Shown here piece after piece: positions 1 to 64,000 of a stretch of DNA of 64,000 nt (its first letter is position 1; each line of letters starts with the position of its first letter). Source of the DNA: Planctomycetota bacterium (GTDB taxonomy: Bacteria > Planctomycetota > Phycisphaerae > Phycisphaerales > Phycisphaeraceae). The stretch covers positions 5,022,001 through 5,086,000 of the forward strand of contig CP066225.1 in NCBI GenBank assembly GCA_016350165.1, written 5' to 3'. The notes below the pieces were generated by a model. The model saw only the letters and a list, made by a program, of their open reading frames with translations. It had not been told where the DNA came from and did no database searches. The position numbers and the translations under genes were made by a program.

Positions 1-71
1 ACAATAGTGACGACTACTGAGCAGACTAAAGCTACTACAATGCCTCCACCGCCGCTACGTGCACGTGCCAT
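1..71 (-). CDS. Start of a membrane-anchored protein (partial, runs off the window)
   Basis: Only the first 23 codons are in the window. They read MARARSGGGG and then a run of hydrophobic residues (IVVALVCSVVVTIV), which looks like an N-terminal membrane anchor after a short basic, glycine-rich head. The ATG lies at 69-71 on the minus strand and has a CTGGAG ribosome-binding site seven bases upstream, which supports the start. The gene is preceded by a long leader with two hairpins. Function cannot be named from this fragment. Basic head plus one helix is common in planctomycete membrane or secretion-associated proteins, but that is only a resemblance. Confidence 0.6.
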   Translation of the reverse strand, partial: MARARSGGGGIVVALVCSVVVTI

Positions 72-428
72 ATGCAAACTCCAGGTTATGCTGAATGTCA
101 AAGACCGTTCAGGTGTGTGGGAACGGCCCTACTCCAGTCCTGATTAACGAGACCTAAGTCTCCACAAGTGTCTTAGAGAATCGGACTTTCGTCAAGTACT
201 AAGAGCGTTAAGTCCTCTAAAATTCTCACCAAATCTCTCTCTTTCCTGATGCTGTGGACCTCGGATGTGTCATTCTGTGCTATGTAGTCAGACGCCGAGG
301 GGTAAATGAGAGGCAAAAGTGCCTAAGTTGAGTGTGCAGATTGGCAAAAAACTGTGATTTGGGGACAGAATTTTGAAAAACCTGCAGATTGTGTGAAAAC
401 GGCTCCTACGAGAGGAGCCGAAATATTT
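72..428 (-). other. Gene-free stretch: structured leader of the partial membrane-protein gene, and the ridA terminator
   Basis: No convincing coding sequence is visible in these 357 bases. On the minus strand they lead into the partial gene at 1-71. Two hairpins lie near its start: GGCCGTTC/GAACGGTC (103-128) and a perfect GAGAC-TTAG-GTCTC (149-162). A longer-range pair CCTCGG/CCGAGG brackets about 260-300. The left-hand gene therefore seems to have a long, folded 5' untranslated region. No known riboswitch class was recognised. Confidence 0.4.
400..420 (-). terminator. Intrinsic terminator of the ridA-family gene
   Basis: A perfect seven-base-pair stem CGGCTCC/GGAGCCG with a seven-base loop is followed on the minus strand by TTTT. 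It lies nine bases after the stop codon of the RidA-family gene. The T run is short, so termination may be partial. Confidence 0.6.
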
Positions 429-890
429 TTATTTAATTTCCACGGTAAATTCGATTTCGACGGCGGCATCGAGCGGGAGCGCTGAGACACCGACGGCTGA
501 ACGAGCGTGGATTCCTTTGTCGCCGAGTACTTTTCCGAGTAATTCGGAAGCGCCGTTGGCGACGAGATGTTGTTCTGAAAAGTTGGCATCGGAACTGACA
601 AAAACGCCAAGTTTGACGATTTTGACAAGCTTATCCCAGTCGTTGTCGATTGCACCAGCAATTGCTGCGAGGCCGTTGACTGCACATTGGGCTGCGGCAG
701 CTTTGGCATCTTCCAGTGAACAACGAGAAGGGATTTGTCCGGTAGCGAGTAGTTGGCCATCTTTCATAGGAATTTGGCCGCTGAGGAAGAGTGTGTTGCC
801 TGAAATCTGAGTTGGAACGTATGCAGCCACAGCTTTAGGTGGAGCGGGTAGTTCGTATCCGAGTTCAGCTAGTTTTGCTTTAACATCCAT
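429..890 (-). CDS. RidA/YjgF/UK114 family protein (enamine/imine deaminase-like)
   Basis: The 153-residue protein has the RidA fold signature: an SGQIP segment near residue 37, an IVKLGVFV segment, and a C-terminal block HARSAVGVSALPLDAAVEIE with the family's arginine. RidA proteins hydrolyse reactive 2-aminoacrylate and related imines from amino-acid metabolism and act as cytosolic trimers. This member is about 25 residues longer than classical RidA and matches the long subfamily, whose substrates are less certain, so no gene symbol is given. It is probably a single-gene unit that ends at the hairpin just downstream. Confidence 0.85.
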   Translation of the reverse strand: MDVKAKLAELGYELPAPPKAVAAYVPTQISGNTLFLSGQIPMKDGQLLATGQIPSRCSLEDAKAAAAQCAVNGLAAIAGAIDNDWDKLVKIVKLGVFVSSDANFSEQHLVANGASELLGKVLGDKGIHARSAVGVSALPLDAAVEIEFTVEIK

Positions 891-1006
891 TTGTTTTTTC
901 TCACATGGTTAATTTCAGAGTTCGATTCACACCACCCCTGCCCTGAACGATCATATTTCTGAATCGGTTGTGAAATCCATGAAAATTGTGGTAAGTATGC
1001 TTGAAG

Positions 1007-2104
1007 TCAGGAATTTGGCTGAATATTTGAAACAATCTGAATTGGGATTGATGTTTCAGCGACAGCGTCGTTGTTATCGTCGCTGATTCTGACTTTGAGA
1101 CGATACTCGCCGAGGTTAAGTCTGGCTGGTAGTGTCATGCGCATGGCGGTGAAGAAGTCTCTACGCCGCTTTCTACAGACATCTTTGATTTTCTTAGGAT
1201 CGAGTCTCCAGACTTGTGTGCCAGTGGAATCGTAGAGAGCCACTTCCTGCGTGAGGTTGGTGACAAACTGGCTGTCTGGTGTCTCGTTGATTTTGTAGTT
1301 TTGCAGTTCGCAGTAGAGGCCGATGAGGTTGTCCTGGCCTGCGAGGAAACGATTGCTTTCCATTGGCGTGTAGTCGCCGAAGCTGCGTACAGAGTAAACG
1401 AACTCTGTGATAACGATAGTGAGTGGTTGAGTTTCAAAAAGCTCATTGAGTTGAGCTTCGATCTCGGTGCGATCGAATTTATATTTTTTTTCTGAAGCTT
1501 GTGAGTAAAGAGACAAAAGCATTGCATGGTAACGTTCAACGTTTTGCTTTTGGTTAGGGCTGAGTTTGTTTGTTGCAGACCAGTCCATTTCCTGATTCTG
1601 GTCGAGAAGTGAAAGTGAGGCGGCAACCATTGCTTTTTGCATGGCAGGGTTGCTTTGCTCGCGGTTCCTACGAATCAATTCTTCGAGGATTTCCTGTCTT
1701 GTAACACCAGCCAAGCGATTTTTTAGATCAACTGAAATTGCAACAGTTGGCTCTTCTTCCAATTGTTGTGGGTTATTGGTGAGTGGCTTGTTGGCCTGCG
1801 TGGTTTGTTGCTTTTGTTTGTAGTGATTTTGTAGCGCTTGCTGATATTGCTGCGGAGTGAGTTGTGGTGTGGTTGGTTGTGTTGTTTGTGGTTGAAAGTT
1901 TTGAGGAGGAGGTGTGTGTGCTTGAGCTTGATTTCTAGTTTCAGCTTGTGCTTCTAAGTTCTTTACTTGCTGCGAGAGATTTTTGATTTGTTGACTGAGT
2001 TGGTTGCTGTTTTGCTTAGGTAAATTACAAGCGGTCATTGTTGTAATAAACACAATGATCAGTGCGAACTGACAGTATGTATTTTGGAATGACAGCCGAA
2101 ACAT
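1007..2104 (-). CDS. Predicted lipoprotein, glutamine-rich, unknown function
   Basis: The 365-residue protein starts with a hydrophobic signal ending in a lipobox (TMTAC, Cys26), so it should be lipid-anchored outside the cytoplasm. Residues 30-120 are a low-complexity, coiled-coil-like region very rich in Gln, Asn, Pro and Thr, probably a flexible linker. From about residue 120 the sequence is folded-looking and ends in short beta-rich segments (LPARLNLGEYRLKVRI), which suggests a small beta-sandwich. I do not recognise a family. It is transcribed from its own upstream gap and is not closely coupled to holA. Confidence 0.75.
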   Translation of the reverse strand: MFRLSFQNTYCQFALIIVFITTMTACNLPKQNSNQLSQQIKNLSQQVKNLEAQAETRNQAQAHTPPPQNFQPQTTQPTTPQLTPQQYQQALQNHYKQKQQTTQANKPLTNNPQQLEEEPTVAISVDLKNRLAGVTRQEILEELIRRNREQSNPAMQKAMVAASLSLLDQNQEMDWSATNKLSPNQKQNVERYHAMLLSLYSQASEKKYKFDRTEIEAQLNELFETQPLTIVITEFVYSVRSFGDYTPMESNRFLAGQDNLIGLYCELQNYKINETPDSQFVTNLTQEVALYDSTGTQVWRLDPKKIKDVCRKRRRDFFTAMRMTLPARLNLGEYRLKVRISDDNNDAVAETSIPIQIVSNIQPNS

Positions 2105-2315
2105 GATGCCTCCTGCATTGTCACTGAGGTTAAATCAGTGTTGCTCGTCCTTGAGCTTGGCAATGAAGAAATAGAACTTAGATGTTGCTGCGTAGATCTG
2201 AATGAAGAAAGAGATCTTTGCAACGAATCACTTTAAGCGATTGGAGACATAATAACTTATGTCACCCCATTACGTCTATATTTTGAAGAAGTCCACAATA
2301 AAAAAATGGATAAAA

Positions 2316-3347
2316 TTAGAGAGAAGAGAGTTGGAAGGTGAAGCATTCGAGGTTTCTCATGGCATTTCCGAGGCCTGTTTTTGAGCGTTTGTCCATTGTG
2401 ACGGCGTTGTCGAGGACTTTGGCGATTGCTCCGGGCTTGGAGCCAAGGATGGTAAGGGCGCGAAAGAATTTTTGTTGGCGTGGGCCCCAGAGCTTGAGTT
2501 GCTTGGCGATTGTAGCGTCGGGGATTTTAGAGAGTTTCATGGAACGGGCGTTGGCGAACTTGCGTGCGAGGTCGGCTACGAAGTACATGACCAGTACATC
2601 AGGTTGGCCTGAGAGGTCGATGAGTTCGTGGATCATTTCGATGGATTGGCCGGGACGATTGCTGATGATGCCATCAAGTATCGCTTCTTGGATAGCCCAT
2701 GCATCTTCATCTGAGCCTTTTTGCGTGGTTTGCTCGACGAGGCTTGTCGTGATGGGAGATTCGGGTGATTCGACCATGAGTGAGAGCTTGCCAAGTTCGG
2801 TATCGAGCATCATTAGATCGGGGCCGAGTCGATCAACGAGCATTTGTGCTGCAGATTTATCGATATCAACCTGGTATTGCTTTTTAGCTTGTTTAGTGAC
2901 CCATGTGATGGCTTGCGCATCAGTTGCTGGTTCGCACTTGATGATGGCCCCAATGGGAGCGATTTTTTTGTCGAGATTACCACGATGCCACGTACCTGCC
3001 CGGAGGATTAGAGTGGCGTGATCGACAGGTGCATCCGCATAACGTTCAAGAGCGTCACGGTGAGATTTCACAAATTGGTCAGCATCGTCAACGATGACCA
3101 GTTTGTATGTCATCATGAGGGAATAAGCGCGAAGTTCATCGAAGACGTCGGCGAGTGTTGCGTTGCGTCCATCGAATGAGAATGTTTCGACTTCGCCATG
3201 CTCTTTAGTGAGGGCCTTGCGGAGTTTGTCGAGTTGTTGGCGGCGTTGCATCTCGTCGGGGCCATGTAGAACGAGTATGCGCGTTGATGCGTCAACGTTA
3301 GCGGGAGGTTTTGATGTTGATTTTTTCTTACCCATATTTGAGGTCAT
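2316..3347 (-). CDS. holA: DNA polymerase III subunit delta
   Basis: The 343-residue protein matches HolA, the clamp-loader subunit that opens the sliding clamp during replication. It opens with an ILVLHGPDEMQRRQQLDKL segment, the degenerate nucleotide-binding start of delta, followed by TYKLVIVDDADQFV and a C-terminal helical collar domain with DLARKFANARSMKLSKI. Length and domain order fit the family. It starts nine bases after the mgtE stop, so the two are probably co-transcribed. The basic KKKSTSK leader at the N-terminus is slightly longer than usual; a later start is possible but has no better ribosome-binding site. Confidence 0.85.
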   Translation of the reverse strand: MTSNMGKKKSTSKPPANVDASTRILVLHGPDEMQRRQQLDKLRKALTKEHGEVETFSFDGRNATLADVFDELRAYSLMMTYKLVIVDDADQFVKSHRDALERYADAPVDHATLILRAGTWHRGNLDKKIAPIGAIIKCEPATDAQAITWVTKQAKKQYQVDIDKSAAQMLVDRLGPDLMMLDTELGKLSLMVESPESPITTSLVEQTTQKGSDEDAWAIQEAILDGIISNRPGQSIEMIHELIDLSGQPDVLVMYFVADLARKFANARSMKLSKIPDATIAKQLKLWGPRQQKFFRALTILGSKPGAIAKVLDNAVTMDKRSKTGLGNAMRNLECFTFQLSSL

Positions 3348-3356
3348 GTTTTGAAG

Positions 3357-4781
3357 TTAAGTGAGAAGGGGGAGGATGAGTTTCGTTGCGAGGCCAAAGA
3401 TGAGGAAGAAACCGCAGACGTCGGTGATGGTCGTGAGGATTGGGCCGGAAGCCATGGCAGGGTCCATTCTGAGTCCTTTGAGGATGAGGGGTACCGAGCC
3501 ACCGATGATGACGGCGATGATGCAATTGATGAGGAAAGCGAGTGCGATGACAACGCCAATCATGAGTGCGATTTTGGGTTGTCCTTCGAGTTCACCGATG
3601 CCGTAGGTTCCAACGCCCCATGCGATGCAACCGATGAGAAGGCCGAGGAAAATACCGTTGATGATGCCAACGGACGCTTCTTTGACGATGGTACGCCAAA
3701 TGTCGGTCGGGCGAACAAGACCGAGGGCTAACTCGCGCATAGACACGGCTACGGCTTGATTGCCGGAGCAACCACACATGTCTGATATCACGGGCATGAA
3801 AATGACTAATGCAAAAATATCTTTGATTGTATTTTGATAATACAAAAGAACAGAGGCCGCGATCAGGTTTAGCAGAATATTTGGGCCGAGGAATGCGAGG
3901 CGACGTGCAGCACGAGGGAACGTGGGCATGGTACGCATTTCGTCACCAGCGATGATACCACCGAGACGCATGAGTTGACGTTCGGATCGGTCGCCGAGCG
4001 CTTCTTCAACGTCAGCACGTTTTACAACGCCAACGAGCTGGTTGTGCTCATCGATAACGGGAACTGCATTGAAAAAGACTGCATCGAAAAAGTCTTCAAG
4101 TTCATCAATGTCATCATGTACTGAAACGAATTTAGGCGTTTTCATCATGATGTCTTTAACTTTGACATCAGATCGACAAAAGATGATATCACGCATACGG
4201 ACAACACCATCGAGCGTTTTGTTTTGGTCGACGATGTAAACATATTGCACATCGTATTCGTGATATTCTTCGACGTTGGCGCGGAGGTCGTTGATGATGT
4301 CGCCGACGTTCATGTCGTCATAGAAGGATAAATACTCGGTGATCATAACACCGCCGGCAGTTTCCGGTTCGTACTTGGAGAGAAGGCGAACGTCTTCAGC
4401 TTCCTCCGGTTCCATTTTTTCAAGAATGGCTTCAGCGTCATCATCATCGAATTCGCCAAAAATGTCGGCCTGTTCGTCGGAAGGAAGTTCGTCGATGATG
4501 TCCGCAGCATCATCGGGGGTGAGTTCTTCGAGGATGTCGGCAGCTTGGCCGTGTGAAAGTTCTTCAACGATCCACGCAGCGGCGTCAGCGGGGAGTTTGG
4601 TGAGGAGTTTTTTCTGATCTTCTTCATCCATCAAGGAGATCGCGCGAGCCATTTCGCCTGAAGGAATCTCGTAGACCAGTGATTCAAGTTTATCGGTGTC
4701 GCTTGTTGCGAGTATTGCTTCGAGCTGTTCGATTGGCTCGAGGTTCGGATCGCTGACGACTGGTTTTTGCTGCTCTGACAT
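3357..4781 (-). CDS. mgtE: Magnesium transporter MgtE
   Basis: The protein (474 residues from this start) has the full MgtE layout: an N-terminal superhelical domain made of repeats such as LPADAAAWIVEEL and LTPDDAADIIDEL, a CBS pair at about residues 130-260 (ITEYLSFYDDMNVGDII, then VSVHDDIDELEDFFDAVF), and a C-terminal membrane channel of five helices. The family imports Mg2+ and is gated by cytosolic Mg2+ bound to the N and CBS domains. I chose the ATG at 4781 because a GGGAG site lies eight bases upstream; a longer version starting at 4811 has no such site. No M-box-like leader fits in the 117 bases upstream. Confidence 0.92.
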   Translation of the reverse strand: MSEQQKPVVSDPNLEPIEQLEAILATSDTDKLESLVYEIPSGEMARAISLMDEEDQKKLLTKLPADAAAWIVEELSHGQAADILEELTPDDAADIIDELPSDEQADIFGEFDDDDAEAILEKMEPEEAEDVRLLSKYEPETAGGVMITEYLSFYDDMNVGDIINDLRANVEEYHEYDVQYVYIVDQNKTLDGVVRMRDIIFCRSDVKVKDIMMKTPKFVSVHDDIDELEDFFDAVFFNAVPVIDEHNQLVGVVKRADVEEALGDRSERQLMRLGGIIAGDEMRTMPTFPRAARRLAFLGPNILLNLIAASVLLYYQNTIKDIFALVIFMPVISDMCGCSGNQAVAVSMRELALGLVRPTDIWRTIVKEASVGIINGIFLGLLIGCIAWGVGTYGIGELEGQPKIALMIGVVIALAFLINCIIAVIIGGSVPLILKGLRMDPAMASGPILTTITDVCGFFLIFGLATKLILPLLT

Positions 4782-4898
4782 TACTGACGCTCCCGAACAA
4801 TGCTGATCCATGCGGCAAGGCTGAAGACAAATAGAAGCGGGTTATTGAAGTAGACCCCTACCCTGATTTACTTCGTGACGTGTTTGAGGACGCTGAGT

Positions 4899-5705
4899 CT
4901 ATCCGACGCCGGACGAGGGCGGTTTTGATGCAACTTGAATGTGCTTTTGCCATTCTTTGAGTTGACCTTCGTGCGTGAGATCGTAGTGCAATGGAGTCAA
5001 TGTAATATACTGATTAAACAGAGCTTCGACATCTGTATTCGCTTCGATCTGTGCGAAATCCATGCCGGTTGAAATCTTGTAGGTGGTGTGGCCTTCCTCG
5101 GTTACCTGAACGTCATAACTGTTCACCATATGTGTGCGAGAAATGGGAACGACTTTCATGCCTTGAGGTTCTTCGTCATCAGCGAGTCGAGGTACGTTGA
5201 GGTTTACGACTGTATGCGGGTTGATGGGACCAGCCATAACGGCATCTATGGCGGTGCGTGCGTGGTTGGTTGCTTTGGTCCAGTTCAGGTCGTTGATGTC
5301 GATATCAAAATCAGTGCCAACGTGAAGAGATGCTGCGATAGCAGGGATGCCGAGGAAGGCAGCTTCCCGTGCTGCGGCGACTGTGCCTGAGTAAATAACA
5401 TTGATGCCGATGTTTGCACCATAGTTCATTCCGCTGATGACGAGATCGATCGGATCTTTGACTAGTTCCTCGATTGCAAGTTTCACACAATCGGCGGGGC
5501 GGCCATGAACGGCGTAGCCAGTAAAATCTGGATATTCACGCTTGTCCACTCGGAGAGGTTTATGGAATGTAACAGCGTGGCTAGAGGCGGACTGGACGGT
5601 TGCTGGTGCGACAACAATGATATCGCCCATGTCTTGAACCGCTTTGTAAAGCGAGATCAGGCCTGGGGCATCAATACCATCATCGTTGGTGAGCAATATC
5701 CGCAT
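4899..5705 (-). CDS. surE: 5'/3'-nucleotidase SurE
   Basis: The 268-residue protein begins MRILLTNDDGIDAPGL, the metal-binding SurE signature with the two aspartates, and has SGMNYGANIG and YSGTVAAAREAAFLGIPAIA further on. SurE dephosphorylates nucleoside monophosphates in the cytoplasm in stationary phase and stress. An in-frame stop upstream fixes the ATG. The Shine-Dalgarno GAGGAG is unusually far away (15 bases), but a GTGAT-ACA-ATCAC hairpin fills the spacer. It lies between the GntR-type regulator and mgtE on the same strand; gaps of about 100 bases make a shared transcript possible but not certain. Confidence 0.92.
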   Translation of the reverse strand: MRILLTNDDGIDAPGLISLYKAVQDMGDIIVVAPATVQSASSHAVTFHKPLRVDKREYPDFTGYAVHGRPADCVKLAIEELVKDPIDLVISGMNYGANIGINVIYSGTVAAAREAAFLGIPAIAASLHVGTDFDIDINDLNWTKATNHARTAIDAVMAGPINPHTVVNLNVPRLADDEEPQGMKVVPISRTHMVNSYDVQVTEEGHTTYKISTGMDFAQIEANTDVEALFNQYITLTPLHYDLTHEGQLKEWQKHIQVASKPPSSGVG

Positions 5706-5808
5706 GACGTGATTGTATCACTCCTCTGTGTAACACGCTTTAGGGGTGGAATTTTTCACAAAACGGGGTTGCCATGCGATATTATGTTAGAAATCTTGCG
5801 ATTAGAGT

Positions 5809-6897
5809 TTAACGAGGGGCTGAAGTGGATTGACGAATGACCAGATCAGAGCGAAGCGTTTGGTTCTGAAGTTGCAGTGTTTCACCTCGGAGGTGTTCAA
5901 CGAGGAGTGAAAGAGCTGCGTGGCCGGTTTCGATGAGCGGCTGCTTCATGGTGGTGAGTGGTGGGAGCAGGTACATGGCACTACGTGGGTCATCGACGCC
6001 GATTACAGAAATGTGTTCTGGAATATTGAGGTGGAGTTTATTTGCGACTTCGTATGCATTGAGTGCGAAATAGAAGCCGGAGGCGAAGATTGCAGTTGGG
6101 CGATTGCTTGAGGCAAACATGGTGCTGAGTTGGGTTTTTTCGCTTTGGTTGAGAATGTTTGTCTGAGAAATTAAGACATGCTCATCAGCAACTTCAAGAT
6201 TCATCTTTTTGCAGGTTTCATGGAAACCAGCGTGGCGGTCGTAGTTATCTGAGAGAATGAGTGGGCCGCCAACGTAGGCGATTTTACGATGACCAAGTTG
6301 GAAAAGATGTTCAACTGCTTGCCTTGCAAGATCGACGTTGTCGACGCCAACGGAGGCAGTGTTTTTCATGTCAGAATTGGCAGCAAGGACGATTCCGGGA
6401 GCATCCTTTTTTAGCCTAGAATTGAAGTATGACACTTCATTTTGCATCGGGTTGATGTGGATATATGCATGACATGGATTGGACATGTCGGATTCATAGT
6501 GAAGTAATGCTAATTCAACTCGATGATTGTTCGCAGCTTGACGCATACCTTCGAGCAATTGGCCGTGGTAGTAGTCGCCAATCATGGCTTGAGAGCGAAT
6601 GACGACGCCGATACGGAGTAATTGCTTGAGTTGACGTTCACGTTCGTTTTGATCAACAACAAATGTGCCAAGACCCTGGCGGCGATCGAGGATGCCGACA
6701 CTGACTAGTTCTTGAAGCGCACGGTGTACGGTGACGACAGATACTTCGAGCAGTCGTGAAAGTTCTTGCGTGCTGTTGATGCGCTCACCAGGTTTGAAGT
6801 GGCCCGATTCAATAGCGGCGACAACTGTATCTTTAACGTATTGATGAAGTGGCTGATCCCGCCGCGGCACCATATCTTTGAGTGACTGTCCGTTCAT
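5809..6897 (-). CDS. GntR-type transcriptional regulator with LacI-type ligand-binding domain
   Basis: Residues about 12-80 form a GntR winged helix-turn-helix (QELSRLLEVSVVTVHRALQEL, then GLGTFVV). Residues 85-360 are a periplasmic-binding-protein-like sensor domain of the LacI/GalR kind (HRKIAYVGGP, ISVIGVDDP, RGETLQLQNQTL). This AraR-like arrangement usually represses sugar-use genes and is relieved by a sugar. No sugar operon is adjacent, so the ligand is unknown. A perfect 9-bp inverted repeat 46 bases upstream of the start is a likely autoregulatory operator. Confidence 0.88.
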   Translation of the reverse strand: MNGQSLKDMVPRRDQPLHQYVKDTVVAAIESGHFKPGERINSTQELSRLLEVSVVTVHRALQELVSVGILDRRQGLGTFVVDQNERERQLKQLLRIGVVIRSQAMIGDYYHGQLLEGMRQAANNHRVELALLHYESDMSNPCHAYIHINPMQNEVSYFNSRLKKDAPGIVLAANSDMKNTASVGVDNVDLARQAVEHLFQLGHRKIAYVGGPLILSDNYDRHAGFHETCKKMNLEVADEHVLISQTNILNQSEKTQLSTMFASSNRPTAIFASGFYFALNAYEVANKLHLNIPEHISVIGVDDPRSAMYLLPPLTTMKQPLIETGHAALSLLVEHLRGETLQLQNQTLRSDLVIRQSTSAPR

Positions 6898-6942
6898 GCG
6901 TGAAGAATTCCAAGCTTAGATAATGCATAACCCACTGAAAAG

Positions 6943-6968
6943 CCTGTTATTGTTTCATGAATAACAGG
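6943..6968. promoter_or_regulatory. Candidate operator for the GntR/LacI-type regulator
   Basis: A perfect inverted repeat with nine-base arms, CCTGTTATT and AATAACAGG, separated by eight bases, lies just upstream of the regulator's start. Position and symmetry fit a dimer-binding site for autoregulation. It has no T run, so it is not a terminator. Binding is inferred, not shown. Confidence 0.5.
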
Positions 6969-7150
6969 TACTGGACCCGCTCAATTGTGAAATTGTTATG
7001 AGTAAAATCGCACAATTAACACCATTTTATACCTTGTGTTACATGATTTTGCGAACGAAACAGTTGAAAGTTTGGTAGTTTCGTGATCTTGACCCTGAAA
7101 AATCATAATTTCGTGAAAAAGACTTTCAATTCACTGTGATGAAACAAAAA

Positions 7151-7172
7151 CAGCTCATCAAAAGATGAGCTG
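7151..7172 (-). terminator. Intrinsic terminator of the hisC-hisB operon
   Basis: A perfect nine-base-pair stem CAGCTCATC/GATGAGCTG with a four-base loop, followed on the minus strand by TTTTTGTTT, lies about 27 bases beyond the hisB stop. Confidence 0.88.
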
Positions 7173-7198
7173 CTCGCAATATTGATTTGGAATGATAT

Positions 7199-7783
7199 TT
7201 AGAGTGAGCCTTTGGTGCTTGGGATTTGGTCACCTGTGACCTCGATCGCTTGACGCAGAGCTCGGCCGAAGGCTTTGAAGACGGCTTCGGAGATGTGGTG
7301 ATTGTTTTCACCCCAAGGTACTTCGATGTGCAGGTTCATTTTCGCGTTATTGACAACAGCGTTGAAGAATTCTTGAACGAGCTGTACATCGAAATTGCCT
7401 ATTTTGCCGAAACCTTTGAATTCAACTTTGTATACGAATGCAGGGCGGCCTGAGAGGTCGAGTGCAACTCGAGCGAGTGATTCGTCCATGCAGACATCTG
7501 ATGAACCGTATCTTTCGATACCTCGCTTGTCGCCGAGCGCTTTGTCAATCGCTTGGCCGAGTACAATGCCTACGTCTTCAACTGTATGGTGGTCGTCGAC
7601 TTCGAGATCGCCTTTGGCTTGGATATTGAGAGCGATTTGGCCGTGTCGGGCGATGTGATCGAGCATGTGGTCGAAGAAGCCGACACCTGTGGACATTTCA
7701 TATCCGCTGCCATCAAGGTCCAATTCCAGTTTGATGTCGGTTTCGTTAGTTTTTCGTTCTATTTTTGCGGTACGGTTGCTCAT
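7199..7783 (-). CDS. hisB: Imidazoleglycerol-phosphate dehydratase
   Basis: The 194-residue protein has the full IGPD pattern: [24 protein letters not shown] and, in the second half-repeat, [18 protein letters not shown], which carry the manganese-binding histidines. It dehydrates imidazole glycerol phosphate in histidine biosynthesis. The length is that of the single-function enzyme, without the phosphatase domain fused in enterobacteria. Its ATG overlaps the hisC stop by four bases, so translation is probably coupled. No other his genes are in the window. Confidence 0.95.
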
Positions 7784-8868
7784 TTGAGTTCTTCCAATGC
7801 TTTTAGCAGTGCATCGTTCTGGGCAGGTGTTCCCATGGAAATACGGATCTTGTCACACATATTGGGGTGATCGAAGTGACGAATGAAGATGTACTTTTCA
7901 GCCAACTTCTGATAAATCGTCTCAGCGTCAGGTGCGTCAACAGGTGGCATGGCCAAGAGAAAATTCGTTTGGCTTGGGTATACCTTATAACCCATTGCTA
8001 CTAAAGCTTTTTCGACACGTGAACGCTCTGATTTTACCTTATCCCACGATTTCGCAACATCTTCTCTTGCGTTTATTGCTGCGGTTGCAAGTTTTTGGGA
8101 AATATAGTCGGTGTTGTAGCTGTCACGAGCTTTATCAAGCGTGTCAATGATAGGAGCTGGCGCGATTCCATATCCGAAACGCAGGCCTGCAAGTGAATAA
8201 CCTTTGCTCAGCGTTCGACTTATAAGGACATTATCGAAGCCGGAATTTTCTTTTACGAGTTCTACAGCATCTTCTTCAGCAAAGTCGGCATAGGCTTCAT
8301 CGACGATGATGATGCCATTGAAATCAGATGCGATTTGCTTGATTTGGTCGAGTGAATAAGCACGGCCGGATGGGGCGTGTGGGTTGACGATCATGGCTAA
8401 TTTACAGCCGGCGTCATTCCATTGTTTCGCCAAATCAGCTGGCATGGCATATTCATCTTCTAGTGGTACAACGAACATTGGCGTGTCATGGATGTTGGCT
8501 AGAACGTTATAAAGTGAGTATGTCGGGTCAGTTAAGCCGAGTCCGCCTTGAGTGCCCTCTGTGTCACCGCTTGGCTCGCAATAGCAAGTGATTGCAAGAC
8601 GTAGCAGTTCATCGCTGCCGTTGGTAGCAATGATTTGTGATGATTGGACGTCATGAGCTTTTGCAGCAGAATCACGAAATTCCTGAGCGGTTGCTGGCGG
8701 ATATTTACGTAATTGTTCGCCTTGCACCTCTGTAAGCGAATGCATGATCGCTTCAACTGGAGGATAAGGGTTTTCATTGGTATTCAGCTTGATGATCTCA
8801 GCGGCTCGAGGTTGTTCCCCGGGCGTGTAAGCCTTCAAACGTTTGATATTCTCTCTTTCGTAACTCAT
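7780..8868 (-). CDS. hisC: Histidinol-phosphate aminotransferase
   Basis: The 362-residue protein is a fold-type I PLP aminotransferase of the HisC family: [10 protein letters not shown] at the N-terminus, [13 protein letters not shown] in the middle, the PLP lysine in [16 protein letters not shown], and a C-terminal [14 protein letters not shown] block with the phosphate-binding arginine. It transaminates imidazole acetol phosphate with glutamate. It lies upstream of hisB with an ATGA overlap. The upstream gap is shared with a divergent gene. The ribosome-binding site is weak (GGTAGAT). Confidence 0.93.
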
Positions 8869-8963
8869 GATCTACCAGTTTCGCACCCTTGCCCTATCGG
8901 GTCAATTATGAGACATTCAAGTGAACACTTTACCCACACCGAACATAACTTAAACTGTCAACA

Positions 8964-10517
8964 ATGATACATCACAGAACATTTCAATCGCACATGGGCA
9001 ATGCCATATTCGGGGCCCGTTTTTACTCGGCTCTTGCGTTTACTCTTTGTATTTTAACGCTGGTCGCACCCGTACGTGCTCAATCCGATCAGGCATTCGA
9101 TTCCGCAGTGACATTAATGAAAAAAGCCACGACAGTCTCACCTGGCGGGCAATATCATTTACTGCTGCAATCCTTGAGACATATCAAAGATCCAGAATTG
9201 AGATCTTTGTATGAACACCTGACCGCTGAACCTAATCCAGCTTTTAATATTCATGGCGTATTGGCGCTTGCTGAGATTAGTGCAGAGAAAAAAATCGATA
9301 GCAATATGCTTGCAGAGATGTCTAATGTCTCCGCACAAGGCCAAATCATTGCAAGTGCTTTAGATTCTGATCTCGTATCAGATGAGCAACTCGCACAGCT
9401 ATTGGATTGGCAAGGTTTGGATATCGGCGTGAAGATGTTGATCATGACGAGAAAGCCAAGTCTTATTACAGACAGTACAAAGCCGATTCTGATGGAAGCG
9501 TTGAAATCTGACAAAATTGGTCGGCGATCACTAGCAGCATATCTTTTAAATGAAGTTGGTGACTCAAGAGGTCGTCAGCATTTGGATGCGCTCGATGCGA
9601 GTGATGAACGTGATCGTGATCCAACGCGGTCTGAATTGCTTGGCATTATGTTACGCAATCAATATCCGGGTTATGGCGAATGGGCAAATAAGATTGCAAA
9701 GGATTCTTCAGTACCTTTGGTTTTACGTACATCTGCATTAATTGCAGCCTTACGTTTCAATTTGCCAGGAGCGGAGGATGCTTGGATTGAAACTTATGAA
9801 ACGACTGAGAATTTTGCATTGAAGTTGCGTGTTGCATACAGCGGTTTGAGTGTGGCACCATTCATTGGACCACGCATCTACGAGCATATGGCAACGTCTG
9901 ATAGTGAATTGATCAAACAAATTGCTCGAACAGGTTTTGCGATTTCTACAAAATCTGAAGATTTGGCGATGGAAGTAAATAATCTTATTGGCACACAACA
10001 CGCGATGGCTGTTTCATGGGCAATCAAGTATGCACGTGATTATGCTTCAGAAACCGATCAAAAAGAAATCTTGATCGGTGTTGTTTATTCTTATGGTGAT
10101 GCTAAAGCTCGTGCACGTAATCAGCGTTTGAATGACATTGGTATCGCATCACAACAGATGTATGAACTTGACGCAGAGTTGGCGATAAACTTTTTAAATA
10201 GCATTTTGTCTGATGCAAAAAGTGATCCAAAATTAACACAGGCAATCCTGCTTGGTTTAGTGCGTACTCATGATGGCGGTGTATCAAGACTGATCAATAG
10301 TGTTAAAGAATTTTCTTCTCCTGAAGCAGGAGCTTTGGCTTTGCTCATATTAGCTCGTGAAAATCAGAATTTATCAAGAAAACAAATTGGCGATTTAGCA
10401 TTGATCGTACGTGGCGGTACAAGATTGGAAGAATCTTTACGAATACAAGCTGCGTGGATGTATTTGAAGTATACAAACCAAACTCAAGAAGCACTTCAAG
10501 CTGTTCTTAGACGTTAA
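8964..10517 (+). CDS. Secreted helical-repeat (HEAT-like) protein of unknown function
   Basis: The 517-residue protein starts with a signal peptide (hydrophobic segment ALAFTLCILTLVAPVRAQ) and is then almost wholly alpha-helical. Short helix pairs recur with leucine-rich spacing, as in HEAT or TPR solenoids (for example LLNEVGDSRGRQHLDALDAS and LGLVRTHDGGVSRLINSV). No catalytic motif was seen. It is probably periplasmic and may be a scaffold. The next gene starts 64 bases later on the same strand with no terminator between, so they may be co-transcribed. Methionine 11 is an alternative start; neither start has a strong ribosome-binding site. Confidence 0.65.
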   Translation: MIHHRTFQSHMGNAIFGARFYSALAFTLCILTLVAPVRAQSDQAFDSAVTLMKKATTVSPGGQYHLLLQSLRHIKDPELRSLYEHLTAEPNPAFNIHGVLALAEISAEKKIDSNMLAEMSNVSAQGQIIASALDSDLVSDEQLAQLLDWQGLDIGVKMLIMTRKPSLITDSTKPILMEALKSDKIGRRSLAAYLLNEVGDSRGRQHLDALDASDERDRDPTRSELLGIMLRNQYPGYGEWANKIAKDSSVPLVLRTSALIAALRFNLPGAEDAWIETYETTENFALKLRVAYSGLSVAPFIGPRIYEHMATSDSELIKQIARTGFAISTKSEDLAMEVNNLIGTQHAMAVSWAIKYARDYASETDQKEILIGVVYSYGDAKARARNQRLNDIGIASQQMYELDAELAINFLNSILSDAKSDPKLTQAILLGLVRTHDGGVSRLINSVKEFSSPEAGALALLILARENQNLSRKQIGDLALIVRGGTRLEESLRIQAAWMYLKYTNQTQEALQAVLRR

Positions 10518-10581
10518 TCGGTATACGATAACGAATCACAAGCACATGCCTGCGTTGTACTATTCGTATTGGAAGCACAAA

Positions 10582-11769
10582 ATGAGCGAAATCCCACTAA
10601 GTCAGCCTGATATTACTGATAAAGAGATCAGTGCGGTTGTAGAAATTTTAAAATCAGGTCGATTGAGTATTGGTCCACGTCGTGACTTGTTTGAACAGAT
10701 GGTTGCAGAAAGATGTAAGCGGCATGAAGGTATTGCTGTATCTTCGGGAACAGCTGCTTTGCATATGTTGATGGTAGGCCTTGGAATTGGACCCGGAGAT
10801 GAGGTGATTACAACGCCATTTTCATTCATTGCTTCCGCAAACTGCATTTTGATGGTTGGTGCAAAGCCAGTTTTTGTCGATATTGATCCATCATCATTAA
10901 ACATTGATCCAGACAAACTTGAAAAGGCAATTACACCAAAGACAAAAGCAATCGTTGCAGTGCCTGTCTTCGGTAATACGCGACATATGGATCGTATTGA
11001 ACAGATCGCACAAAATCATGAGATAGTTTTGATTGAAGATTCATGTGAAGCTCTGGGTGGTATGTGTGGCAATCGTCCAGCAGGTTCATTTGGCCGCGCG
11101 TCTGTTTTTGGCTTTTATCCGAATAAACAGATTACGACTGGTGAAGGTGGGATGATTGTAACGAGCGATTCACATTTAGCAGATATTTGCCGTTCATTAC
11201 GCAATCAAGGACGAAGTGAGGGAAGTACAACACCACCTGCAATGTCCGCTATTCCCGGTGATAATTGCGGTTCATGGTTAGCTCATGAAAGACTCGGTTA
11301 TAACTATCGCTTATCAGAGATAGCGAGCGCACTTGGTGTCGCTCAAATGGAGCGATTAGATGAAATACTCGAAAAACGTAGGCTCGTAGCGTCTCGTTAC
11401 ATGCAGCGTCTCATGGACTGGGATGATCTGATTTTACCAAATGTGAGGCCTGGCACTGAAGAAACGACTTCATGGTTTGTATTTGTAATACGGTTGTCAA
11501 GCCAGTACAACGTGACTGAGCGAGATCGAATAATTTCAGGTATGCGTCGTCATGAAGTTGGAGTTTCAAACTACTTCCCATGCATTCATCTTCAGCCTTT
11601 CTATAGGCAAAACTTTGGCTACAAACTTGGAGATTTCCCAATCGCTGAATCCATCAGCCAAAGAACAATAGCGTTGCCGTTTTATAGTAATTTAGATGAA
11701 ACACAAATCGAGTTAGTCTGTCACACTCTGAAAGTGATGTTGCAACGTGAACAGCTACTAAAACGATAG
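10582..11769 (+). CDS. DegT/DnrJ/EryC1-family sugar aminotransferase
   Basis: The protein (395 residues from this start) is a PLP-dependent nucleotide-sugar aminotransferase: LSQPDITDKEISAVVEIL at the start, SSGTAALHMLMVGLGIGPGDEVI, EDSCEALGG, and the PLP lysine in FYPNKQITTGEGGMI. The family makes amino sugars for surface polysaccharides. The ATG at 10582 is preferred over one at 10546 because a GGAAG site precedes it. A PglD/NeuD-like acetyltransferase, the usual next step, is encoded 11 kb away at 22037-22681. Confidence 0.88.
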   Translation: MSEIPLSQPDITDKEISAVVEILKSGRLSIGPRRDLFEQMVAERCKRHEGIAVSSGTAALHMLMVGLGIGPGDEVITTPFSFIASANCILMVGAKPVFVDIDPSSLNIDPDKLEKAITPKTKAIVAVPVFGNTRHMDRIEQIAQNHEIVLIEDSCEALGGMCGNRPAGSFGRASVFGFYPNKQITTGEGGMIVTSDSHLADICRSLRNQGRSEGSTTPPAMSAIPGDNCGSWLAHERLGYNYRLSEIASALGVAQMERLDEILEKRRLVASRYMQRLMDWDDLILPNVRPGTEETTSWFVFVIRLSSQYNVTERDRIISGMRRHEVGVSNYFPCIHLQPFYRQNFGYKLGDFPIAESISQRTIALPFYSNLDETQIELVCHTLKVMLQREQLLKR

Positions 11770-11797
11770 ATTTTATAATGTGATTTTCGGGGTCATT

Positions 11798-12463
11798 ATG
11801 AGTGAGGATACGCAGGACCAATCGAATACCAATATTTCTGTTGGTTACGATCTTGCTGGTGATACAAGTCACCTTTTTCAATCAAAATCGATTGATTCTC
11901 CATCAAATTTAGTTGGTAAAGTTGTTAATTCGACCAAGCGGGCAAAGTTTTGTTTGGATTGTGGGTACGATTTACGCGGTATACTAACGCGAAGATGTCC
12001 AGAATGTGGGAAATACTTCAATCCAAACGATTTTAATACATATGCTGTAACACCACGTGATGCAAAAGAAACTAAGTGGGTATTGCAGCGCCCCTGGTTT
12101 TTGCCTTTGCTTGTTATTGGTGTGCCAACATTATTGTACTTCATGCTATTAAGTGCAATTTTGTCTATAGATCCCAATAAGAATGCATTTTATCCAACAT
12201 TAGAAGTTATTTTTTATATCGCTATGATAATTAGTCCCCTGTGGCATATTGCAGTTTTTATTGTTGTCATGAGATGTATTGCAATACGCTACAATTTTCA
12301 AACACGTTTTCTAATTATGATAGCGACAGGCAGTTTACTTTCGTCAGTAATTTATGTTACATCTGGTTTCTCTGGATATAGTGCGATATTAGCGTTAATA
12401 ACTATAGTTGCTTATGCAGTGGCAACAATTATAGCCGAGGGATATTCTTCGCTTTGGGAATGA
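11798..12463 (+). CDS. Zinc-ribbon membrane protein of planctomycete type
   Basis: The protein (221 residues from this start) has a CxxCGYDLRG...CPECG zinc ribbon near residue 45, followed by four predicted transmembrane helices. Proteins with a CGYDLRG-type ribbon before membrane helices are numerous in planctomycetes and have no established function. The ATG at 11798 follows a GGGGTC site; a 5' extension to 11780 has none. It follows the aminotransferase by 28 bases and is probably in the same transcript. It is more AT-rich than the aminotransferase. Confidence 0.7.
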   Translation: MSEDTQDQSNTNISVGYDLAGDTSHLFQSKSIDSPSNLVGKVVNSTKRAKFCLDCGYDLRGILTRRCPECGKYFNPNDFNTYAVTPRDAKETKWVLQRPWFLPLLVIGVPTLLYFMLLSAILSIDPNKNAFYPTLEVIFYIAMIISPLWHIAVFIVVMRCIAIRYNFQTRFLIMIATGSLLSSVIYVTSGFSGYSAILALITIVAYAVATIIAEGYSSLWE

Positions 12464-12467
12464 GCAA

Positions 12468-14003
12468 TTAATATTCATTCTTGAGAAGATTTAGTTTTGT
12501 CATATAGCGTTCAACTAACTGTTCTTTAGATTCTCTTTTAACTGCTTTCCCTTTTTTCATATCTTGTTGCGCTTGGATTAATCGTCGCATAATGTGATTT
12601 TTCAATGTTGTAGCAAAACTGGTTGATCGGCTAGGGTTGTACTCTCTAATTACATCACTTAAACAAGCTGCTGCCACTTCAAGCAAATTAAATATTGACC
12701 ATAATGGTACATTATCTTGATCAAGAAAATGTAAACGCACATTAGAAACAAAGTGAGATGTGTGGTAATCGATCAGTAAGCCATGAATGACCTTGACCTG
12801 ATCTAAAATAAAATACACATCTTCTATGAGCTTCGCTGAAGGTTGATCTTGCGAGATCGTTTCTCTGAGTTGGTTTGCTTTGTATTTTAGATAGTTATAA
12901 CGTACGAAAAGTGAACGTGCGGTTTTATCACGTATACGTGGTTTCTCAAAAAGGTACCAAATTGACAATGGAATTTGCTCCCAATTGAGAGGGACAAGCT
13001 TTCCGCCTGCTAAATGACTATGAATTTCAGTTAATTGTTGCCTAAGAATAACTTCATCAGCATCTTCGCGATTGAACACTTGCAACTCAATATATGGTAA
13101 ATCAATACATTTAAGTTCTTCATATTCATGTTGATGAATTGCACGATATATAGTACTTCGTGTACGGCCAAAATGATTTGCTATGCGGCTGACAGCAATT
13201 CCCCAGCTATGCATACGAACAATGATCTTCTTCTCTCGTTCATTAATCGTGTGTGCATGATTCTCAAAAATAGCTTTATCTTGATTAGCCGTATCATATT
13301 TCGTAATAATTTGCCGAACTGTTTCAACCGCAATGTTTTGCTTTTTGGCAATTCGTGTGGCAGTGCGATTAAATGAAGTCGACGAATGTTGAGTTACAAT
13401 TTGTCTTGCATCGCTGATGATATTATTTTTACGTCTATCATCTAAGCGTCGAAAACTAGAAGCTTTAGTTACGCGATCCTGATAGCTTTTAGTGAAAGTT
13501 CTAATCGCATCTTCCGTAAATATTATTCGCTTTTTTTTGCCTGATTCCAAGCGAGCTTGACGCCAGCGTAGACCTTCTTTACGCCAGCGACTAATTGTTT
13601 TGGTACTAACATTTAAACGCGTAGCTAGAGTGTTGACAGTTTCATAACTCGATTCGTCCACAGATAATTCTAATGAATTAGTCATTGCATCAATTATCAA
13701 ACGCATGTCAGGTCGAATGGCTTCGCCGACAAGCAAAGTTTCGTTCTGTTGCGATAAGCGTTTGCCAGTGATTCTGTAAACCAAAAAATCAAGAGGATAT
13801 TGTTGTTGATCAACAATTTGATCATGGAGTTTTTCAGCTCTTAAATATTGCTTTTCACGCTGTTCAATAGGTGAATACAAAAGTTGAAGATTTAGTTCCT
13901 CGAGTTCATGGCATAAAAAACCACTTTTGCGAGGGATTCGCAAGAATTTTGTTGTACGCTTACTTCGCGTTCTCTTCCCATCACCAGACTTCGCCATGAC
14001 CAT
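12468..14003 (-). CDS. Sigma-70-like protein with several N-terminal HTH segments
   Basis: The 511-residue protein holds at least three HTH-like segments: VNTLATRLNVSTKTISRWRK (about 125-150), ATRIAKKQNIAVETVRQII (about 215-235) and IAVSRIANHFGRTRSTIYRA (about 275-295). After about residue 370 it resembles sigma-70 regions 1.2-2: SLFVRYNYLKYKANQLRE, then about 450-480 IREYNPSRSTSFATTLKNHI, like the FDPSRG-kFSTYA-wwI core of region 2. The usual order, region 2 before region 4, is thus reversed and nothing like region 4 follows. It may be a divergent sigma or anti-sigma-like regulator. Core-binding ability is inferred, not shown. Confidence 0.6.
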   Translation of the reverse strand: MVMAKSGDGKRTRSKRTTKFLRIPRKSGFLCHELEELNLQLLYSPIEQREKQYLRAEKLHDQIVDQQQYPLDFLVYRITGKRLSQQNETLLVGEAIRPDMRLIIDAMTNSLELSVDESSYETVNTLATRLNVSTKTISRWRKEGLRWRQARLESGKKKRIIFTEDAIRTFTKSYQDRVTKASSFRRLDDRRKNNIISDARQIVTQHSSTSFNRTATRIAKKQNIAVETVRQIITKYDTANQDKAIFENHAHTINEREKKIIVRMHSWGIAVSRIANHFGRTRSTIYRAIHQHEYEELKCIDLPYIELQVFNREDADEVILRQQLTEIHSHLAGGKLVPLNWEQIPLSIWYLFEKPRIRDKTARSLFVRYNYLKYKANQLRETISQDQPSAKLIEDVYFILDQVKVIHGLLIDYHTSHFVSNVRLHFLDQDNVPLWSIFNLLEVAAACLSDVIREYNPSRSTSFATTLKNHIMRRLIQAQQDMKKGKAVKRESKEQLVERYMTKLNLLKNEY

Positions 14004-14012
14004 TCCCGAAAG

Positions 14013-14891
14013 CTAACTCTTGAATTGTTCCCCAGCATATATTGTAAGTGATTTTAATTCGTCAATTAAATTCAGTTCTTTAGCATATGCTGCAAATTGC
14101 TTGATACCCATCAATTCATTATGCCCGATTTGATAGCAAAGTATTTCGCCCATATACCGCATTGCCCAATCATGTGGCCATCCATGTTTCTCAGCGTATT
14201 TGTCTGCTAAAGCTTCAATCTGCTCACTGTTCTGTATACGAAGTTCAGACAAAATGGCTGGAAGTTGTCCCAGAGCTTTACCTTTTTTTGTCATCCAAAC
14301 AGCAAACACAAAAGGCAAGCCCGTCATCTCCCACCATGCTTGTCCCAAATCCAGTTGATGCTTGTAAGCGCAGCCACATGGAGCATCGTTCACAACTTTA
14401 TCACCAATTAGTAGCATAGCCTCTGGTTGCTCAACTGGTTTTCCATCAGCCTCACGATCCTTCGCAACATAGCTCACCAGCTTTGGCTCGATGTGGAATG
14501 TTCTACTTAAGATCACACGCATTAGAGCAACGCTCGTGTGACTTTCTGTATCTGCATAAACCTCTGTAATATCAGGAATCGGAACCTGGCTGAATAATCT
14601 TACCGTAAGTGTTTGGCCTGCACAGCCAATCCCACCGCTGGGCACAATCACCAAATCTTCTGGGCTGCGGAAGTAATCAATCACCGGGCAGAGTGCAATA
14701 TCGACTTCATCATTCTCTAGTTGAGCACGGAGGTCGGCTGGAACACGATAATCCACATTCACACCCTCAACTTCGTCTAAACCATCGATCAGAGGCTTGG
14801 AATTTAGGTAGCTCACGCATCCTACTCGGCAAATCTTGGCTGATTCCAGCGTTTCCCCAGCCTTTATTGTCTGCAAATTGGGCTCAGTCAT
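14013..14891 (-). CDS. mqnA: Chorismate dehydratase (futalosine menaquinone pathway)
   Basis: The 292-residue protein matches MqnA: VGCVSYLNSKPLI at the N-terminus, DIALCPVIDYFR, the conserved VPSGGIGCAGQTLTVRLFS and DTESHTSVALMRVIL. It converts chorismate to 3-enolpyruvyl-benzoate, the first step of the alternative menaquinone route, so the organism probably makes menaquinone by futalosine. It starts nine bases after the sigma-like gene's coding end on the same strand, so it lies upstream of it and may drive its transcription. No other mqn genes are present. Confidence 0.9.
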   Translation of the reverse strand: MTEPNLQTIKAGETLESAKICRVGCVSYLNSKPLIDGLDEVEGVNVDYRVPADLRAQLENDEVDIALCPVIDYFRSPEDLVIVPSGGIGCAGQTLTVRLFSQVPIPDITEVYADTESHTSVALMRVILSRTFHIEPKLVSYVAKDREADGKPVEQPEAMLLIGDKVVNDAPCGCAYKHQLDLGQAWWEMTGLPFVFAVWMTKKGKALGQLPAILSELRIQNSEQIEALADKYAEKHGWPHDWAMRYMGEILCYQIGHNELMGIKQFAAYAKELNLIDELKSLTIYAGEQFKS

Positions 14892-15004
14892 GTCTTTCTC
14901 GGTATACTTTCAATAAAATCCGGTTGCTGGTCAGCATCCCGCTGACATCTCCAGCATAACACGAACAACATCGCCACGTAAGGCGCACCACGAATCATAA
15001 CACC

Positions 15005-16399
15005 ATGAATACAAAAGCAGACAATCCAACCGCACAAATTCTTGTTGTTGACGACGAAGTCGGACACGCTGAGGTCATGGCTGAGGGACTTAGACGCCTT
15101 GGTCACGTCTGTACAATTGTCCATGATCTCACAAGCGCCAAAGATGAACTAAGCCATGGACAGTTTGATTTAGTGGTCACTGACCTCTCAATGGAAGGTG
15201 AAAGAGACGGACTCGAAGTTCTGGCTGAAGCGAGAAAATCTCAGAACAATGCTGAAACCATCATGGTCACCGCTCATGGCGATGTTCCGACAGCCAAAGC
15301 TGCGATAAAGGGAGGTGCATTCGACTTCATCGAAAAGCCCATAGATCTTGATGTGCTTCGTACTCTCTGTTCAAACGCAATTAACACCGTCTTCTTGCGG
15401 GAAGAAAATTCATCACTACGCCAACGCATCAATGAGCAATACGGTTTTGAAGGAATCATAGGCCAATCACCAGCCATTCGAAACCTCATCCAAACCATGA
15501 GGCAGATTGCTCCATCAAATATCCCTGTTCTCATAACAGGCGAATCAGGAACAGGTAAAGAACTCGTAGCTCAAGCCATCCACAATAATTCTAAGCGCAA
15601 CAAGAAGCAGTTTGTGCCACTCAATTGCGCTGGACTCTCTGAATCAATTCTCGAAGACGAACTCTTCGGCCACGTACGCGGAGCATTTACTGGTGCTGAT
15701 CGTGAGCGTGAAGGACGTTTTGAATACGCAAATAACGGCACACTCTTTCTTGACGAAGTCGGTGACATGCCACTCAATATGCAAGCCAAGCTTCTCCGTG
15801 TGTTAGAGTCTGGTGAAGTTGTACGTCTTGGTTCTAATAAAGTTTCTCATGTTGATGTGCGATTTATTTCAGCAACCAATCGCGATCTCCAAGCCAAAGT
15901 TAAAGACGGCGATTTCCGTGAAGATTTATATTTCCGAATCAAAGGTGTAGAGCTTCATTTGCCATCTCTTAGAGAGCGTCGCGAGGATATCCCATTACTC
16001 GTCAATCATTATGCACAGCAATATGCACAACAACTTGAAAAACCTGTGCCAAGTATCTCCGAAGATTTGAATATGATGCTTATGCAATACGATTGGCCTG
16101 GCAACGTGCGCCAACTTATTAATGTCGTTCAGAACATGGTCATTATTTCTATTGAGCCTCAACTTGATCCGCAACATCTCCCTACTGAAATTAAACAAGC
16201 TTTAGGGGATGGAGCTGCGACAGGAGATGCTTCTGCAATTATTAATGATGCAACGGGTCTTCGCCTTGATCAGATCGAAAAACAAGCCATACGAAATGCA
16301 CTTCGTATCAACTCTGGTAACCGCGAACAGGCAGCTAAAATGCTTGGTATCGGAGAACGAACACTGTATCGCAAACTAAAAGAATACGGCCTAAAATAA
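15005..16399 (+). CDS. Sigma-54-dependent NtrC-family response regulator
   Basis: The 464-residue protein has an N-terminal receiver domain (VVDDEVGHAEVMAE; phospho-acceptor Asp in FDLVVTDLSMEG), a central AAA+ ATPase with Walker A GESGTGKELVAQAI, the sigma-54-contacting GAFTGA loop and Walker B LFLDEVGDMPL, and a C-terminal Fis-type HTH (NREQAAKMLGIGERTLYRKL). It should activate sigma-54 promoters when phosphorylated. No sensor kinase gene is adjacent, so the input is unknown. It is divergent from mqnA. Confidence 0.93.
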   Translation: MNTKADNPTAQILVVDDEVGHAEVMAEGLRRLGHVCTIVHDLTSAKDELSHGQFDLVVTDLSMEGERDGLEVLAEARKSQNNAETIMVTAHGDVPTAKAAIKGGAFDFIEKPIDLDVLRTLCSNAINTVFLREENSSLRQRINEQYGFEGIIGQSPAIRNLIQTMRQIAPSNIPVLITGESGTGKELVAQAIHNNSKRNKKQFVPLNCAGLSESILEDELFGHVRGAFTGADREREGRFEYANNGTLFLDEVGDMPLNMQAKLLRVLESGEVVRLGSNKVSHVDVRFISATNRDLQAKVKDGDFREDLYFRIKGVELHLPSLRERREDIPLLVNHYAQQYAQQLEKPVPSISEDLNMMLMQYDWPGNVRQLINVVQNMVIISIEPQLDPQHLPTEIKQALGDGAATGDASAIINDATGLRLDQIEKQAIRNALRINSGNREQAAKMLGIGERTLYRKLKEYGLK

Positions 16400-16426
16400 A
16401 TAGCCAACCACTTCCGGAGAGTATTA

Positions 16427-17473
16427 ATGTTTCGCCCTAAACGCACGAATGGACAAGAACGACCAGTTGGAACGAATCTTAATCCGATTGGTATTACTTC
16501 GTTATGTATTTCGGCCGCCATTATCTTAGTAATTCAGATGCCTAAATTACTAAATACAAAGGCTGAAGATAATTTTATTTGCAGCATTATTGGCGGCATT
16601 ATTGCAATTTGTATTCTGGTAATACTTCCTGCATATATCGTAGGGCGTTTATCTAAAAGCGATAAAATTTACAACATCGGCATTTTACTAGTAACGTTAA
16701 TATTTTGGAGTTTTATTGGCTCATCGATTTTTGGCCGTATTCAGGAACGGAAAAATAACGAGCAAGTGTTTGCTGAATTTAAAGACAATAGCATGAAGCG
16801 CGATGCAATATCTTTTCTTGAAGACTCAATTGACGGCGAGGTTGATGAAGATGCATTTATAGAACAACGTGAAAGTAATTTAAAGAGGAGTAAAGAGCTT
16901 GTTAGTAAGCTTGAAGGCCGAGATAAGTTGCTTTTAGAGCAAGCTCTGGCGGTTAATGAAGTAATACAAAAAATGCAGTCTGAATCAGGCAACTTAGCAA
17001 AAGAACTTTACCTTGATCAAAACTTGGATTTCACGTCATTTAAAGAATTACAAAAGCTCAAAGATTACAAGTTGAAAATTGAAAAATGGCATAAATCGAA
17101 TCAAAAAGCCAACAACTATATCAAAAATCTAAAGAATATCTTCTTTCAACGTTTAAATAACCTTCATCTTTCTGACAAAGATAAAAACTTTCTATGGGGC
17201 AAGCTAAGCAGTGGGATGGTTTATGACCAATTATCAATTATCTATCAAACAGATACTGACTTCTCTGAAGCAATGCTAAGCATATGTGAAAAATTAGTTA
17301 AAGAGTGGGGGCATTGGTATATAAACCAAGATACAGATGCAGGATTTATTATGTTTGAATCTGATGATATGACAGATTATTACAATGCATATCTATCGAA
17401 AACGCAAGACATTGCTATTAAACAAGAAAATGCACAGAAGAAAATAATCGAACGACTTAAAGCATTGCAGTAA
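16427..17473 (+). CDS. Membrane protein with long coiled coil, unknown function
   Basis: The 348-residue protein has three hydrophobic helices in the first 110 residues and then a long charged, lysine- and glutamate-rich region with heptad-like patterns (about 110-230), ending in a helical domain. It starts after a CCGGAGAG ribosome-binding site, 27 bases past the NtrC-type gene. It is noticeably more AT-rich than its neighbours, which could mean transfer or loose selection. I recognise no family. A coupling to the upstream regulator is possible from spacing alone. Confidence 0.65.
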   Translation: MFRPKRTNGQERPVGTNLNPIGITSLCISAAIILVIQMPKLLNTKAEDNFICSIIGGIIAICILVILPAYIVGRLSKSDKIYNIGILLVTLIFWSFIGSSIFGRIQERKNNEQVFAEFKDNSMKRDAISFLEDSIDGEVDEDAFIEQRESNLKRSKELVSKLEGRDKLLLEQALAVNEVIQKMQSESGNLAKELYLDQNLDFTSFKELQKLKDYKLKIEKWHKSNQKANNYIKNLKNIFFQRLNNLHLSDKDKNFLWGKLSSGMVYDQLSIIYQTDTDFSEAMLSICEKLVKEWGHWYINQDTDAGFIMFESDDMTDYYNAYLSKTQDIAIKQENAQKKIIERLKALQ

Positions 17474-17513
17474 CTAAAAACAATGCTTCGTTTGCATACT
17501 GACAGGATATATT

Positions 17514-18005
17514 GTGACACATAAACTTCCTATAAGAGTTGGGCATGGTTTCGACCTTCACCGCCTCGAACTCGGCCACAAACTCATCGTAGGTGGCGAA
17601 TACCTCGAACATGATCGTGGGTGCGATGCTCATTCAGATGGTGATGTCGTTTATCACGCAGTTACCGATGCTATCCTCGGCGCTCTCGCACAGCAGGATA
17701 TTGGCCAACTTTTCCCAGATAATGATCCCAAATGGAAGGGTGCTGACTCATATATTTTTGTTCAAGAAGCGGTCAATCGAATGAAAGATGCAGGTTATCA
17801 AATTGGCAATATGGATATAACAATCATCTTGCAACGCCCAAAGCTTTCACCCCACAAAAATAAAATTCGCAATAATCTCGCTAAGCTTCTTCAATGTGAT
17901 CTAGATCAAGTCAACATCAAGGGTAAGACACACGAAAAAGTCGATTCTCTTGGTGAAAATCGTTCAATCGCTTGTCATGTCGTAACAACGCTAATTGCAG
18001 ATTAG
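17514..18005 (+). CDS. ispF: 2-C-methyl-D-erythritol 2,4-cyclodiphosphate synthase
   Basis: The 163-residue protein has the IspF signature: VGHGFDLHRLELGHKLIVGG, AHSDGDVVYHAVTDAILGAL with metal-binding Asp and His residues, and the KGKTHEKVDSLGENRSIACH block. It makes the cyclic diphosphate in the non-mevalonate isoprenoid pathway. Translation starts at GTG, with an AGGAT site upstream. It is a stand-alone enzyme, not fused to IspD. It follows the coiled-coil membrane protein by 40 bases. Confidence 0.95.
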   Translation: MTHKLPIRVGHGFDLHRLELGHKLIVGGEYLEHDRGCDAHSDGDVVYHAVTDAILGALAQQDIGQLFPDNDPKWKGADSYIFVQEAVNRMKDAGYQIGNMDITIILQRPKLSPHKNKIRNNLAKLLQCDLDQVNIKGKTHEKVDSLGENRSIACHVVTTLIAD

Positions 18006-18012
18006 ATTTCTT

Positions 18013-18993
18013 TCAAGCCTGAACGGGTTTTAGATAATACATCCAAAATGCTGCAACTTCCCTCACGAGATTATATGGCATTTGTCGCATCACTCGGCTT
18101 TCCTTTGCCGGCACCGTATAGACCTCCCAGCCCGCCTGCTGATAACTCATCTTTACACGTGGCATGTGATACGAGTGGCTTACTGCTAGAACTTTTCTCA
18201 CATGCAATGCCCTAAACATTCCGACCGTATTACGCACGGTTGAGCGTGTATTAAGCCCTTGCTCATCTTTCAGTATGACACGTTCAGGCACGCCCAAACT
18301 CATTGCATACTGTTTCATACCTTCTGTTTCATGCACATCCCCATCACCCGGTCCGCCCGACATTATCAGATAGCTCACCAGCCCTTGATGATATAACTCA
18401 CACGCAGTGCGTACGCGATCAGCCACCGGCAATGACACTTGTCCGCTAGCATAAACTCTCGCACCAAATACCACCGCCGCATCAGCCTGTCTACGATAAT
18501 CTGTCTTACCGAAATACGTAAACAGCAATCCTGAGCCAATCAAGCAGCAAGTCATCGCGCACGTCAACATTCCCATGACCTGCCGCTTATTCATTCTTAC
18601 TGCAATATTTCGCTTTGCCGCTTGCATCATTACCACAAGCAAAATTACACCAACAATCAGCGATAAATTAAACGGCAAGGGATTTTCAATCATTCCTCCT
18701 TGTCGTAATTGCTCCACATCTATAGCATTCAGCACAACCGCGCACAATACCAGCCCCAAACTTCCAAGCGTAAATCGTCTTCTCATATCACTCACATTTG
18801 GCCGAATCGCATACGCATACATCATCGCGCCAAAACAGCAAAGCAATATCACCTCAAACCACACAGGCCAGAATCGCATATCTACCCACAACCCATTCCC
18901 ATCGAACCCACCTCGCAGAGTGCCTGTAATGACATTACACAGCGTAAACACGCCGAAAAACAATGCGATTCCCCTAATCAGTGCCATATACAT
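18013..18993 (-). CDS. DUF218 (SanA/ElyC-like) membrane protein
   Basis: The protein (326 residues from this start) has four to five N-terminal membrane helices and a C-terminal DUF218 domain: AAVVFGARVYASGQVSLP, LIMSGGPGDGDVHETEGM and AVSHSYHMPRVKMSYQQAGW. Family members such as SanA and ElyC act at the envelope in cell-wall-related roles. I chose the ATG at 18993 because AGAGG precedes it by seven bases; a TTG at 19023 would extend it by ten residues. It is convergent with ispF and downstream of the GH20 terminator, so it is a separate unit. Confidence 0.8.
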   Translation of the reverse strand: MYMALIRGIALFFGVFTLCNVITGTLRGGFDGNGLWVDMRFWPVWFEVILLCCFGAMMYAYAIRPNVSDMRRRFTLGSLGLVLCAVVLNAIDVEQLRQGGMIENPLPFNLSLIVGVILLVVMMQAAKRNIAVRMNKRQVMGMLTCAMTCCLIGSGLLFTYFGKTDYRRQADAAVVFGARVYASGQVSLPVADRVRTACELYHQGLVSYLIMSGGPGDGDVHETEGMKQYAMSLGVPERVILKDEQGLNTRSTVRNTVGMFRALHVRKVLAVSHSYHMPRVKMSYQQAGWEVYTVPAKESRVMRQMPYNLVREVAAFWMYYLKPVQA

Positions 18994-19025
18994 TACGCAG
19001 CCTCTTTCGTCTCGCATCTCCAAAG

Positions 19026-19058
19026 AAAAAGCGACTCACCTTAATATCGGCAAGTCGC
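19026..19058 (-). terminator. Intrinsic terminator of the GH20 gene
   Basis: On the minus strand a GCGACT/AGTCGC stem with an inner CC/GG pair is followed by TTTTTC, 35 bases after the GH20 stop. It lies directly upstream of the DUF218 gene, so it separates the two units. Confidence 0.65.
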
Positions 19059-19092
19059 TCCATTTAACGCTAGATTTTATCGGCCCCTAGGC

Positions 19093-21903
19093 TCACTCCA
19101 CAATCGTCATTCCCGCAAGAATCCAGCCAGCCTGCTTCGTGCCAGCTTCAAATCGAACTTGCACAATCGCCTTCTCTGGCTGCTCATTCTTCCAATCAGA
19201 AATGAACATAACCATTCTGCCGCCCTCTGTACCCCTACCCATCCAGCCTGCATTTAGCGTTGTCGAAACTTTACCAGCAACTACTCCGCTCGTATTCTTA
19301 CCGGATATCAATTCGTATTCAGCTTCGCTACCATCCTCATATATCACAGCCATATTTGCCAGCTTCGCTCCAGACATCACATTCGATGCACCAGCGTTCA
19401 GCAGTACAATCTCCTGCGCCTTCGTCGGCTCAAGGTCAATGGTGATCGACTTGTAGGCCTTCCTCGGCGTTGCAGGACTATCACCCAGCATCACCAATTC
19501 ACGACTACTTAGATCAAACGAATAGCCCTTCAGATTGACAACTTCACGAGGCAGTACACTCAGGTTATAACCTGTTCCAGCCATGGGCCATGCGGCACGC
19601 TTCACATTTCCTGCGGAGCTTAAATCAATCAATTTCCCTCCATATAGCGCCATTTGTTTAGGTGCATACAACTGATTAAAAACATCGCCCTGAGCATAAG
19701 GCAACTCCGATGGCTTCTCCTCGCGATCCCCCCACGTATACTCAGCATTCAGCACATGGGCTTCAAATTGGTTAAACGCAGCCTTGATCGTAGCTTCATT
19801 TGGGAAGAAACCGCACCACATTGTTTGTAATTGACCCAGATTCCCAGTCGCCTTCGCATCACGTGACATCTGATAAATGTTCGCAGGTGTCGCCCATACA
19901 CAACCGACAACATCCGCGTCTGCTTCTTTAAAAATCTTCTGGCTCTTATATTCCTTCGCAGCCGCATAGTGCCAGTCACCAACGATCACGCCTTCAGGTA
20001 AATTTTCTCTACAATAGTCTGCTGCTTCTTGAGTTTTTGCATTTGTCGCATCAGGGCTTTCACCCTTATAGAGCATCATATCGCTCCAAACCATCGAACG
20101 AATCCCTTTCTTTCTCAGGTAATCCGCGCAACGATTCATGAATGTCATAAACAGTTCTTCTACCTTGTCATCCGCATCACAGTAATCACACTCAGGGTTC
20201 GGGAAGCGACCAGGCACCAACACCTCATCGTGTCCCATGTGGAACACCTTAGGATCAAACATTTCAATTGCTTCATCAAAGATTGAGAGAACAAATTCCA
20301 TCGTCTTTGGATTCTTTGTGCAAACCGCATATTTTGCTTCCCAGTCTTCACAGATACCCTTGTTTTGTTCATTATTAAACACCCACCCAGCATGGCCCGG
20401 TACATTTACCAGTGGCATCGGCTCCAAGAAATTCTCTCTCGCTAACTTCACCAATTCACGAACCTGATCTTTACTCATTGAATCAGGATATGCCATCTCC
20501 GGTGCTGTGTCCCATTTGATTTTATCAAGCTCAATCACGACTGTATTCAACTTCAGTGGTGCAAACACACGTTCAATCAATTTGCGATCCATCTGGTATC
20601 CAGACGTCGCTGGAAAGAACATCCCACCTCTGAATTCAAGGTCAGGCCAATCCGTCACTTCAATACTTGGCAACTCCAACCCATCTTCAGCCACTCGAAG
20701 TAATTGCTTTGCACTTTGTAAACCATAAAACGCGCCACGCATCGTCGATGAAACAATTTTAATCCCCTCACCTTTCTTCGCAGTCAGCTGATAACCTTCA
20801 TTATCAACGTACCATTTAGCACTGGTTTTACCGCTAAACGCGTTCGCTTTAATCGATTCTCCACTCAATCTAATAACCACACTACCGTCAATTGATTTTA
20901 CAAAAACTGGCTTCACAAAATCAACACCATCAAACATTTTTACAGCACGTTCTGTCGCGCGATCCAGTCGTTCGTCACCAATTGGCCGCTGTACCGTGCA
21001 ATAAACCTTTTCTCCCAATACGACAGTGCTTTCGCCAATCCTCATCTTCTTTGGCTTAGGCACAATCAACTCACCAGTTTCCGCATACCCTTTAACAACA
21101 TCTGAAATAACAGCATCTAACTTTACGCTGTACTCATCATGCTTAACAGCCGTCAGCCCACGCTTAGGCTTAATCGACAATCGCATCGACCAAATAAAAT
21201 TTGTCGAATCGGTCATCCCATTTGGATCAACGTTATACCCACCCCAAAACAGCGGCATTTCTTTTGCCCAACCAGAAGTGTAATTCCTCGCATCAAAAAA
21301 CAGTACACGCTGTGGCGCATCTGTATCAATCGTAAATTCACCTAGCGTACTATCAAACGTAAATGACTTGAACTGCGAAACCAAATCCGATTCCCACATC
21401 CCACTTTTCTTCGGAAACACCGTAACTTTACCCTTAAACGGCGTCCCATCTTTCTTCTCACCAACATACTTCGCATTACTTATCAGATTCGCATTGAAGT
21501 ACCCCATATTAAACTCAGCCTGACAAGGAACATTCTTTTTCAACTTCCCTTCAAACTTCACTTCAACCGTATTCTCATTCACCACCGTTATCGTATAGTT
21601 CGCAAGGAAAGTATCCGATTCGCCCTTCACCTTAATAACCTTACCGTCATCTAATCGTTCGATAAATTCTTTCTGAACTCCTTCCCCATACAGCGTCCCC
21701 AACCAACCCGGTTTTACGACATACAACGTCGACTTCCAAACCACAGGTACACCCTTGTATGCAATATACATACCCGAGCGATTCTTAAAATCTATTGTCC
21801 AAGGATTTGCAGACACCGGCTTCGCCAGTCCTGCAACTAGAAATGCAAACGCAAGCATTGCCATAAATACTCGCGTCATACTTCGTCGACTTAGTCGGTC
21901 CAT
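19093..21903 (-). CDS. Secreted glycoside hydrolase family 20-like enzyme (beta-N-acetylhexosaminidase type)
   Basis: The 936-residue protein has a signal peptide (AMLAFAFLVAGLAKPVSA), an N-terminal beta-rich domain of about 280 residues, a GH20 domain-2-like region, and the catalytic barrel from about residue 420. The barrel shows LEFRGGMFFP and the GH20 Asp-Glu pair in VFHMGHDEVLVPGR, the residues that orient the acetamido group and donate the proton. A C-terminal beta-sandwich-like domain follows. The enzyme probably cleaves N-acetylhexosamine residues from marine or cell-wall glycans outside the cell. At 936 residues it is longer than typical bacterial GH20. Confidence 0.82.
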   Translation of the reverse strand: MDRLSRRSMTRVFMAMLAFAFLVAGLAKPVSANPWTIDFKNRSGMYIAYKGVPVVWKSTLYVVKPGWLGTLYGEGVQKEFIERLDDGKVIKVKGESDTFLANYTITVVNENTVEVKFEGKLKKNVPCQAEFNMGYFNANLISNAKYVGEKKDGTPFKGKVTVFPKKSGMWESDLVSQFKSFTFDSTLGEFTIDTDAPQRVLFFDARNYTSGWAKEMPLFWGGYNVDPNGMTDSTNFIWSMRLSIKPKRGLTAVKHDEYSVKLDAVISDVVKGYAETGELIVPKPKKMRIGESTVVLGEKVYCTVQRPIGDERLDRATERAVKMFDGVDFVKPVFVKSIDGSVVIRLSGESIKANAFSGKTSAKWYVDNEGYQLTAKKGEGIKIVSSTMRGAFYGLQSAKQLLRVAEDGLELPSIEVTDWPDLEFRGGMFFPATSGYQMDRKLIERVFAPLKLNTVVIELDKIKWDTAPEMAYPDSMSKDQVRELVKLARENFLEPMPLVNVPGHAGWVFNNEQNKGICEDWEAKYAVCTKNPKTMEFVLSIFDEAIEMFDPKVFHMGHDEVLVPGRFPNPECDYCDADDKVEELFMTFMNRCADYLRKKGIRSMVWSDMMLYKGESPDATNAKTQEAADYCRENLPEGVIVGDWHYAAAKEYKSQKIFKEADADVVGCVWATPANIYQMSRDAKATGNLGQLQTMWCGFFPNEATIKAAFNQFEAHVLNAEYTWGDREEKPSELPYAQGDVFNQLYAPKQMALYGGKLIDLSSAGNVKRAAWPMAGTGYNLSVLPREVVNLKGYSFDLSSRELVMLGDSPATPRKAYKSITIDLEPTKAQEIVLLNAGASNVMSGAKLANMAVIYEDGSEAEYELISGKNTSGVVAGKVSTTLNAGWMGRGTEGGRMVMFISDWKNEQPEKAIVQVRFEAGTKQAGWILAGMTIVE

Positions 21904-22036
21904 TGTGTGATCTCCGTCACGCTTACGCGCGCATAAATCAGCGCCAGCTTAGTATCTGCAGGGAACAGGAACACTAAGCGAACCCACTAGGTCAACCCGA
22001 TTTAACTCTTTTTTACGTGCCGCGTCAACTTGAAAG

Positions 22037-22681
22037 TCATACAGCACTCGACTGCCGCATAACTTCTGCTGGCACACCTACCACCGTTAAACTTTCATTA
22101 ACATTCTTCACCACAACTGCTCCGCCGCCCACAGTTGCGTATGCACCCACCTTAACGCGAGGCAAAACTCTCGCTCCCAATCCAATCATCGCACATTTCC
22201 CAACCTTCACCTCGCCGCCCATCGCCGCCCCCGGCCCGACATGCGAATACATCCCCACCACACAATGATGCTCCACAATCGAACTACTATTGACTATCGC
22301 GCCATCATCCAGAAATGCGCCACAATTTACCACAGCCATCGCCCCAACAAATACGCCCTGCCCCAATCGCACACTTTCGCTCAAGCATGCATCTGGGTGG
22401 ACAACATTCACAACTCTACGCCCTGATTTGATCAGATCTTCAGTCAGCCTTCTTCTCGCAAGATTATGCCCTACTCCCACAATAATCGCCGCATCCTTCA
22501 CGCGTTCATCATTCAGGCTAAACAGTGGCAAACTCATCTCATCACCAACCTTCGCCTCATCATCCACAAAACCAAGCACCTGATATCCCGCCAGCTTTGC
22601 CGTCTCAGCCACCACATGCCCATGTCCACCAGCACCATAAACCAGCAAAGCTCCGCGACTCTGTTTTTGCTCTTCCATCAT
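22037..22681 (-). CDS. PglD/NeuD-like sugar O/N-acetyltransferase
   Basis: The protein (214 residues from this start) begins with a Rossmann-like LLVYGAGGHGHVVAETA segment and continues into a left-handed beta-helix of hexapeptide repeats, with the catalytic histidine in VEHHCVVG. The family acetylates amino sugars such as UDP-4-amino sugars. The ATG at 22681 has a GAGGAA site five bases upstream. A long 5' extension to 22831 is open but has no comparable site. The DegT aminotransferase at 10582 could supply its substrate; the link is inference. Confidence 0.82.
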   Translation of the reverse strand: MMEEQKQSRGALLVYGAGGHGHVVAETAKLAGYQVLGFVDDEAKVGDEMSLPLFSLNDERVKDAAIIVGVGHNLARRRLTEDLIKSGRRVVNVVHPDACLSESVRLGQGVFVGAMAVVNCGAFLDDGAIVNSSSIVEHHCVVGMYSHVGPGAAMGGEVKVGKCAMIGLGARVLPRVKVGAYATVGGGAVVVKNVNESLTVVGVPAEVMRQSSAV

Positions 22682-22940
22682 TTCATTCCTCGTTCGCATG
22701 CCCCATAATTCATGCTTCCATTTCAATGACATATCCCCCCAACCCTCAACCTTCTTTATCGGCTCATGCCACCAGCATCCCATAACCTCACATCCACAAT
22801 ACTCCTTTCCCCGTTGCTGTAAATCATTCAAACCCTACAATCCGTACAACCTCACTTCTTCATTCCCTCATACACTTCCTCTTTCCTCTGCGATATCATT
22901 GATTGTCGAATTAGTCTCACCACGATCACGGAGTTTCGCT

Positions 22941-23663
22941 ATGACCTACCTCACTCGCCAACAAGTTCGCAGCGTCGATCAACTCGCTATCTCAAAACTC
23001 CAAATCCCCTCAGTTGTACTCATGGAAAACGCAGGTCGCAATGCCGCTCAAATCATTCGCAAGCTCATCATCCCAGAGCATGACATCCCTACCACCGACG
23101 CCTCTATTGCCATCATCTGCGGCTCCGGCAACAACGGCGGTGACGGTTACGTCATCGCTCGCCATCTCCACAATTACCACTTCAACATCACTCTTTACGC
23201 CATCAAACCACTCAATCAGCTCACAGGCGATGCGAAAATCAACGCTCTCATCTGCAAGAACATGGATCTCCCCATCATCCCCCTAGAATCCAAACACCAC
23301 CTCAAAGCCTCTCTACCCACCCTTTCTCAGTCTCACATCATTATCGACGCCATCCTTGGCACAGGTTTCACAGGCTCTGTCCGTTCCCCCTACGACCACA
23401 TCATCAACGCCATTAACGACATGAAGTTCCCCACCATCATTGCCATCGATACACCCTCAGGCTTCGAAATCGACTCAGGAACCTCTACCAACGCGACTGT
23501 AAATGCCCATCACACAATCACTTTTGTCGCTCCGAAAGTCGGCTTTAAACAAACAACCGCCCAAAATTATCTCGGCCATCTTCACGTCGCCCCTATCGGC
23601 GTTCCCCCTGAACTTATCACCTCAATCCTGCAATCCACCCAAAATCCTGACATTCAGCCATAA
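22941..23663 (+). CDS. nnrE: NAD(P)H-hydrate epimerase
   Basis: The protein (240 residues) is the YjeF-N domain alone: MTYLTRQQVRSVDQLAI, VVLMENAGRNAAQII, ICGSGNNGGDGYVIARHL and DAILGTGFTG. It interconverts the R and S forms of damaged NAD(P)H hydrate for repair. The ATG at 22941 follows GGAG eight bases upstream; the open frame extends 80 codons further up but that part overlaps the divergent gene's leader. The partner dehydratase domain (NnrD), often fused, is not in the window. Confidence 0.9.
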   Translation: MTYLTRQQVRSVDQLAISKLQIPSVVLMENAGRNAAQIIRKLIIPEHDIPTTDASIAIICGSGNNGGDGYVIARHLHNYHFNITLYAIKPLNQLTGDAKINALICKNMDLPIIPLESKHHLKASLPTLSQSHIIIDAILGTGFTGSVRSPYDHIINAINDMKFPTIIAIDTPSGFEIDSGTSTNATVNAHHTITFVAPKVGFKQTTAQNYLGHLHVAPIGVPPELITSILQSTQNPDIQP

Positions 23664-23698
23664 TAACCATCCACATACCCCCGCCTACGCCCCCCAAC

Positions 23699-23727
23699 TT
23701 GACGCTACACCCACATTCTGCCAAAAT
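23699..23727 (+). promoter_or_regulatory. Candidate sigma-70-type promoter of the small basic protein gene
   Basis: TTGACG and CAAAAT are separated by 17 bases, 158 bases upstream of the 23885 start. The -35 matches five of six consensus bases, the -10 four of six. Predicted only. Confidence 0.35.
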
Positions 23728-23884
23728 ACCCGGCTCACTGGCTTTACATCCGCATGTATCGCCACAATAGTTACGCTATAACCCACGGGACAGCGAGGCC
23801 AAATAGCCAAAATCAGCTCAAGGCCACATCATCCCGCGTGATCGACCGACTGGTCCAAACTGAGAATTTCGAAAGAAGCAGACA

Positions 23885-24202
23885 ATGCTGGATAACATCA
23901 CAACTGGTTCGACCATCAATATCAAAGTCGTAAAGCAGCCTACCAGCGAAGCCGCTCGTAAGACCCTCGTTCGTCTGCTGAGCAAGGATGCTGACGCTGT
24001 CGCTGACAACAAACGCCTCAAAGACACACGCAAGGCTAATTACAATCCACAGCCTCGTGGTGGTCGCCTCTACTCTGGCCGCATGGTTAAGATCCGTAAC
24101 GTCAAGGGTAACCTCGGCGAAGCTGGCACCATAAAAGCAACATACGACGTCATCAAAGACCTCGGATCAGTTGCTAAATTCCTCGAAATCTCTGCTGCCT
24201 AA
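23885..24202 (+). CDS. Small basic protein, conserved-looking, unknown function
   Basis: The 105-residue protein is rich in Arg and Lys in its middle (KTLVRLLSKD, KRLKDTRKAN, RGGRLYSGRMVKIRNVKG). This suggests nucleic-acid or ribosome contact, but I do not recognise the family. An AGAAG site precedes the ATG, a promoter-like sequence lies upstream and a strong terminator follows, so it is a complete single-gene unit. The regular codon usage and dedicated signals argue that it is real and well expressed. Confidence 0.65.
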   Translation: MLDNITTGSTINIKVVKQPTSEAARKTLVRLLSKDADAVADNKRLKDTRKANYNPQPRGGRLYSGRMVKIRNVKGNLGEAGTIKATYDVIKDLGSVAKFLEISAA

Positions 24203-24517
24203 TCTCAGCAATTTCGAGCTTACTGCAAAACAGTAACAAACCGTTGTAAATAACAAACCTCGTAGCTTCCAAGCTGCGAGGTTTTTATTTGCCCGTAATT
24301 ATGATCTAGAAATATCAGCTTTTTACCTATCTTAAATTTGCAATTCAGCAAACGCATTCTTCACGGATTACCACATAGATTATCTCACGATATACGTAAG
24401 GAATATCACGAAATAGTCAATTAAGAGATGCTAGTTGGATGATACAGTGCAACAAGTTTTCTTTGATAACTAACTTAATGCAGTTCACTTCATTACACGG
24501 TATTTTGGAGGTCGTCC
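24203..24517 (+). other. Gene-free stretch upstream of the GH97 gene
   Basis: After the terminator at 24256-24287 the sequence is AT-rich with no coding signal. Two related words, ATCTCACGATATA and ATATCACGAAATA (about 24380-24415), lie upstream of the GH97 start and could be paired regulator sites. A perfect TTACTG/CAGTAA inverted repeat with a five-base spacer sits at 24219-24236, before the terminator. Confidence 0.35.
24256..24287 (+). terminator. Intrinsic terminator of the small basic protein gene
   Basis: CCTCGTAGCTT pairs with AAGCTGCGAGG (one G-U pair), followed by GTTTTTATTT. It lies about 55 bases after the stop codon. Confidence 0.85.
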
Positions 24518-26590
24518 GTGAGAGATATTTTACGCAACAAAAAACAATGGATCGCTTTACCTTTAGTACATTTGCTTACTTGTATTTGCATACCTAACAA
24601 TAGTCATGCTCAATCCCAAGAGCTGACTAGCCCTGATGGGAAATTAACCTTTAATCTTTTTACCAGCAATGCAAATTGGTTGTATTACACTGTATCGCAT
24701 GACAATTTTCAGCTAATAGATAATTCAAGTATTGGGATACGTTTCGATAACAAAACCCTATATTCTCAAGTTTCAAACATCACTAGCTCTAACCAGATCA
24801 CGGTTGATGAAAATTTAGCCTATCGAGGACACCGATCAAACATTCGAAATCATTACAACGAAAAAACATTCTCAATCACTTCTAATAATAATATTTGGGG
24901 TGGTCCCAATCAGATTCAAGTTCGTGTGTTTAATGGCGGTTTAGCATTTCGTTATTCCGCACCAACCAACGGCAATGTCAGATACGAAGCAACCAGCTTC
25001 AAGCTTTCACAGAACACAGATATCTGGTACGGAGATCGCGAGCAAACTCAACAGCACACAAAGCTGCTAAACTGGAATAATGACCAAGGCGGAATTGTGA
25101 CAGCTAAATACGATAATGGCTATTACCTCGCACTCGGTGAAAGTAACAATCAGGATTACACCGGCATTAAATATTATCCAAGCGCAAATAATATCCGAGC
25201 CGAAATCACCGATGGCAGTGTTCCCATGCAAACAGGCCAATTCACTGCATGGCGAACCGTGCACATCGCTCAAAATCTTAACGACTTGGCGCATTCAACA
25301 TTAATTCCTCAACTCGCAGATCGTCCTGATCAAACCATATACGATGATACTTCATACATTAAACCAGGCGTAGCACTATGGTCTTGGCTGGGCATGAACC
25401 CCGGATCAAATTACGATGAAAACGGATATAAACCTGCCAATCAAATGAATATCCCTCGTCAAAAGGAATATATTGATGCAGCTGATCTGATTGGTGCTGA
25501 ACATATTTTGGTCGATTTTGGTTGGAAACTGAATTACAACGGCACGCGTGGTTTTAATAATTATCGGGGCAAATCTAAATGGCAAAATCTTAGCGAGCTT
25601 TCATCATACGGCGAAAATAAAGGAGTCGGAGTTTGGGTGTGGGAGAACGAAGATCAATTACGCGATGCTTCTACGCGTGATCAATTTTTCCAAAACCTGC
25701 AAAATTCTGGTGTGAGCGGTATCAAAATCGACTTCTTTGACGGCGAATACAGCAGCACGCTCACTTATCTTCAAGATATTTTAAAAGATGCCGATGAACA
25801 CGAGCTTATGGTCAATTTCCATGGCGTTCATGTACCCAACGGCCTCGACACAACATTCCCCAATGAAATGACACGCGAAGGCATTCGCGGGCTTGAACAT
25901 TCAAATCCAAAACATAACGATATCACCGCAGAAACAAATGCGATCCTACCTTTCACCCGCATGATTGCAGGTCATGGCGACTATACCCCCGTCACACTAA
26001 ACCCTGATCGTATGTTAACTAACTACAGCCAGGGTGACGCAGGCGGCACAACTTACACTCACCAACTCGCCACAATGGGTATGTATATTTCACCAGTTCT
26101 GCATCTTGGATTAAGTGTTGAAGAAATCAATAACCTCAATGCAAACTCACCTGACATCATTACATATCTGACAGATATGGAAACTGTATGGGATGAGTCA
26201 ATCGTGCTCGAAGGTTCAGAAATTGGCAAGCAGGTCATGATCGCGCGTCGTACAGGTAATGACTGGTTCCTCTTCGCAATCAATGGCGAACAACTAAGCG
26301 TCACCTTAAATGATGTAGATTTGTCATTTCTTGATGATGCAGCTTCGTATGACACAATGTTTATTCTCGATAAAGCTGCAGATATCAACACCGATCCTGA
26401 ACTCGGTGACCCCCTGTTAATCCCAACAATGCACGTTAATAATCTGCAATCTAATTACGATTTAGATATTAACTTATTAAGTGCCGGTGGTTTTATTGCT
26501 CAATTCAAGTATATACCAGAACCTGGCATCGCAATGATCATTTCTGCGTGTGGTTTACTCATAATGACACGTAGAAAAAATATGATATAG
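24518..26590 (+). CDS. Glycoside hydrolase family 97-like enzyme with PEP-CTERM tail
   Basis: The 690-residue protein starts at GTG after a strong TTTGGAGG site and has a signal peptide ending NNSHAQS. The N-terminal beta-sandwich begins LTSPDGKLTFNLFTS, typical of GH97, followed by the barrel with ALWSWLGMNPGS, LVDFGWKLNYNG and GIKIDFFDGEY. GH97 enzymes are alpha-glucosidases or alpha-galactosidases; which one is unclear. The C-terminus reads IPEPGIAMIISACGLLI plus a basic tail, a PEP-CTERM sorting signal, so the enzyme is probably handed to an exosortase and anchored or released at the surface. Confidence 0.85.
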   Translation: MRDILRNKKQWIALPLVHLLTCICIPNNSHAQSQELTSPDGKLTFNLFTSNANWLYYTVSHDNFQLIDNSSIGIRFDNKTLYSQVSNITSSNQITVDENLAYRGHRSNIRNHYNEKTFSITSNNNIWGGPNQIQVRVFNGGLAFRYSAPTNGNVRYEATSFKLSQNTDIWYGDREQTQQHTKLLNWNNDQGGIVTAKYDNGYYLALGESNNQDYTGIKYYPSANNIRAEITDGSVPMQTGQFTAWRTVHIAQNLNDLAHSTLIPQLADRPDQTIYDDTSYIKPGVALWSWLGMNPGSNYDENGYKPANQMNIPRQKEYIDAADLIGAEHILVDFGWKLNYNGTRGFNNYRGKSKWQNLSELSSYGENKGVGVWVWENEDQLRDASTRDQFFQNLQNSGVSGIKIDFFDGEYSSTLTYLQDILKDADEHELMVNFHGVHVPNGLDTTFPNEMTREGIRGLEHSNPKHNDITAETNAILPFTRMIAGHGDYTPVTLNPDRMLTNYSQGDAGGTTYTHQLATMGMYISPVLHLGLSVEEINNLNANSPDIITYLTDMETVWDESIVLEGSEIGKQVMIARRTGNDWFLFAINGEQLSVTLNDVDLSFLDDAASYDTMFILDKAADINTDPELGDPLLIPTMHVNNLQSNYDLDINLLSAGGFIAQFKYIPEPGIAMIISACGLLIMTRRKNMI

Positions 26591-26618
26591 AAATAGCATA
26601 TGTTTTTGATTGCTCCTT

Positions 26619-26663
26619 AAGTGAAGAGGTGTTGGCTTTTGCTAGCATCTCTTCACTTGTTTT
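26619..26663 (+). terminator. Intrinsic terminator of the GH97 gene
   Basis: A 13-base stem AAGTGAAGAGGTG/CATCTCTTCACTT (one G-U pair) with a 14-base loop is followed by GTTTT on the plus strand, 28 bases beyond the GH97 stop. Confidence 0.75.
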
Positions 26664-26715
26664 CTGCTATCCATGTTTCAATACGAAGCAATCAATCAAA
26701 TCAAACTACATAAAG

Positions 26716-27468
26716 CTAAATTTTCTCCGCAACATAAAAACCATAGCTGTAATAAGAGCAATACTTCTTATACAACGCAATTTCCTCTTCATCAGCAGCC
26801 ACAATCGCCTTAGCTTCATCACTGTTTTTGTATTGACTCAAGAAAGGCTTAAACCTTTTTTGCAACGGCTCATAATAGTTGTTTAACCAACAATCTGATT
26901 GCAAACAAAAATAACCTGTCAGCCGATACCCTGCTCTTTCCAAGACCCCAATCTTTGCTGAAGCGGTATCAATCTCTGGATACACGTCATCCCAATATGC
27001 CTGCAAATCATTAGGCCGTTCATCTGTCAACCACGTAATCTCAGATACCATCAACTTGCCGCCCGGTTTCAAAAATTTCTTCCAAGCTTTCACCCCATTC
27101 TCAAACCCCATGTTATAAACCGCACCCTCCGACCAGATCACATCGAACTCCCCTTCCCCAAACGGCAGCGCATCCATTGAACATTTCATTGGCCGAATAC
27201 GTTCTAGCACGCCATACTCTTTCGCTCGTTCTTCCAGCACCGCCAAAAACTCACCAAGAAAATCCACCGCCACAACTTCCGCATCCAATTCCTTCGCCAG
27301 CTGTATCGCCGATGCGCCAGTGCCACAACCAATATCTGCAATCTTCAAATGCCGTGACCGATCCAGCCCTGCTAATTGCATCGCCAATCTCGTCTCAGCC
27401 TCCCCACCCGGCCCCTGTCGAGGTTGATGTTTATGTAGATCGATCAAAAGTTGGAATTCGTTCATCAT
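26716..27468 (-). CDS. Class I SAM-dependent methyltransferase
   Basis: The 250-residue protein has motif I IADIGCGTGASAIQLA, an acidic post-I strand (EVVAVDFL) and motif IV-like FDVIWSEGAVYNMGF, so it binds S-adenosylmethionine with a Rossmann fold. A LKPGGKLMVSEITWL segment is typical of small-molecule methyltransferases of the ubiE/arsenite-methylase-like group. The substrate is unknown. It stands alone on the minus strand, divergent from lipA, with the repeat element between them. Confidence 0.85.
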   Translation of the reverse strand: MMNEFQLLIDLHKHQPRQGPGGEAETRLAMQLAGLDRSRHLKIADIGCGTGASAIQLAKELDAEVVAVDFLGEFLAVLEERAKEYGVLERIRPMKCSMDALPFGEGEFDVIWSEGAVYNMGFENGVKAWKKFLKPGGKLMVSEITWLTDERPNDLQAYWDDVYPEIDTASAKIGVLERAGYRLTGYFCLQSDCWLNNYYEPLQKRFKPFLSQYKNSDEAKAIVAADEEEIALYKKYCSYYSYGFYVAEKI

Positions 27469-27530
27469 GCTCTCATTGCAATCACATGCTCATGTTTATT
27501 TTGAAATCAATTTAAACAAACCAAACTTAT

Positions 27531-27746
27531 CTACTGTCCATACAGTAGGTAAGTGGCAAAATGCATGTAAAAAAACTTTTTTGCGCGCACAAATACGCTT
27601 TTCGCTCATTTTTAACCCAAATTTTCTAGCCATTTCTATTCAATTTGAACCAAAACGGACCATTTCTTGGCCAAAACATACTGTTTCTGGCGATTCTTGA
27701 CTAAGGGAAAGTCATGAAAATGAACAAAACGTGCGCACAAATACGC
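27531..27746 (+). repeat. Composite intergenic element, copy A
   Basis: Parts seen: CTACTGT-CCAT-ACAGTAG at 27531-27548; GCGCGCACAAATACGC at 27583-27598 (one base from copy B's first motif); GTGCGCACAAATACGC at 27731-27746. The inverted repeat to first motif distance is 52 bases, and first to last motif 148 bases. Copy B shows 54 and 149. Sequence between the parts is not conserved, so the spacing itself seems to matter. It lies about 200 bases upstream of lipA. Function is unknown. Confidence 0.7.
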
Positions 27747-27845
27747 AAATACGGGGAACGCTTTCTTTGATAACTCCGTTCTCCAACAATCCACCGTCAA
27801 TTTACCCAGCCCCCAAACGTCGATAAACTTCTTATCCCAGACCAT
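27636..27845 (-). CDS. Doubtful small open frame with strong ribosome-binding site
   Basis: The 69-residue frame has a GGGAGGAAG site about nine bases before its ATG, better than many genes here. Its middle part translates the 16-base repeat motif (AYLCAR), which suggests the frame may be accidental and partly overlies the repeat. It has no recognisable domain and no terminator. It could be a small hypothetical protein or nothing. Confidence 0.2.
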   Translation of the reverse strand: MVWDKKFIDVWGLGKLTVDCWRTELSKKAFPVFAYLCARFVHFHDFPLVKNRQKQYVLAKKWSVLVQIE

Positions 27846-27948
27846 GAATAACTTCCTCCCTCACGGGTTGTATAACTGGTAAGCACCACAAATAGCCTAC
27901 GGAAGTACTGCCTGTATTTGTATTTAACACCGAGAAGGCACACAAAAC

Positions 27949-29142
27949 GTGAAAAGCATTAACCTCTCAGACAAGATCATCGACAACGGCAACGCCGAGT
28001 TCATCAAGCGCAAAAAGCCCGATTGGCTTCGCGCAAAGCTTCCGGGCGGCGCTGGTTACGCTGATACACGCTCCCTCGTCGACAAATACAAGCTCCACAC
28101 CGTCTGCGAATCCGCCAAATGCCCGAATATGGGTGAATGCTGGGCACGCCGCACCGCTACCATGATGATTCTCGGCGATGTCTGCACCAGATCATGTGGC
28201 TTCTGTCACATAAAGACAGGTAAACCCCCGATTTACGATCTCGACGAGCCGCGACGTGTCGGCGAAGCAGCCGCGCTCATGCAGCTCAAGCACATCGTCA
28301 TCACTTCTGTCAACCGCGATGAACTCCCCGATGGCGGTGCTGAGATTTGGGCTGAAACTATCCGCGAAATCCGTCGTTACAGCCCTGAAACGCACATTGA
28401 AGTTCTTATTCCTGATTTCTGTGGCGACTGGGACTCTCTTCAAATTGTCCTCGATGAACGTCCTGAAATCCTAAACCACAACCTCGAAACAGTCCCTCGG
28501 CTCTACTCAGTTGTTCGCCCGCAAGCGCAGTATTTCCGCTCATTGGAGTTGCTGCAACGTGCGAAGGCGCAAGGCCTTACTGTCAAGACGGGTATCATGG
28601 TTGGTATTGGTGAAGAAGATCAGGAAGTCGAAGATCTCATCCACGATCTCATTGACGGGGTCATGATCGAAGGCGTCAGCACAGACAAGGCCGCGACCAA
28701 CGTCGATAATCACTCTGCTCCGCCGAACCCGAATCGTATGTTCCCTGCTGACGCGAACTTAGATCGCTCAATCTCGGGCATTGGCGCCCCTGAAGAAGCG
28801 TCTGCCGAACTCACTGCCCGCGGCGCATCGCTCATTGAGCACAGTAACCCATACTGGAATCACAACGGCCCAACTAAACCTGCTGACTACACCGAACGCA
28901 TTAAACAGATCGCATATCCAGCTGCGACCTACCCCGGTGTCCACGAAACCTGCGACATCCTCACAATTGGTCAGTATTTGCAACCGACACGTAATCACCT
29001 GCCAATCTCTCGCTGGGTTACACCGGAGCAGTTTGCTCACTTCAAGAACTACGGCGAAACAAACGGTATCCGTCATGTTGAATCTGGCCCACTAGTTCGG
29101 TCCTCATACCATGCTGACGATCAAGTCCTTCAGCTTAGCTAA
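27949..29142 (+). CDS. lipA: Lipoyl synthase with a large internal insertion
   Basis: The protein is LipA: the auxiliary cluster cysteines C53, C58, C64 (CX4CX5C), the radical-SAM cysteines C79, C83, C86 (CTRSCGFC), the VNRDELPDGGAE segment and DILTIGQYLQPTRNH with VESGPLVRSSYHA near the end. It inserts sulfur into octanoyl groups on lipoyl-dependent enzymes. It starts at GTG after GAGAAGG. At 397 residues it is about 90 longer than usual because residues about 238-333 interrupt the segment before CDILTIGQYL. All catalytic cysteines remain, so it is probably active. Confidence 0.93.
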   Translation: MKSINLSDKIIDNGNAEFIKRKKPDWLRAKLPGGAGYADTRSLVDKYKLHTVCESAKCPNMGECWARRTATMMILGDVCTRSCGFCHIKTGKPPIYDLDEPRRVGEAAALMQLKHIVITSVNRDELPDGGAEIWAETIREIRRYSPETHIEVLIPDFCGDWDSLQIVLDERPEILNHNLETVPRLYSVVRPQAQYFRSLELLQRAKAQGLTVKTGIMVGIGEEDQEVEDLIHDLIDGVMIEGVSTDKAATNVDNHSAPPNPNRMFPADANLDRSISGIGAPEEASAELTARGASLIEHSNPYWNHNGPTKPADYTERIKQIAYPAATYPGVHETCDILTIGQYLQPTRNHLPISRWVTPEQFAHFKNYGETNGIRHVESGPLVRSSYHADDQVLQLS

Positions 29143-29347
29143 TAGTTTAAATGGATTAATAGCAATAACTTAGGTGTTGATATAGATCTTATCATCTGAG
29201 TGGATACGATTGTTATACATAGAAAAATTTGGGTTGAAATTTGGCAGTTTAGCCCCTTTTCCCCAGCTTGGCGGAAATGGGCGTAAAATGGCCTACCTAT
29301 TTTGCCCTAACCTCCGATTACTGATATGATTACCCCTCAAATTTGCC

Positions 29348-29425
29348 GCTCGGCAGCAGGCTGTTGCTACGCATGCCTCCCTGTCCAGGGTCCCCGAAAC
29401 GTGTAGTGGGACGACCGAGCCGCAG
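29348..29425 (+). promoter_or_regulatory. Candidate structured leader of rpsF (S6:S18-type autoregulation)
   Basis: GCTCGG (29348-29353) pairs with CCGAGC (29415-29420) and encloses a second stem GTCCC/GGGAC (29391-29411). The Shine-Dalgarno CAGGAG follows immediately. S6 with S18 is known to repress its own mRNA through a leader hairpin with CCG and ACC elements in many bacteria; CCG and ACC words are present here, but the match to that motif was not computed. Confidence 0.35.
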
Positions 29426-29431
29426 GAGAAT

Positions 29432-29932
29432 ATGACGATGTCAGAAACAAACTACCTTTACGAAGGTCTCTTCCTCATGGGCCAGTCTGCTGGTGCTGAT
29501 CTTGGTGGTACTCTTGATCACATCAAAGGTCTTCTTGACCGTGCAAAGGCTGAAGTTGTTGCTCTTCACAAATGGGACGAGCGTAAGCTTGCTTACCCAA
29601 TCGGCAGCATGAAGCGCGGCCTATACGTTCAAGCTCTCTTCAAAGTTGAAGGCAAGCAGCTTGTGAAGCTCGAACGTGACTGCAACCTTTCAGAGCAAGT
29701 TGTCCGTGTTATGTTTACACGTGGCGATCACCTCGGCGAAACTGAAATCGCTTCATTGGTAGACAACGGTGCAACATCTGCAGCTGAAGCTAAGTTGAAA
29801 GCTGATGACGCTGCTGAAGAAGCACCATCTAAAGAAGCACCGGCTAAGGAAGCTCCTGTTAAAGAAGCTGCAGTTGAAGAAGCACCTGCTAAGGAAGCTG
29901 CAGAAGCACCAGCTGACAAAGCTGCTGAGTAA
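29432..29932 (+). CDS. rpsF: Ribosomal protein bS6 with Ala/Glu/Lys-rich tail
   Basis: Residues 1-105 are bS6: YLYEGLFLMG at the N-terminus and the KWDERKLAYPIGSMKRGLYV block that contacts S18 and 16S rRNA in the small subunit platform. Residues about 125-166 are a low-complexity tail of EAPxKEA repeats, probably disordered. A GGAGAAT site precedes the ATG. The cluster is rpsF-ssb-rplI; rpsR, often between them in other bacteria, is absent here. Confidence 0.95.
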   Translation: MTMSETNYLYEGLFLMGQSAGADLGGTLDHIKGLLDRAKAEVVALHKWDERKLAYPIGSMKRGLYVQALFKVEGKQLVKLERDCNLSEQVVRVMFTRGDHLGETEIASLVDNGATSAAEAKLKADDAAEEAPSKEAPAKEAPVKEAAVEEAPAKEAAEAPADKAAE

Positions 29933-30077
29933 ATCAAACTATCCTTGCACATTGCATTATCACTGTTCACATTTAGTGTTGTGAACTGACTTGATACGCT
30001 AACCAGATTCGAGCCCCTGTTACGCTTGGGAATAGAGAACACGCGATGCTCGGATTTAATATACATGGAGAATCACC

Positions 30078-30629
30078 ATGCCTAACCTGAACAAAGTCTT
30101 CCTGATGGGCAACCTGACGCGCGATCCAGAATTGCGTTATTTGCCTAACAGTAATATGCCAGTTGTTAATTTTGGATTGGCAATTAACCGCACTTGGTAT
30201 AACAAAAATACCAATGAAAAGCAGGAAGAAACAACGTTTATTGACGTTGAAGGTTTCGGGAAGCAAGCTGAGATTGTTAACCAGTACACAAGCAAAGGCC
30301 GCCCAATTTTTGTTGAAGGTCGTCTAAAGCTTGACCAGTGGCAAGACCAGCAGGGTAATAACCGATCCAAGATTAAGATCATCATGGAGAAGTTTGAGTT
30401 TCTTGGTAGCCGTGATAATAACGGTGGCGGAAACCGTGGTGGTGGTGGTGGTGGATACAACCGCGATAATCGCGGCGGTGGTGGCGGTTATGGTGGTGAC
30501 CAACAGAATAATCCTTCACAGGGTTACTCAAGTGGTTATGGCAACTCGCCAGCTGCTGGCAGCAGTGGCGGTGGCGGTGGTACTAATCCACCAGCAGTTG
30601 ACGTCAATGATGACGACATTCCGTTCTAG
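30078..30629 (+). CDS. ssb: Single-stranded DNA-binding protein
   Basis: The 183-residue protein has an OB fold over residues 1-110 (NLNKVFLMGNLTRDPELRY, FIDVEGFGKQAEI, GRLKLDQWQDQQGN), a glycine-rich flexible linker, and the acidic tip DVNDDDIPF that recruits repair and replication partners. It protects single-stranded DNA as a tetramer. It lies between rpsF and rplI on the same strand, as in many bacteria, and a GGAGAATC site precedes the ATG. Confidence 0.96.
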   Translation: MPNLNKVFLMGNLTRDPELRYLPNSNMPVVNFGLAINRTWYNKNTNEKQEETTFIDVEGFGKQAEIVNQYTSKGRPIFVEGRLKLDQWQDQQGNNRSKIKIIMEKFEFLGSRDNNGGGNRGGGGGGYNRDNRGGGGGYGGDQQNNPSQGYSSGYGNSPAAGSSGGGGGTNPPAVDVNDDDIPF

Positions 30630-30736
30630 ACAGAACGGCGTAAATACATGTTGGTGTACCGCTGCAGATTATGTTGATTTGCAGGCAGACGCCTAACTCC
30701 AAGTGCATATGCACTCTTTAATGAAAAGAGGACATC

Positions 30737-31252
30737 ATGAAACAAATCGAACTACTCCTTCTCGATAACGTTGCAAATCTCGGTATTGTCGGTGACGTTG
30801 TAAAGGTCAAGGCTGGTTACGCTCGTAACTACCTCGTCCCACGTGGCTTGGCAACTATCCCAACTCAGGGTGCAATTCAGCGTTTGGCTGAGCGTCGCGC
30901 TGAAGTTGAAGCAGAGCTTAAGGCACTGCGTACGAAGAACGAAGGCGTTCTCGGGAAGCTCGAAGGCTTCGAACTCACAATGATGCGTTCTGCAAACGAA
31001 CAGGGCGTACTTTACGGTGGCGTTACTCAGCATGAAATTGCTGAAGAACTTCGCGCTGCTGGTTTTGAAATCGAAGACCGTCATGTACGCATCGGCGACC
31101 AGATCAAGCGTCTGGATTCTTATGAAGTTCCAGTTGTTATCGAGAAAGACCTTAAGACTGAAGTTAAGCTTTGGGTTGTTTCTGATAAGCCAGCTGAAGA
31201 GCTCGAAGAAGAAGCTGAAGTTGAGGCAGAAGTCGAAGCGGAAGCTGAATAA
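30737..31252 (+). CDS. rplI: Ribosomal protein bL9 with acidic tail
   Basis: The N-terminal domain (residues 1-50: LLLLDNVANLGIVGDVVKVKAGYARNYLVPRGLA) is the classic bL9 rRNA-binding fold. A long helix and a C-terminal domain follow (IGDQIKRLDSYEVPVVI). The last about 17 residues are an acidic Glu/Val/Ala repeat, an extra beyond ordinary bL9. It ends the rpsF-ssb-rplI operon, just before a strong terminator. The AAGAGG site precedes the ATG. Confidence 0.95.
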   Translation: MKQIELLLLDNVANLGIVGDVVKVKAGYARNYLVPRGLATIPTQGAIQRLAERRAEVEAELKALRTKNEGVLGKLEGFELTMMRSANEQGVLYGGVTQHEIAEELRAAGFEIEDRHVRIGDQIKRLDSYEVPVVIEKDLKTEVKLWVVSDKPAEELEEEAEVEAEVEAEAE

Positions 31253-31281
31253 GACTGATTGCTTTCAAGAAGCGAAAATAA

Positions 31282-31313
31282 AACCGTCATGTTTAGGCAT
31301 GACGGTTTTTTTG
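31282..31313. terminator. Bidirectional terminator between rplI and the STAS gene
   Basis: AACCGTCATG pairs with CATGACGGTT around a six-base loop, followed by TTTTTTTG on the plus strand. On the minus strand a TTTTATTTT run also follows, so it can end both convergent genes. Confidence 0.9.
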
Positions 31314-31338
31314 TGTTCACATTTTATCGTGCACCGTA

Positions 31339-31683
31339 TCACTTCTCGTTTTGCATTTGTAACTCCGTAAGGGCTTCCATGAGATTCGCTTTGAATGTGA
31401 ATACTTTATCCAAAGCGGTACTCATAAAGACGACCCAAACTGCATCGGGAGGGGAAACGATACGCAGCGTACTGTCGCCGTCGATGAGCTGCTTGCGAAG
31501 CCTTAGGAGCAGCGACAGATTGGAGCTGTTGATGGAATGCAGTTCAGATAAATCCAGAACAATACTAGGCAGTTTATTGTGTTCTAGTAGCTCGGCTTGA
31601 AGTTCTTCAACTTCCTCTGAGAACTCAGGGTCTTCGGTGAGTGGTAGTATCCATATGTTTTCGGACCAACGTTGCCGTGTCAT
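31339..31683 (-). CDS. STAS-domain protein (anti-sigma factor antagonist-like)
   Basis: The protein (114 residues from this start) has a STAS fold: VLDLSELHSINSSNLSLLLRLRKQL resembles the phosphorylated loop region of SpoIIAA-type proteins, where the serine after the aspartate-like position is the target. STAS proteins bind anti-sigma factors or sensor modules. I chose the ATG at 31683, with GGGG six bases upstream; a TTG at 31695 gives four more residues. No partner kinase gene is adjacent. It converges on rplI and lies downstream of the gyrA terminator. Confidence 0.75.
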   Translation of the reverse strand: MTRQRWSENIWILPLTEDPEFSEEVEELQAELLEHNKLPSIVLDLSELHSINSSNLSLLLRLRKQLIDGDSTLRIVSPPDAVWVVFMSTALDKVFTFKANLMEALTELQMQNEK

Positions 31684-31773
31684 GTGCATCCCCAATAAAG
31701 CTGCAAGAATGTTTATCGTGACCCCATACTGTATTCCTGTATCGCCTGAAAGTATGCATCAGCCCAAATAAAA

Positions 31774-31800
31774 ACAGGCCATGCTTATGCATGACCTGTA
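31774..31800 (-). terminator. Intrinsic terminator of gyrA
   Basis: On the minus strand ACAGGTCATGC and GCATGGCCTGT form a stem (one G-U pair) with a four-base loop, followed by TTTTTATTT, about 30 bases after the gyrA stop. Confidence 0.85.
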
Positions 31801-31829
31801 TGAATGATTTTTGACTTAAAATAAAGGGT

Positions 31830-34493
31830 TTATTCTTTATTTGTTTCTTCTGGAACAGCCACATCCTCATCGCCATCTTCTTCAGCAATACGTGCAACAC
31901 TAACTAGCGTGTCGTCAGCATTGACATTTACGACTCGAACGCCTTGCGTGTTACGAGCTGTTTTTCGGATAGTACCAGCATTCATACGGACGATCATCCC
32001 TTCTCTTGTAATGAGCATGAGATCATCATCTTCAGTGACAAGCTGGAGATTGACGACGTTGCCGTTACGTGCATTGACGACGATGTCACGTCGCCCCTTG
32101 CCGCCCCTGCCCTGAGGCTTAGGGCCATCAGCAGCTTGCACGAGGTATTCGGTTGTGTCGGTACGTTTGCCATAGCCGTTTTCTGTGACAGTGAGCAATT
32201 CTGCTTCAAAGCCCTTAGGTACTTTGATTAGACCGACGACTTCGTCGCCGCCACTTAGATCAATACCTTTCACGCCGCTAGCAGTACGACCCATGAGGCG
32301 TGCATCACTCTCGTTGAATCGAATGGACATACCGTTTTGGGTGCCAAGTAGGACGTGGTCTTCGCCGCTGGTCCATGTGACGCCGATAAGTGAATCGCCA
32401 TCACGAAGATTGACTGCAATAAGACCACCACTGTGAACGTTGCGATACTCTTTGAGTGCAGTACGTTTTACACGACCTAATTTGGTAGCAAAGAGTAAGA
32501 AGTCTTCGCTCATCTCGAAGTCGCTGATCGGCATGAACTCACGGATACGTTCGTTCGGCTGTAAATTAAGCATGTTGATGATAGCGCGACCACGTGCAGT
32601 TCTTGGTGCTTCAGGAATTTCGAAGACCTTGATCTTGAAGACTCGCCCTGTATTTGTAAAGCAGAGCAAATCGTCATGTGTTGAAGCTACAAATACCTGT
32701 TCGCTGAAGTCGTCATCTTTGGACTTGGCACCGATGACCCCTTTGCCGCCACGACCTTGCTGCTTGTACTGCTCAGTTGGCAGACGCTTGACGTAACCAG
32801 CATGAGTGATGGTAACGACAACTTGTTCAACAGGTGTGAGTGCAGCGAGATCGAGTTCGCCAACTTCGCCTTCCTGAATTTCAGTGCGACGTGGATCAGC
32901 GTACTTGGTCTTGAGATCTATCGTGTCATCTTTGACGATGCTCAGAACGCGAGTGTGTGAGCCAAGGATATCTTCGTAGTCTTCGATCTGCTCAAGGAGT
33001 TTCGAGTAGTTTTTGACGAGTGTTTCAATTTCCAAGCCGACCAACTGGATGAGTTGCAAACGGCCAATGGCTTCTGCCTGAACCTTGGTGAGAATTACAT
33101 CGTTCTCAGTGCTTTGTGCAAGGAAGCGGTCAGGAATTGTAGGTGCAGCTGGGTGATCCGCAGGGATACGGAAGCCGCGCTGCATCAGTTTTTCGATTGC
33201 CTCATCACGCGTTCTGCTAGAACGGATAAGTTTGATGACTTCATCGATATCACACACTGCGTAGATCAAACCTTCGATGCGGTGTGCTTCTTGTTGTGCT
33301 TGACGCAGGCGGTAAGCGGTACGTCTGCGGATGACTTCGATACGGTGATCGACATAGCAGCTAATCAACTGTTTGAGGCCAAGTGTTTCAGGGCGGCCTT
33401 TAACCAGTGCAATGTTGATGATACTGAAAGTGCTTTGCAGCGGTGTCATCTGATAGAGCTGATTTTCAACAGTATGAGGGTCAGCACCACGCTTGAGGTC
33501 GATGACGACACGCATGCCCCCACGGTTTGATGACTCGTCAACAATGTTTGAAATATCAGTAAGTTTATCGTTCTTACGAAGCTGAACGATCTTGTCGACG
33601 ATACTGTTGTTCTTTGAAACCTGATAAGGAATCTGCGTAACAACGAGAATGTCGCGGCCGTTCTTCTTTTCTTCGTGATGAATCTTTGCACGAACGGTGA
33701 CACGTCCACGGCCTGTCGCGTAAGCTTGTGCAATGCCAGCACGACCGCAAATGATGCCGCCTGTTGGGAAGTCTGGGCCCGGGACAATCTGCATTAGTTC
33801 TTGCAACGTGACATCGTGATCGTCAACGTAAGCAATGATTGCATCACAAATTTCGCCAAGGTTGTGTGGCGGCATACTAGATGCCATACCAACAGCAATA
33901 CCAGTAGAGCCATTAACCAAGAGGTTGGGGAACTTGGCAGGCAGTACGCGAGGTTCGTTGTATTGTTCGTCGAAGTTTGGTTGCCAATCAACGGTGTCGA
34001 GCTTGAGGTCTTCAAGCATTTCAACAGCGTGACGATGCAAACGTGCTTCGGTGTAACGCATCGCAGCAGGTGGGTCTGGGTCGATTGAGCCAAAATTACC
34101 CTGCTTGTCGATGAGCAGGCCACGAGTCTTCCACTCTTGGCCCATGTTGACGAGTGTCGGGTAGATAGCACCGTCACCGTGAGGGTGGTACTTCTTCATC
34201 GTTTCGCCAACGATACCCGCGCACTTACTGTGCTTACGACCTGGTGTCAGGTTCAGGTCATTCATCGCCACCAAAATTCGACGCTGTGAAGGTTTGAGAC
34301 CATCACGAACATCAGGGAGCGCACGATCGACAATGGTGCTCATTGCATAGGTCAGGTAGCTCTCAGCGAGTTCCTGTTCAATGGGCAGATCAACGTCATA
34401 ACCACCAATAGCGGTATTTGCTTCGGGGGTTTCCGGCGTCTCTGGCGTTTGTTCGTTATCATCCATGCCTTCAGGCTTATTTTCTTCTGCCAT
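31830..34493 (-). CDS. gyrA: DNA gyrase subunit A
   Basis: The 887-residue protein has the winged-helix and tower domains with the catalytic tyrosine in [14 protein letters not shown], and a C-terminal beta-pinwheel. The gyrase-specific GyrA box is present as QQGRGGKG, so it is gyrase A and not ParC. It introduces negative supercoils with GyrB. A second GRGGKG stretch occurs near the C-terminus and the tail is acidic ([13 protein letters not shown]), which is common in gyrase A. gyrB is not in the window. It is the only gene in its unit, with a terminator downstream. Confidence 0.96.
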
Positions 34494-34971
34494 GTCTTAA
34501 TCTCGAAGGTTCTCGCAATCCTGCGATAGTCATATTTCAACCCGCCCCTTTCCCGTCCTTGTAGACCGTTTATTATACTCGATTCAAGCAATCTCTGCTG
34601 GGGGAACTCGCGATGATCTGCGGTTATATAAGTATCGGCTATTAAGTCATTTACACCTCTGATAAAAGGGGGTTGTTTGGTGCTTAGAAATGGCGTTCAG
34701 AAACGGATGGGTTTACATGTTGATTAGCGGGAACCAAAGAAGGTTGCGCGTGTAATCTAAAAACATTTGTGTCTTGTGTATTGCGTGATTTAAGATCAAG
34801 CGTTTTGTGTTGCCGCAAACATTTCAAGCGGCCTGTGTTGTGGATCAATCACTGAAACTGAAGTGCTACGTCAGATGTCATTTCTGTCTGATATGTCAGT
34901 GTTTTTTATGCGCGAAATAAACATTTGAGAAATAAAGAACTGAAACGCCTCGATTTGAAAGGAGCATATAA
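34494..34971. other. Gene-free stretch between gyrA and the aldehyde dehydrogenase gene
   Basis: These 478 bases hold the gyrA promoter region on the minus side and a long folded leader on the plus side. Hairpins: GCCGC/GCGGC (34811-34832) and a nested pair at 34850-34901 followed by six T. The remaining sequence is AT-rich with no open frame that has a ribosome-binding site. No tRNA-like fold was found. Confidence 0.45.
34850..34907 (+). promoter_or_regulatory. Terminator-like nested hairpin in the aldehyde dehydrogenase leader
   Basis: An outer stem CACTGA/TCAGTG encloses an inner stem TCAGA/TCTGA, followed directly by TTTTTT, 65 bases upstream of the gene start. This looks like an intrinsic terminator inside a leader, as in attenuators or riboswitches, or the end of a small RNA. 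No antiterminator was identified. Confidence 0.45.
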
Positions 34972-36438
34972 GTGACAACTTTAACGACAATTGCACCCCC
35001 GAAGGTTACACAAACGAAAAACCTGATAAACGGTAAATGGGTAGATGCAAAATCAGGCAAAACATTTAAGACGTACAATCCATCGACAGCACAGCCGATC
35101 GCAGAGATTGCAGAGTCAGATACTGTTGATGTTGATGCTGCTGTAAAATCCGCAAAAGCAGCTTTTGAAGGTGCGTGGTCAAAATTTACTTCACGTGAAC
35201 GTGGTAAGTTACTGTATCGTTTGGCAGATTTGATTGAAGAAAATGCTGAAGAATTAGCTGCTCTTGAAACACTCAATAATGGTAAACCTATTTCTGAAGT
35301 CAAAGCGGCTGACGTTCCACTGACCATCGCTACATTTAGATATTATGCAGGTTGGGCTGATAAAATTTATGGTGAAACAGTGCCGGTCGATTCCAATGAA
35401 TTTTTCGTATACACAAAAAAAGAACCTGTTGGTGTATGCGGACAAATTATTCCGTGGAATTTCCCATTGTTAATGCTTGCATGGAAATGGGGCCCCGCTC
35501 TTGCAGCTGGTAATACAATTATTTTGAAACCTGCAGAACAAACACCGCTCACAGCCTTACGCATTGGTGAACTAGCACAAGAAGCTGGTTTCCCGGATGG
35601 TGTAATCAATATCATCAATGGGTATGGCGAAACAGCTGGTGATGCGTTAGTGAAACATGAAGGCGTTGACAAGATCGCATTTACAGGTCACTACAAAACA
35701 GCTCAAATTATCATGAAATCAGCAGCTGATACATTAAAACGCATTACATTTGAATTGGGTGGGAAATCGCCAAATGTCGTTTACGCTGATGCGGATATGG
35801 ATCTCGCAGTACGTGGTGCAATGACAGGTATTTTCTTCAATCAAGGTGAGGTTTGTTGTGCAGGTTCACGTCTATTTGTCGAAGCTACTGCACATGATGA
35901 GTTTGTGAGTAAATTCAAAGAAGCAGCTGAAACACACCGCGTGGGTGATCCATTTGATCCGCAAACACAACAAGGTGCTCAAGTATCCCAAGAGCAATAT
36001 GACAAAATTTTGAGTTATATTGAATTGGGTAAAAACGAAGCGAATCTTGTTACGGGCGGTGCTCCTGCATGCGATCAAGGCTGGTTTGTGAAGCCAACAA
36101 TTTTCTCAGGTGTATCCAATGAAATGCGTATTGCTCAAGAAGAAATATTTGGTCCAGTTGTTTCAGTGATTCCATTCAAGGATAATAATGACCTGATCCG
36201 CCAAGCGAATGACACTGTTTACGGGCTCGCTGCTGCAGTATGGACGCAAAACATTACTAAAGCGTTTAAGATTGCGAATGATGTGCGTGCAGGAACAGTG
36301 TGGGTTAATTGCTACAACACTTTTGATCCAGCTGCTCCATTCGGTGGCTTTAAATTTTCTGGCCATGGTCGTGAATGCGGTAAAGATGCGATTGAAAATT
36401 ATGTTGAAACAAAAACTGTTTGGGTATCAACCCAATAG
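34972..36438 (+). CDS. NAD(P)-dependent aldehyde dehydrogenase
   Basis: The 488-residue protein has the ALDH pattern: [23 protein letters not shown], the general base Glu261 in [10 protein letters not shown], and nucleophile Cys295 in [10 protein letters not shown]. It oxidises aldehydes to acids; the exact substrate (betaine aldehyde or other) cannot be read from sequence. It starts at GTG after AAAGGAG. The normally invariant FTGST cofactor loop reads FTGHYK here, an odd change at residues 237-242. Its terminator overlaps the end of the next, convergent gene. Confidence 0.92.
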
Positions 36439-36455
36439 ATAAATCTGATGAATAA

Positions 36456-36487
36456 AAAAGCCGCACTATTTGGTGCGGCTTTTTTTA
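36456..36487. terminator. Bidirectional terminator shared with the DUF488 coding end
   Basis: A perfect stem AAAAAGCCGCAC/GTGCGGCTTTTT with a six-base loop lies 20 bases after the aldehyde dehydrogenase stop. The DUF488 stop codon, TAG on the minus strand, sits at 36466-36468 in this hairpin, so the last codons of DUF488 form one arm. Confidence 0.88.
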
Positions 36488-36837
36488 TACCTCATAATGA
36501 AATCTTTGAGTACTTTTGCATGATTACAATTTTCATCTTTAGCAGCATACAATAAAGTGATTTTACTAAATTTTTCACCTTCTACTAACAACTCATCAAT
36601 TTGCTGTTTTTTCTTACTCAGTTCACTTTTGTACTTTTTAGTAAACTCATCAAATTTTGTTTTATCGTGGTTGAACCACTGACGTAATTCAGAACTGGGT
36701 GCAATCTCTTTAGCCCACATGTTAATATTTGCGACATCCTTCGATATACCACGTGGCCAAAGCCGATCTATCAAGACACGATAACCATCATCATCGCTCA
36801 CATTATCGTATATACGCTTGGTCTGAATTTTCGGCAT
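36466..36837 (-). CDS. DUF488 (YeaO-like) family protein
   Basis: The protein (123 residues from this start) shows the DUF488 signature GYRVLIDRLWPRGISK, with IAPSSELRQWF and ITLLYAAKDENCNHAKVLKDF. The family has no firmly established activity. I chose the ATG at 36837, with GAGG five bases upstream; a GTG at 36843 is also possible. It follows the adenine deaminase-type gene by about 15 bases and is probably co-transcribed. Its last residues are encoded by the terminator hairpin of the convergent gene. Confidence 0.87.
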   Translation of the reverse strand: MPKIQTKRIYDNVSDDDGYRVLIDRLWPRGISKDVANINMWAKEIAPSSELRQWFNHDKTKFDEFTKKYKSELSKKKQQIDELLVEGEKFSKITLLYAAKDENCNHAKVLKDFIMRYKKSRTK

Positions 36838-36852
36838 AGTCACCTCACATGA

Positions 36853-37920
36853 TTATGTAGCATGTACATTTACATAATCGTCGATCATACCGCAGTATGC
36901 TGCAATCTTATTTACAGGTAAAAATGAAGTTTCAAAAGAATTTTTTGCCAAACGGATGATATCATCTTCTGTTAACCCTATAGGCTCAATCAGATCAGTG
37001 AAGTTCCGATTCATGTAGCCACCAAAATATGCAGGGTCATCCGAGTTAGATGTAACCTTTAGATTCTTACTAAGCATTGTCTTCAGTGGATGTTCCGAAA
37101 GATCATCAACGACTTGCAATTTATCATTTGATAATGGGCAAATGGTGAGGCCAATCTCCATTTCTATAAGTCTTTCAATTAGCTTCGGATCGTCGAGACA
37201 GCGGTTACCATGATCAATACGATCAACACCGATCAAATCAATCGCTTCCCAAATATATTCACTTGGCCCCTCTTCGCCTGCATGACAACAAAGCTTCCAA
37301 CCAGCTTCCTTTGACATGCTGAAAACCTCGGCAAATTTACTAGGTGGATTACCTTTTTCACTTGAATCTAAGCCAACACCAATAATTTCATCACGATATG
37401 CTAACCCCTGCTTTAATGTTCTTATTGCATCATCTTCATCAAGGTGTCGCAGGTAACTCATAATTAGATAGCTACTCACTTCTAATTTCTTTTCACCATC
37501 TTTTAATGCGTCAAGAATACCCTCAATGACGACATCAAATTCAACGCCTCGGTGCGTATGCGTTTGCGGGTCAAAGAACACCTCAACATGCTTTACGTTT
37601 TCAGCAGCAACTTTTTCAAGATACGCCCATGTCAGATCATAAAAATCACGTTTTTTAAGCAATACTCCGGCGCCTGCATAATAAATATCTAAAAATTCTT
37701 GCAGGTTATTGAAGTTATATGCTGTTTTAACCTCTTCAATTGAAGCATAAGGGATATCAACTTTATTTCGGGCTGCAATTTCAAACATTAGCTCAGGTTC
37801 AAATGAACCTTCAAGATGCAGATGTAGTTCAGCTTTGGGAATCCCTTCGGCAAATCGTTTCAAATCCATTTCAAAATTCTCCTGTGCTTCCCGGATCCGC
37901 CAGTTCTTCATCCTGGCCAT
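36853..37920 (-). CDS. Adenine deaminase-type adenosine/adenine deaminase
   Basis: The 355-residue protein belongs to the adenosine/AMP deaminase superfamily: zinc ligands in AELHLHLEGSFEPE, substrate loop CHAGEEGP, and the aspartate pair in NSDDPAYFGGY. The words GLDSSEKGNPPSKF and NSDDPAYFGGY match the adenine deaminase (Aah1-like) branch better than classical adenosine deaminase, so it probably releases ammonia from adenine in purine salvage. The assignment between the two is from motifs only. It is upstream of DUF488 and divergent from the Sel1-repeat gene. Confidence 0.85.
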   Translation of the reverse strand: MARMKNWRIREAQENFEMDLKRFAEGIPKAELHLHLEGSFEPELMFEIAARNKVDIPYASIEEVKTAYNFNNLQEFLDIYYAGAGVLLKKRDFYDLTWAYLEKVAAENVKHVEVFFDPQTHTHRGVEFDVVIEGILDALKDGEKKLEVSSYLIMSYLRHLDEDDAIRTLKQGLAYRDEIIGVGLDSSEKGNPPSKFAEVFSMSKEAGWKLCCHAGEEGPSEYIWEAIDLIGVDRIDHGNRCLDDPKLIERLIEMEIGLTICPLSNDKLQVVDDLSEHPLKTMLSKNLKVTSNSDDPAYFGGYMNRNFTDLIEPIGLTEDDIIRLAKNSFETSFLPVNKIAAYCGMIDDYVNVHAT

Positions 37921-38030
37921 ATACTCTTATCAATTATCACGGAACTTAACTATTGTTATAATGATGCCGGTTGTGTCAATCGTCTTTTGTGAACAAGGCG
38001 ATTAAATTGCTCTTTTTCCGGAGTCGGGAC

Positions 38031-41000
38031 ATGGGTTATTTAACTTTTTTCAATAAATGTAGCTGTAATATAACAATCTTGAAGATAGTTACGTTTTTTC
38101 TATGCACAATAGTCGCGACGCAGATCTACGCCCAAAATGCAACGAAAGTAGATAATTCGCAAAATAATTCTGCAATTGAAAAAATAGATCAGGATGGGTT
38201 TCTATTTCTCAGTCAAAACGAATTTGAAATTGCGATTGAACACTATCAGAATGCAATTAAAAAATATCCTCAGCATCCAGATTTCTACACTTCTCTTGGC
38301 GTGATTTATATGCAAACCGATCAGCCGAAATTGGCTGTGAAGCATTTTCGTGAAGGAGATAAACGAGGAGCAGATTCTTCGACGAACATGCTTGGTCGTT
38401 GTTACCAAGATGGCATCGGCGTGAATGTAGATCTTGTTAAAGCTGCAACAGCCTACCAAAAAGCTGCTGATAGCAATGATCTGAATGCGATTTATAACTT
38501 AGCAATGATGCATTTAGATGGTGAAGCGGTTGCATATGACCCTAAAAAAGCCATTGAAATGCTGAAGCAATGTGCAGCAAAAAATGACGCTTCAGCGATG
38601 CATGCGATTGCCCACATTTATCTGTCAGATACATATGTAAAACACAATTATGCGACAGCAATGTTATGGCTTAACAAGGCTATCAAATTAGATTACACGC
38701 CTGCAATCATGGAATTGGCGAACTGTTACCAAGAAGGCATAGGTGTTACAAAAGATCAGGAACAAGCACAGCAACTCATCGAAAAAGCAGCGGAGCTAAG
38801 GGACCCAGATGCATTTTTCCAGTTAGCACACAACATCGATTCTAATACTATTACGCAAGCCACATTTGACCAGTATTACGAAAATCTAAACACCTCAGCA
38901 CAACTTGGAAACATGGATGCGCGTTTAGAAATAGCTCGCCTGTTCATGGATGGTCGTTTTGTTGTTCGTGATATTGAAGGTGCTCTCAATATTATTGAAA
39001 GGCTTACTGAAGAAGGTCATATTCCTTCTATGGTCGAGTTGGGTGTTTATTATGCTAAAGGTAATGGTGTCAAAATCGACTTTGCCAAATCGGTAAAATA
39101 CTACAAAATGGCTGCAGATCTAGGTGATCCAACGGCTATCGATAACCTTGGCTATCGCTACATGACTGGAACAGGGGTTGAGAAAAATTATGATAAAGCT
39201 TACGAACTTTACCTCATGGCTGCAGCAACCCAACTACCCATGGCTTACTATCATTTAGGGTTTATGCATGAAAGAGGATACGGACGAGATATTGATATCG
39301 CTCAGGCTGTAAAGTTTTATAAAGTAGGCGAAGAATACAATTGCGATAGTGCGATCCACGCGCTTGGCATTCTTTATATCAAAGGCAAGGAACCTGTTGA
39401 ACCTGATGTGAAGCGTGGTATTGAATATTTAGATAAATCTTTTCAAATGGGTACTGCTGAAAGTTATTTAATGCTTGGCGCACTATACCAAGATGGAATA
39501 CATCTTGAGAAAGATTTAGAAAAGGCATTCCAATACTATAAACAAGCCGCGGACAAAGGTTCTCTTGATGCAGGCTTAGCTTTAGCCAGAATGCACATTG
39601 AGGGAATCGCATTAAAGCCAGATTTGAATTATGCGAAATTCATTTTAAGACGATGTATGCAACTTGATATGCCTGATGCATATTATCTATATGGCCGTAT
39701 GCATTACAATACCCCAAACCATCAAATTAACTTTGAGATTGCCAAGAAGAATTTTCTAAAAGCATATTACCTTGGTTCTGCTGACGCATGTGATTTTCTT
39801 GGTAATATCTACCAATACGCTAGAGGGGTTGATCAAGATGTACAAAAAGCAATCAAGTATTTCGAACAAGGCTATGAACGTGGCTCAATGCTCTCTGCTG
39901 TTTCTTTAGGTGGTATTTACATTACAGGTTTCGGTGGTGTAAAAAAAGACATGCCAAAAGCAATTAATTACATAAAATTCGCTGCGCAAAACAAAAATAC
40001 TAGAGCAATCATTTTTCTATCAGACATCTATTATCACGGCACTGGTACTGAAGCAGATCAGCAAAAAGGGTTGGATATACTCTTAAAGCATGAAGAATTA
40101 AATCATCCTGAAATCTATAAAAAATTGTCTCGTGTTTACTTTGCAGGCGTTAATGGTAAAAAAAGCATCATGCTTGCAAAACAATATGCAATTAAAGCAG
40201 GTGAGCTCAGTGATCCTCAAGGCTACGACATGGCTGCGGTTTTGGAAAAACAAGATGTTGCACCCAATAAAGAAAAGTACATTGAATATCTGACTAAAGC
40301 AACTCAAATGGGACATGTGGATGCTACGATGCGTTTAGCTCATAGTTACATTGATGGGCAATTTTTCGAGGTAGATTATAAAAAAGCTCTAAGAGCATTG
40401 CGAGTTCTCGAACTAAAAAATGATCCGGCTGTACATAACCTTCTTGGCAAAATATATATTCAAGGGCACCCTACTCTGCCTGCTGATGAAACTAAGGCAT
40501 TTAAGCATTTTAAAAAAGCTGCAAAATATGGCGATCTTGAAGGAATGTATCATGCCTACATATTCATGAATAAACATTACCCCGGTGATTTTGATCAAAT
40601 AGAAATTGAAGACATGTTTTTACAGCTAAGGTCTCGTGCTGAAAAAGGCAGTGTTCCTGCAATGAGGTGGTTAGGGCAAATATGTTTAGGTAAAGATTTT
40701 CTCCACTACAATTTAGGTCACTCAATCATGTATTATCAAAAAGCATTTGAAATGGGTGATTCGAAAGCAGCCTATATCTTGGGTGTGATTCATGAAAAAT
40801 ATGTCGAACTAAGCAATATGTCAGAAGCATTGAAATGGTACGAAACAGCAGCCAACATGGGCTATGGTCCTGGATTCAATGAACTTGGTGTGAAATATCA
40901 AAAAGGTATGGGGGTTGAAGTAGATTTTGATAAAGCAATGACTTACTACCACAAGGCAGCCGCAACAGGCATGGGTATCGCCTACACAAATATTGCGTGG

Positions 41001-41237
41001 TTCTACGCAAATGGTGAGGGTGTTGAAAAGGATATGCAGGAAGCAATCAGATACTACGAGAAAGCCATACAACTTAAGGATCACATCGCCATGTATCACA
41101 TGGGCATTTTGTTCACAACAGGTAATGGCGTGGCAAAAAATCAAAAAACTGCAATCCGATATTTTGTATTAGCCGCGCGAAATGGATCTGCCGATGCAAA
41201 GAAGATATTAGAGCGTAATAAAATCAATTGGCAGTAA
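38031..41237 (+). CDS. Very large secreted Sel1-repeat (TPR-like) protein
   Basis: The protein (1068 residues from this start) has a signal peptide (TFFLCTIVATQIYA) and a short TPR at the front (FEIAIEHYQNAIKKYPQHPDFY). More than twenty Sel1 repeats of about 36 residues follow, recognisable by A...Y..AA..G...A...LG and G.GV..D...A. Such solenoids bind partners and are common in signalling and envelope proteins. The ATG at 38031 has a GGAG-type site upstream; a TTG at 37971 would add 20 residues before the signal. No catalytic domain is present. Confidence 0.85.
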   Translation: MGYLTFFNKCSCNITILKIVTFFLCTIVATQIYAQNATKVDNSQNNSAIEKIDQDGFLFLSQNEFEIAIEHYQNAIKKYPQHPDFYTSLGVIYMQTDQPKLAVKHFREGDKRGADSSTNMLGRCYQDGIGVNVDLVKAATAYQKAADSNDLNAIYNLAMMHLDGEAVAYDPKKAIEMLKQCAAKNDASAMHAIAHIYLSDTYVKHNYATAMLWLNKAIKLDYTPAIMELANCYQEGIGVTKDQEQAQQLIEKAAELRDPDAFFQLAHNIDSNTITQATFDQYYENLNTSAQLGNMDARLEIARLFMDGRFVVRDIEGALNIIERLTEEGHIPSMVELGVYYAKGNGVKIDFAKSVKYYKMAADLGDPTAIDNLGYRYMTGTGVEKNYDKAYELYLMAAATQLPMAYYHLGFMHERGYGRDIDIAQAVKFYKVGEEYNCDSAIHALGILYIKGKEPVEPDVKRGIEYLDKSFQMGTAESYLMLGALYQDGIHLEKDLEKAFQYYKQAADKGSLDAGLALARMHIEGIALKPDLNYAKFILRRCMQLDMPDAYYLYGRMHYNTPNHQINFEIAKKNFLKAYYLGSADACDFLGNIYQYARGVDQDVQKAIKYFEQGYERGSMLSAVSLGGIYITGFGGVKKDMPKAINYIKFAAQNKNTRAIIFLSDIYYHGTGTEADQQKGLDILLKHEELNHPEIYKKLSRVYFAGVNGKKSIMLAKQYAIKAGELSDPQGYDMAAVLEKQDVAPNKEKYIEYLTKATQMGHVDATMRLAHSYIDGQFFEVDYKKALRALRVLELKNDPAVHNLLGKIYIQGHPTLPADETKAFKHFKKAAKYGDLEGMYHAYIFMNKHYPGDFDQIEIEDMFLQLRSRAEKGSVPAMRWLGQICLGKDFLHYNLGHSIMYYQKAFEMGDSKAAYILGVIHEKYVELSNMSEALKWYETAANMGYGPGFNELGVKYQKGMGVEVDFDKAMTYYHKAAATGMGIAYTNIAWFYANGEGVEKDMQEAIRYYEKAIQLKDHIAMYHMGILFTTGNGVAKNQKTAIRYFVLAARNGSADAKKILERNKINWQ

Positions 41238-41634
41238 TCAGGTGTGAATCCATAATGCATTAATGCATTTCAACATCCTAATTTTCCGAATTCGATATAA
41301 AAAATCAGTCTGATATCCAATTAATAGTTCTCTGATCTACTGTGCCAACAGTAGAAGATTCACACAAAACCGTCTCGCACATATGCTTTTGTGCGCACAA
41401 ATACGCATTCGTGCGCACAAACCCGATTTGACTTGTGGCTAAACTAAGCGAAAATCTGCCCAAACCTGTCAAAAACAACCCGATTCAGACCGTTTTGAGC
41501 GGTTTTTAAATACGGGTTATCCCTCTTTTTGACAATTTCGTGCGCACAAACACGCAAAAAACTGTGCAGATTCAACCATAAACACGACATATTCGCTCGT
41601 GGTTTCATACTCCCGCCTTCGGAAGGTAATTATT
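41238..41634. other. Gene-free stretch carrying repeat element copy B
   Basis: The 397 bases between the Sel1-repeat gene and ychF hold the second copy of the composite element at 41337-41555 with three copies of the 16-base motif, two of them in tandem. The ychF Shine-Dalgarno GGAAGG precedes its ATG. No open frame with a ribosome-binding site was seen. Confidence 0.5.
41337..41555 (+). repeat. Composite intergenic element, copy B
   Basis: Parts seen: CTACTGT-GCCA-ACAGTAG at 41337-41354; GTGCGCACAAATACGC at 41391-41406; a second GTGCGCACAAACCCG at 41411-41425; GTGCGCACAAACACGC at 41540-41555. TTTGTGCGCACAAA (41388-41401) is a perfect 14-base palindrome. The order and distances match copy A (54 versus 52, and 149 versus 148). 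It lies about 80 bases upstream of ychF. Function is unknown. Confidence 0.7.
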
Positions 41635-42723
41635 ATGGAAGCAGGCATCGTCGGCCTCCCAAACGTCGGTAAGTCTACTCTTTTCAATGCTTTAACTGCA
41701 GCTGGTATCCCCAGTGAAAACTATCCTTTCTGCACAATTGAGCCAAACGTAGGCGCTGTATCAGTCCCTGACCCACGACTCGAGCGAATTCATAAGCACA
41801 TCACCACCGATCGTATCCTCCCTGCAGTATTGAAGTTAGTAGACATTGCAGGCATCGTAAAAGGTGCTTCTGAAGGTGAAGGGCTCGGCAATAAATTTCT
41901 CTCTCACATCCGTGACGTCGATGCAATTCTCCATACAGTGAGATGCTTTGAAGACGCCGATGTGACCCATGTTGATGGTTCAGTTGATCCAATTCGGGAC
42001 ATCGAAATCATTGACATGGAATTGATGTTAGCTGATATGGCAACAGTAGATACAGCCATTTCAAAAGCGCAGCGCCTCGCAAAATCAGGTGACAAAGAAG
42101 CCAAAGCAAGATTGGCTGCGCTTGAGAAATGTAAAACTCATTTGGATTTGGAAAAACCGCTACGCGGTCTTGATCTTGATGAAGAAGAACTCCGTCTGCT
42201 AAAGTCTTACGGTTTATTGACTTATAAGCCAGTCCTTTATATCGCAAATGTCGATGAAGATGCAATCTTAGATGACAATGATCACGTGAAGGCAGTCGTA
42301 GCACGAGCGCAAGATGAAGGCGGGCAAGTAGTTAAGGTCTGTGCGAAACTTGAAAGTGAGCTTGCTGAGCTTGAAGAAGAGGATCGTAATGAACTTCTTG
42401 AATCAGTTGGACTTGAAGAACCAGCTCTAAATCTTTTAGCACGATCAGCTTACAATTTGCTCGGTTTGCAAAGTTATTTCACCGCGGGCGAAATCGAAAT
42501 CCGTGCGTGGACAATACCCGTCGGTGCAACTGGTCCACAATCTGCGGGTGTGATTCACAGTGACTTTGAACGTGGATTTATTCGTGTTGAAGTTTTCAGT
42601 CTGGAAGATTTGGAAACTTATAAGAGTGAAAAAGCAATTCGTGAAGCTGGGAAATTACGCGTTGAAGGCAAGAATTATGTTGTACAGGATGGTGATATCT
42701 GTCACTTCCTGTTCAATGTTTAA
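41635..42723 (+). CDS. ychF: Redox-regulated ATPase YchF (Obg family)
   Basis: The protein (362 residues from this start) has the OBG-type G1 motif [29 protein letters not shown] switch region and a C-terminal TGS-like domain ending [10 protein letters not shown]. YchF binds ATP rather than GTP and associates with ribosomes. I chose the ATG at 41635, which follows GGAAGG by eight bases; an ATG at 41599 adds 12 residues without a site. A good terminator follows. Confidence 0.95.
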
Positions 42724-42763
42724 TGCAGACGCATCTTTGATGTTAAATGTTCAGAATGAAATG

Positions 42764-42796
42764 AAGCTCGGATCGCTTTTGATCTGAGCTTTTTTA
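42764..42796 (+). terminator. Intrinsic terminator of ychF
   Basis: A stem AAGCTCGGATC/GATCTGAGCTT with one G-T pair and a six-base loop is followed by TTTTTAG, 41 bases after the ychF stop. Confidence 0.88.
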
Positions 42797-42904
42797 GTGC
42801 GAATTATCAAAATGTAATGGTATGATATTCGGCACTTAGTTTGGATGTTTATGTTTTAGTGTAACGTAATATTGTTTGTTTAAGTTTAGAATGAGGGGGC
42901 GTTG

Positions 42905-43912
42905 ATGCCTGGGACTATGCAGCGATTAGATGGTGGTGTGGTTAAGGTTGATGAGCGATATGTATGTCCGATTAGTGGTGGTAAGATGCGAAAGTGGTTG
43001 GAGGTGCCGGGAGATTTTCGCCGAAAAGATGACGAGTCGGTTTATGAACTATTTTGGTGTGAAGAAAGTGGTTTGGGTCAGTTGCTCCCGCGACCTAATG
43101 AGGAAGAAATTACATCGTTTTATCAGTTAGACGCTTATTACACGCATCAGGATTATGACCCGTATAAACGTGGGTTGAGTTTTGATGAGAAAGTTTGTGC
43201 GCATATTGCATGGCGGTTCGATCGCAGTAAGGAATTGAATGCTACAAGATTTCGAGAATTGAAAGGAGCAGGGATTAAGAGTTGCTGTGATGTCGGTTGT
43301 GGCGGAGGTGGTTCTTTGATACGAATGCGTGATGGTGGGATTGAAGAGTTGGTTGGTATTGATCCAGATCCTGATGCGAGAGAAAGTGTGAAGGAAAATG
43401 GGTTTGAGGTGTATTCGGGAACGGCTGAGGAATTGCCTGCTGAAATAGAGGGGCGGCGATTCGATATGGTTTTAATGACACATGTTCTTGAACACACAGT
43501 AGATCCAGTGGCTGCATTAAAAAGTTTGCAATCATTGGTAAGTGATGATGGATTGTTGGTAATTGAGGTACCCAATCATGATAATTATGGTTTGAAGATG
43601 TGGAGGGAAGCATGGCCTTGGTTGGATGTGCCTAGACATTTGAACTTCTTTACGAAGAAAAGTTTGGTTGAGTTGTGTGGTATAACAGGCTGGGAAATTG
43701 TTAGTGTAGAATATCGTGGGTATTGCAGACAATTTCAGCAGAACTGGCTTGGATATGAGGAAGAGATTATTGAACATCAAGAACGGTTTGGAAAGAGAAA
43801 GTCTGGAACGTTTGGCTTGAAGGTTAGGCGATGGTGGCGGTTGTTGAGGACTATGTTTAATGATGATAAGCGGAAGTACGATTCTGTTAGAATCATTGCT
43901 AAGTTGAAATGA
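42905..43912 (+). CDS. SAM-dependent methyltransferase (surface glycan type)
   Basis: The protein (335 residues from this start) has a short N-terminal cysteine-containing head and a class I methyltransferase core: CCDVGCGGGGSLIRM, ELVGIDPDP and the MVLMTHVLEHTVDP post-motif. A C-terminal NFFTKKSLVELCG block occurs in methyltransferases near polysaccharide genes. The ATG at 42905 follows GAGGGGG. Its stop overlaps the start of the next gene by four bases (ATGA), so translation is coupled. The substrate is unknown. Confidence 0.82.
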   Translation: MPGTMQRLDGGVVKVDERYVCPISGGKMRKWLEVPGDFRRKDDESVYELFWCEESGLGQLLPRPNEEEITSFYQLDAYYTHQDYDPYKRGLSFDEKVCAHIAWRFDRSKELNATRFRELKGAGIKSCCDVGCGGGGSLIRMRDGGIEELVGIDPDPDARESVKENGFEVYSGTAEELPAEIEGRRFDMVLMTHVLEHTVDPVAALKSLQSLVSDDGLLVIEVPNHDNYGLKMWREAWPWLDVPRHLNFFTKKSLVELCGITGWEIVSVEYRGYCRQFQQNWLGYEEEIIEHQERFGKRKSGTFGLKVRRWWRLLRTMFNDDKRKYDSVRIIAKLK

Positions 43913-44304
43913 GAATGATTGAAGTATCGGAGCAATTAAGTTCAATGGCTACACCAAAAATTTACGAAATGTGTGAACGAAAGTTGGTGAAGGTTCGTTG
44001 GTTGGTTTTACTGGCGATGATATTTAGTTTGCCAAGTCCATTTCTTGTGTTGCTCTTGGCGATTGTAAATAAAACGAACGCTGTTATTGCGATGATGTAT
44101 GTAGCGGGAATGGTGGTGTTTGCTATTTGGTGGGTTGGAATATTGATCGTGTGGTTTGGGTTGATTGGTCAGTATATTAAAAACGAACAACTGAAACGAA
44201 GCGCAGGATGGGTATGCGCAGTGGTTCTAGATTTACTTTTTGTAGGTTTTATTGCTGCGATGATCTACTTACTGACGTATCAACTGCCAATTCTATTGCA
44301 GTGA
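43909..44304 (+). CDS. Small membrane protein, unknown function
   Basis: The 131-residue protein has three predicted transmembrane helices (WLVLLAMIFSLPSPFLVLLLAI; AMMYVAGMVVFAIWWVGILIVWFGLI; AVVLDLLFVGFIAAMIYLL). Its ATG overlaps the methyltransferase stop, so it is likely real and co-expressed. It has no recognised family. It converges on a membrane glycosyltransferase gene. Confidence 0.55.
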   Translation: MRMIEVSEQLSSMATPKIYEMCERKLVKVRWLVLLAMIFSLPSPFLVLLLAIVNKTNAVIAMMYVAGMVVFAIWWVGILIVWFGLIGQYIKNEQLKRSAGWVCAVVLDLLFVGFIAAMIYLLTYQLPILLQ

Positions 44305-44307
44305 ATT

Positions 44308-46479
44308 TCATGGCAGCTTGTAGAGTGTATATACATTTGAATGGTTAGGTGTTGGTATACGTTTCCAATGAGCGAGTTTGGCTATTTGCTGAATGGATTG
44401 TTCGCTGACAGCCGGGTCGAAGCCATACGTTTCTTGGAGGCGTTTCATTTCTGAGTGATGCACATAAACGTGCGTAATACCTATATTTTTCAGCGCTTTT
44501 GTGACTTGTGTTGCGTTGTTTGGATATTGACGAATGATGTTGCCTAGTGGGTTGGCATCGAAAGCTGTGTTGTATGTGAACTCTGGTTTGATGTAAAGGA
44601 GCGATGCGTTGTCGGCGATGAGAAGGACGTGAGCATCAGTGGGGAGATTGTTCAGTGGATGATTGGGTTGTAGTTCAGGGTTGTTGGATGAAAAATCAAA
44701 GTAGCCGGTGATGTAGTAAGGCGGTACGTTGGTAGGGCGACCTGCATTGTTCTTGATTTTGGTTGTTTGTGCCCAGAGGGTCATGGCTTGTGTTGCAAAG
44801 AGCATGAGAATGAGGAATGAGGCTGTGAGTGGCGCGAGGTAAGCGACACGCTTATGTGTTAGATGATAAAAACGTGCGAAGCCGATTGCGATGATGAGTG
44901 CGATGGGAAGGAGGGTTGGGATAAGGAAACGTGATTGGAGGTGAGTGCCAAAGGACCAGAAAAGGAACTGGAAGAAGAGGAGGAAGAGAAGTGTGATGGT
45001 TGGACGACGTGTGTTTTTACTGGAGAGTGCGAAGATGGCGGCGACTAGTAGCGTGATAGAGAGTATAGGTATGCCGTTTTCAACGGTGAAGCGTGCTATG
45101 TTATTTTTTTCTGGTGGTGTGGGTGAGCCTGACCATGAACCGTACCCACGGTTGGTGAGGAATTGACGGTTGAGTGCATTGAAATATGATTCCGAAGACA
45201 TAGTAATATCATGGCCGCGCTTCCAACGTTTGGCTAAATTAGGTGAAGTTGATGTGAGATTGTTCGAGAATGTACCGAGGGCATCACCTGATTCTGGCGT
45301 GGTGTCGATGTCGTAGGCTACTTGCGCCCAGTGAGCTGGGAATGATGAAGTTGCAAATGGAAAGACTGGGTTGCCGGTCCATGCGTAGTTGCGAATGAGG
45401 TATGGGCAGAGGGTAAGGAAGCCTGCGAGTGCGACGATGATGGCAGCTTTTATACTTGCTTTGAAAGTGATTTGAGATGTGGGTTGCAGGTATGGGATCA
45501 GAATGATGAGCCCAATAGGTATGGCGAAGAAGAAGCCAGCTGTTGGTTTGGCGAGGGTTGCGAGGCCGAGAAAGAAGCCTATGAGTATGTTAGATGATCG
45601 TGTGCGATCTTTGTTTTGCAGTGTAAGAGTAATGGCTGCTGCAGCGAAAGCGGTCATGAACATTTCGTTGTATGCGAGCGATGCAGTAATGAGGGTCCAT
45701 GGAATGGTGAGAAAGAAGGCAGGTGCGAGGAGGGCATAGAGTCGACCTGTGTATGGACGGATAGCTTGGGCGAGGAGGACGGCAGTGAGGATGGCGAAGG
45801 ATGCGTGGAATAGTTGGATTGTGTAGATGGATTCTGTGACGGAGTTGTTGAGGGTACTAATCAAGAAGTAGAGCGACTCGCCGAGGGATGGGAGGTATGA
45901 GTAGACGTTGTGTGTGAGGCCTTGCATTTGCCCGAGAGCGAGCCATTCACGCGGAATTTGCAGGTGATATGAAGTGACATCGTAGCCAAAGGCTTCGACT
46001 TGCCAGAGTGTGGTTGGTGGTCCAACTGCAGCGACGAGGAGGATACCGATGGCTGGGGCGGAGAGTAGCGAAAGAAAATTTGGAAAGTGTGTTTTATTTG
46101 GTCTAAAGAAGAAGAGTGGGATAAGGCCGAGTACGAGGAAGATTGCGGCAGAGAGTTGTGTGAGCAGTGCGAAGGCGGCGAGGATGTAAGTGATGATGGC
46201 GATGAGGCCAAGGCCGAGAGTTGTGGAGAGGGTGGGTGTGAGTAAATTTTTGAGGAGTAGCTTATTAAGGAGTGTGCCAAAGCCTAGGGCGGAGGCGAAA
46301 ATGAAGAGGATGATGGGGAGTGAGGTGGCAACAATGGTGATGTTGCTGATGAGTGCCAGGGAGGATTCGCTATTGATGGGGATGATGGAGGTTTGGTTGG
46401 CGAAGGTGAGTGATGCGAAAACGAGTGCAATGAAAGCGAAGATGAGAGCAGGCCAATACCAGTTGGTTTGTTTGGTCAT
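44308..46479 (-). CDS. Multi-spanning membrane glycosyltransferase (family 39/ArnT-like)
   Basis: The 723-residue protein has about 12-13 transmembrane helices and an early extracytoplasmic loop (LWQVEAFGYDVTSYHLQIPREW) with an acidic residue, as in GT-C enzymes of the ArnT/PMT group, which transfer sugars from polyprenyl-phosphate donors. A large C-terminal hydrophilic domain follows. It probably works in glycan or lipid modification. It follows directly after the divergent small membrane protein gene; both may serve the same surface-polysaccharide locus, which is inference. Confidence 0.75.
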   Translation of the reverse strand: MTKQTNWYWPALIFAFIALVFASLTFANQTSIIPINSESSLALISNITIVATSLPIILFIFASALGFGTLLNKLLLKNLLTPTLSTTLGLGLIAIITYILAAFALLTQLSAAIFLVLGLIPLFFFRPNKTHFPNFLSLLSAPAIGILLVAAVGPPTTLWQVEAFGYDVTSYHLQIPREWLALGQMQGLTHNVYSYLPSLGESLYFLISTLNNSVTESIYTIQLFHASFAILTAVLLAQAIRPYTGRLYALLAPAFFLTIPWTLITASLAYNEMFMTAFAAAAITLTLQNKDRTRSSNILIGFFLGLATLAKPTAGFFFAIPIGLIILIPYLQPTSQITFKASIKAAIIVALAGFLTLCPYLIRNYAWTGNPVFPFATSSFPAHWAQVAYDIDTTPESGDALGTFSNNLTSTSPNLAKRWKRGHDITMSSESYFNALNRQFLTNRGYGSWSGSPTPPEKNNIARFTVENGIPILSITLLVAAIFALSSKNTRRPTITLLFLLFFQFLFWSFGTHLQSRFLIPTLLPIALIIAIGFARFYHLTHKRVAYLAPLTASFLILMLFATQAMTLWAQTTKIKNNAGRPTNVPPYYITGYFDFSSNNPELQPNHPLNNLPTDAHVLLIADNASLLYIKPEFTYNTAFDANPLGNIIRQYPNNATQVTKALKNIGITHVYVHHSEMKRLQETYGFDPAVSEQSIQQIAKLAHWKRIPTPNHSNVYTLYKLP

Positions 46480-46517
46480 GTGTGCGGATCGGTTTGATGT
46501 TAAGTAGAGAGATCAGG

Positions 46518-47864
46518 CTACAAAGTTGGGGTATGGTTTTCGTTGTTCTGATTTGGTGAGGTTGAAGAGGATTCGAGATCAAAGAGGCGGCGGAGTGCGG
46601 AGGCGTAGAAGCCGAGTGGAGCATCGGGGTCGTTGTGATCGAGTTGAGAGAGTGGGAGGTGAAGAATTTTGTTAATCAGACGGTGAGTGTGTTCGTCTAG
46701 AAGACGCTGTGCTTCAGAGTTTTCTTCGTGAGGATAGGCGGCGTTAAGTTTGTTGATGGTACGCTGTGTTTCGAGGAGGCCAATATCGTGAAGACGGTGA
46801 CGGAGTTGCTTGACGAGTTGGCCTATATCGCGATTGTTGATTTGGGCCATGCATGTTTTGGCGACCTGTTCGAGATAAAGCTCGCAAGTTTCGATGTGCT
46901 CGGCGCGTTGTTCGTGAGTGTCGGCAATGACGGATTGGAGGTCGTCGACGTTATATAGGTAGACGTTTGTGAGTGAGCCTATAGCTTGATCGATGTCGCG
47001 AGGAACAGCGAGATCGAGAAGGAAGAGTGGTCGATTGCGACGACGCTTGAGTGTTGGCCTGAAAGAGTCTAACTGCAAGATAGGTGTAGGTGAAGCGGTA
47101 GATGAAATAACGATGTCGGCAGTGACGAGCATTTCATCAAGCTCTTCCCAGTTACGGACAGGGTTGGATGAGGCGGGGAGGTGGAGTGATTCTGCAAGCT
47201 TGGTTGCGTTATCAATCGAACGATTGACGATGCAGATCGACTTGGGTTTGAGTTGCTTAATGTGAGTGAGTGTTACTTTAGCAATTTCACCGGCACCGAT
47301 GGCGAGGACGTTTTTGTCTTTGAAGTTGGCAAAAATTTGACGCGCGAAATCGACGGCGACGGAGCCGATGGAGAGGCGGCCTGAGTCAATGCCTGTTTGC
47401 GAACGTACTTGTTTTGCAGCGGCGAGAGATTGTTGAAAGATGCTGTGGAGGATTGGGCCAACTGTGTTGAGGTGTGTTGCGGTTTCATATGAGCGTTTGA
47501 TCTGGCCTAGGATTTCTGTTTCGCCGAGGACCATTGAATCGAGACCAGCAGCTACATGAAGCAAGTGTTGGATAGCTGCTTGCTGCTCACGATGGATAGA
47601 GGCCGCGGTTAGTTGTTCGAGTGGGATTTGCTTGTGTTCTGCGAGGTATGTACGTAGGTCGTCAAGTTGTGGATCATCATGCGATGGGCGAGCGAAATAA
47701 TATTCGGTACGATTGCAGGTTGAAACTAAAACAATTTCAGCTTTGGGGTATTTGGATTTGAGCAGGTTTAGGTCAGTGGATAGAGAGTCGCCTGAAGAGG
47801 AGAGTTTTTCGCGAATTTCGAGTGGTGCGGTACGGTGATTGATGCCGAACATGATGACACGCAT
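46518..47864 (-). CDS. hemA: Glutamyl-tRNA reductase
   Basis: The 448-residue protein has MFGINHRTAPLEIREKLS, the active-site cysteine in LVSTCNRTEYYF, and an NADPH-binding domain (VLAIGAGEIAKVTL). It reduces charged glutamyl-tRNA to make glutamate semialdehyde, the first step of tetrapyrrole synthesis by the C5 route. The AGGAGG site precedes the ATG, which overlaps the ccsA/hemX-like stop by one base. It is the last gene of a three-gene unit. No clear terminator follows. Confidence 0.95.
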   Translation of the reverse strand: MRVIMFGINHRTAPLEIREKLSSSGDSLSTDLNLLKSKYPKAEIVLVSTCNRTEYYFARPSHDDPQLDDLRTYLAEHKQIPLEQLTAASIHREQQAAIQHLLHVAAGLDSMVLGETEILGQIKRSYETATHLNTVGPILHSIFQQSLAAAKQVRSQTGIDSGRLSIGSVAVDFARQIFANFKDKNVLAIGAGEIAKVTLTHIKQLKPKSICIVNRSIDNATKLAESLHLPASSNPVRNWEELDEMLVTADIVISSTASPTPILQLDSFRPTLKRRRNRPLFLLDLAVPRDIDQAIGSLTNVYLYNVDDLQSVIADTHEQRAEHIETCELYLEQVAKTCMAQINNRDIGQLVKQLRHRLHDIGLLETQRTINKLNAAYPHEENSEAQRLLDEHTHRLINKILHLPLSQLDHNDPDAPLGFYASALRRLFDLESSSTSPNQNNENHTPTL

Positions 47865-48805
47865 TATTCGCCTCCTAACTGTTGGTTAGAAGGGTTGTCG
47901 ATCGGCGTCATTTGGCGCGTTGGAGGTGTGGGTTTGTGCTCAGGCATTGCCATGACGATGCCGAAGACGGCAAGCAGAAGGACGAGGCCGAAGATTGAGA
48001 GCCAGGCAGCGCGGGCACCGCGGAAAGAGGTTGCGTAACGAACGTTCATGATGATGGCATAGACCGCCCATGCGATGACGGCGAGGATGATTTTGGGGTA
48101 GAGCCAAAACATTGCGCCATCAGCTTGTATATCTTCGAGGCTGGTGGTGAGGATGGTTAGGCCGGTGACAAGGCCGATAGTGAAAATGGCGAAGCCGAGG
48201 GTTGCGGTGGTGATGATGACGCGTTCAAGTGTTTCGAGTGAAGCAAATTTGCCAAGGGTTTTGAGGGTGGATGGGGTTTTGTGCTTGAGGCGTGATTGGA
48301 TGAAAAGGTACATAGCACCAGTGATTGCGGCGATGGCGGCGAAGAATGTACCGAGGTAGACACCGATGAGGTGGATGGTGAGCCAAATGGTTTGCAATTG
48401 GTCGAGATTGAATTCTTTGTAGGACCAAGAAGCGGCACAGATTCCCCATGCAAGGATGATTGCGAGAAGTGGGAGCGCGAAGGCGGCGAGGCCTCTGAGA
48501 GCTTTTTTTGCGAGGAAATAGCGGATGGAGAGTGCAAAGAGTGTTGCAATTAGGAGTAATCCATCAACATGAGCTGTGAGGGGCTGGAGATTGTCACTGC
48601 TAAAGAGCCACCGATAGAGGAAAATGATTGCGGTGGAAATAGCGGTTAAAGATACGAGTGTGTTTTGGAGTTTGCTGGGTGGAAGCGATGGTGTGTCGTT
48701 GGGTTGTTCTTTGAAACGGCGCAAAGATAGTAGCCACGCTGCGATTGTAATGAGCGTGAGCAGGACTAAAGCTGCACTAGTTAGTGGGTTGGTCAGGTCA
48801 TCCAT
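47864..48805 (-). CDS. Cytochrome c assembly (CcsA/HemX-like) membrane protein
   Basis: The 313-residue protein has eight or more transmembrane helices and the CcsA/CcmC-type segment with ASWSYKEFNLDQLQTIWLTIHLIGVYLG, including histidines that may bind heme. Proteins of this kind handle heme at the membrane or help GluTR (HemX). Adjacent hemA supports a HemX-like role. It overlaps hemA by one base and follows the siroheme gene by 31 bases, so the three genes are one unit. Confidence 0.82.
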   Translation of the reverse strand: MDDLTNPLTSAALVLLTLITIAAWLLSLRRFKEQPNDTPSLPPSKLQNTLVSLTAISTAIIFLYRWLFSSDNLQPLTAHVDGLLLIATLFALSIRYFLAKKALRGLAAFALPLLAIILAWGICAASWSYKEFNLDQLQTIWLTIHLIGVYLGTFFAAIAAITGAMYLFIQSRLKHKTPSTLKTLGKFASLETLERVIITTATLGFAIFTIGLVTGLTILTTSLEDIQADGAMFWLYPKIILAVIAWAVYAIIMNVRYATSFRGARAAWLSIFGLVLLLAVFGIVMAMPEHKPTPPTRQMTPIDNPSNQQLGGE

Positions 48806-48836
48806 TGGGCGTTGTTATATGAGTCTTATACGTTTG

Positions 48837-49490
48837 TTATGACTCGTGTGAATCGTTGTTGTCATCCTCGTACTGATCCGGCATGAGCGATTGGCAGAAG
48901 GCCTGATAGGCTTGAGTGCCCTGCTCTTTGAAGATTCTGATTGCGTCAGAGCTTGTGAGCTGTTTTATACGCTGGATACGACGTTTGGGATCGGTTATGG
49001 CAGATTGTAGCATGTGACGGTAGTTGGATGCGAGGTCGAGGAGTGGGGACCAGTCTTTATCGAGATTTGTTGCAAGTTGGTCACGGATTTGTGCAGCAGC
49101 GGAGGCGGAGGAGCCGTTAGTTGTGACGGCGATGGTGACGGGCCCGACGTGTGCGACTGCGGGGACTGTGAAATCGGATTGATTTGGAGCGTCTGCACGG
49201 TTGACCAAGATATCTTCAGCCCGAGCATCCTGATGGACTGAATCGTTGATTTTATTATCACTGGTAGCAATCACGACGAGGAACGCATCGTGAAGGTCCA
49301 TGGTTTGATATGGCCTCTTGTGAATTTTGATTGGGAGTGCTTCGAGATCGGGGTGAATGTCTGGTGCGATGAGTGTGATAGTGGCACCTGCGGATAGAAG
49401 GGACTGTGCGCGTCGGAGTGCGACGGAGCCTCCACCAACAATGACGACATTGCGTGTGGAAAGATTGAGGTTGATGGGAAAGTCAGGCAT
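48837..49490 (-). CDS. Precorrin-2 dehydrogenase/ferrochelatase-like (siroheme)
   Basis: The 217-residue protein matches the Met8/CysG N-domain: VVIVGGGSVALRRAQSLLSAGATITLIAP, VIATSDNKINDSVHQDA and FTVPAVAHVGPVTIAVTTNGSSASAA. It oxidises precorrin-2 and may insert iron to make siroheme for sulfite or nitrite reductases. Its position upstream of ccsA/hemX-like and hemA fits a tetrapyrrole operon. A sulfate-reduction gene, cysH, is 3 kb away. Confidence 0.88.
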   Translation of the reverse strand: MPDFPINLNLSTRNVVIVGGGSVALRRAQSLLSAGATITLIAPDIHPDLEALPIKIHKRPYQTMDLHDAFLVVIATSDNKINDSVHQDARAEDILVNRADAPNQSDFTVPAVAHVGPVTIAVTTNGSSASAAAQIRDQLATNLDKDWSPLLDLASNYRHMLQSAITDPKRRIQRIKQLTSSDAIRIFKEQGTQAYQAFCQSLMPDQYEDDNNDSHES

Positions 49491-49639
49491 AGGTGTATTT
49501 TAAGGTTAAGTCGTTTGAGGTCTAGCATTTAGTAAAGCATGTGGGGATAACATTATTGAATCGACAAGTTTAAGTGGTGGTGATGAGATAAAAGTTCACA
49601 TCAATACCAAACAAAGCCCGAATGTGATAAGATTGTGAT

Positions 49640-50962
49640 ATGAGCGGACTTTGGGAAGAAAAGCAGAGAATGAATCGTAAAGCGGCGGAACCGTTGGCGG
49701 TAAAGATGCGCCCAAAGGTGCTTGATGAATTTGCAGGTCAGAAGCATTTTCTAGGTGAGGGGAAGTTACTGCGTCGTATGCTTGAGGCTGATTTGCTGAC
49801 GAGTGTGATTTTTTTTGGGCCGCCGGGCACAGGGAAAACGACGCTTGCTGAATTGATTGCGCAACATACCAAACGACGGTTTGAAAGAGCAAATGCAGCA
49901 GCAGTGGGTGTGAAGGATGTGCGCGAGGTTTTGGATCGTGCGAAAAAATCACTTGAAAATGATGGCGTAAGATCAATTTTCTTTTTGGACGAGATCCATC
50001 GATTTAATAAATCACAGCAGGATGTGTTGTTGGGTGATGTGGAACGTGGTGTTATTACGTTAATTGGCGCGACAACTGAGAACCCATTTTTCAGTGTAAA
50101 TTCAGCTTTAGTTTCACGGTCACAGATCTTTCAGTTTGAAAGCCTGGATGAGGCTGAGGTCAAAGCGCTGATTAGACGAGCCATTAATGATAAAGAGCGG
50201 GGGTATGGAGAAAAGGAAATTGATCTTACGGATGAGGCATTGGATCACTGGGCTGTGATGTGTGATGGGGATGCGCGTCGAGCACTATCTGCGCTGGAAA
50301 TTGCTGTTTTATCAGGGGGAAATGGGGGTTCTGATGGAAAAATCGTTATTGATTTGGATGTCGCGCAGGATTCAATTCAGCAGAAAGCGGTGAATTATGA
50401 TGCGAAAGGTGACGGTCATTACGATGCAATCAGCGCATTTATTAAATCGGTGAGGGGGAGCGATCCTGATGCAGCTGTTTATTGGTTGGCGAAAATGCTG
50501 CACGCTGGCGAAGATCCAATGTTTATTGCGAGACGTATAGCGATTCTTGCGAGTGAAGATATTGGAAATGCTGATCCTAGGGGAATGCAAGTTGCTGCAG
50601 CAGCATATGAAATTACGCATCGGATAGGGATGCCAGAGTGCCAGTTGACGCTTGCACAGGCAGCGATTTACCTGGCATGTGCACCGAAGAGTAATGCGAG
50701 TGCAATGGCGATTTGGACGGCGATGAGTGATGTCAAGAAGGGGCGAACAATTCCTGTGCCAAAGCATTTGAGGGATGGGCATTATGCAGGAGCGAAGAAG
50801 TTAGGGCATAAAGGGTATGAATATGCACATAACTCTGATACGGGATTTGTTGATCAGGATTATTTAGGGGTGGATGTTAAATATTATGAACCTGTTGAGA
50901 GGGGATTTGAGGTAAGGATTGGCGAGTTTTTGAAGTGGATTGAAGATCAAAAAAACGGTTAA
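49640..50962 (+). CDS. rarA: Replication-associated recombination protein A
   Basis: The 440-residue protein is an AAA+ ATPase of the RarA/MgsA/WRNIP1 family: Walker A GPPGTGKTTLAELI, Walker B FFLDEIHRFNKSQQD, sensor GATTENPFFSVN, and a C-terminal helical domain with PKSNASAMAIW. RarA acts at stalled replication forks with SSB. It is divergent from the siroheme gene. Length and motif order match the family. Confidence 0.95.
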   Translation: MSGLWEEKQRMNRKAAEPLAVKMRPKVLDEFAGQKHFLGEGKLLRRMLEADLLTSVIFFGPPGTGKTTLAELIAQHTKRRFERANAAAVGVKDVREVLDRAKKSLENDGVRSIFFLDEIHRFNKSQQDVLLGDVERGVITLIGATTENPFFSVNSALVSRSQIFQFESLDEAEVKALIRRAINDKERGYGEKEIDLTDEALDHWAVMCDGDARRALSALEIAVLSGGNGGSDGKIVIDLDVAQDSIQQKAVNYDAKGDGHYDAISAFIKSVRGSDPDAAVYWLAKMLHAGEDPMFIARRIAILASEDIGNADPRGMQVAAAAYEITHRIGMPECQLTLAQAAIYLACAPKSNASAMAIWTAMSDVKKGRTIPVPKHLRDGHYAGAKKLGHKGYEYAHNSDTGFVDQDYLGVDVKYYEPVERGFEVRIGEFLKWIEDQKNG

Positions 50963-51299
50963 AGTAAAAATCGCAAGGATCTGCAAGGTTTACATCAAAG
51001 GCTTGCGGATGTTAACATATCACGGTGTGGGGAAAGTTGAAAAAAGTCCGAGAATATTGTTGTTATGCTGCGATACCGGCCGATATTAGGGTTTAGGTTG
51101 AGGGATGCGCTTTAGGTGCAATGTGACAGTCTTGCGGCAAGTTTTGTGTTACATTGTGTTGGTTGAAAAAGGGGTGGCGGAATGGGGTCGCTTGTGTTGA
51201 TGTCGCAATGGGGGATGGGATGTTGGATGTTATTTTATAAGCGTTGCAAAGGTTGTGATGCCCGTCAGCAATGGAGGCTGACCGGTTAAGGAGACGCAG
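50963..51299 (+). other. Gene-free stretch between rarA and the L,D-transpeptidase gene
   Basis: These 337 bases contain no open frame with a ribosome-binding site. Near the end a hairpin GTCAGC/GCTGAC (51264-51282) lies just upstream of the AAGGAG Shine-Dalgarno and could affect translation. No clear terminator for rarA was found. Confidence 0.4.
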
Positions 51300-52550
51300 A
51301 TGGTACTTGGATCGCAGGCAAGTCGAGATGGAATGAGTCGCCGTTATATGGTTTCGCGTAAGCGTAAGCCAAGTCGTTGGCCGTTGGTCCTCCTCGTGCT
51401 AGTAATTACTGGAGTTGGAGGCTTCCTCGTATTTGGTGGTGGCGAAAGTACACCCGCTGAAGGCGAAGCTGCAACAGGTGAAGAGGTTGCGGGTCTATAT
51501 AGTGGGAATGGCGAAACCTATCAGGCACCAGAACCTGTGGACAATAATGAGAGCATGTTACTGCCGACACGTGGTGAAGAAACATCGCAAGCAAATGATC
51601 CGGGTAAAGTATTTACACTCGGTTCGGATACACCAAATCGCAACCCGGTTGTACCTCAGAATGTAGGGCAAGTCGGGCAGCAAGCACCACAAGCATATCA
51701 GCAGCCACCTGTGATTCGTACCGCTGAACGTGAAACTCGTATGGGTAATGCGGGGAATCTGAGTCCTGTACGAAGCAAGCCAAGTCCACAGCAGTTGATT
51801 GAAGGTATGAAGCTGATTAGTGAAGGACAATATGTTGAAGGCCGGCAGGTTTTAAGTCATTTGCTTTTCGAGGGACGTAGTTTACTGTCGGTTGCTGATG
51901 CTGCTGATATCAGACAGACGCTCGAAAGTGTTAATGAGGCTTTGATCTTTGGTGAAGAGGTTCATCCTAAGGATACGACGATGTCTTGGTACAAGATCAA
52001 GAGCGGTGACGCGATGAGTCGTATCGGTAGAAAATACTCCGTGCCTTACCGGTACCTTGAGCGATTAAATAATGTGGTTGCAAGAAAGATTCAGGCTGGC
52101 AAAAAATTGAAAGTACCAAATGGTCCTTTCCATGCACGTGTAATGAAGAGTGACTACATGATCGATGTGTACATTAAGGATGCTAATGGCGCGAAGATTT
52201 TTGTGTGCAGTTACATGGTTGGGTTAGGATCTAATAATTCAACACCAGTAGGCAATTGGATTATTGAGCCGGGTCGCAAGGTTGTAAATCCTGATTGGCC
52301 GAATCCACGAACTGGTGAGTATTATGGCCGTAATGATCCACGTAATCCGATTGGTGAATATTGGCTTGCGTTGAAGGGAACTGACGAGAATACAAGCAAA
52401 GCTCAGAGCTATGGTATTCATGGTACGATTGAGCCCGAATCAATTGGCACGCAAAGTTCTATGGGATGTATTCGCCTAGGCAATAAGGACATTAAAGAAT
52501 TGTTCTATATGCTTTATGAAGGTTCGAGTACAGTTCAAATTGAGCCGTGA
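51300..52550 (+). CDS. L,D-transpeptidase (YkuD) with LysM domain
   Basis: The 416-residue protein has an N-terminal basic segment and membrane anchor (WPLVLLVLVITGVGGFLVFG), a Pro/Gln-rich linker, a LysM peptidoglycan-binding domain at about residues 225-280 (YKIKSGDAMSRIGRKYSVPY) and a YkuD catalytic domain with the histidine in HGTIEPESIG and the cysteine in SMGCIRLGN. It should cross-link or anchor to peptidoglycan outside the membrane, which is of interest because some planctomycetes were long thought to lack it. AAGGAG precedes the ATG. Confidence 0.92.
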   Translation: MVLGSQASRDGMSRRYMVSRKRKPSRWPLVLLVLVITGVGGFLVFGGGESTPAEGEAATGEEVAGLYSGNGETYQAPEPVDNNESMLLPTRGEETSQANDPGKVFTLGSDTPNRNPVVPQNVGQVGQQAPQAYQQPPVIRTAERETRMGNAGNLSPVRSKPSPQQLIEGMKLISEGQYVEGRQVLSHLLFEGRSLLSVADAADIRQTLESVNEALIFGEEVHPKDTTMSWYKIKSGDAMSRIGRKYSVPYRYLERLNNVVARKIQAGKKLKVPNGPFHARVMKSDYMIDVYIKDANGAKIFVCSYMVGLGSNNSTPVGNWIIEPGRKVVNPDWPNPRTGEYYGRNDPRNPIGEYWLALKGTDENTSKAQSYGIHGTIEPESIGTQSSMGCIRLGNKDIKELFYMLYEGSSTVQIEP

Positions 52551-52582
52551 TTGAAAACTAAAATTAATAATGACCATATAAA

Positions 52583-52610
52583 AACCCGCTTGTAATAAGC
52601 GGGTTTTTTT
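52583..52610 (+). terminator. Intrinsic terminator of the L,D-transpeptidase gene
   Basis: A perfect nine-base stem AACCCGCTT/AAGCGGGTT with a five-base loop, followed by TTTTT, 33 bases after the stop codon. Confidence 0.92.
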
Positions 52611-52661
52611 GTTGATTAAGAAATATGCGATTCCCATTGTCAGTAAGGTTGAGAATAGGTT

Positions 52662-53468
52662 TTAAAGCATTGAGGCGTCGCGTGATTCACCTTCTTCAGG
52701 TGAAGTTGGTAAGTGCAAGCCACACTCTTGCTTGAGTCCTTTGAATCGACCTGCTCTCTCATCTTCATCAGCACCGATTGGTCTAGTTGAATGCCAATCG
52801 CCGATGGATTTATAACCTTGCTCGTAGAGTGGATGGGTTGGCAAGTCGTTCTTTTTGAGATATTCATAAACGTCTTTTTGTGACCAAGTCAGAATGGGGT
52901 GAACTTTAAATCGGCCATCCTGCTTCACGACGGTTTGTAGACCTGAACGGTGTGAAGTTTGCTGTCCACGCAGGCCAGCTAACCATGAATTTGCTTCAAG
53001 ATCTCTAAGCGCTCGCTGCATTGGTTCAACTTTGCGTAGTCGATCGTATTTATTGAGATTGGCAATGATTTCCTCATCAGTTTCGCCTTGCTCCCAGAGC
53101 TTACCATGCTTAGCTTCCATGTAAGATGGTGAGATAGTTGCTTGAAAAACCTTTAGGTTAAGATTCAGGCGTTCTGCAAGATCGTCCGTGAACTGATAAG
53201 TTTCTGGAAAGTGGTAGCCAGTGTCGATGAAGATGACTGGAATGTCAGGCACTACACGCGTTACGAGATGGAGCATAAGTGCTGCTTGAGCGCCAAATGA
53301 TGAAGTCATGACAAGGCCATCACCAAAGGCCTCATGGGCCCATGCGATGATTTGAGTTGCATCACTGTTTGCAAGTTTTTCGTTGACTTCATGTAAGTCG
53401 AAACTCGCGCGCAGATCATCTGTACGATTATCACTAATTGCAGGTGACACTAATTTGTTCTCCAACAT
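52662..53468 (-). CDS. cysH: Phosphoadenylyl-sulfate reductase (CysH family)
   Basis: The 268-residue protein has the adenylyl-sulfate reductase fold: TSSFGAQAALMLHLV (P-loop-like PP motif), IDTGYHFPETYQF and the catalytic cysteine in KQECGLH near the C-terminus. The paired cysteines that hold a [4Fe-4S] cluster in APS reductases are absent (SIGDWHSTRP replaces them), so the enzyme should use PAPS and thioredoxin. It reduces activated sulfate to sulfite in assimilation. The 260 bases upstream contain no recognised riboswitch. Confidence 0.92.
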   Translation of the reverse strand: MLENKLVSPAISDNRTDDLRASFDLHEVNEKLANSDATQIIAWAHEAFGDGLVMTSSFGAQAALMLHLVTRVVPDIPVIFIDTGYHFPETYQFTDDLAERLNLNLKVFQATISPSYMEAKHGKLWEQGETDEEIIANLNKYDRLRKVEPMQRALRDLEANSWLAGLRGQQTSHRSGLQTVVKQDGRFKVHPILTWSQKDVYEYLKKNDLPTHPLYEQGYKSIGDWHSTRPIGADEDERAGRFKGLKQECGLHLPTSPEEGESRDASML

Positions 53469-53727
53469 CCCATTTCCAGGTATGCTCGCTACTGCTCAAC
53501 TCCTCAATCGGCAGAAGCTCTGTTGAATGCATATCCATGTGGGACCGTGTTCGTATCTCTCGTGAGAGACATATCATAGGGACATTCTGTCTGAATAAAA
53601 GAACATCTCAGATAGTCAGCTTATTTCATGAATTTTCCGAGATAAGAAGACATGAGTGTCGTTTGTGTATTGTGACTAAGCTGTGTGGTTTGATCTAACA
53701 ATCATGAACTGCAAGAATGAATGACCT

Positions 53728-54255
53728 ATGAAAGACGTTTACCTCGGAATTGGCAGCAATCTTGGCGATCGTACAGCGCATCTGAAATATGCTTGCGATC
53801 AGATTGCGCAATTTGATCTGACATATGTGATTGCTGTTAGCCCATTTTATGAAACTGCACCATTAACCGGGGAAGGCGTGCCTGACAATCAAGGTACATT
53901 TTTAAATGGTGCGATACATTTACAAACTGATTTACAGCCGACCGATTTGCTCAGAAAACTGCAACATATTGAAACAGAGGCTGGTCGAGTTGTAAAAAAT
54001 AAGCGTGTACATTGGGGACCACGAGAGCTGGATATCGATATTCTGCTTGTTGGGAAAGAGATGATTAATGAAGATGAGGAACTGACAGTACCGCATCCTC
54101 GTATGTGTGAAAGATGGTTTGTGCTGAAGCCGCTTGCTGATATCGCAGAGAATTTTGTCCACCCACTTAATCATCATAAAATTGGTGAATTGTTGAGGGA
54201 TCTGGAAGAGCAATCGAATCGTGAAGGCAATCTTGGATTGCCTGTGAAGGATTAG
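53728..54255 (+). CDS. folK: 6-hydroxymethyl-7,8-dihydropterin pyrophosphokinase
   Basis: The 175-residue protein has LGIGSNLGDR at the N-terminus and PRELDIDILLVG with the metal-binding aspartates, then TVPHPRMCERWFVLKPL. It transfers pyrophosphate from ATP to the pterin in folate synthesis. queE starts two bases after its stop, and queD follows, so this cluster handles pterin and 7-deazapurine metabolism together. Confidence 0.94.
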   Translation: MKDVYLGIGSNLGDRTAHLKYACDQIAQFDLTYVIAVSPFYETAPLTGEGVPDNQGTFLNGAIHLQTDLQPTDLLRKLQHIETEAGRVVKNKRVHWGPRELDIDILLVGKEMINEDEELTVPHPRMCERWFVLKPLADIAENFVHPLNHHKIGELLRDLEEQSNREGNLGLPVKD

Positions 54256-54256
54256 T

Positions 54257-54958
54257 ATGAGTAACGTGACAGAAGCGACATGCCGCATCAATGAGATTTT
54301 TTACTCACTCCAAGGTGAAAGCACCTGGGCTGGAGAACGCTGTGTGTTTGTACGTCTAACAGGTTGCCCGCTTCGATGTGCTTATTGTGATACCGAGTAC
54401 GCCTTCCGTGAAGGCGAGACGATGATGATTGCAAATATTGTGAAAGAAATTGAGCGTGTTGGTAAAGGTTGTGATTTGGTTGAAATCACTGGCGGCGAGC
54501 CATTGGTGCAGAAAAACGTTCATACATTGATCGACCAATTGCTTGAAATGGGCAAAACGATACTCATTGAGACTTCTGGTGCTTGTGATATCAGTGTGTG
54601 CGATCCACGTGTGATTCGTATTATGGATATCAAAACGCCAGCCAGCGGCGAATCGCATCGTAATGATTGGAACAACATCGATCACCTCACGAAACAGGAT
54701 GAAGTGAAGTTCGTGATCTGCAATCGCGCTGATTATGATTGGTCGAAAAATGTGATTGATAAATATGATCTTTCATTAAGGGTCAAATCAGTTTTAGTGA
54801 GTGCTGCGGGCGAAATGGCTCCGGGTCAAGAAGTTGAGGGAGTTGCTGGGATGAATGTTCGAGACCTAACGGATTGGGTGCTTGAGGATCACTTACCAGT
54901 AAAATTGCAGGTTCAGTTGCACAAAATCATCTGGGACCCAGCGATGCGTGGGGTATAA
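54257..54958 (+). CDS. queE: 7-carboxy-7-deazaguanine synthase
   Basis: The 233-residue protein begins INEIFYSLQGESTWAGERCVFVRLTGCPLRCAYCDTEYA, the QueE signature with the CX3CX2C radical-SAM cluster. It makes the deazaguanine precursor of queuosine. The ATG is two bases after the folK stop, so they are co-transcribed. queD lies 180 bases downstream. queC is not in the window. Confidence 0.94.
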   Translation: MSNVTEATCRINEIFYSLQGESTWAGERCVFVRLTGCPLRCAYCDTEYAFREGETMMIANIVKEIERVGKGCDLVEITGGEPLVQKNVHTLIDQLLEMGKTILIETSGACDISVCDPRVIRIMDIKTPASGESHRNDWNNIDHLTKQDEVKFVICNRADYDWSKNVIDKYDLSLRVKSVLVSAAGEMAPGQEVEGVAGMNVRDLTDWVLEDHLPVKLQVQLHKIIWDPAMRGV

Positions 54959-55138
54959 CTGAGACAGATTAAACGTGATTTGATTCGGACCGCCAAAATT
55001 GGGAAGATGTCTTGCCTGTATTTTGCTGTGCTAGGTGGCGATGGCTGGGGAGGGATATTTGATTGACTAACTCACCCTTGTGCGGCTCCGATGTGGTTCA
55101 GCCACTTGTTCCGCTCTCCTTTGCATCAGGTATTTGTG

Positions 55139-55501
55139 ATGAAAATTGCACTCACGAAGAAAATTGATTTCGAAGCTGCTCACTGGTTGCCCAAATTCCC
55201 AGATGGCCACAAATGTCGCCGCCTGCATGGCCACTCATTCAAGGTCGATATTGTTGTCGAAGGCGATTGTGACCCTGAAATGGGCTATTTAATGGATTTT
55301 GGTGATATCAAGAAGGTCACTGCACCATTGGTTGAGCAACTCGATCATTATTGCCTCAACGACATCGAAGGCCTCGAAAATCCCACTGCTGAAATGCTAG
55401 CACAATGGATCTATGACAAGCTCATCGGCGATCTGCCCATGCTCAAACTTGTCCGCGTACACGAGACATGTACCTCATCAGCAGAGTATTGGGGCGAGTA
55501 A
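55139..55501 (+). CDS. queD: 6-carboxytetrahydropterin synthase
   Basis: The protein (120 residues from this start) has the QueD/PTPS fold: FEAAHWLPKFPDGHKCRRLHGHSFK with zinc-binding histidines, MGYLMDFGDIK, and the catalytic segment PTAEMLAQWIYDKL. It feeds the queuosine pathway upstream of QueE. The ATG at 55139 has AGG upstream; earlier starts at 55091 would add 16 residues. The gene ends at a strong terminator. Confidence 0.92.
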   Translation: MKIALTKKIDFEAAHWLPKFPDGHKCRRLHGHSFKVDIVVEGDCDPEMGYLMDFGDIKKVTAPLVEQLDHYCLNDIEGLENPTAEMLAQWIYDKLIGDLPMLKLVRVHETCTSSAEYWGE

Positions 55502-55529
55502 TCGACTCGAATACATCCTAAATTATCCA

Positions 55530-55558
55530 AAGCGAAGCATCCCACGCTTCGCTTTTTT
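55530..55558 (+). terminator. Intrinsic terminator of queD
   Basis: A perfect nine-base stem AAGCGAAGC/GCTTCGCTT with a seven-base loop, followed by TTTTTAG, 30 bases after the stop. Confidence 0.92.
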
Positions 55559-55581
55559 AGTGTAGTAAGCTTAAAAAAGTC

Positions 55582-55802
55582 TTGACGCTCAAGATGTCAT
55601 ATTAGACAATTTAGCAAGACAAACGGATATGGAAGGAGGTGTCACAGACAGCAAGTTTCATACCCAGTTGATTGTCAGCATTGAGCCAAACATTCATAAG
55701 CACAATTTTGTGCGAAACTGAAATTATCATCCTATTTATCATTCCGGCTGGATGACTGACACAAAAATCAACGACTGCTACCATTTCGGTAGCAGTTTTT
55801 TT
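55582..55802 (+). ncRNA. Candidate small RNA between queD and upp
   Basis: A promoter-like TTGACG (55582-55587) and GACAAT (55605-55610), 17 bases apart, would start a transcript near 55617. It would end at a perfect nine-base terminator ACTGCTACC/GGTAGCAGT followed by seven T (55774-55802). The queD terminator upstream separates it from queD, so this second terminator has no other gene to serve. The predicted RNA is about 185 nucleotides. Function unknown; the evidence is the orphan terminator. Confidence 0.4.
55774..55802 (+). terminator. Orphan intrinsic terminator upstream of upp
   Basis: A perfect nine-base stem with a five-base loop is followed by seven T on the plus strand. No gene ends just before it, which points to a non-coding transcript. 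Confidence 0.85.
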
Positions 55803-55853
55803 ATGTCCATCATCAACTTCGACTGCCGACCATACATTCAGAGTGACATCGAT

Positions 55854-55883
55854 TTGTGAACTAGCCCTAAATCTGTGTAAGAT
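55854..55883 (+). promoter_or_regulatory. Candidate promoter of upp
   Basis: TTGTGA and TAAGAT are 18 bases apart, 41 bases upstream of the upp start. Each matches four of six consensus bases. Predicted only. Confidence 0.3.
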
Positions 55884-55924
55884 GCTCACAATAATATGTT
55901 TAGTGACCAAGGAGTTAGCCTGAT

Positions 55925-56569
55925 ATGCCACACGGAACGATGCTGCACGTTATCAACCATCCGCTGATTGACCACTATCTCACACGTATCCGTGAGGAAA
56001 CGACCTCATGTGCCCGTTTCCGTGACCTGGTCGGCTGTGTGGGCACCCTGCTCGCTTACGAAGCAACACGTGATGTGAAGCAAGAAGAAGTCGAGGTGAA
56101 GACGCCGATGGAGATCTGCACCGGCAAACGCTTCGCTGATAATGTTTGCATCGTACCAATCCTGCGTGCGGGTATCGGTTTTTCAGATGCGATCATTTCA
56201 CTTTTCCCGGACGCTCACATCGGCCATATCGGCCTCTTCCGAAACGAAGATATTCTTGAACCAGTCGAATATTACAAGAGCCTTCCCATTCAAATCGGCA
56301 GCGGTCCTGTTCTTCTTGTCGACCCAATGCTCGCCACAGGTGGCAGCGCCATCGCCGCAGCCAACATGCTCAAGAGCAAAGGCTGTAAAGATATTCGCTT
56401 TATCTGTTTGATTTCAGCACCGGAAGGTATTGAGAAATTCCACATTGCTCACCCTGATGTTCCAATCTACACCGCAGCAGTAGACAGACAACTCGACGAG
56501 AACGGCTACATCCTTCCAGGTCTCGGCGATGCAGGCGACCGAATCTTTGGAACACTCGAAAAACACTAA
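55925..56569 (+). CDS. upp: Uracil phosphoribosyltransferase
   Basis: The 214-residue protein begins with VINHPLIDHYLTRIREETT and has the PRPP-binding motif LLVDPMLATGGSAIAAANML and C-terminal YILPGLGDAGDRIFGT, both typical of UPRTase. It converts uracil and PRPP to UMP in pyrimidine salvage. The AAGGAG site is nine bases upstream of the ATG. It converges with aroK. Confidence 0.95.
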   Translation: MPHGTMLHVINHPLIDHYLTRIREETTSCARFRDLVGCVGTLLAYEATRDVKQEEVEVKTPMEICTGKRFADNVCIVPILRAGIGFSDAIISLFPDAHIGHIGLFRNEDILEPVEYYKSLPIQIGSGPVLLVDPMLATGGSAIAAANMLKSKGCKDIRFICLISAPEGIEKFHIAHPDVPIYTAAVDRQLDENGYILPGLGDAGDRIFGTLEKH

Positions 56570-56592
56570 AATTACAATTTCTTTTGTATGCC

Positions 56593-57129
56593 CTACCCTT
56601 GCAGGATTGCCATGATTTGCTCAGCAACTTCTTCTATCGTTGCGTCTGACACATCGATCATATAATCGGCAACCGCTTGATATGTTGGTTCACGTTCACT
56701 GAGAACTTGTTTGACTTCATCTAGGGAAATACCGTGTGACGTTAATGCAGGTCGATTATCTTGGGTATTTTCATCGCCCACGATCCGCTTGTGCAGTACT
56801 TCAGCAGGGGCTGACAAATAGATACGCAGCGTATCCTCACAGGCTTCAATCGCACGCATGGCATCGAGCTGCATAACCGTACCACCACCCAGCGAAATTA
56901 CGCACTCATCCTTTTGGCATACGTCCTCTGTTACACGACATTCTTTCTCACGAAACACAGGTTCTCCGAAATCGTTCCAGATTTCTGCAATGGACATACC
57001 ACCAAAACGCAGCATGATTTCATGATCCGTGTCAATCAAAGGCCAACCCAGCCTGTCAGCAATATGTTTACCAACAGTGGATTTACCCGATCCTCGATAA
57101 CCAAACAGGATGATTTTCATACCCTGCAT
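56593..57129 (-). CDS. aroK: Shikimate kinase
   Basis: The 178-residue protein has the P-loop GYRGSGKSTVGKHIA, the shikimate-binding DTD in LIDTDHEI, FREKE and the CVISLGGGTVM segment that contacts shikimate. It phosphorylates shikimate in aromatic amino acid synthesis. The ATG at 57129 has GGAG nine bases upstream; one at 57120 is possible. Stand-alone, in the short gap between upp and the divergent DUF721 gene. Confidence 0.94.
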   Translation of the reverse strand: MQGMKIILFGYRGSGKSTVGKHIADRLGWPLIDTDHEIMLRFGGMSIAEIWNDFGEPVFREKECRVTEDVCQKDECVISLGGGTVMQLDAMRAIEACEDTLRIYLSAPAEVLHKRIVGDENTQDNRPALTSHGISLDEVKQVLSEREPTYQAVADYMIDVSDATIEEVAEQIMAILQG

Positions 57130-57194
57130 TATAATGGGCTCCAGCAGAATGTGGACTTTTCATCCTCATCCCCAAAACCAAGGCAGAAAACGGC

Positions 57195-57566
57195 ATGGAC
57201 GAAAAAGTCAGCCAACAACATCTTGAACGCCTCCGTGAAATTCGCAATTTTAAAGATCGCGATTTCTCACTCAGTTTTCTGCAGCGTCAATTCAAAAATG
57301 AAGTGGAAAAACCTTTCAAACAGGTCGCTGATCTAGTAGAAGTTTGGAACAGGCTTGTGCCATCGCATATTGTTGAACATACACGCCTGGAAAGCATGAA
57401 TCGTGGCATTCTCCGTGTCGCCGTTGAATCTAACAGTTGGCTATACGAACTTGATAAAGCACTCAGAAGCGGGTTACAGCAGCAGATTATCAGTGAATTT
57501 CGTGGCAAAGCATTTCGACGAATTCAACTGTTAGTTAATCCAAAACCATTTTTCACCAACGAATAA
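57195..57566 (+). CDS. DUF721/DciA-like protein
   Basis: The 123-residue protein has the DUF721 block VEVWNRLVPSHIVEHTRLESMNRGILRVAVESNSWLYELDKALRSGL, seen in DciA-like helicase loaders and Tra-type proteins. In several bacteria, DciA helps load the replicative helicase DnaB. The match is to the conserved core and no more; a role in replication is inferred. Confidence 0.75.
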   Translation: MDEKVSQQHLERLREIRNFKDRDFSLSFLQRQFKNEVEKPFKQVADLVEVWNRLVPSHIVEHTRLESMNRGILRVAVESNSWLYELDKALRSGLQQQIISEFRGKAFRRIQLLVNPKPFFTNE

Positions 57567-57701
57567 CCCTATTACACATACCATTTCCAGCATTTACCCT
57601 TGTTTCTATAGCGTTTTAGGGTAAATGGTTGTAATGTTTACGTGATCGCATGACGATGATGCGCAAGCTTCAACAAGCAAAAATAATCTCGAGATTAGAT
57701 C

Positions 57702-58514
57702 ATGAAATTTGCAGCTACTTTTTGTTTCGCAACGGTATTCACGCTATTCGTTATAGGCTGTGACAGTCAGCAAAAAATCCCTGATGCAGGCATGGGATAC
57801 GGCAAACCTATCAGCCAAGATGTCATGCCTGAGAATGAAAACACATCAACTGAAACTGGCACTCAAACATCAATAGAGCAAAGCAAACCAGCTCAAACAA
57901 ATGACGTCACTAAACTGCCGCCACTCATGCGAACCACTGCACGTGCACTCATGCCAGCCCAGAATATCAAAGGTACTTACACTGCTGACGAAGGTAAAAA
58001 CAAAGGCAAATCTTTCCAATTTACTTATGAAATGACCCCCAATGGCCTAATTCTAAATATCGAAGGTTTACGTCGAGTCTATTTTGAGTGGGACAGCCAA
58101 GGCAATCTGATTCTGAAGCGAGATGATGATTTTCAAGAAAATGTACGTGTCATGTACAACCCAGGTCTCGTGATATTGCCTGCTAAATTGGAAGAACGTG
58201 AACCCAAAATCAAAGGTGTGTCCAAGGTTGAAGTCTTTGGTTTAACAAATGGTAATCGCCGTGCTGTTGGAACGGTAAGCAATGAAATCACTGCAATTTG
58301 GCAATCGCAAATTCCATTGAATAATCAAGAGATCAAGGCGTACATTATTCGTGAAAAGCGCATGCTTGATCTTGATATTGCAAAAGTTCAACTGACACTC
58401 GATACCGCTTTCGCACCAGGCAAAGGCGAACTGCTGCAAATGGAATGGCGCACACAAAAAGCGCTGGACATCTTCGTCGAAAACAGCAAATCTAAACTCA
58501 GTAGAACCAAATAA
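57702..58514 (+). CDS. Predicted lipoprotein, unknown function
   Basis: The 270-residue protein has a signal peptide with a lipobox FVIGC (Cys20), then a Gln/Thr-rich linker and a compact beta-rich domain (about 100-240) with LILNIEGLRRVYFEWDSQGN and IMRTTARALMPAQN-like segments. No family recognised. It follows the DUF721 gene by 135 bases on the same strand and is probably a separate unit. Confidence 0.7.
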   Translation: MKFAATFCFATVFTLFVIGCDSQQKIPDAGMGYGKPISQDVMPENENTSTETGTQTSIEQSKPAQTNDVTKLPPLMRTTARALMPAQNIKGTYTADEGKNKGKSFQFTYEMTPNGLILNIEGLRRVYFEWDSQGNLILKRDDDFQENVRVMYNPGLVILPAKLEEREPKIKGVSKVEVFGLTNGNRRAVGTVSNEITAIWQSQIPLNNQEIKAYIIREKRMLDLDIAKVQLTLDTAFAPGKGELLQMEWRTQKALDIFVENSKSKLSRTK

Positions 58515-58726
58515 CTATTTGATGTTCAATAACACTAAGCAATTCCGAAACTTTTTATCATTATTTGATGTATGTCACGCTGAAAATTATCAGACGCAAT
58601 TAGATGATAAAAGGTAATTCCGATATTTATCGCTTTGTAAGTGTTTGCAGTAAAGTTATCAATTCACATCCACGATATCACTTACAGTGCTGAGAAAGAT
58701 ACGTACGACATCAGGAAGATGAGAGT

Positions 58727-58957
58727 ATGAGTTCTGTAATTAAATTAGTCTGTCCCAACCTGCAATGCCGCAAGATCCTTTCGGTACCTACACATGCACG
58801 TGGCAAGAATGTTCGTTGCCGAGCCTGTGGTATTCGTGTTACCGTGCCCGGCAAGAAAAAATCCATGCCTGTTGCTCCACAATCTGAAGAGCAAATTGAA
58901 GGACAGACTATAGAACAATCTGAAGTTACCGATCAAACAGAATCGGAAACTGTCTGA
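58727..58957 (+). CDS. Short zinc-ribbon protein
   Basis: The 76-residue protein has a zinc ribbon with Cys9, Cys14, Cys31 and Cys34 (CPNLQC and CRAC). The C-terminal 30 residues are acidic and Gln-rich. A GGAAGAUGAGAG-like site precedes the ATG. Such ribbons are common in planctomycetes without known function. A bidirectional terminator follows. Confidence 0.7.
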   Translation: MSSVIKLVCPNLQCRKILSVPTHARGKNVRCRACGIRVTVPGKKKSMPVAPQSEEQIEGQTIEQSEVTDQTESETV

Positions 58958-58992
58958 TCGATATAAGTAGCACACAGCAAACGCAAATAAAA

Positions 58993-59020
58993 AAAGCACC
59001 AGCCAAAACTGGTGCTTTTT
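58993..59020. terminator. Bidirectional terminator between the zinc-ribbon and FHA genes
   Basis: A perfect ten-base stem AAAGCACCAG/CTGGTGCTTT with a six-base loop has T runs on both strands, between two convergent genes. Confidence 0.92.
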
Positions 59021-59045
59021 GTTTGTCCAATTTTACTGATGATAA

Positions 59046-59627
59046 TTAGTCATCTTTTAGTAATTCATCAATATCGAAATCATCAGAGTCGTTTTTATCG
59101 ATATTGATTTGATCCATATCTGAATCATCATTGGCAAGTGCATCCAATGCTGCAATCTGTGCATCCAGATCCGAAGTAGCCACAGCTGTCGCAGGTTGGC
59201 CGTCTGCAGCAGGTGAAACAATGGTCTGATCACCCGTATTGCCCGGATGAGCTGCAGCAGAGTGGTTCATGACCTCATTTTGACCCGCTTGGCTATCATC
59301 CAATACTGTTTTCACAGGCTTGATATTTGTCGGCTTACCATTCACGATCACCGTGAACACCACCGGCCCAATCGTGATTTCATCACCCGCCTTAAGCAAA
59401 GATTCCTGAACACGGTTATCATTCAGATATGTGCCGTTACTTGAGCCAAGATCACGAAGGTGGATTTGATCGCCATCAATCGTTATCTCACAATGCTGTC
59501 TTGAGACGGACGATAAGGGTATGCGAAGATCGCAGGTATTCTTGCGACCAATCACGACTTTCCCGCGTGTAACAGGGAAATCTCGGCGTAAACCATCAGA
59601 TTTGAACATCACCAGTGAGACGTTCAT
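59046..59627 (-). CDS. FHA-domain protein
   Basis: The 193-residue protein has an FHA domain over residues about 15-95: VVIGRKNTCDLRIPLSSVSRQHCEI and LRDLGSSNGTYLNDNRV, the phosphothreonine-binding loops. FHA proteins read phosphorylated partners of Ser/Thr kinases. The C-terminus is a long acidic tail rich in Asp and Ala that could be disordered. It is divergent from hemW. No kinase gene is nearby. Confidence 0.88.
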   Translation of the reverse strand: MNVSLVMFKSDGLRRDFPVTRGKVVIGRKNTCDLRIPLSSVSRQHCEITIDGDQIHLRDLGSSNGTYLNDNRVQESLLKAGDEITIGPVVFTVIVNGKPTNIKPVKTVLDDSQAGQNEVMNHSAAAHPGNTGDQTIVSPAADGQPATAVATSDLDAQIAALDALANDDSDMDQINIDKNDSDDFDIDELLKDD

Positions 59628-59693
59628 CGCACGACCTCATTCATACTTACTTGACTCAAATGCAACACAATGAATTTTAACGGAGTCCTGTTT

Positions 59694-60911
59694 GTGCAGC
59701 AACCTCAGCAAGTAGTTTCAGGACACGGAGTTAACCTCTTCCAAGATACGCAGAATGCGCTCGGACTGTATCTCCACATCCCTTTCTGTTTCCATAAATG
59801 CCACTATTGTGATTTTTACAGTATCGTCGACTCAGCTACCCGCCATGAGGATCGGCAGCAGCATTTTACCGATGCACTTATCAGTGAATTATTAACAGCT
59901 AACGACAAATCCCCACTCAAAGTTCGCACTATTTTCGTTGGCGGGGGAACTCCTACCCTCTTGCAACCTAAATTTTGGCATCAAATCTTCCAAACATTAC
60001 ACAAAATCGTCGATTTCAGCTCATTAGACGAGTTCACCGTTGAGGCAAATCCTGAAACAGTTACTGACGAACTTATGCGACTTTTCGCACAAAATGGTGT
60101 CAATCGTATCTCCATCGGAGCCCAATCTTTCGACCAATCACTCCTGAAAGTTCTAGAGCGTTGGCACGACCCACAAAACGTTTCCAAAGCTATGAACATC
60201 GCCCGCAATGCTGGCATCCGATACATCAACCTCGACATGATTTTCGCCATCCCCAGTCAGACCATGGATCGATTGAATGCTGATTTGGATGCAGTTCTCG
60301 ATCTTCAGCCTGATCACATTTCCGATTACTCACTCATTTTTGAACCCAACACTCCACTCACACAGAAACGCAACATGGGTCTTATTCAACCAATCAAAGA
60401 GGATATCGAGAGAGACATGTTTGAACATGTCATAACACGCCTCAGCCAAGCTGGCTACGATCACTACGAAATTTCCAACTGGGCTAAAAAAACTCAAGCC
60501 AACCAAGATCTTCCCGTTTGGGGCAATCGTTGTCTTCACAACTTACTCTATTGGCACAACGCGAACTGGTTAGGTTTTGGTCCATCAGCCGCGTCTCATA
60601 TGAACGGCCACCGATGGAAAAACCTCCCTCATCTCGGCAAATACATCGAAGGTTCACCCATCCCCCCCACAATCGATCATGAATATCTCAAACAACACGA
60701 TCGAATTGGCGAACAGTTGATGATGCTTTTGCGTCTGCGTGAAGGCGTTTCTACTGCATGGATTAAAAAACATATTCCTGATAGTGATGTACGCCACCAA
60801 ACCATTAAAGAGCTTCGTGATATCAACATGCTCGAAATACGTGACAACTATCTTCGTCTCACCGACCAAGGTTTGTTCGTAGGCGATGCTGTCATTGCTC
60901 GTCTTCTCTAA
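59694..60911 (+). CDS. hemW: Radical-SAM heme chaperone HemW (HemN-like)
   Basis: The protein (405 residues from this start) has LYLHIPFCFHKCHYCDFYS with the CX3CX2C radical-SAM cluster, FVGGGTPTLL and INLDMIFAIPSQT, matching HemW, which inserts heme into respiratory proteins and is not a coproporphyrinogen oxidase. The cysteine after CxxC and short length favour HemW over HemN. GTG at 59694 has GGAG eight bases upstream; the ATG at 59670 has none. It converges on secA. Confidence 0.85.
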   Translation: MQQPQQVVSGHGVNLFQDTQNALGLYLHIPFCFHKCHYCDFYSIVDSATRHEDRQQHFTDALISELLTANDKSPLKVRTIFVGGGTPTLLQPKFWHQIFQTLHKIVDFSSLDEFTVEANPETVTDELMRLFAQNGVNRISIGAQSFDQSLLKVLERWHDPQNVSKAMNIARNAGIRYINLDMIFAIPSQTMDRLNADLDAVLDLQPDHISDYSLIFEPNTPLTQKRNMGLIQPIKEDIERDMFEHVITRLSQAGYDHYEISNWAKKTQANQDLPVWGNRCLHNLLYWHNANWLGFGPSAASHMNGHRWKNLPHLGKYIEGSPIPPTIDHEYLKQHDRIGEQLMMLLRLREGVSTAWIKKHIPDSDVRHQTIKELRDINMLEIRDNYLRLTDQGLFVGDAVIARLL

Positions 60912-60923
60912 AACAAAAAAGAC

Positions 60924-60943
60924 CCGCTTGGAATCAAACGGGC
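60924..60943 (-). terminator. Intrinsic terminator of secA
   Basis: On the minus strand CCCGTTTG pairs with CAAGCGGG (one G-U pair) around a four-base loop, followed by TCTTTTTTG, about 26 bases after the secA stop. The T run reaches the end of hemW. Confidence 0.75.
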
Positions 60944-60969
60944 CTTGAGAGTTTATTTCTATTCATTGA

Positions 60970-63900
60970 TTAGCGTTTACGACGACGCTGCTTGTATGTC
61001 TTCTGAGCTGGCTTGGATTCTCCACCTTGCTCAGAGTCACCGTGGCGACTTCTCGCCTGGCGTGCTCTTCTCGCACGACGAGATTTCGGCGTATCATCAC
61101 TACCTGCTTTCTCCGCTGCAGCCATATCTTGCTGTTGCGATTCAGAACCTTGGCCTGCAGCCGCCGCAGCTTGGCCCGATGCATCATGATGAGCCTCTTG
61201 GCCAGCATATGCATTATTCACCTGAACATTAGGCGTTAATCTTGCACGGAATATCAGATCCGTCACACGATTACGCACATTTTGCTGCATTTCCAAGAAG
61301 TGATTTGCACCTTCACGTTTATACTCAATACGTGGGTCCTTCTCAGCATAACCACGAAGACCAACAGAGTCCTTCAACTGGTCCATACCATATAGGTGAT
61401 CCTTCCACGCTTGATCAAGAATTTGCAGCAACACATATCGCTCTAACTGACCAAGTTCAATTCGCAGAAGTTCTTCACCCTTCTCAATCATGAACGCTTC
61501 AAGGTTATCCTTGTTCTCTTCAAACAGCTCGTCTTCCATCTCAACATTGAAGCGGCCACGGAACCATTCACCCAACAACTTTGGATCACCGTTTTTACTT
61601 GAAATTTCAGATTTAATCTGCTTCTCAAGCTTATCGCCATTAACCCAAGGATCACCAGCCTCACGCAGGAATTCAAACAATTCCTTGCCGTTCTTACCAT
61701 CAAGATCATCTGGCTTCAGATCAAGATCATAACGTTGCTTCGCCCAGCCTATAAGCTGTTCAATAGCCCAATTTTGATCCTGTTGTGCACCTTGATAAAC
61801 AATATCCAAAATAAATTCGATCGGATAATTCAGTTCACGTTGCTGATATGATTCACGCGCTTTTTCAAGCAACATGCTTACGCAATCTTCACCCGATTTA
61901 TCAATCAAATCATCATGATCAATTTCAATGCTAAACTTATTACCAGCCCAAGCTGCAAGCTCTCTTTCACCAAGATTCTTCTCAAGGTATTTCGCAACAC
62001 CTGAGAAATCAGTCTTATCGAGTTGAGCACAAGCTTTATCCGTAAGATCAGTAACAATCTCACGCATATTCATTTGATTCAGTTGACCCTGATTCAGCTT
62101 CACATCAAAACGTGATTTTGCCCAACTAACAAGGCCTCTCAAGTCCCATTCATTCGGAGGCACTTCATCAGAAATATACTCACCAATCGTTACATCTATA
62201 ATCTGACCTATCTCAATGCGAGCATTTGTCAAAATAATTTTCTGCAACTCATCAATGTTATCTAAGTGCAATTTCGAAGGCTCAATCGCAACGTCAACTT
62301 CGCTCTTCACCCATTCAGCAACCTGACGTTTCGCATAAAGCTTCTCTTTATACAGATCAACTGCATCCTCAACTGATTCAGTGATGTACTCAAAGATAAT
62401 CTGCCTGACATTCTTACCTTCAAGCACTTCCTGTCTCAAGCCATAGAACGTATTACGCTGATACTCCATCACCTCGTCATATTCGAGCAGGTTCTTACGT
62501 ATTTCATAGTTACGTTCTTCGACCTTACGCTGTGCTCTTTCCACTGACTTGGTCACCCAACGGTGCTCGATCGCATCGCCTTCTTTCATACCAAGCTTCG
62601 ACAAAGCAGCAAGCGTTGTCTTGCCAGCAAACATCTTCATCAAATCATCTTCAAGCGAGATGAAGAAACGTGATGAACCATTATCACCCTGACGACCAGA
62701 ACGACCACGCAACTGATTATCAATACGGCGTGATTCATGACGCTCGGTACCGATGATGTGCAAGCCGCCCATTTCTTCAATGTTTTTCCAAACTTGTAAA
62801 CGATGCAGATAATACTCAGGCAATGAATCAAGCATCTTCATGCATGCATCTTGCGCCATGTTCTGCGCCTTCTTAGGATCAGCATAAGCATCACGTGCAC
62901 ACAGGAATCGTAAGTAATCGAGCTTCAATTGCTCGTCACTCAATGCATCCGCGTCCTTCGCACTAAGACCTGTGCTTACAACAGCCAAGTGGCGATACGC
63001 TGCTGCAATCAGTTCGTCATCACTCATCTCAGCTTTCGCATTCTTCGGCAGCATATTTCTCATCTGCCAATGCTTCACCAGTACTTCACGAGCAATCGGT
63101 GTCAATCGAATGTCAGTACCACGACCAGCCATATTGGTTGCGATCATCACTGCGCCAAGTTCACCAGCGTGCGCAACAATATTTGATTCGCGTTCCGCTT
63201 GATCAACCTTAGCGTTCAAAACCTCGTGTTTAATGCTGTATTTCTGCTTCAAGCCACGAGAGAGCATTTCACTCTTTTCAACAGAAGTCGTACCCACAAG
63301 CACCGGCCGACCAACATCATGCGTACGTTTAATTTCATCAACGATCGCATTCCATTTATCCTTCTCAGAAAGATAAATCAGGTCATCACGGTCTGTTCTT
63401 GCAATCGCAACGTTTGTTGGAATACAAACAACTTCCAAGCCATAAATCTCAAGGAATTCAGTTGCTTCAGTCACCGCTGTACCCGTCATACCCGCAAGAC
63501 GTTTATACAACTTAAAGAAGTTCTGAATCGTCACAGTCGCAAGCGTCTGTGTTTCTTCCTTGATCTTAACGCGTTCTTTCGATTCAACAGCCTGATGCAA
63601 ACCATCTGACCATTGACGACCAATCATCAAACGACCTGTAAATTCGTCAACGATGATCACTTCACCTTCGCGAACCACATAATCCTTATCACGCTTATAA
63701 ACAACGTGTGCACGCAAAGCATTTTCAAGCAAGTGTGGGAAGTCCATGTTCTTTCCAACATAGAACGAACCAACGCCCGCCTTCTTCTGTGCTTCAGCAA
63801 TACCATCATGTGTCAGATGGACAGCTTTCTTGTCGATTTCAACTTCGTAGTACTGAGTAAACTGGTCACGATCAGCCTCAAGTGATGGCAGTTGAGCTTC

Positions 63901-64000
63901 CAAATCCTGCATCTCAGTTTTCATTGAAGGAACTTTAGCTTTGTCCCTCGCATTACGAATATCACCTTCCAGCCCCTTGATTTTCATAATTGTTTGCTGA
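60970..64000 (-). CDS. secA: Preprotein translocase SecA (partial, start beyond the window; expanded)
   Basis: The frame stays open at the window edge, so the N-terminus with Walker A is missing. About 1009 residues are visible: VDEFTGRLMIGRQWSDGLHQA (preprotein-binding/NBD1), AGMTGTA, NMAGRGTDI and QLRGRSGRQGD (NBD2), then the helical scaffold and RGYAEKDPRIEYK. SecA is the ATPase motor that pushes proteins through SecYEG. Compared with ordinary SecA (about 850-900 in all) it is long, mainly because the segment after NBD2 has about five tandem copies of a W..x.F motif (61468-62325). The tail is basic (RRRKR) and lacks the usual CxC zinc motif. Confidence 0.96.
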   Translation of the reverse strand, partial: QQTIMKIKGLEGDIRNARDKAKVPSMKTEMQDLEAQLPSLEADRDQFTQYYEVEIDKKAVHLTHDGIAEAQKKAGVGSFYVGKNMDFPHLLENALRAHVVYKRDKDYVVREGEVIIVDEFTGRLMIGRQWSDGLHQAVESKERVKIKEETQTLATVTIQNFFKLYKRLAGMTGTAVTEATEFLEIYGLEVVCIPTNVAIARTDRDDLIYLSEKDKWNAIVDEIKRTHDVGRPVLVGTTSVEKSEMLSRGLKQKYSIKHEVLNAKVDQAERESNIVAHAGELGAVMIATNMAGRGTDIRLTPIAREVLVKHWQMRNMLPKNAKAEMSDDELIAAAYRHLAVVSTGLSAKDADALSDEQLKLDYLRFLCARDAYADPKKAQNMAQDACMKMLDSLPEYYLHRLQVWKNIEEMGGLHIIGTERHESRRIDNQLRGRSGRQGDNGSSRFFISLEDDLMKMFAGKTTLAALSKLGMKEGDAIEHRWVTKSVERAQRKVEERNYEIRKNLLEYDEVMEYQRNTFYGLRQEVLEGKNVRQIIFEYITESVEDAVDLYKEKLYAKRQVAEWVKSEVDVAIEPSKLHLDNIDELQKIILTNARIEIGQIIDVTIGEYISDEVPPNEWDLRGLVSWAKSRFDVKLNQGQLNQMNMREIVTDLTDKACAQLDKTDFSGVAKYLEKNLGERELAAWAGNKFSIEIDHDDLIDKSGEDCVSMLLEKARESYQQRELNYPIEFILDIVYQGAQQDQNWAIEQLIGWAKQRYDLDLKPDDLDGKNGKELFEFLREAGDPWVNGDKLEKQIKSEISSKNGDPKLLGEWFRGRFNVEMEDELFEENKDNLEAFMIEKGEELLRIELGQLERYVLLQILDQAWKDHLYGMDQLKDSVGLRGYAEKDPRIEYKREGANHFLEMQQNVRNRVTDLIFRARLTPNVQVNNAYAGQEAHHDASGQAAAAAGQGSESQQQDMAAAEKAGSDDTPKSRRARRARQARSRHGDSEQGGESKPAQKTYKQRRRKR

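Follow-up and report, generated by a model that had tools for sequence, protein, structure and literature searches.

The open reading frame at 12468-14003 (-) of the window, which here means the whole 64-kb stretch of DNA that was analysed, encodes a 511-aa protein whose C-terminal part resembles region 2 of sigma70, while its helix-turn-helix (HTH) segments stand in front of that part. This raises the question of what kind of sigma factor it is, or whether it still is one. The original prediction had taken it for a permuted or degenerate sigma, and both motifs quoted there are present in the translation. The features of the locus, as derived from an AlphaFold model of the 511-aa protein (mean pLDDT 87.4), from Pfam and profile searches, and from conservation within the family of the window protein (41 proteins, 32 of them from f1 genomes and 9 from named-record loci in the same tree branch), are as follows.

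12468..14003 (-): HTH-fused, region-4-less sigma70 descendant, whole gene (ATG start, 511 aa)
14013..14891 (-): mqnA, directly upstream (Pfam VitK2_biosynth, 5.1e-40)
13668..13919 (-): N-terminal alpha/beta module, residues 29-112 (YPLDF..YRITG..LLVGEAIRPDMRLIID; AlphaFold model)
13479..13658 (-): HTH1, residues 116-175, winged/MerR-like (Pfam HTH_17, model, conservation)
13275..13454 (-): HTH2, residues 184-243 (AlphaFold model helices 189-205, 211-222 and 226-239)
13095..13268 (-): HTH3, residues 246-303, homeodomain-like (Pfam HTH_23; helical HTH at 255-298 in the model)
13044..13076 (-): linker motif F..EDADEVIL, residues 310-320 (conservation of F310, D314 and A315)
12555..12980 (-): helical bundle, residues 342-483, assigned to sigma regions 1.2 to 2.4 (VIA-align and profile search)
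12573..12698 (-): sigma2.2-2.4 stretch, residues 436-477 (core-binding and melting residues replaced, by column counts)
12471..12554 (-): C-terminal tail, residues 484-511, the site of sigma3-sigma4 in relatives

Domain organization

The N-terminal module (residues 29-112) of the window protein has no match in Pfam. HTH1 is recognized by HTH_17 at residues 122-171 with 26.5 bits, slightly below the cut-off of 27, by a conserved RWR..GLRWR motif and by winged HTH elements at 120-173 of the model. HTH2 is visible in the model only and receives no confident Pfam domain call. HTH3 is matched by HTH_23 at 254-292 (E=1.2e-8) and also by Sigma70_r4 at 252-290, with 24.8 bits against a cut-off of 24.1. 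After the sigma bundle the model contains only a helix at 493-508 and no HTH; the predicted order of three HTHs in front and none behind is therefore confirmed. In the linker, F310, D314 and A315 are conserved in the family and less strictly so in the relatives with a full sigma part.

Two sigma proteins of another planctomycete family, of 379 aa (L155:2283-3419, (-)) and 381 aa (L156:2588-3730, (+)), have a sigma part preceded by the N-terminal module and a linker-like motif but lack HTH1-3, which indicates that the module and the HTHs are separable. Both, as well as L157, were left out of the tree and of all comparisons owing to their other architecture.

Assignment of the C-terminal bundle

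Model residues 342-482 superimpose on residues 96..446 of E. coli sigma70 with a Z score of 12.6 and an rmsd of 2.3 over 135 aligned residues (VIA-align), and 50 of the 50 rows among the matches listed come from RNA polymerase entries, the chains being taken as sigma. As helical bundles may reach Z of about 13 through their common arrangement, and as Foldseek with the model of the sigma bundle gave nothing at E ≤ 0.001, its best match being domain 2 of sigmaA at 0.14, evidence from sequence is important. With a profile of 24 window-family proteins, Taq SigA is found in the PDB at E=5e-8, and with a single exception the matches listed (60 of 75) are named sigma factors; the addition of five f6 relatives to the profile improves the sigma match to 2.2e-10. 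When a sigma2 HMM was made from 41 relatives that do not belong to the window's family, the C-terminal 172 residues of the window protein scored 43.5 bits and residues 1-325 scored 1.4, while shuffled sequences reached 10.4 bits at best (2000 made, 1977 scored), placing the resemblance beyond chance. By modelled fold and by sequence profile, the C-terminal bundle is thus sigma70 regions 1.2-2.4, and the sigma-70-like region 2 foreseen in the original prediction holds up under remote homology search, structure comparison and the presence of a full sigma part in the relatives.

The window sequence taken alone does not reveal this. It matches no Sigma70_r2 in Pfam and no sigma chain in the PDB, its last 172 residues match no Pfam family, and the only resemblance in NCBIfam is between HTH3 and the end of sigma models that holds region 4, so that a single-sequence search would miss the sigma part. 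Within the window's genome the gene is absent from the 20 Sigma70_r2 matches, among which a 618-aa ORF has both regions. A widespread protein of the Phycisphaeraceae, probably a regulator, hence shows only its HTH domains when one sequence is compared with domain libraries, and no paper on this family was found in the open-licence literature.

Relatives with a complete sigma part

In the order, 56 of 61 genomes (the window's own included) have a match, one each, three second matches being split ones on the same contig. All 120 genomes drawn from the class match a profile of 29 proteins, 118 of them at 1e-23 or better. Among 111 genomes from other classes of the phylum, 11 reach 1e-20 or better, the remaining phylum matches being mostly to the sigma2 part alone, among the matches listed. 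The 41 relatives used for comparison comprise 5 from f6, 28 from the class (out of the 101 class genomes that belong to other orders) and 8 from the phylum (out of 11), the latter two sets being picked for spread and strong matches.

In the alignment these 41 proteins share the HTH front, behind which come sigma2, sigma3 and sigma4, and their sigma2 mostly reads D/E-G-N and FDYxRGxxFSTYAxW. Searched with Pfam at E 0.001, the last 260 residues match Sigma70_r2 in 40/41 of them and Sigma70_r4 in 40/41; the f6 relative L035 stays below the region-2 cut-off and lacks a region-4 match. The five scanned against NCBIfam (L024, L031, L109, L113 and L114) all pass the cut-off of the sigma70 superfamily.

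The possibility that a front HTH is a displaced region 4 is rejected on this ground. Since the full-sigma relatives possess HTH1-3 and a separate C-terminal region 4 together, HTH3 is not a moved region 4; the HTHs predate the loss of region 4, and permutation is ruled out. The term "permuted" used in the original prediction has accordingly been abandoned. Direct comparison agrees with this: HTH1, HTH2 and HTH3 are each about equally similar to region 4 (hhalign, 61-79%), and HTH1, HTH2, HTH3 and HTH2+3 match sigma3-sigma4 of the 41 relatives at 46-79% probability, which, being about equal for all HTHs, indicates no specific likeness to sigma3-sigma4. In the model of the N-terminal half, VIA-align pairs HTH2-HTH3 with sigma3-sigma4 at Z of about 7, a pairing that is uninformative because the rmsd is near 20 and Myb repeats match equally well; Foldseek gave no match for this half at E 0.001 or better.

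Loss of region 4

Pfam finds Sigma70_r4 in 0/40 and Sigma70_r2 in 5/40 of the family proteins (last 172 residues, L029 left out), the window protein not being one of the five. The succession of Pfam regions 2 and 4 that marks a sigma70 is not found in the window protein, where Sigma70_r4 occurs at HTH3 only. A region-4 HMM run in six frames over the 41 family loci, among them the complete 64-kb window and L029, which is cut by its contig end, gave no hit in any of them; this HMM was built from the 41 outside relatives, whose own matches are by construction, so that Pfam serves as the independent check. The tail after sigma2 measures 31-67 aa in 39 family proteins as compared to 106-150 aa in the 41 outside relatives. 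A sequencing or gene-call artefact as the cause of the missing region 4 was also considered, and rejected because the region is missing in six frames across these loci.

A region-4 protein encoded elsewhere in the genome could pair with the region-2 protein, as in SigO-RsoA. Sigmas of this two-part kind exist according to PMC8103513, and of the 27 region-4 matches in the genome, eight are in ORFs for which no region 2 is listed; one of the eight passes the Pfam cut-off. The absence of any region-4 sequence around the gene in the 41 loci, and the replacement of the core-contact residues described below, nevertheless make such a split sigma very improbable.

Replacement of sigma2 residues

Region 2.2 of sigma contacts the coiled coil of beta' and regions 2.3-2.4 contact the -10 strand, as stated in PMC4598750. 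Residue columns were counted in E. coli numbering, anchored on F427, in 39 of the 41 family proteins, L029 (cut by the contig end) and L045 (very divergent, with an over-long frame) being dropped. The window protein shows the substitutions E407V, G408A, N409A, M413S, Y430T and W433N, together with S at G424. Positions 407, 408 and 409, which we take to be the region 2.2 residues that matter for binding of the beta' clamp, are all replaced, and Y430T and W433N fall on positions of region 2.3-2.4 that presumably melt and read the -10 element.

Column 407 is D/E in 40/41 outside relatives and mostly L (11), Q (7), A (5) or I (5) in the family (n=39). G408 occurs in 41/41 outside relatives against 25/39 family proteins, N409 in 36/41 against 9/39, Y430 in 40/41 against 10/39 and W433 in 32/41 against 15/39; G424, present in 38/41 outside relatives, is not within the five commonest residues of the family at its column. 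D/E at column 403 is kept by 26/39 family proteins, and M at column 413 is found in just 25/41 outside relatives. Positions 434 and 437 are uninformative, because the 41 outside relatives also depart from E. coli there.

The changes seen in sigma2.2-2.4 argue against canonical core binding and against melting of the -10 element by the window protein, and it is the "degenerate" half of the original prediction, in line with the profiles, the model fold and the full-sigma relatives, that describes the protein well. Core binding may survive in more sigma-like members of the family, e.g. L005 (Sigma70_r2 at 30.6 bits against a cut-off of 24), because 5/40 proteins match Sigma70_r2 and sigma2 HMM scores across the family reach 94.3 bits.

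These residues also bear on the possibility that the protein is permuted in function, the front HTHs reading promoters while a rewired C-terminal sigma2 still docks on the beta' clamp helices. The well-conserved HTHs placed before sigma1.2-2, the retention of the modelled sigma2 fold and of selection on it, the persistence of Y430 and W433 in the minorities counted above and the score of HTH3 above the Sigma70_r4 cut-off would all fit such a sigma, and, if true, it would be a natural, working sigma factor whose DNA-reading end, after the loss of sigma3-sigma4, sits on the wrong side. The six substitutions from E407V to W433N in the window protein, the presence of the HTHs before region 4 was lost and the lack of a specific likeness of HTH2-HTH3 to sigma3-sigma4 in hhalign render it unlikely.

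Selection on the two halves

Mean pairwise identity of sigma2.1-2.4 is 56.5% among the 41 outside relatives and 34.6% in the family, whereas that of residues 20-325 is 32.9% and 42.3%, respectively; the constraint between the two halves is inverted in the family relative to the outside relatives. At a comparable N-terminal identity of 30-35%, residues 356-475 are 45.7% identical in pairs of the 41 and 25.2% in family pairs. D61, R101, R146, W147 and W149 are nearly invariant in the family only, with D61, R101 and R146 invariant; the window protein itself has Q149. The dN/dS ratios of the ten closest family pairs are 0.12-0.23 for sigma2 and 0.15-0.28 for the N-terminal half, with the reservation that sigma2 dS exceeds 1 in 8/10 pairs, that nine pairs share five proteins and that the window protein is in none; the short tail is more variable (0.09-0.89 where computed). 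Judged from these sequences, function seems to have moved to the HTH half, and the change does not resemble decay.

A decaying remnant without function would account for the lost domain and the fast divergence of sigma2. It is hardly credible for a gene matched in 49/50 good-quality genomes of the order sample, with inside stops listed for two matches only, with dN/dS of 0.12-0.28 across both halves and with its gene order kept.

The fold was retained while the functional residues changed, a combination that a sigma mimic or antagonist would also produce, its sigma2 relic binding an anti-sigma factor or filling the beta' clamp without melting DNA. The principle is known from PhyR, a response regulator containing a sigma-like domain in the account of PMC8103513. 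The window protein resembles PhyR in having a sigma-like domain within a probable regulator and differs from it in that a receiver domain is absent from its Pfam list, which holds 19 families up to E=5, and in that its sigma part lies at the C-terminus, with matches to group 1-3 sigmas. Conservation being strongest in the DNA-binding half, a mimic of this kind is improbable.

Descent and gene order

In a tree built by a quick method from 101 rows of the N-terminal half, the window's family lies on one side of a branch with SH-aLRT 99, the f6 proteins are grouped at 100, 19 f2-f5 proteins at 99 and the three groups together at 99, with the root not inferred, the branching order of the three groups unsettled and the phylum rows not forming one side. 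mqnA precedes the gene on the same strand in 35/41 family, 5/5 f6 and 17/19 f2-f5 loci, with a spacing within -600 to 300 nt in 54/57 (stop-to-stop frames). The synteny with mqnA, whose conservation the original prediction had left to be looked up, is thus kept through most of the order. It was seen at 0/28 class and 0/8 phylum loci, where flanks of 0.5-3.9 kb were available and a divergent MqnA could be missed. Because most f6 genomes have a full sigma at the same locus beside mqnA, we infer that a single orthologous gene has been truncated at its end.

In the window, 9 nt separate the mqnA stop from the ATG of the 511-aa gene on the same strand, and the end of the latter lies 4 nt from that of a convergent gene (11780-12463, (+)). 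The convergent gene encodes a 227-aa protein with hydrophobic stretches and a double zinc ribbon match below the Pfam cut-off (DZR, 6.7e-05, 23.4 bits against 27.3). The interval 14892-15004 lies between mqnA and a divergent gene judged by eye to encode an NtrC-type regulator, an arrangement common to many window-family members. A search for a shared operator upstream of mqnA in 28 family loci found none, the best dyad occurring in 6/28 and shuffles giving up to 4.

In the f2-f5 proteins (L036-L056), region 4 is detectable with the HMM built here in 6/19, and Y430 is aligned in 1/19, the alignment being uncertain at that column. Their decay, so far as the alignment allows, runs opposite to that of the window's family, region 4 being kept in some and the sigma2 key residues lost.

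Probable function and comparison with known sigma factors

The best explanation, to which we assign a probability of roughly two in three, is that the window protein is an HTH-fused sigma70 turned DNA-binding regulator, which no longer opens promoters. Its ancestor was a planctomycete sigma70 that already carried the N-terminal module and three HTHs before sigma1.2-sigma2-sigma3-sigma4, as the relatives demonstrate. The lineage that gave rise to the window's family lost sigma3-sigma4, as is evident from the sequences, and the sigma2 residues that serve in beta' clamp binding and in opening and reading the -10 element were changed, while the predicted fold and purifying selection stayed. The protein would now most likely be a sequence-specific DNA-binding regulator acting via its HTH units. 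The sigma2 relic would probably serve as a structural or protein-binding module, perhaps with a weakened contact to RNA polymerase, and not as a promoter-opening sigma subunit that melts the -10 element. Competition for core RNA polymerase or promoter-specific regulation, the two mechanisms offered in the original prediction, are both conceivable for such a protein, though its sigma2.2-2.4 substitutions tell against canonical core binding and -10 melting.

At one conserved locus, living genomes thus present a graded series in which a sigma70 loses what makes it a sigma, from the full sigma (most of f6 and of the class) through the loss of region 4 (window's family) to an eroded sigma2 (f2-f5). 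The question of how a general transcription subunit becomes a specific regulator is thereby made directly testable via paired proteins.

The likeness to sigma70 of groups 1-3 (RpoD/SigA, RpoS) consists in regions 1.2-2.4 by fold and profile, with descent traced via the full-sigma relatives, whereas the lack of regions 3 and 4, the replaced core-binding and melting residues and the three front HTHs set the window protein apart. Phage T4 gp55 is likewise a region-2-type sigma without region 4, but it is small and has no HTH front. RsoA of the Bacillus subtilis two-part sigma SigO-RsoA shares with the window protein a sigma2 without sigma4, as described in PMC8103513; the window protein differs in its large HTH front, its degenerate region 2 and the absence of a region-4 gene beside it in the 41 loci. 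The planctomycete HTH-sigma70 relatives L024, L109 and L113 have the same order of N-terminal module, HTH1-3, linker motif and sigma1.2-2, and differ in retaining the sigma2 key residues, sigma3 and sigma4. Outside the window, the same genome contains a tandem array of sigma-like genes (G000:C1:4857635-4862636), in which 5 kb hold four ORFs, each about 484-506 aa long and with a Sigma70_r2 match.
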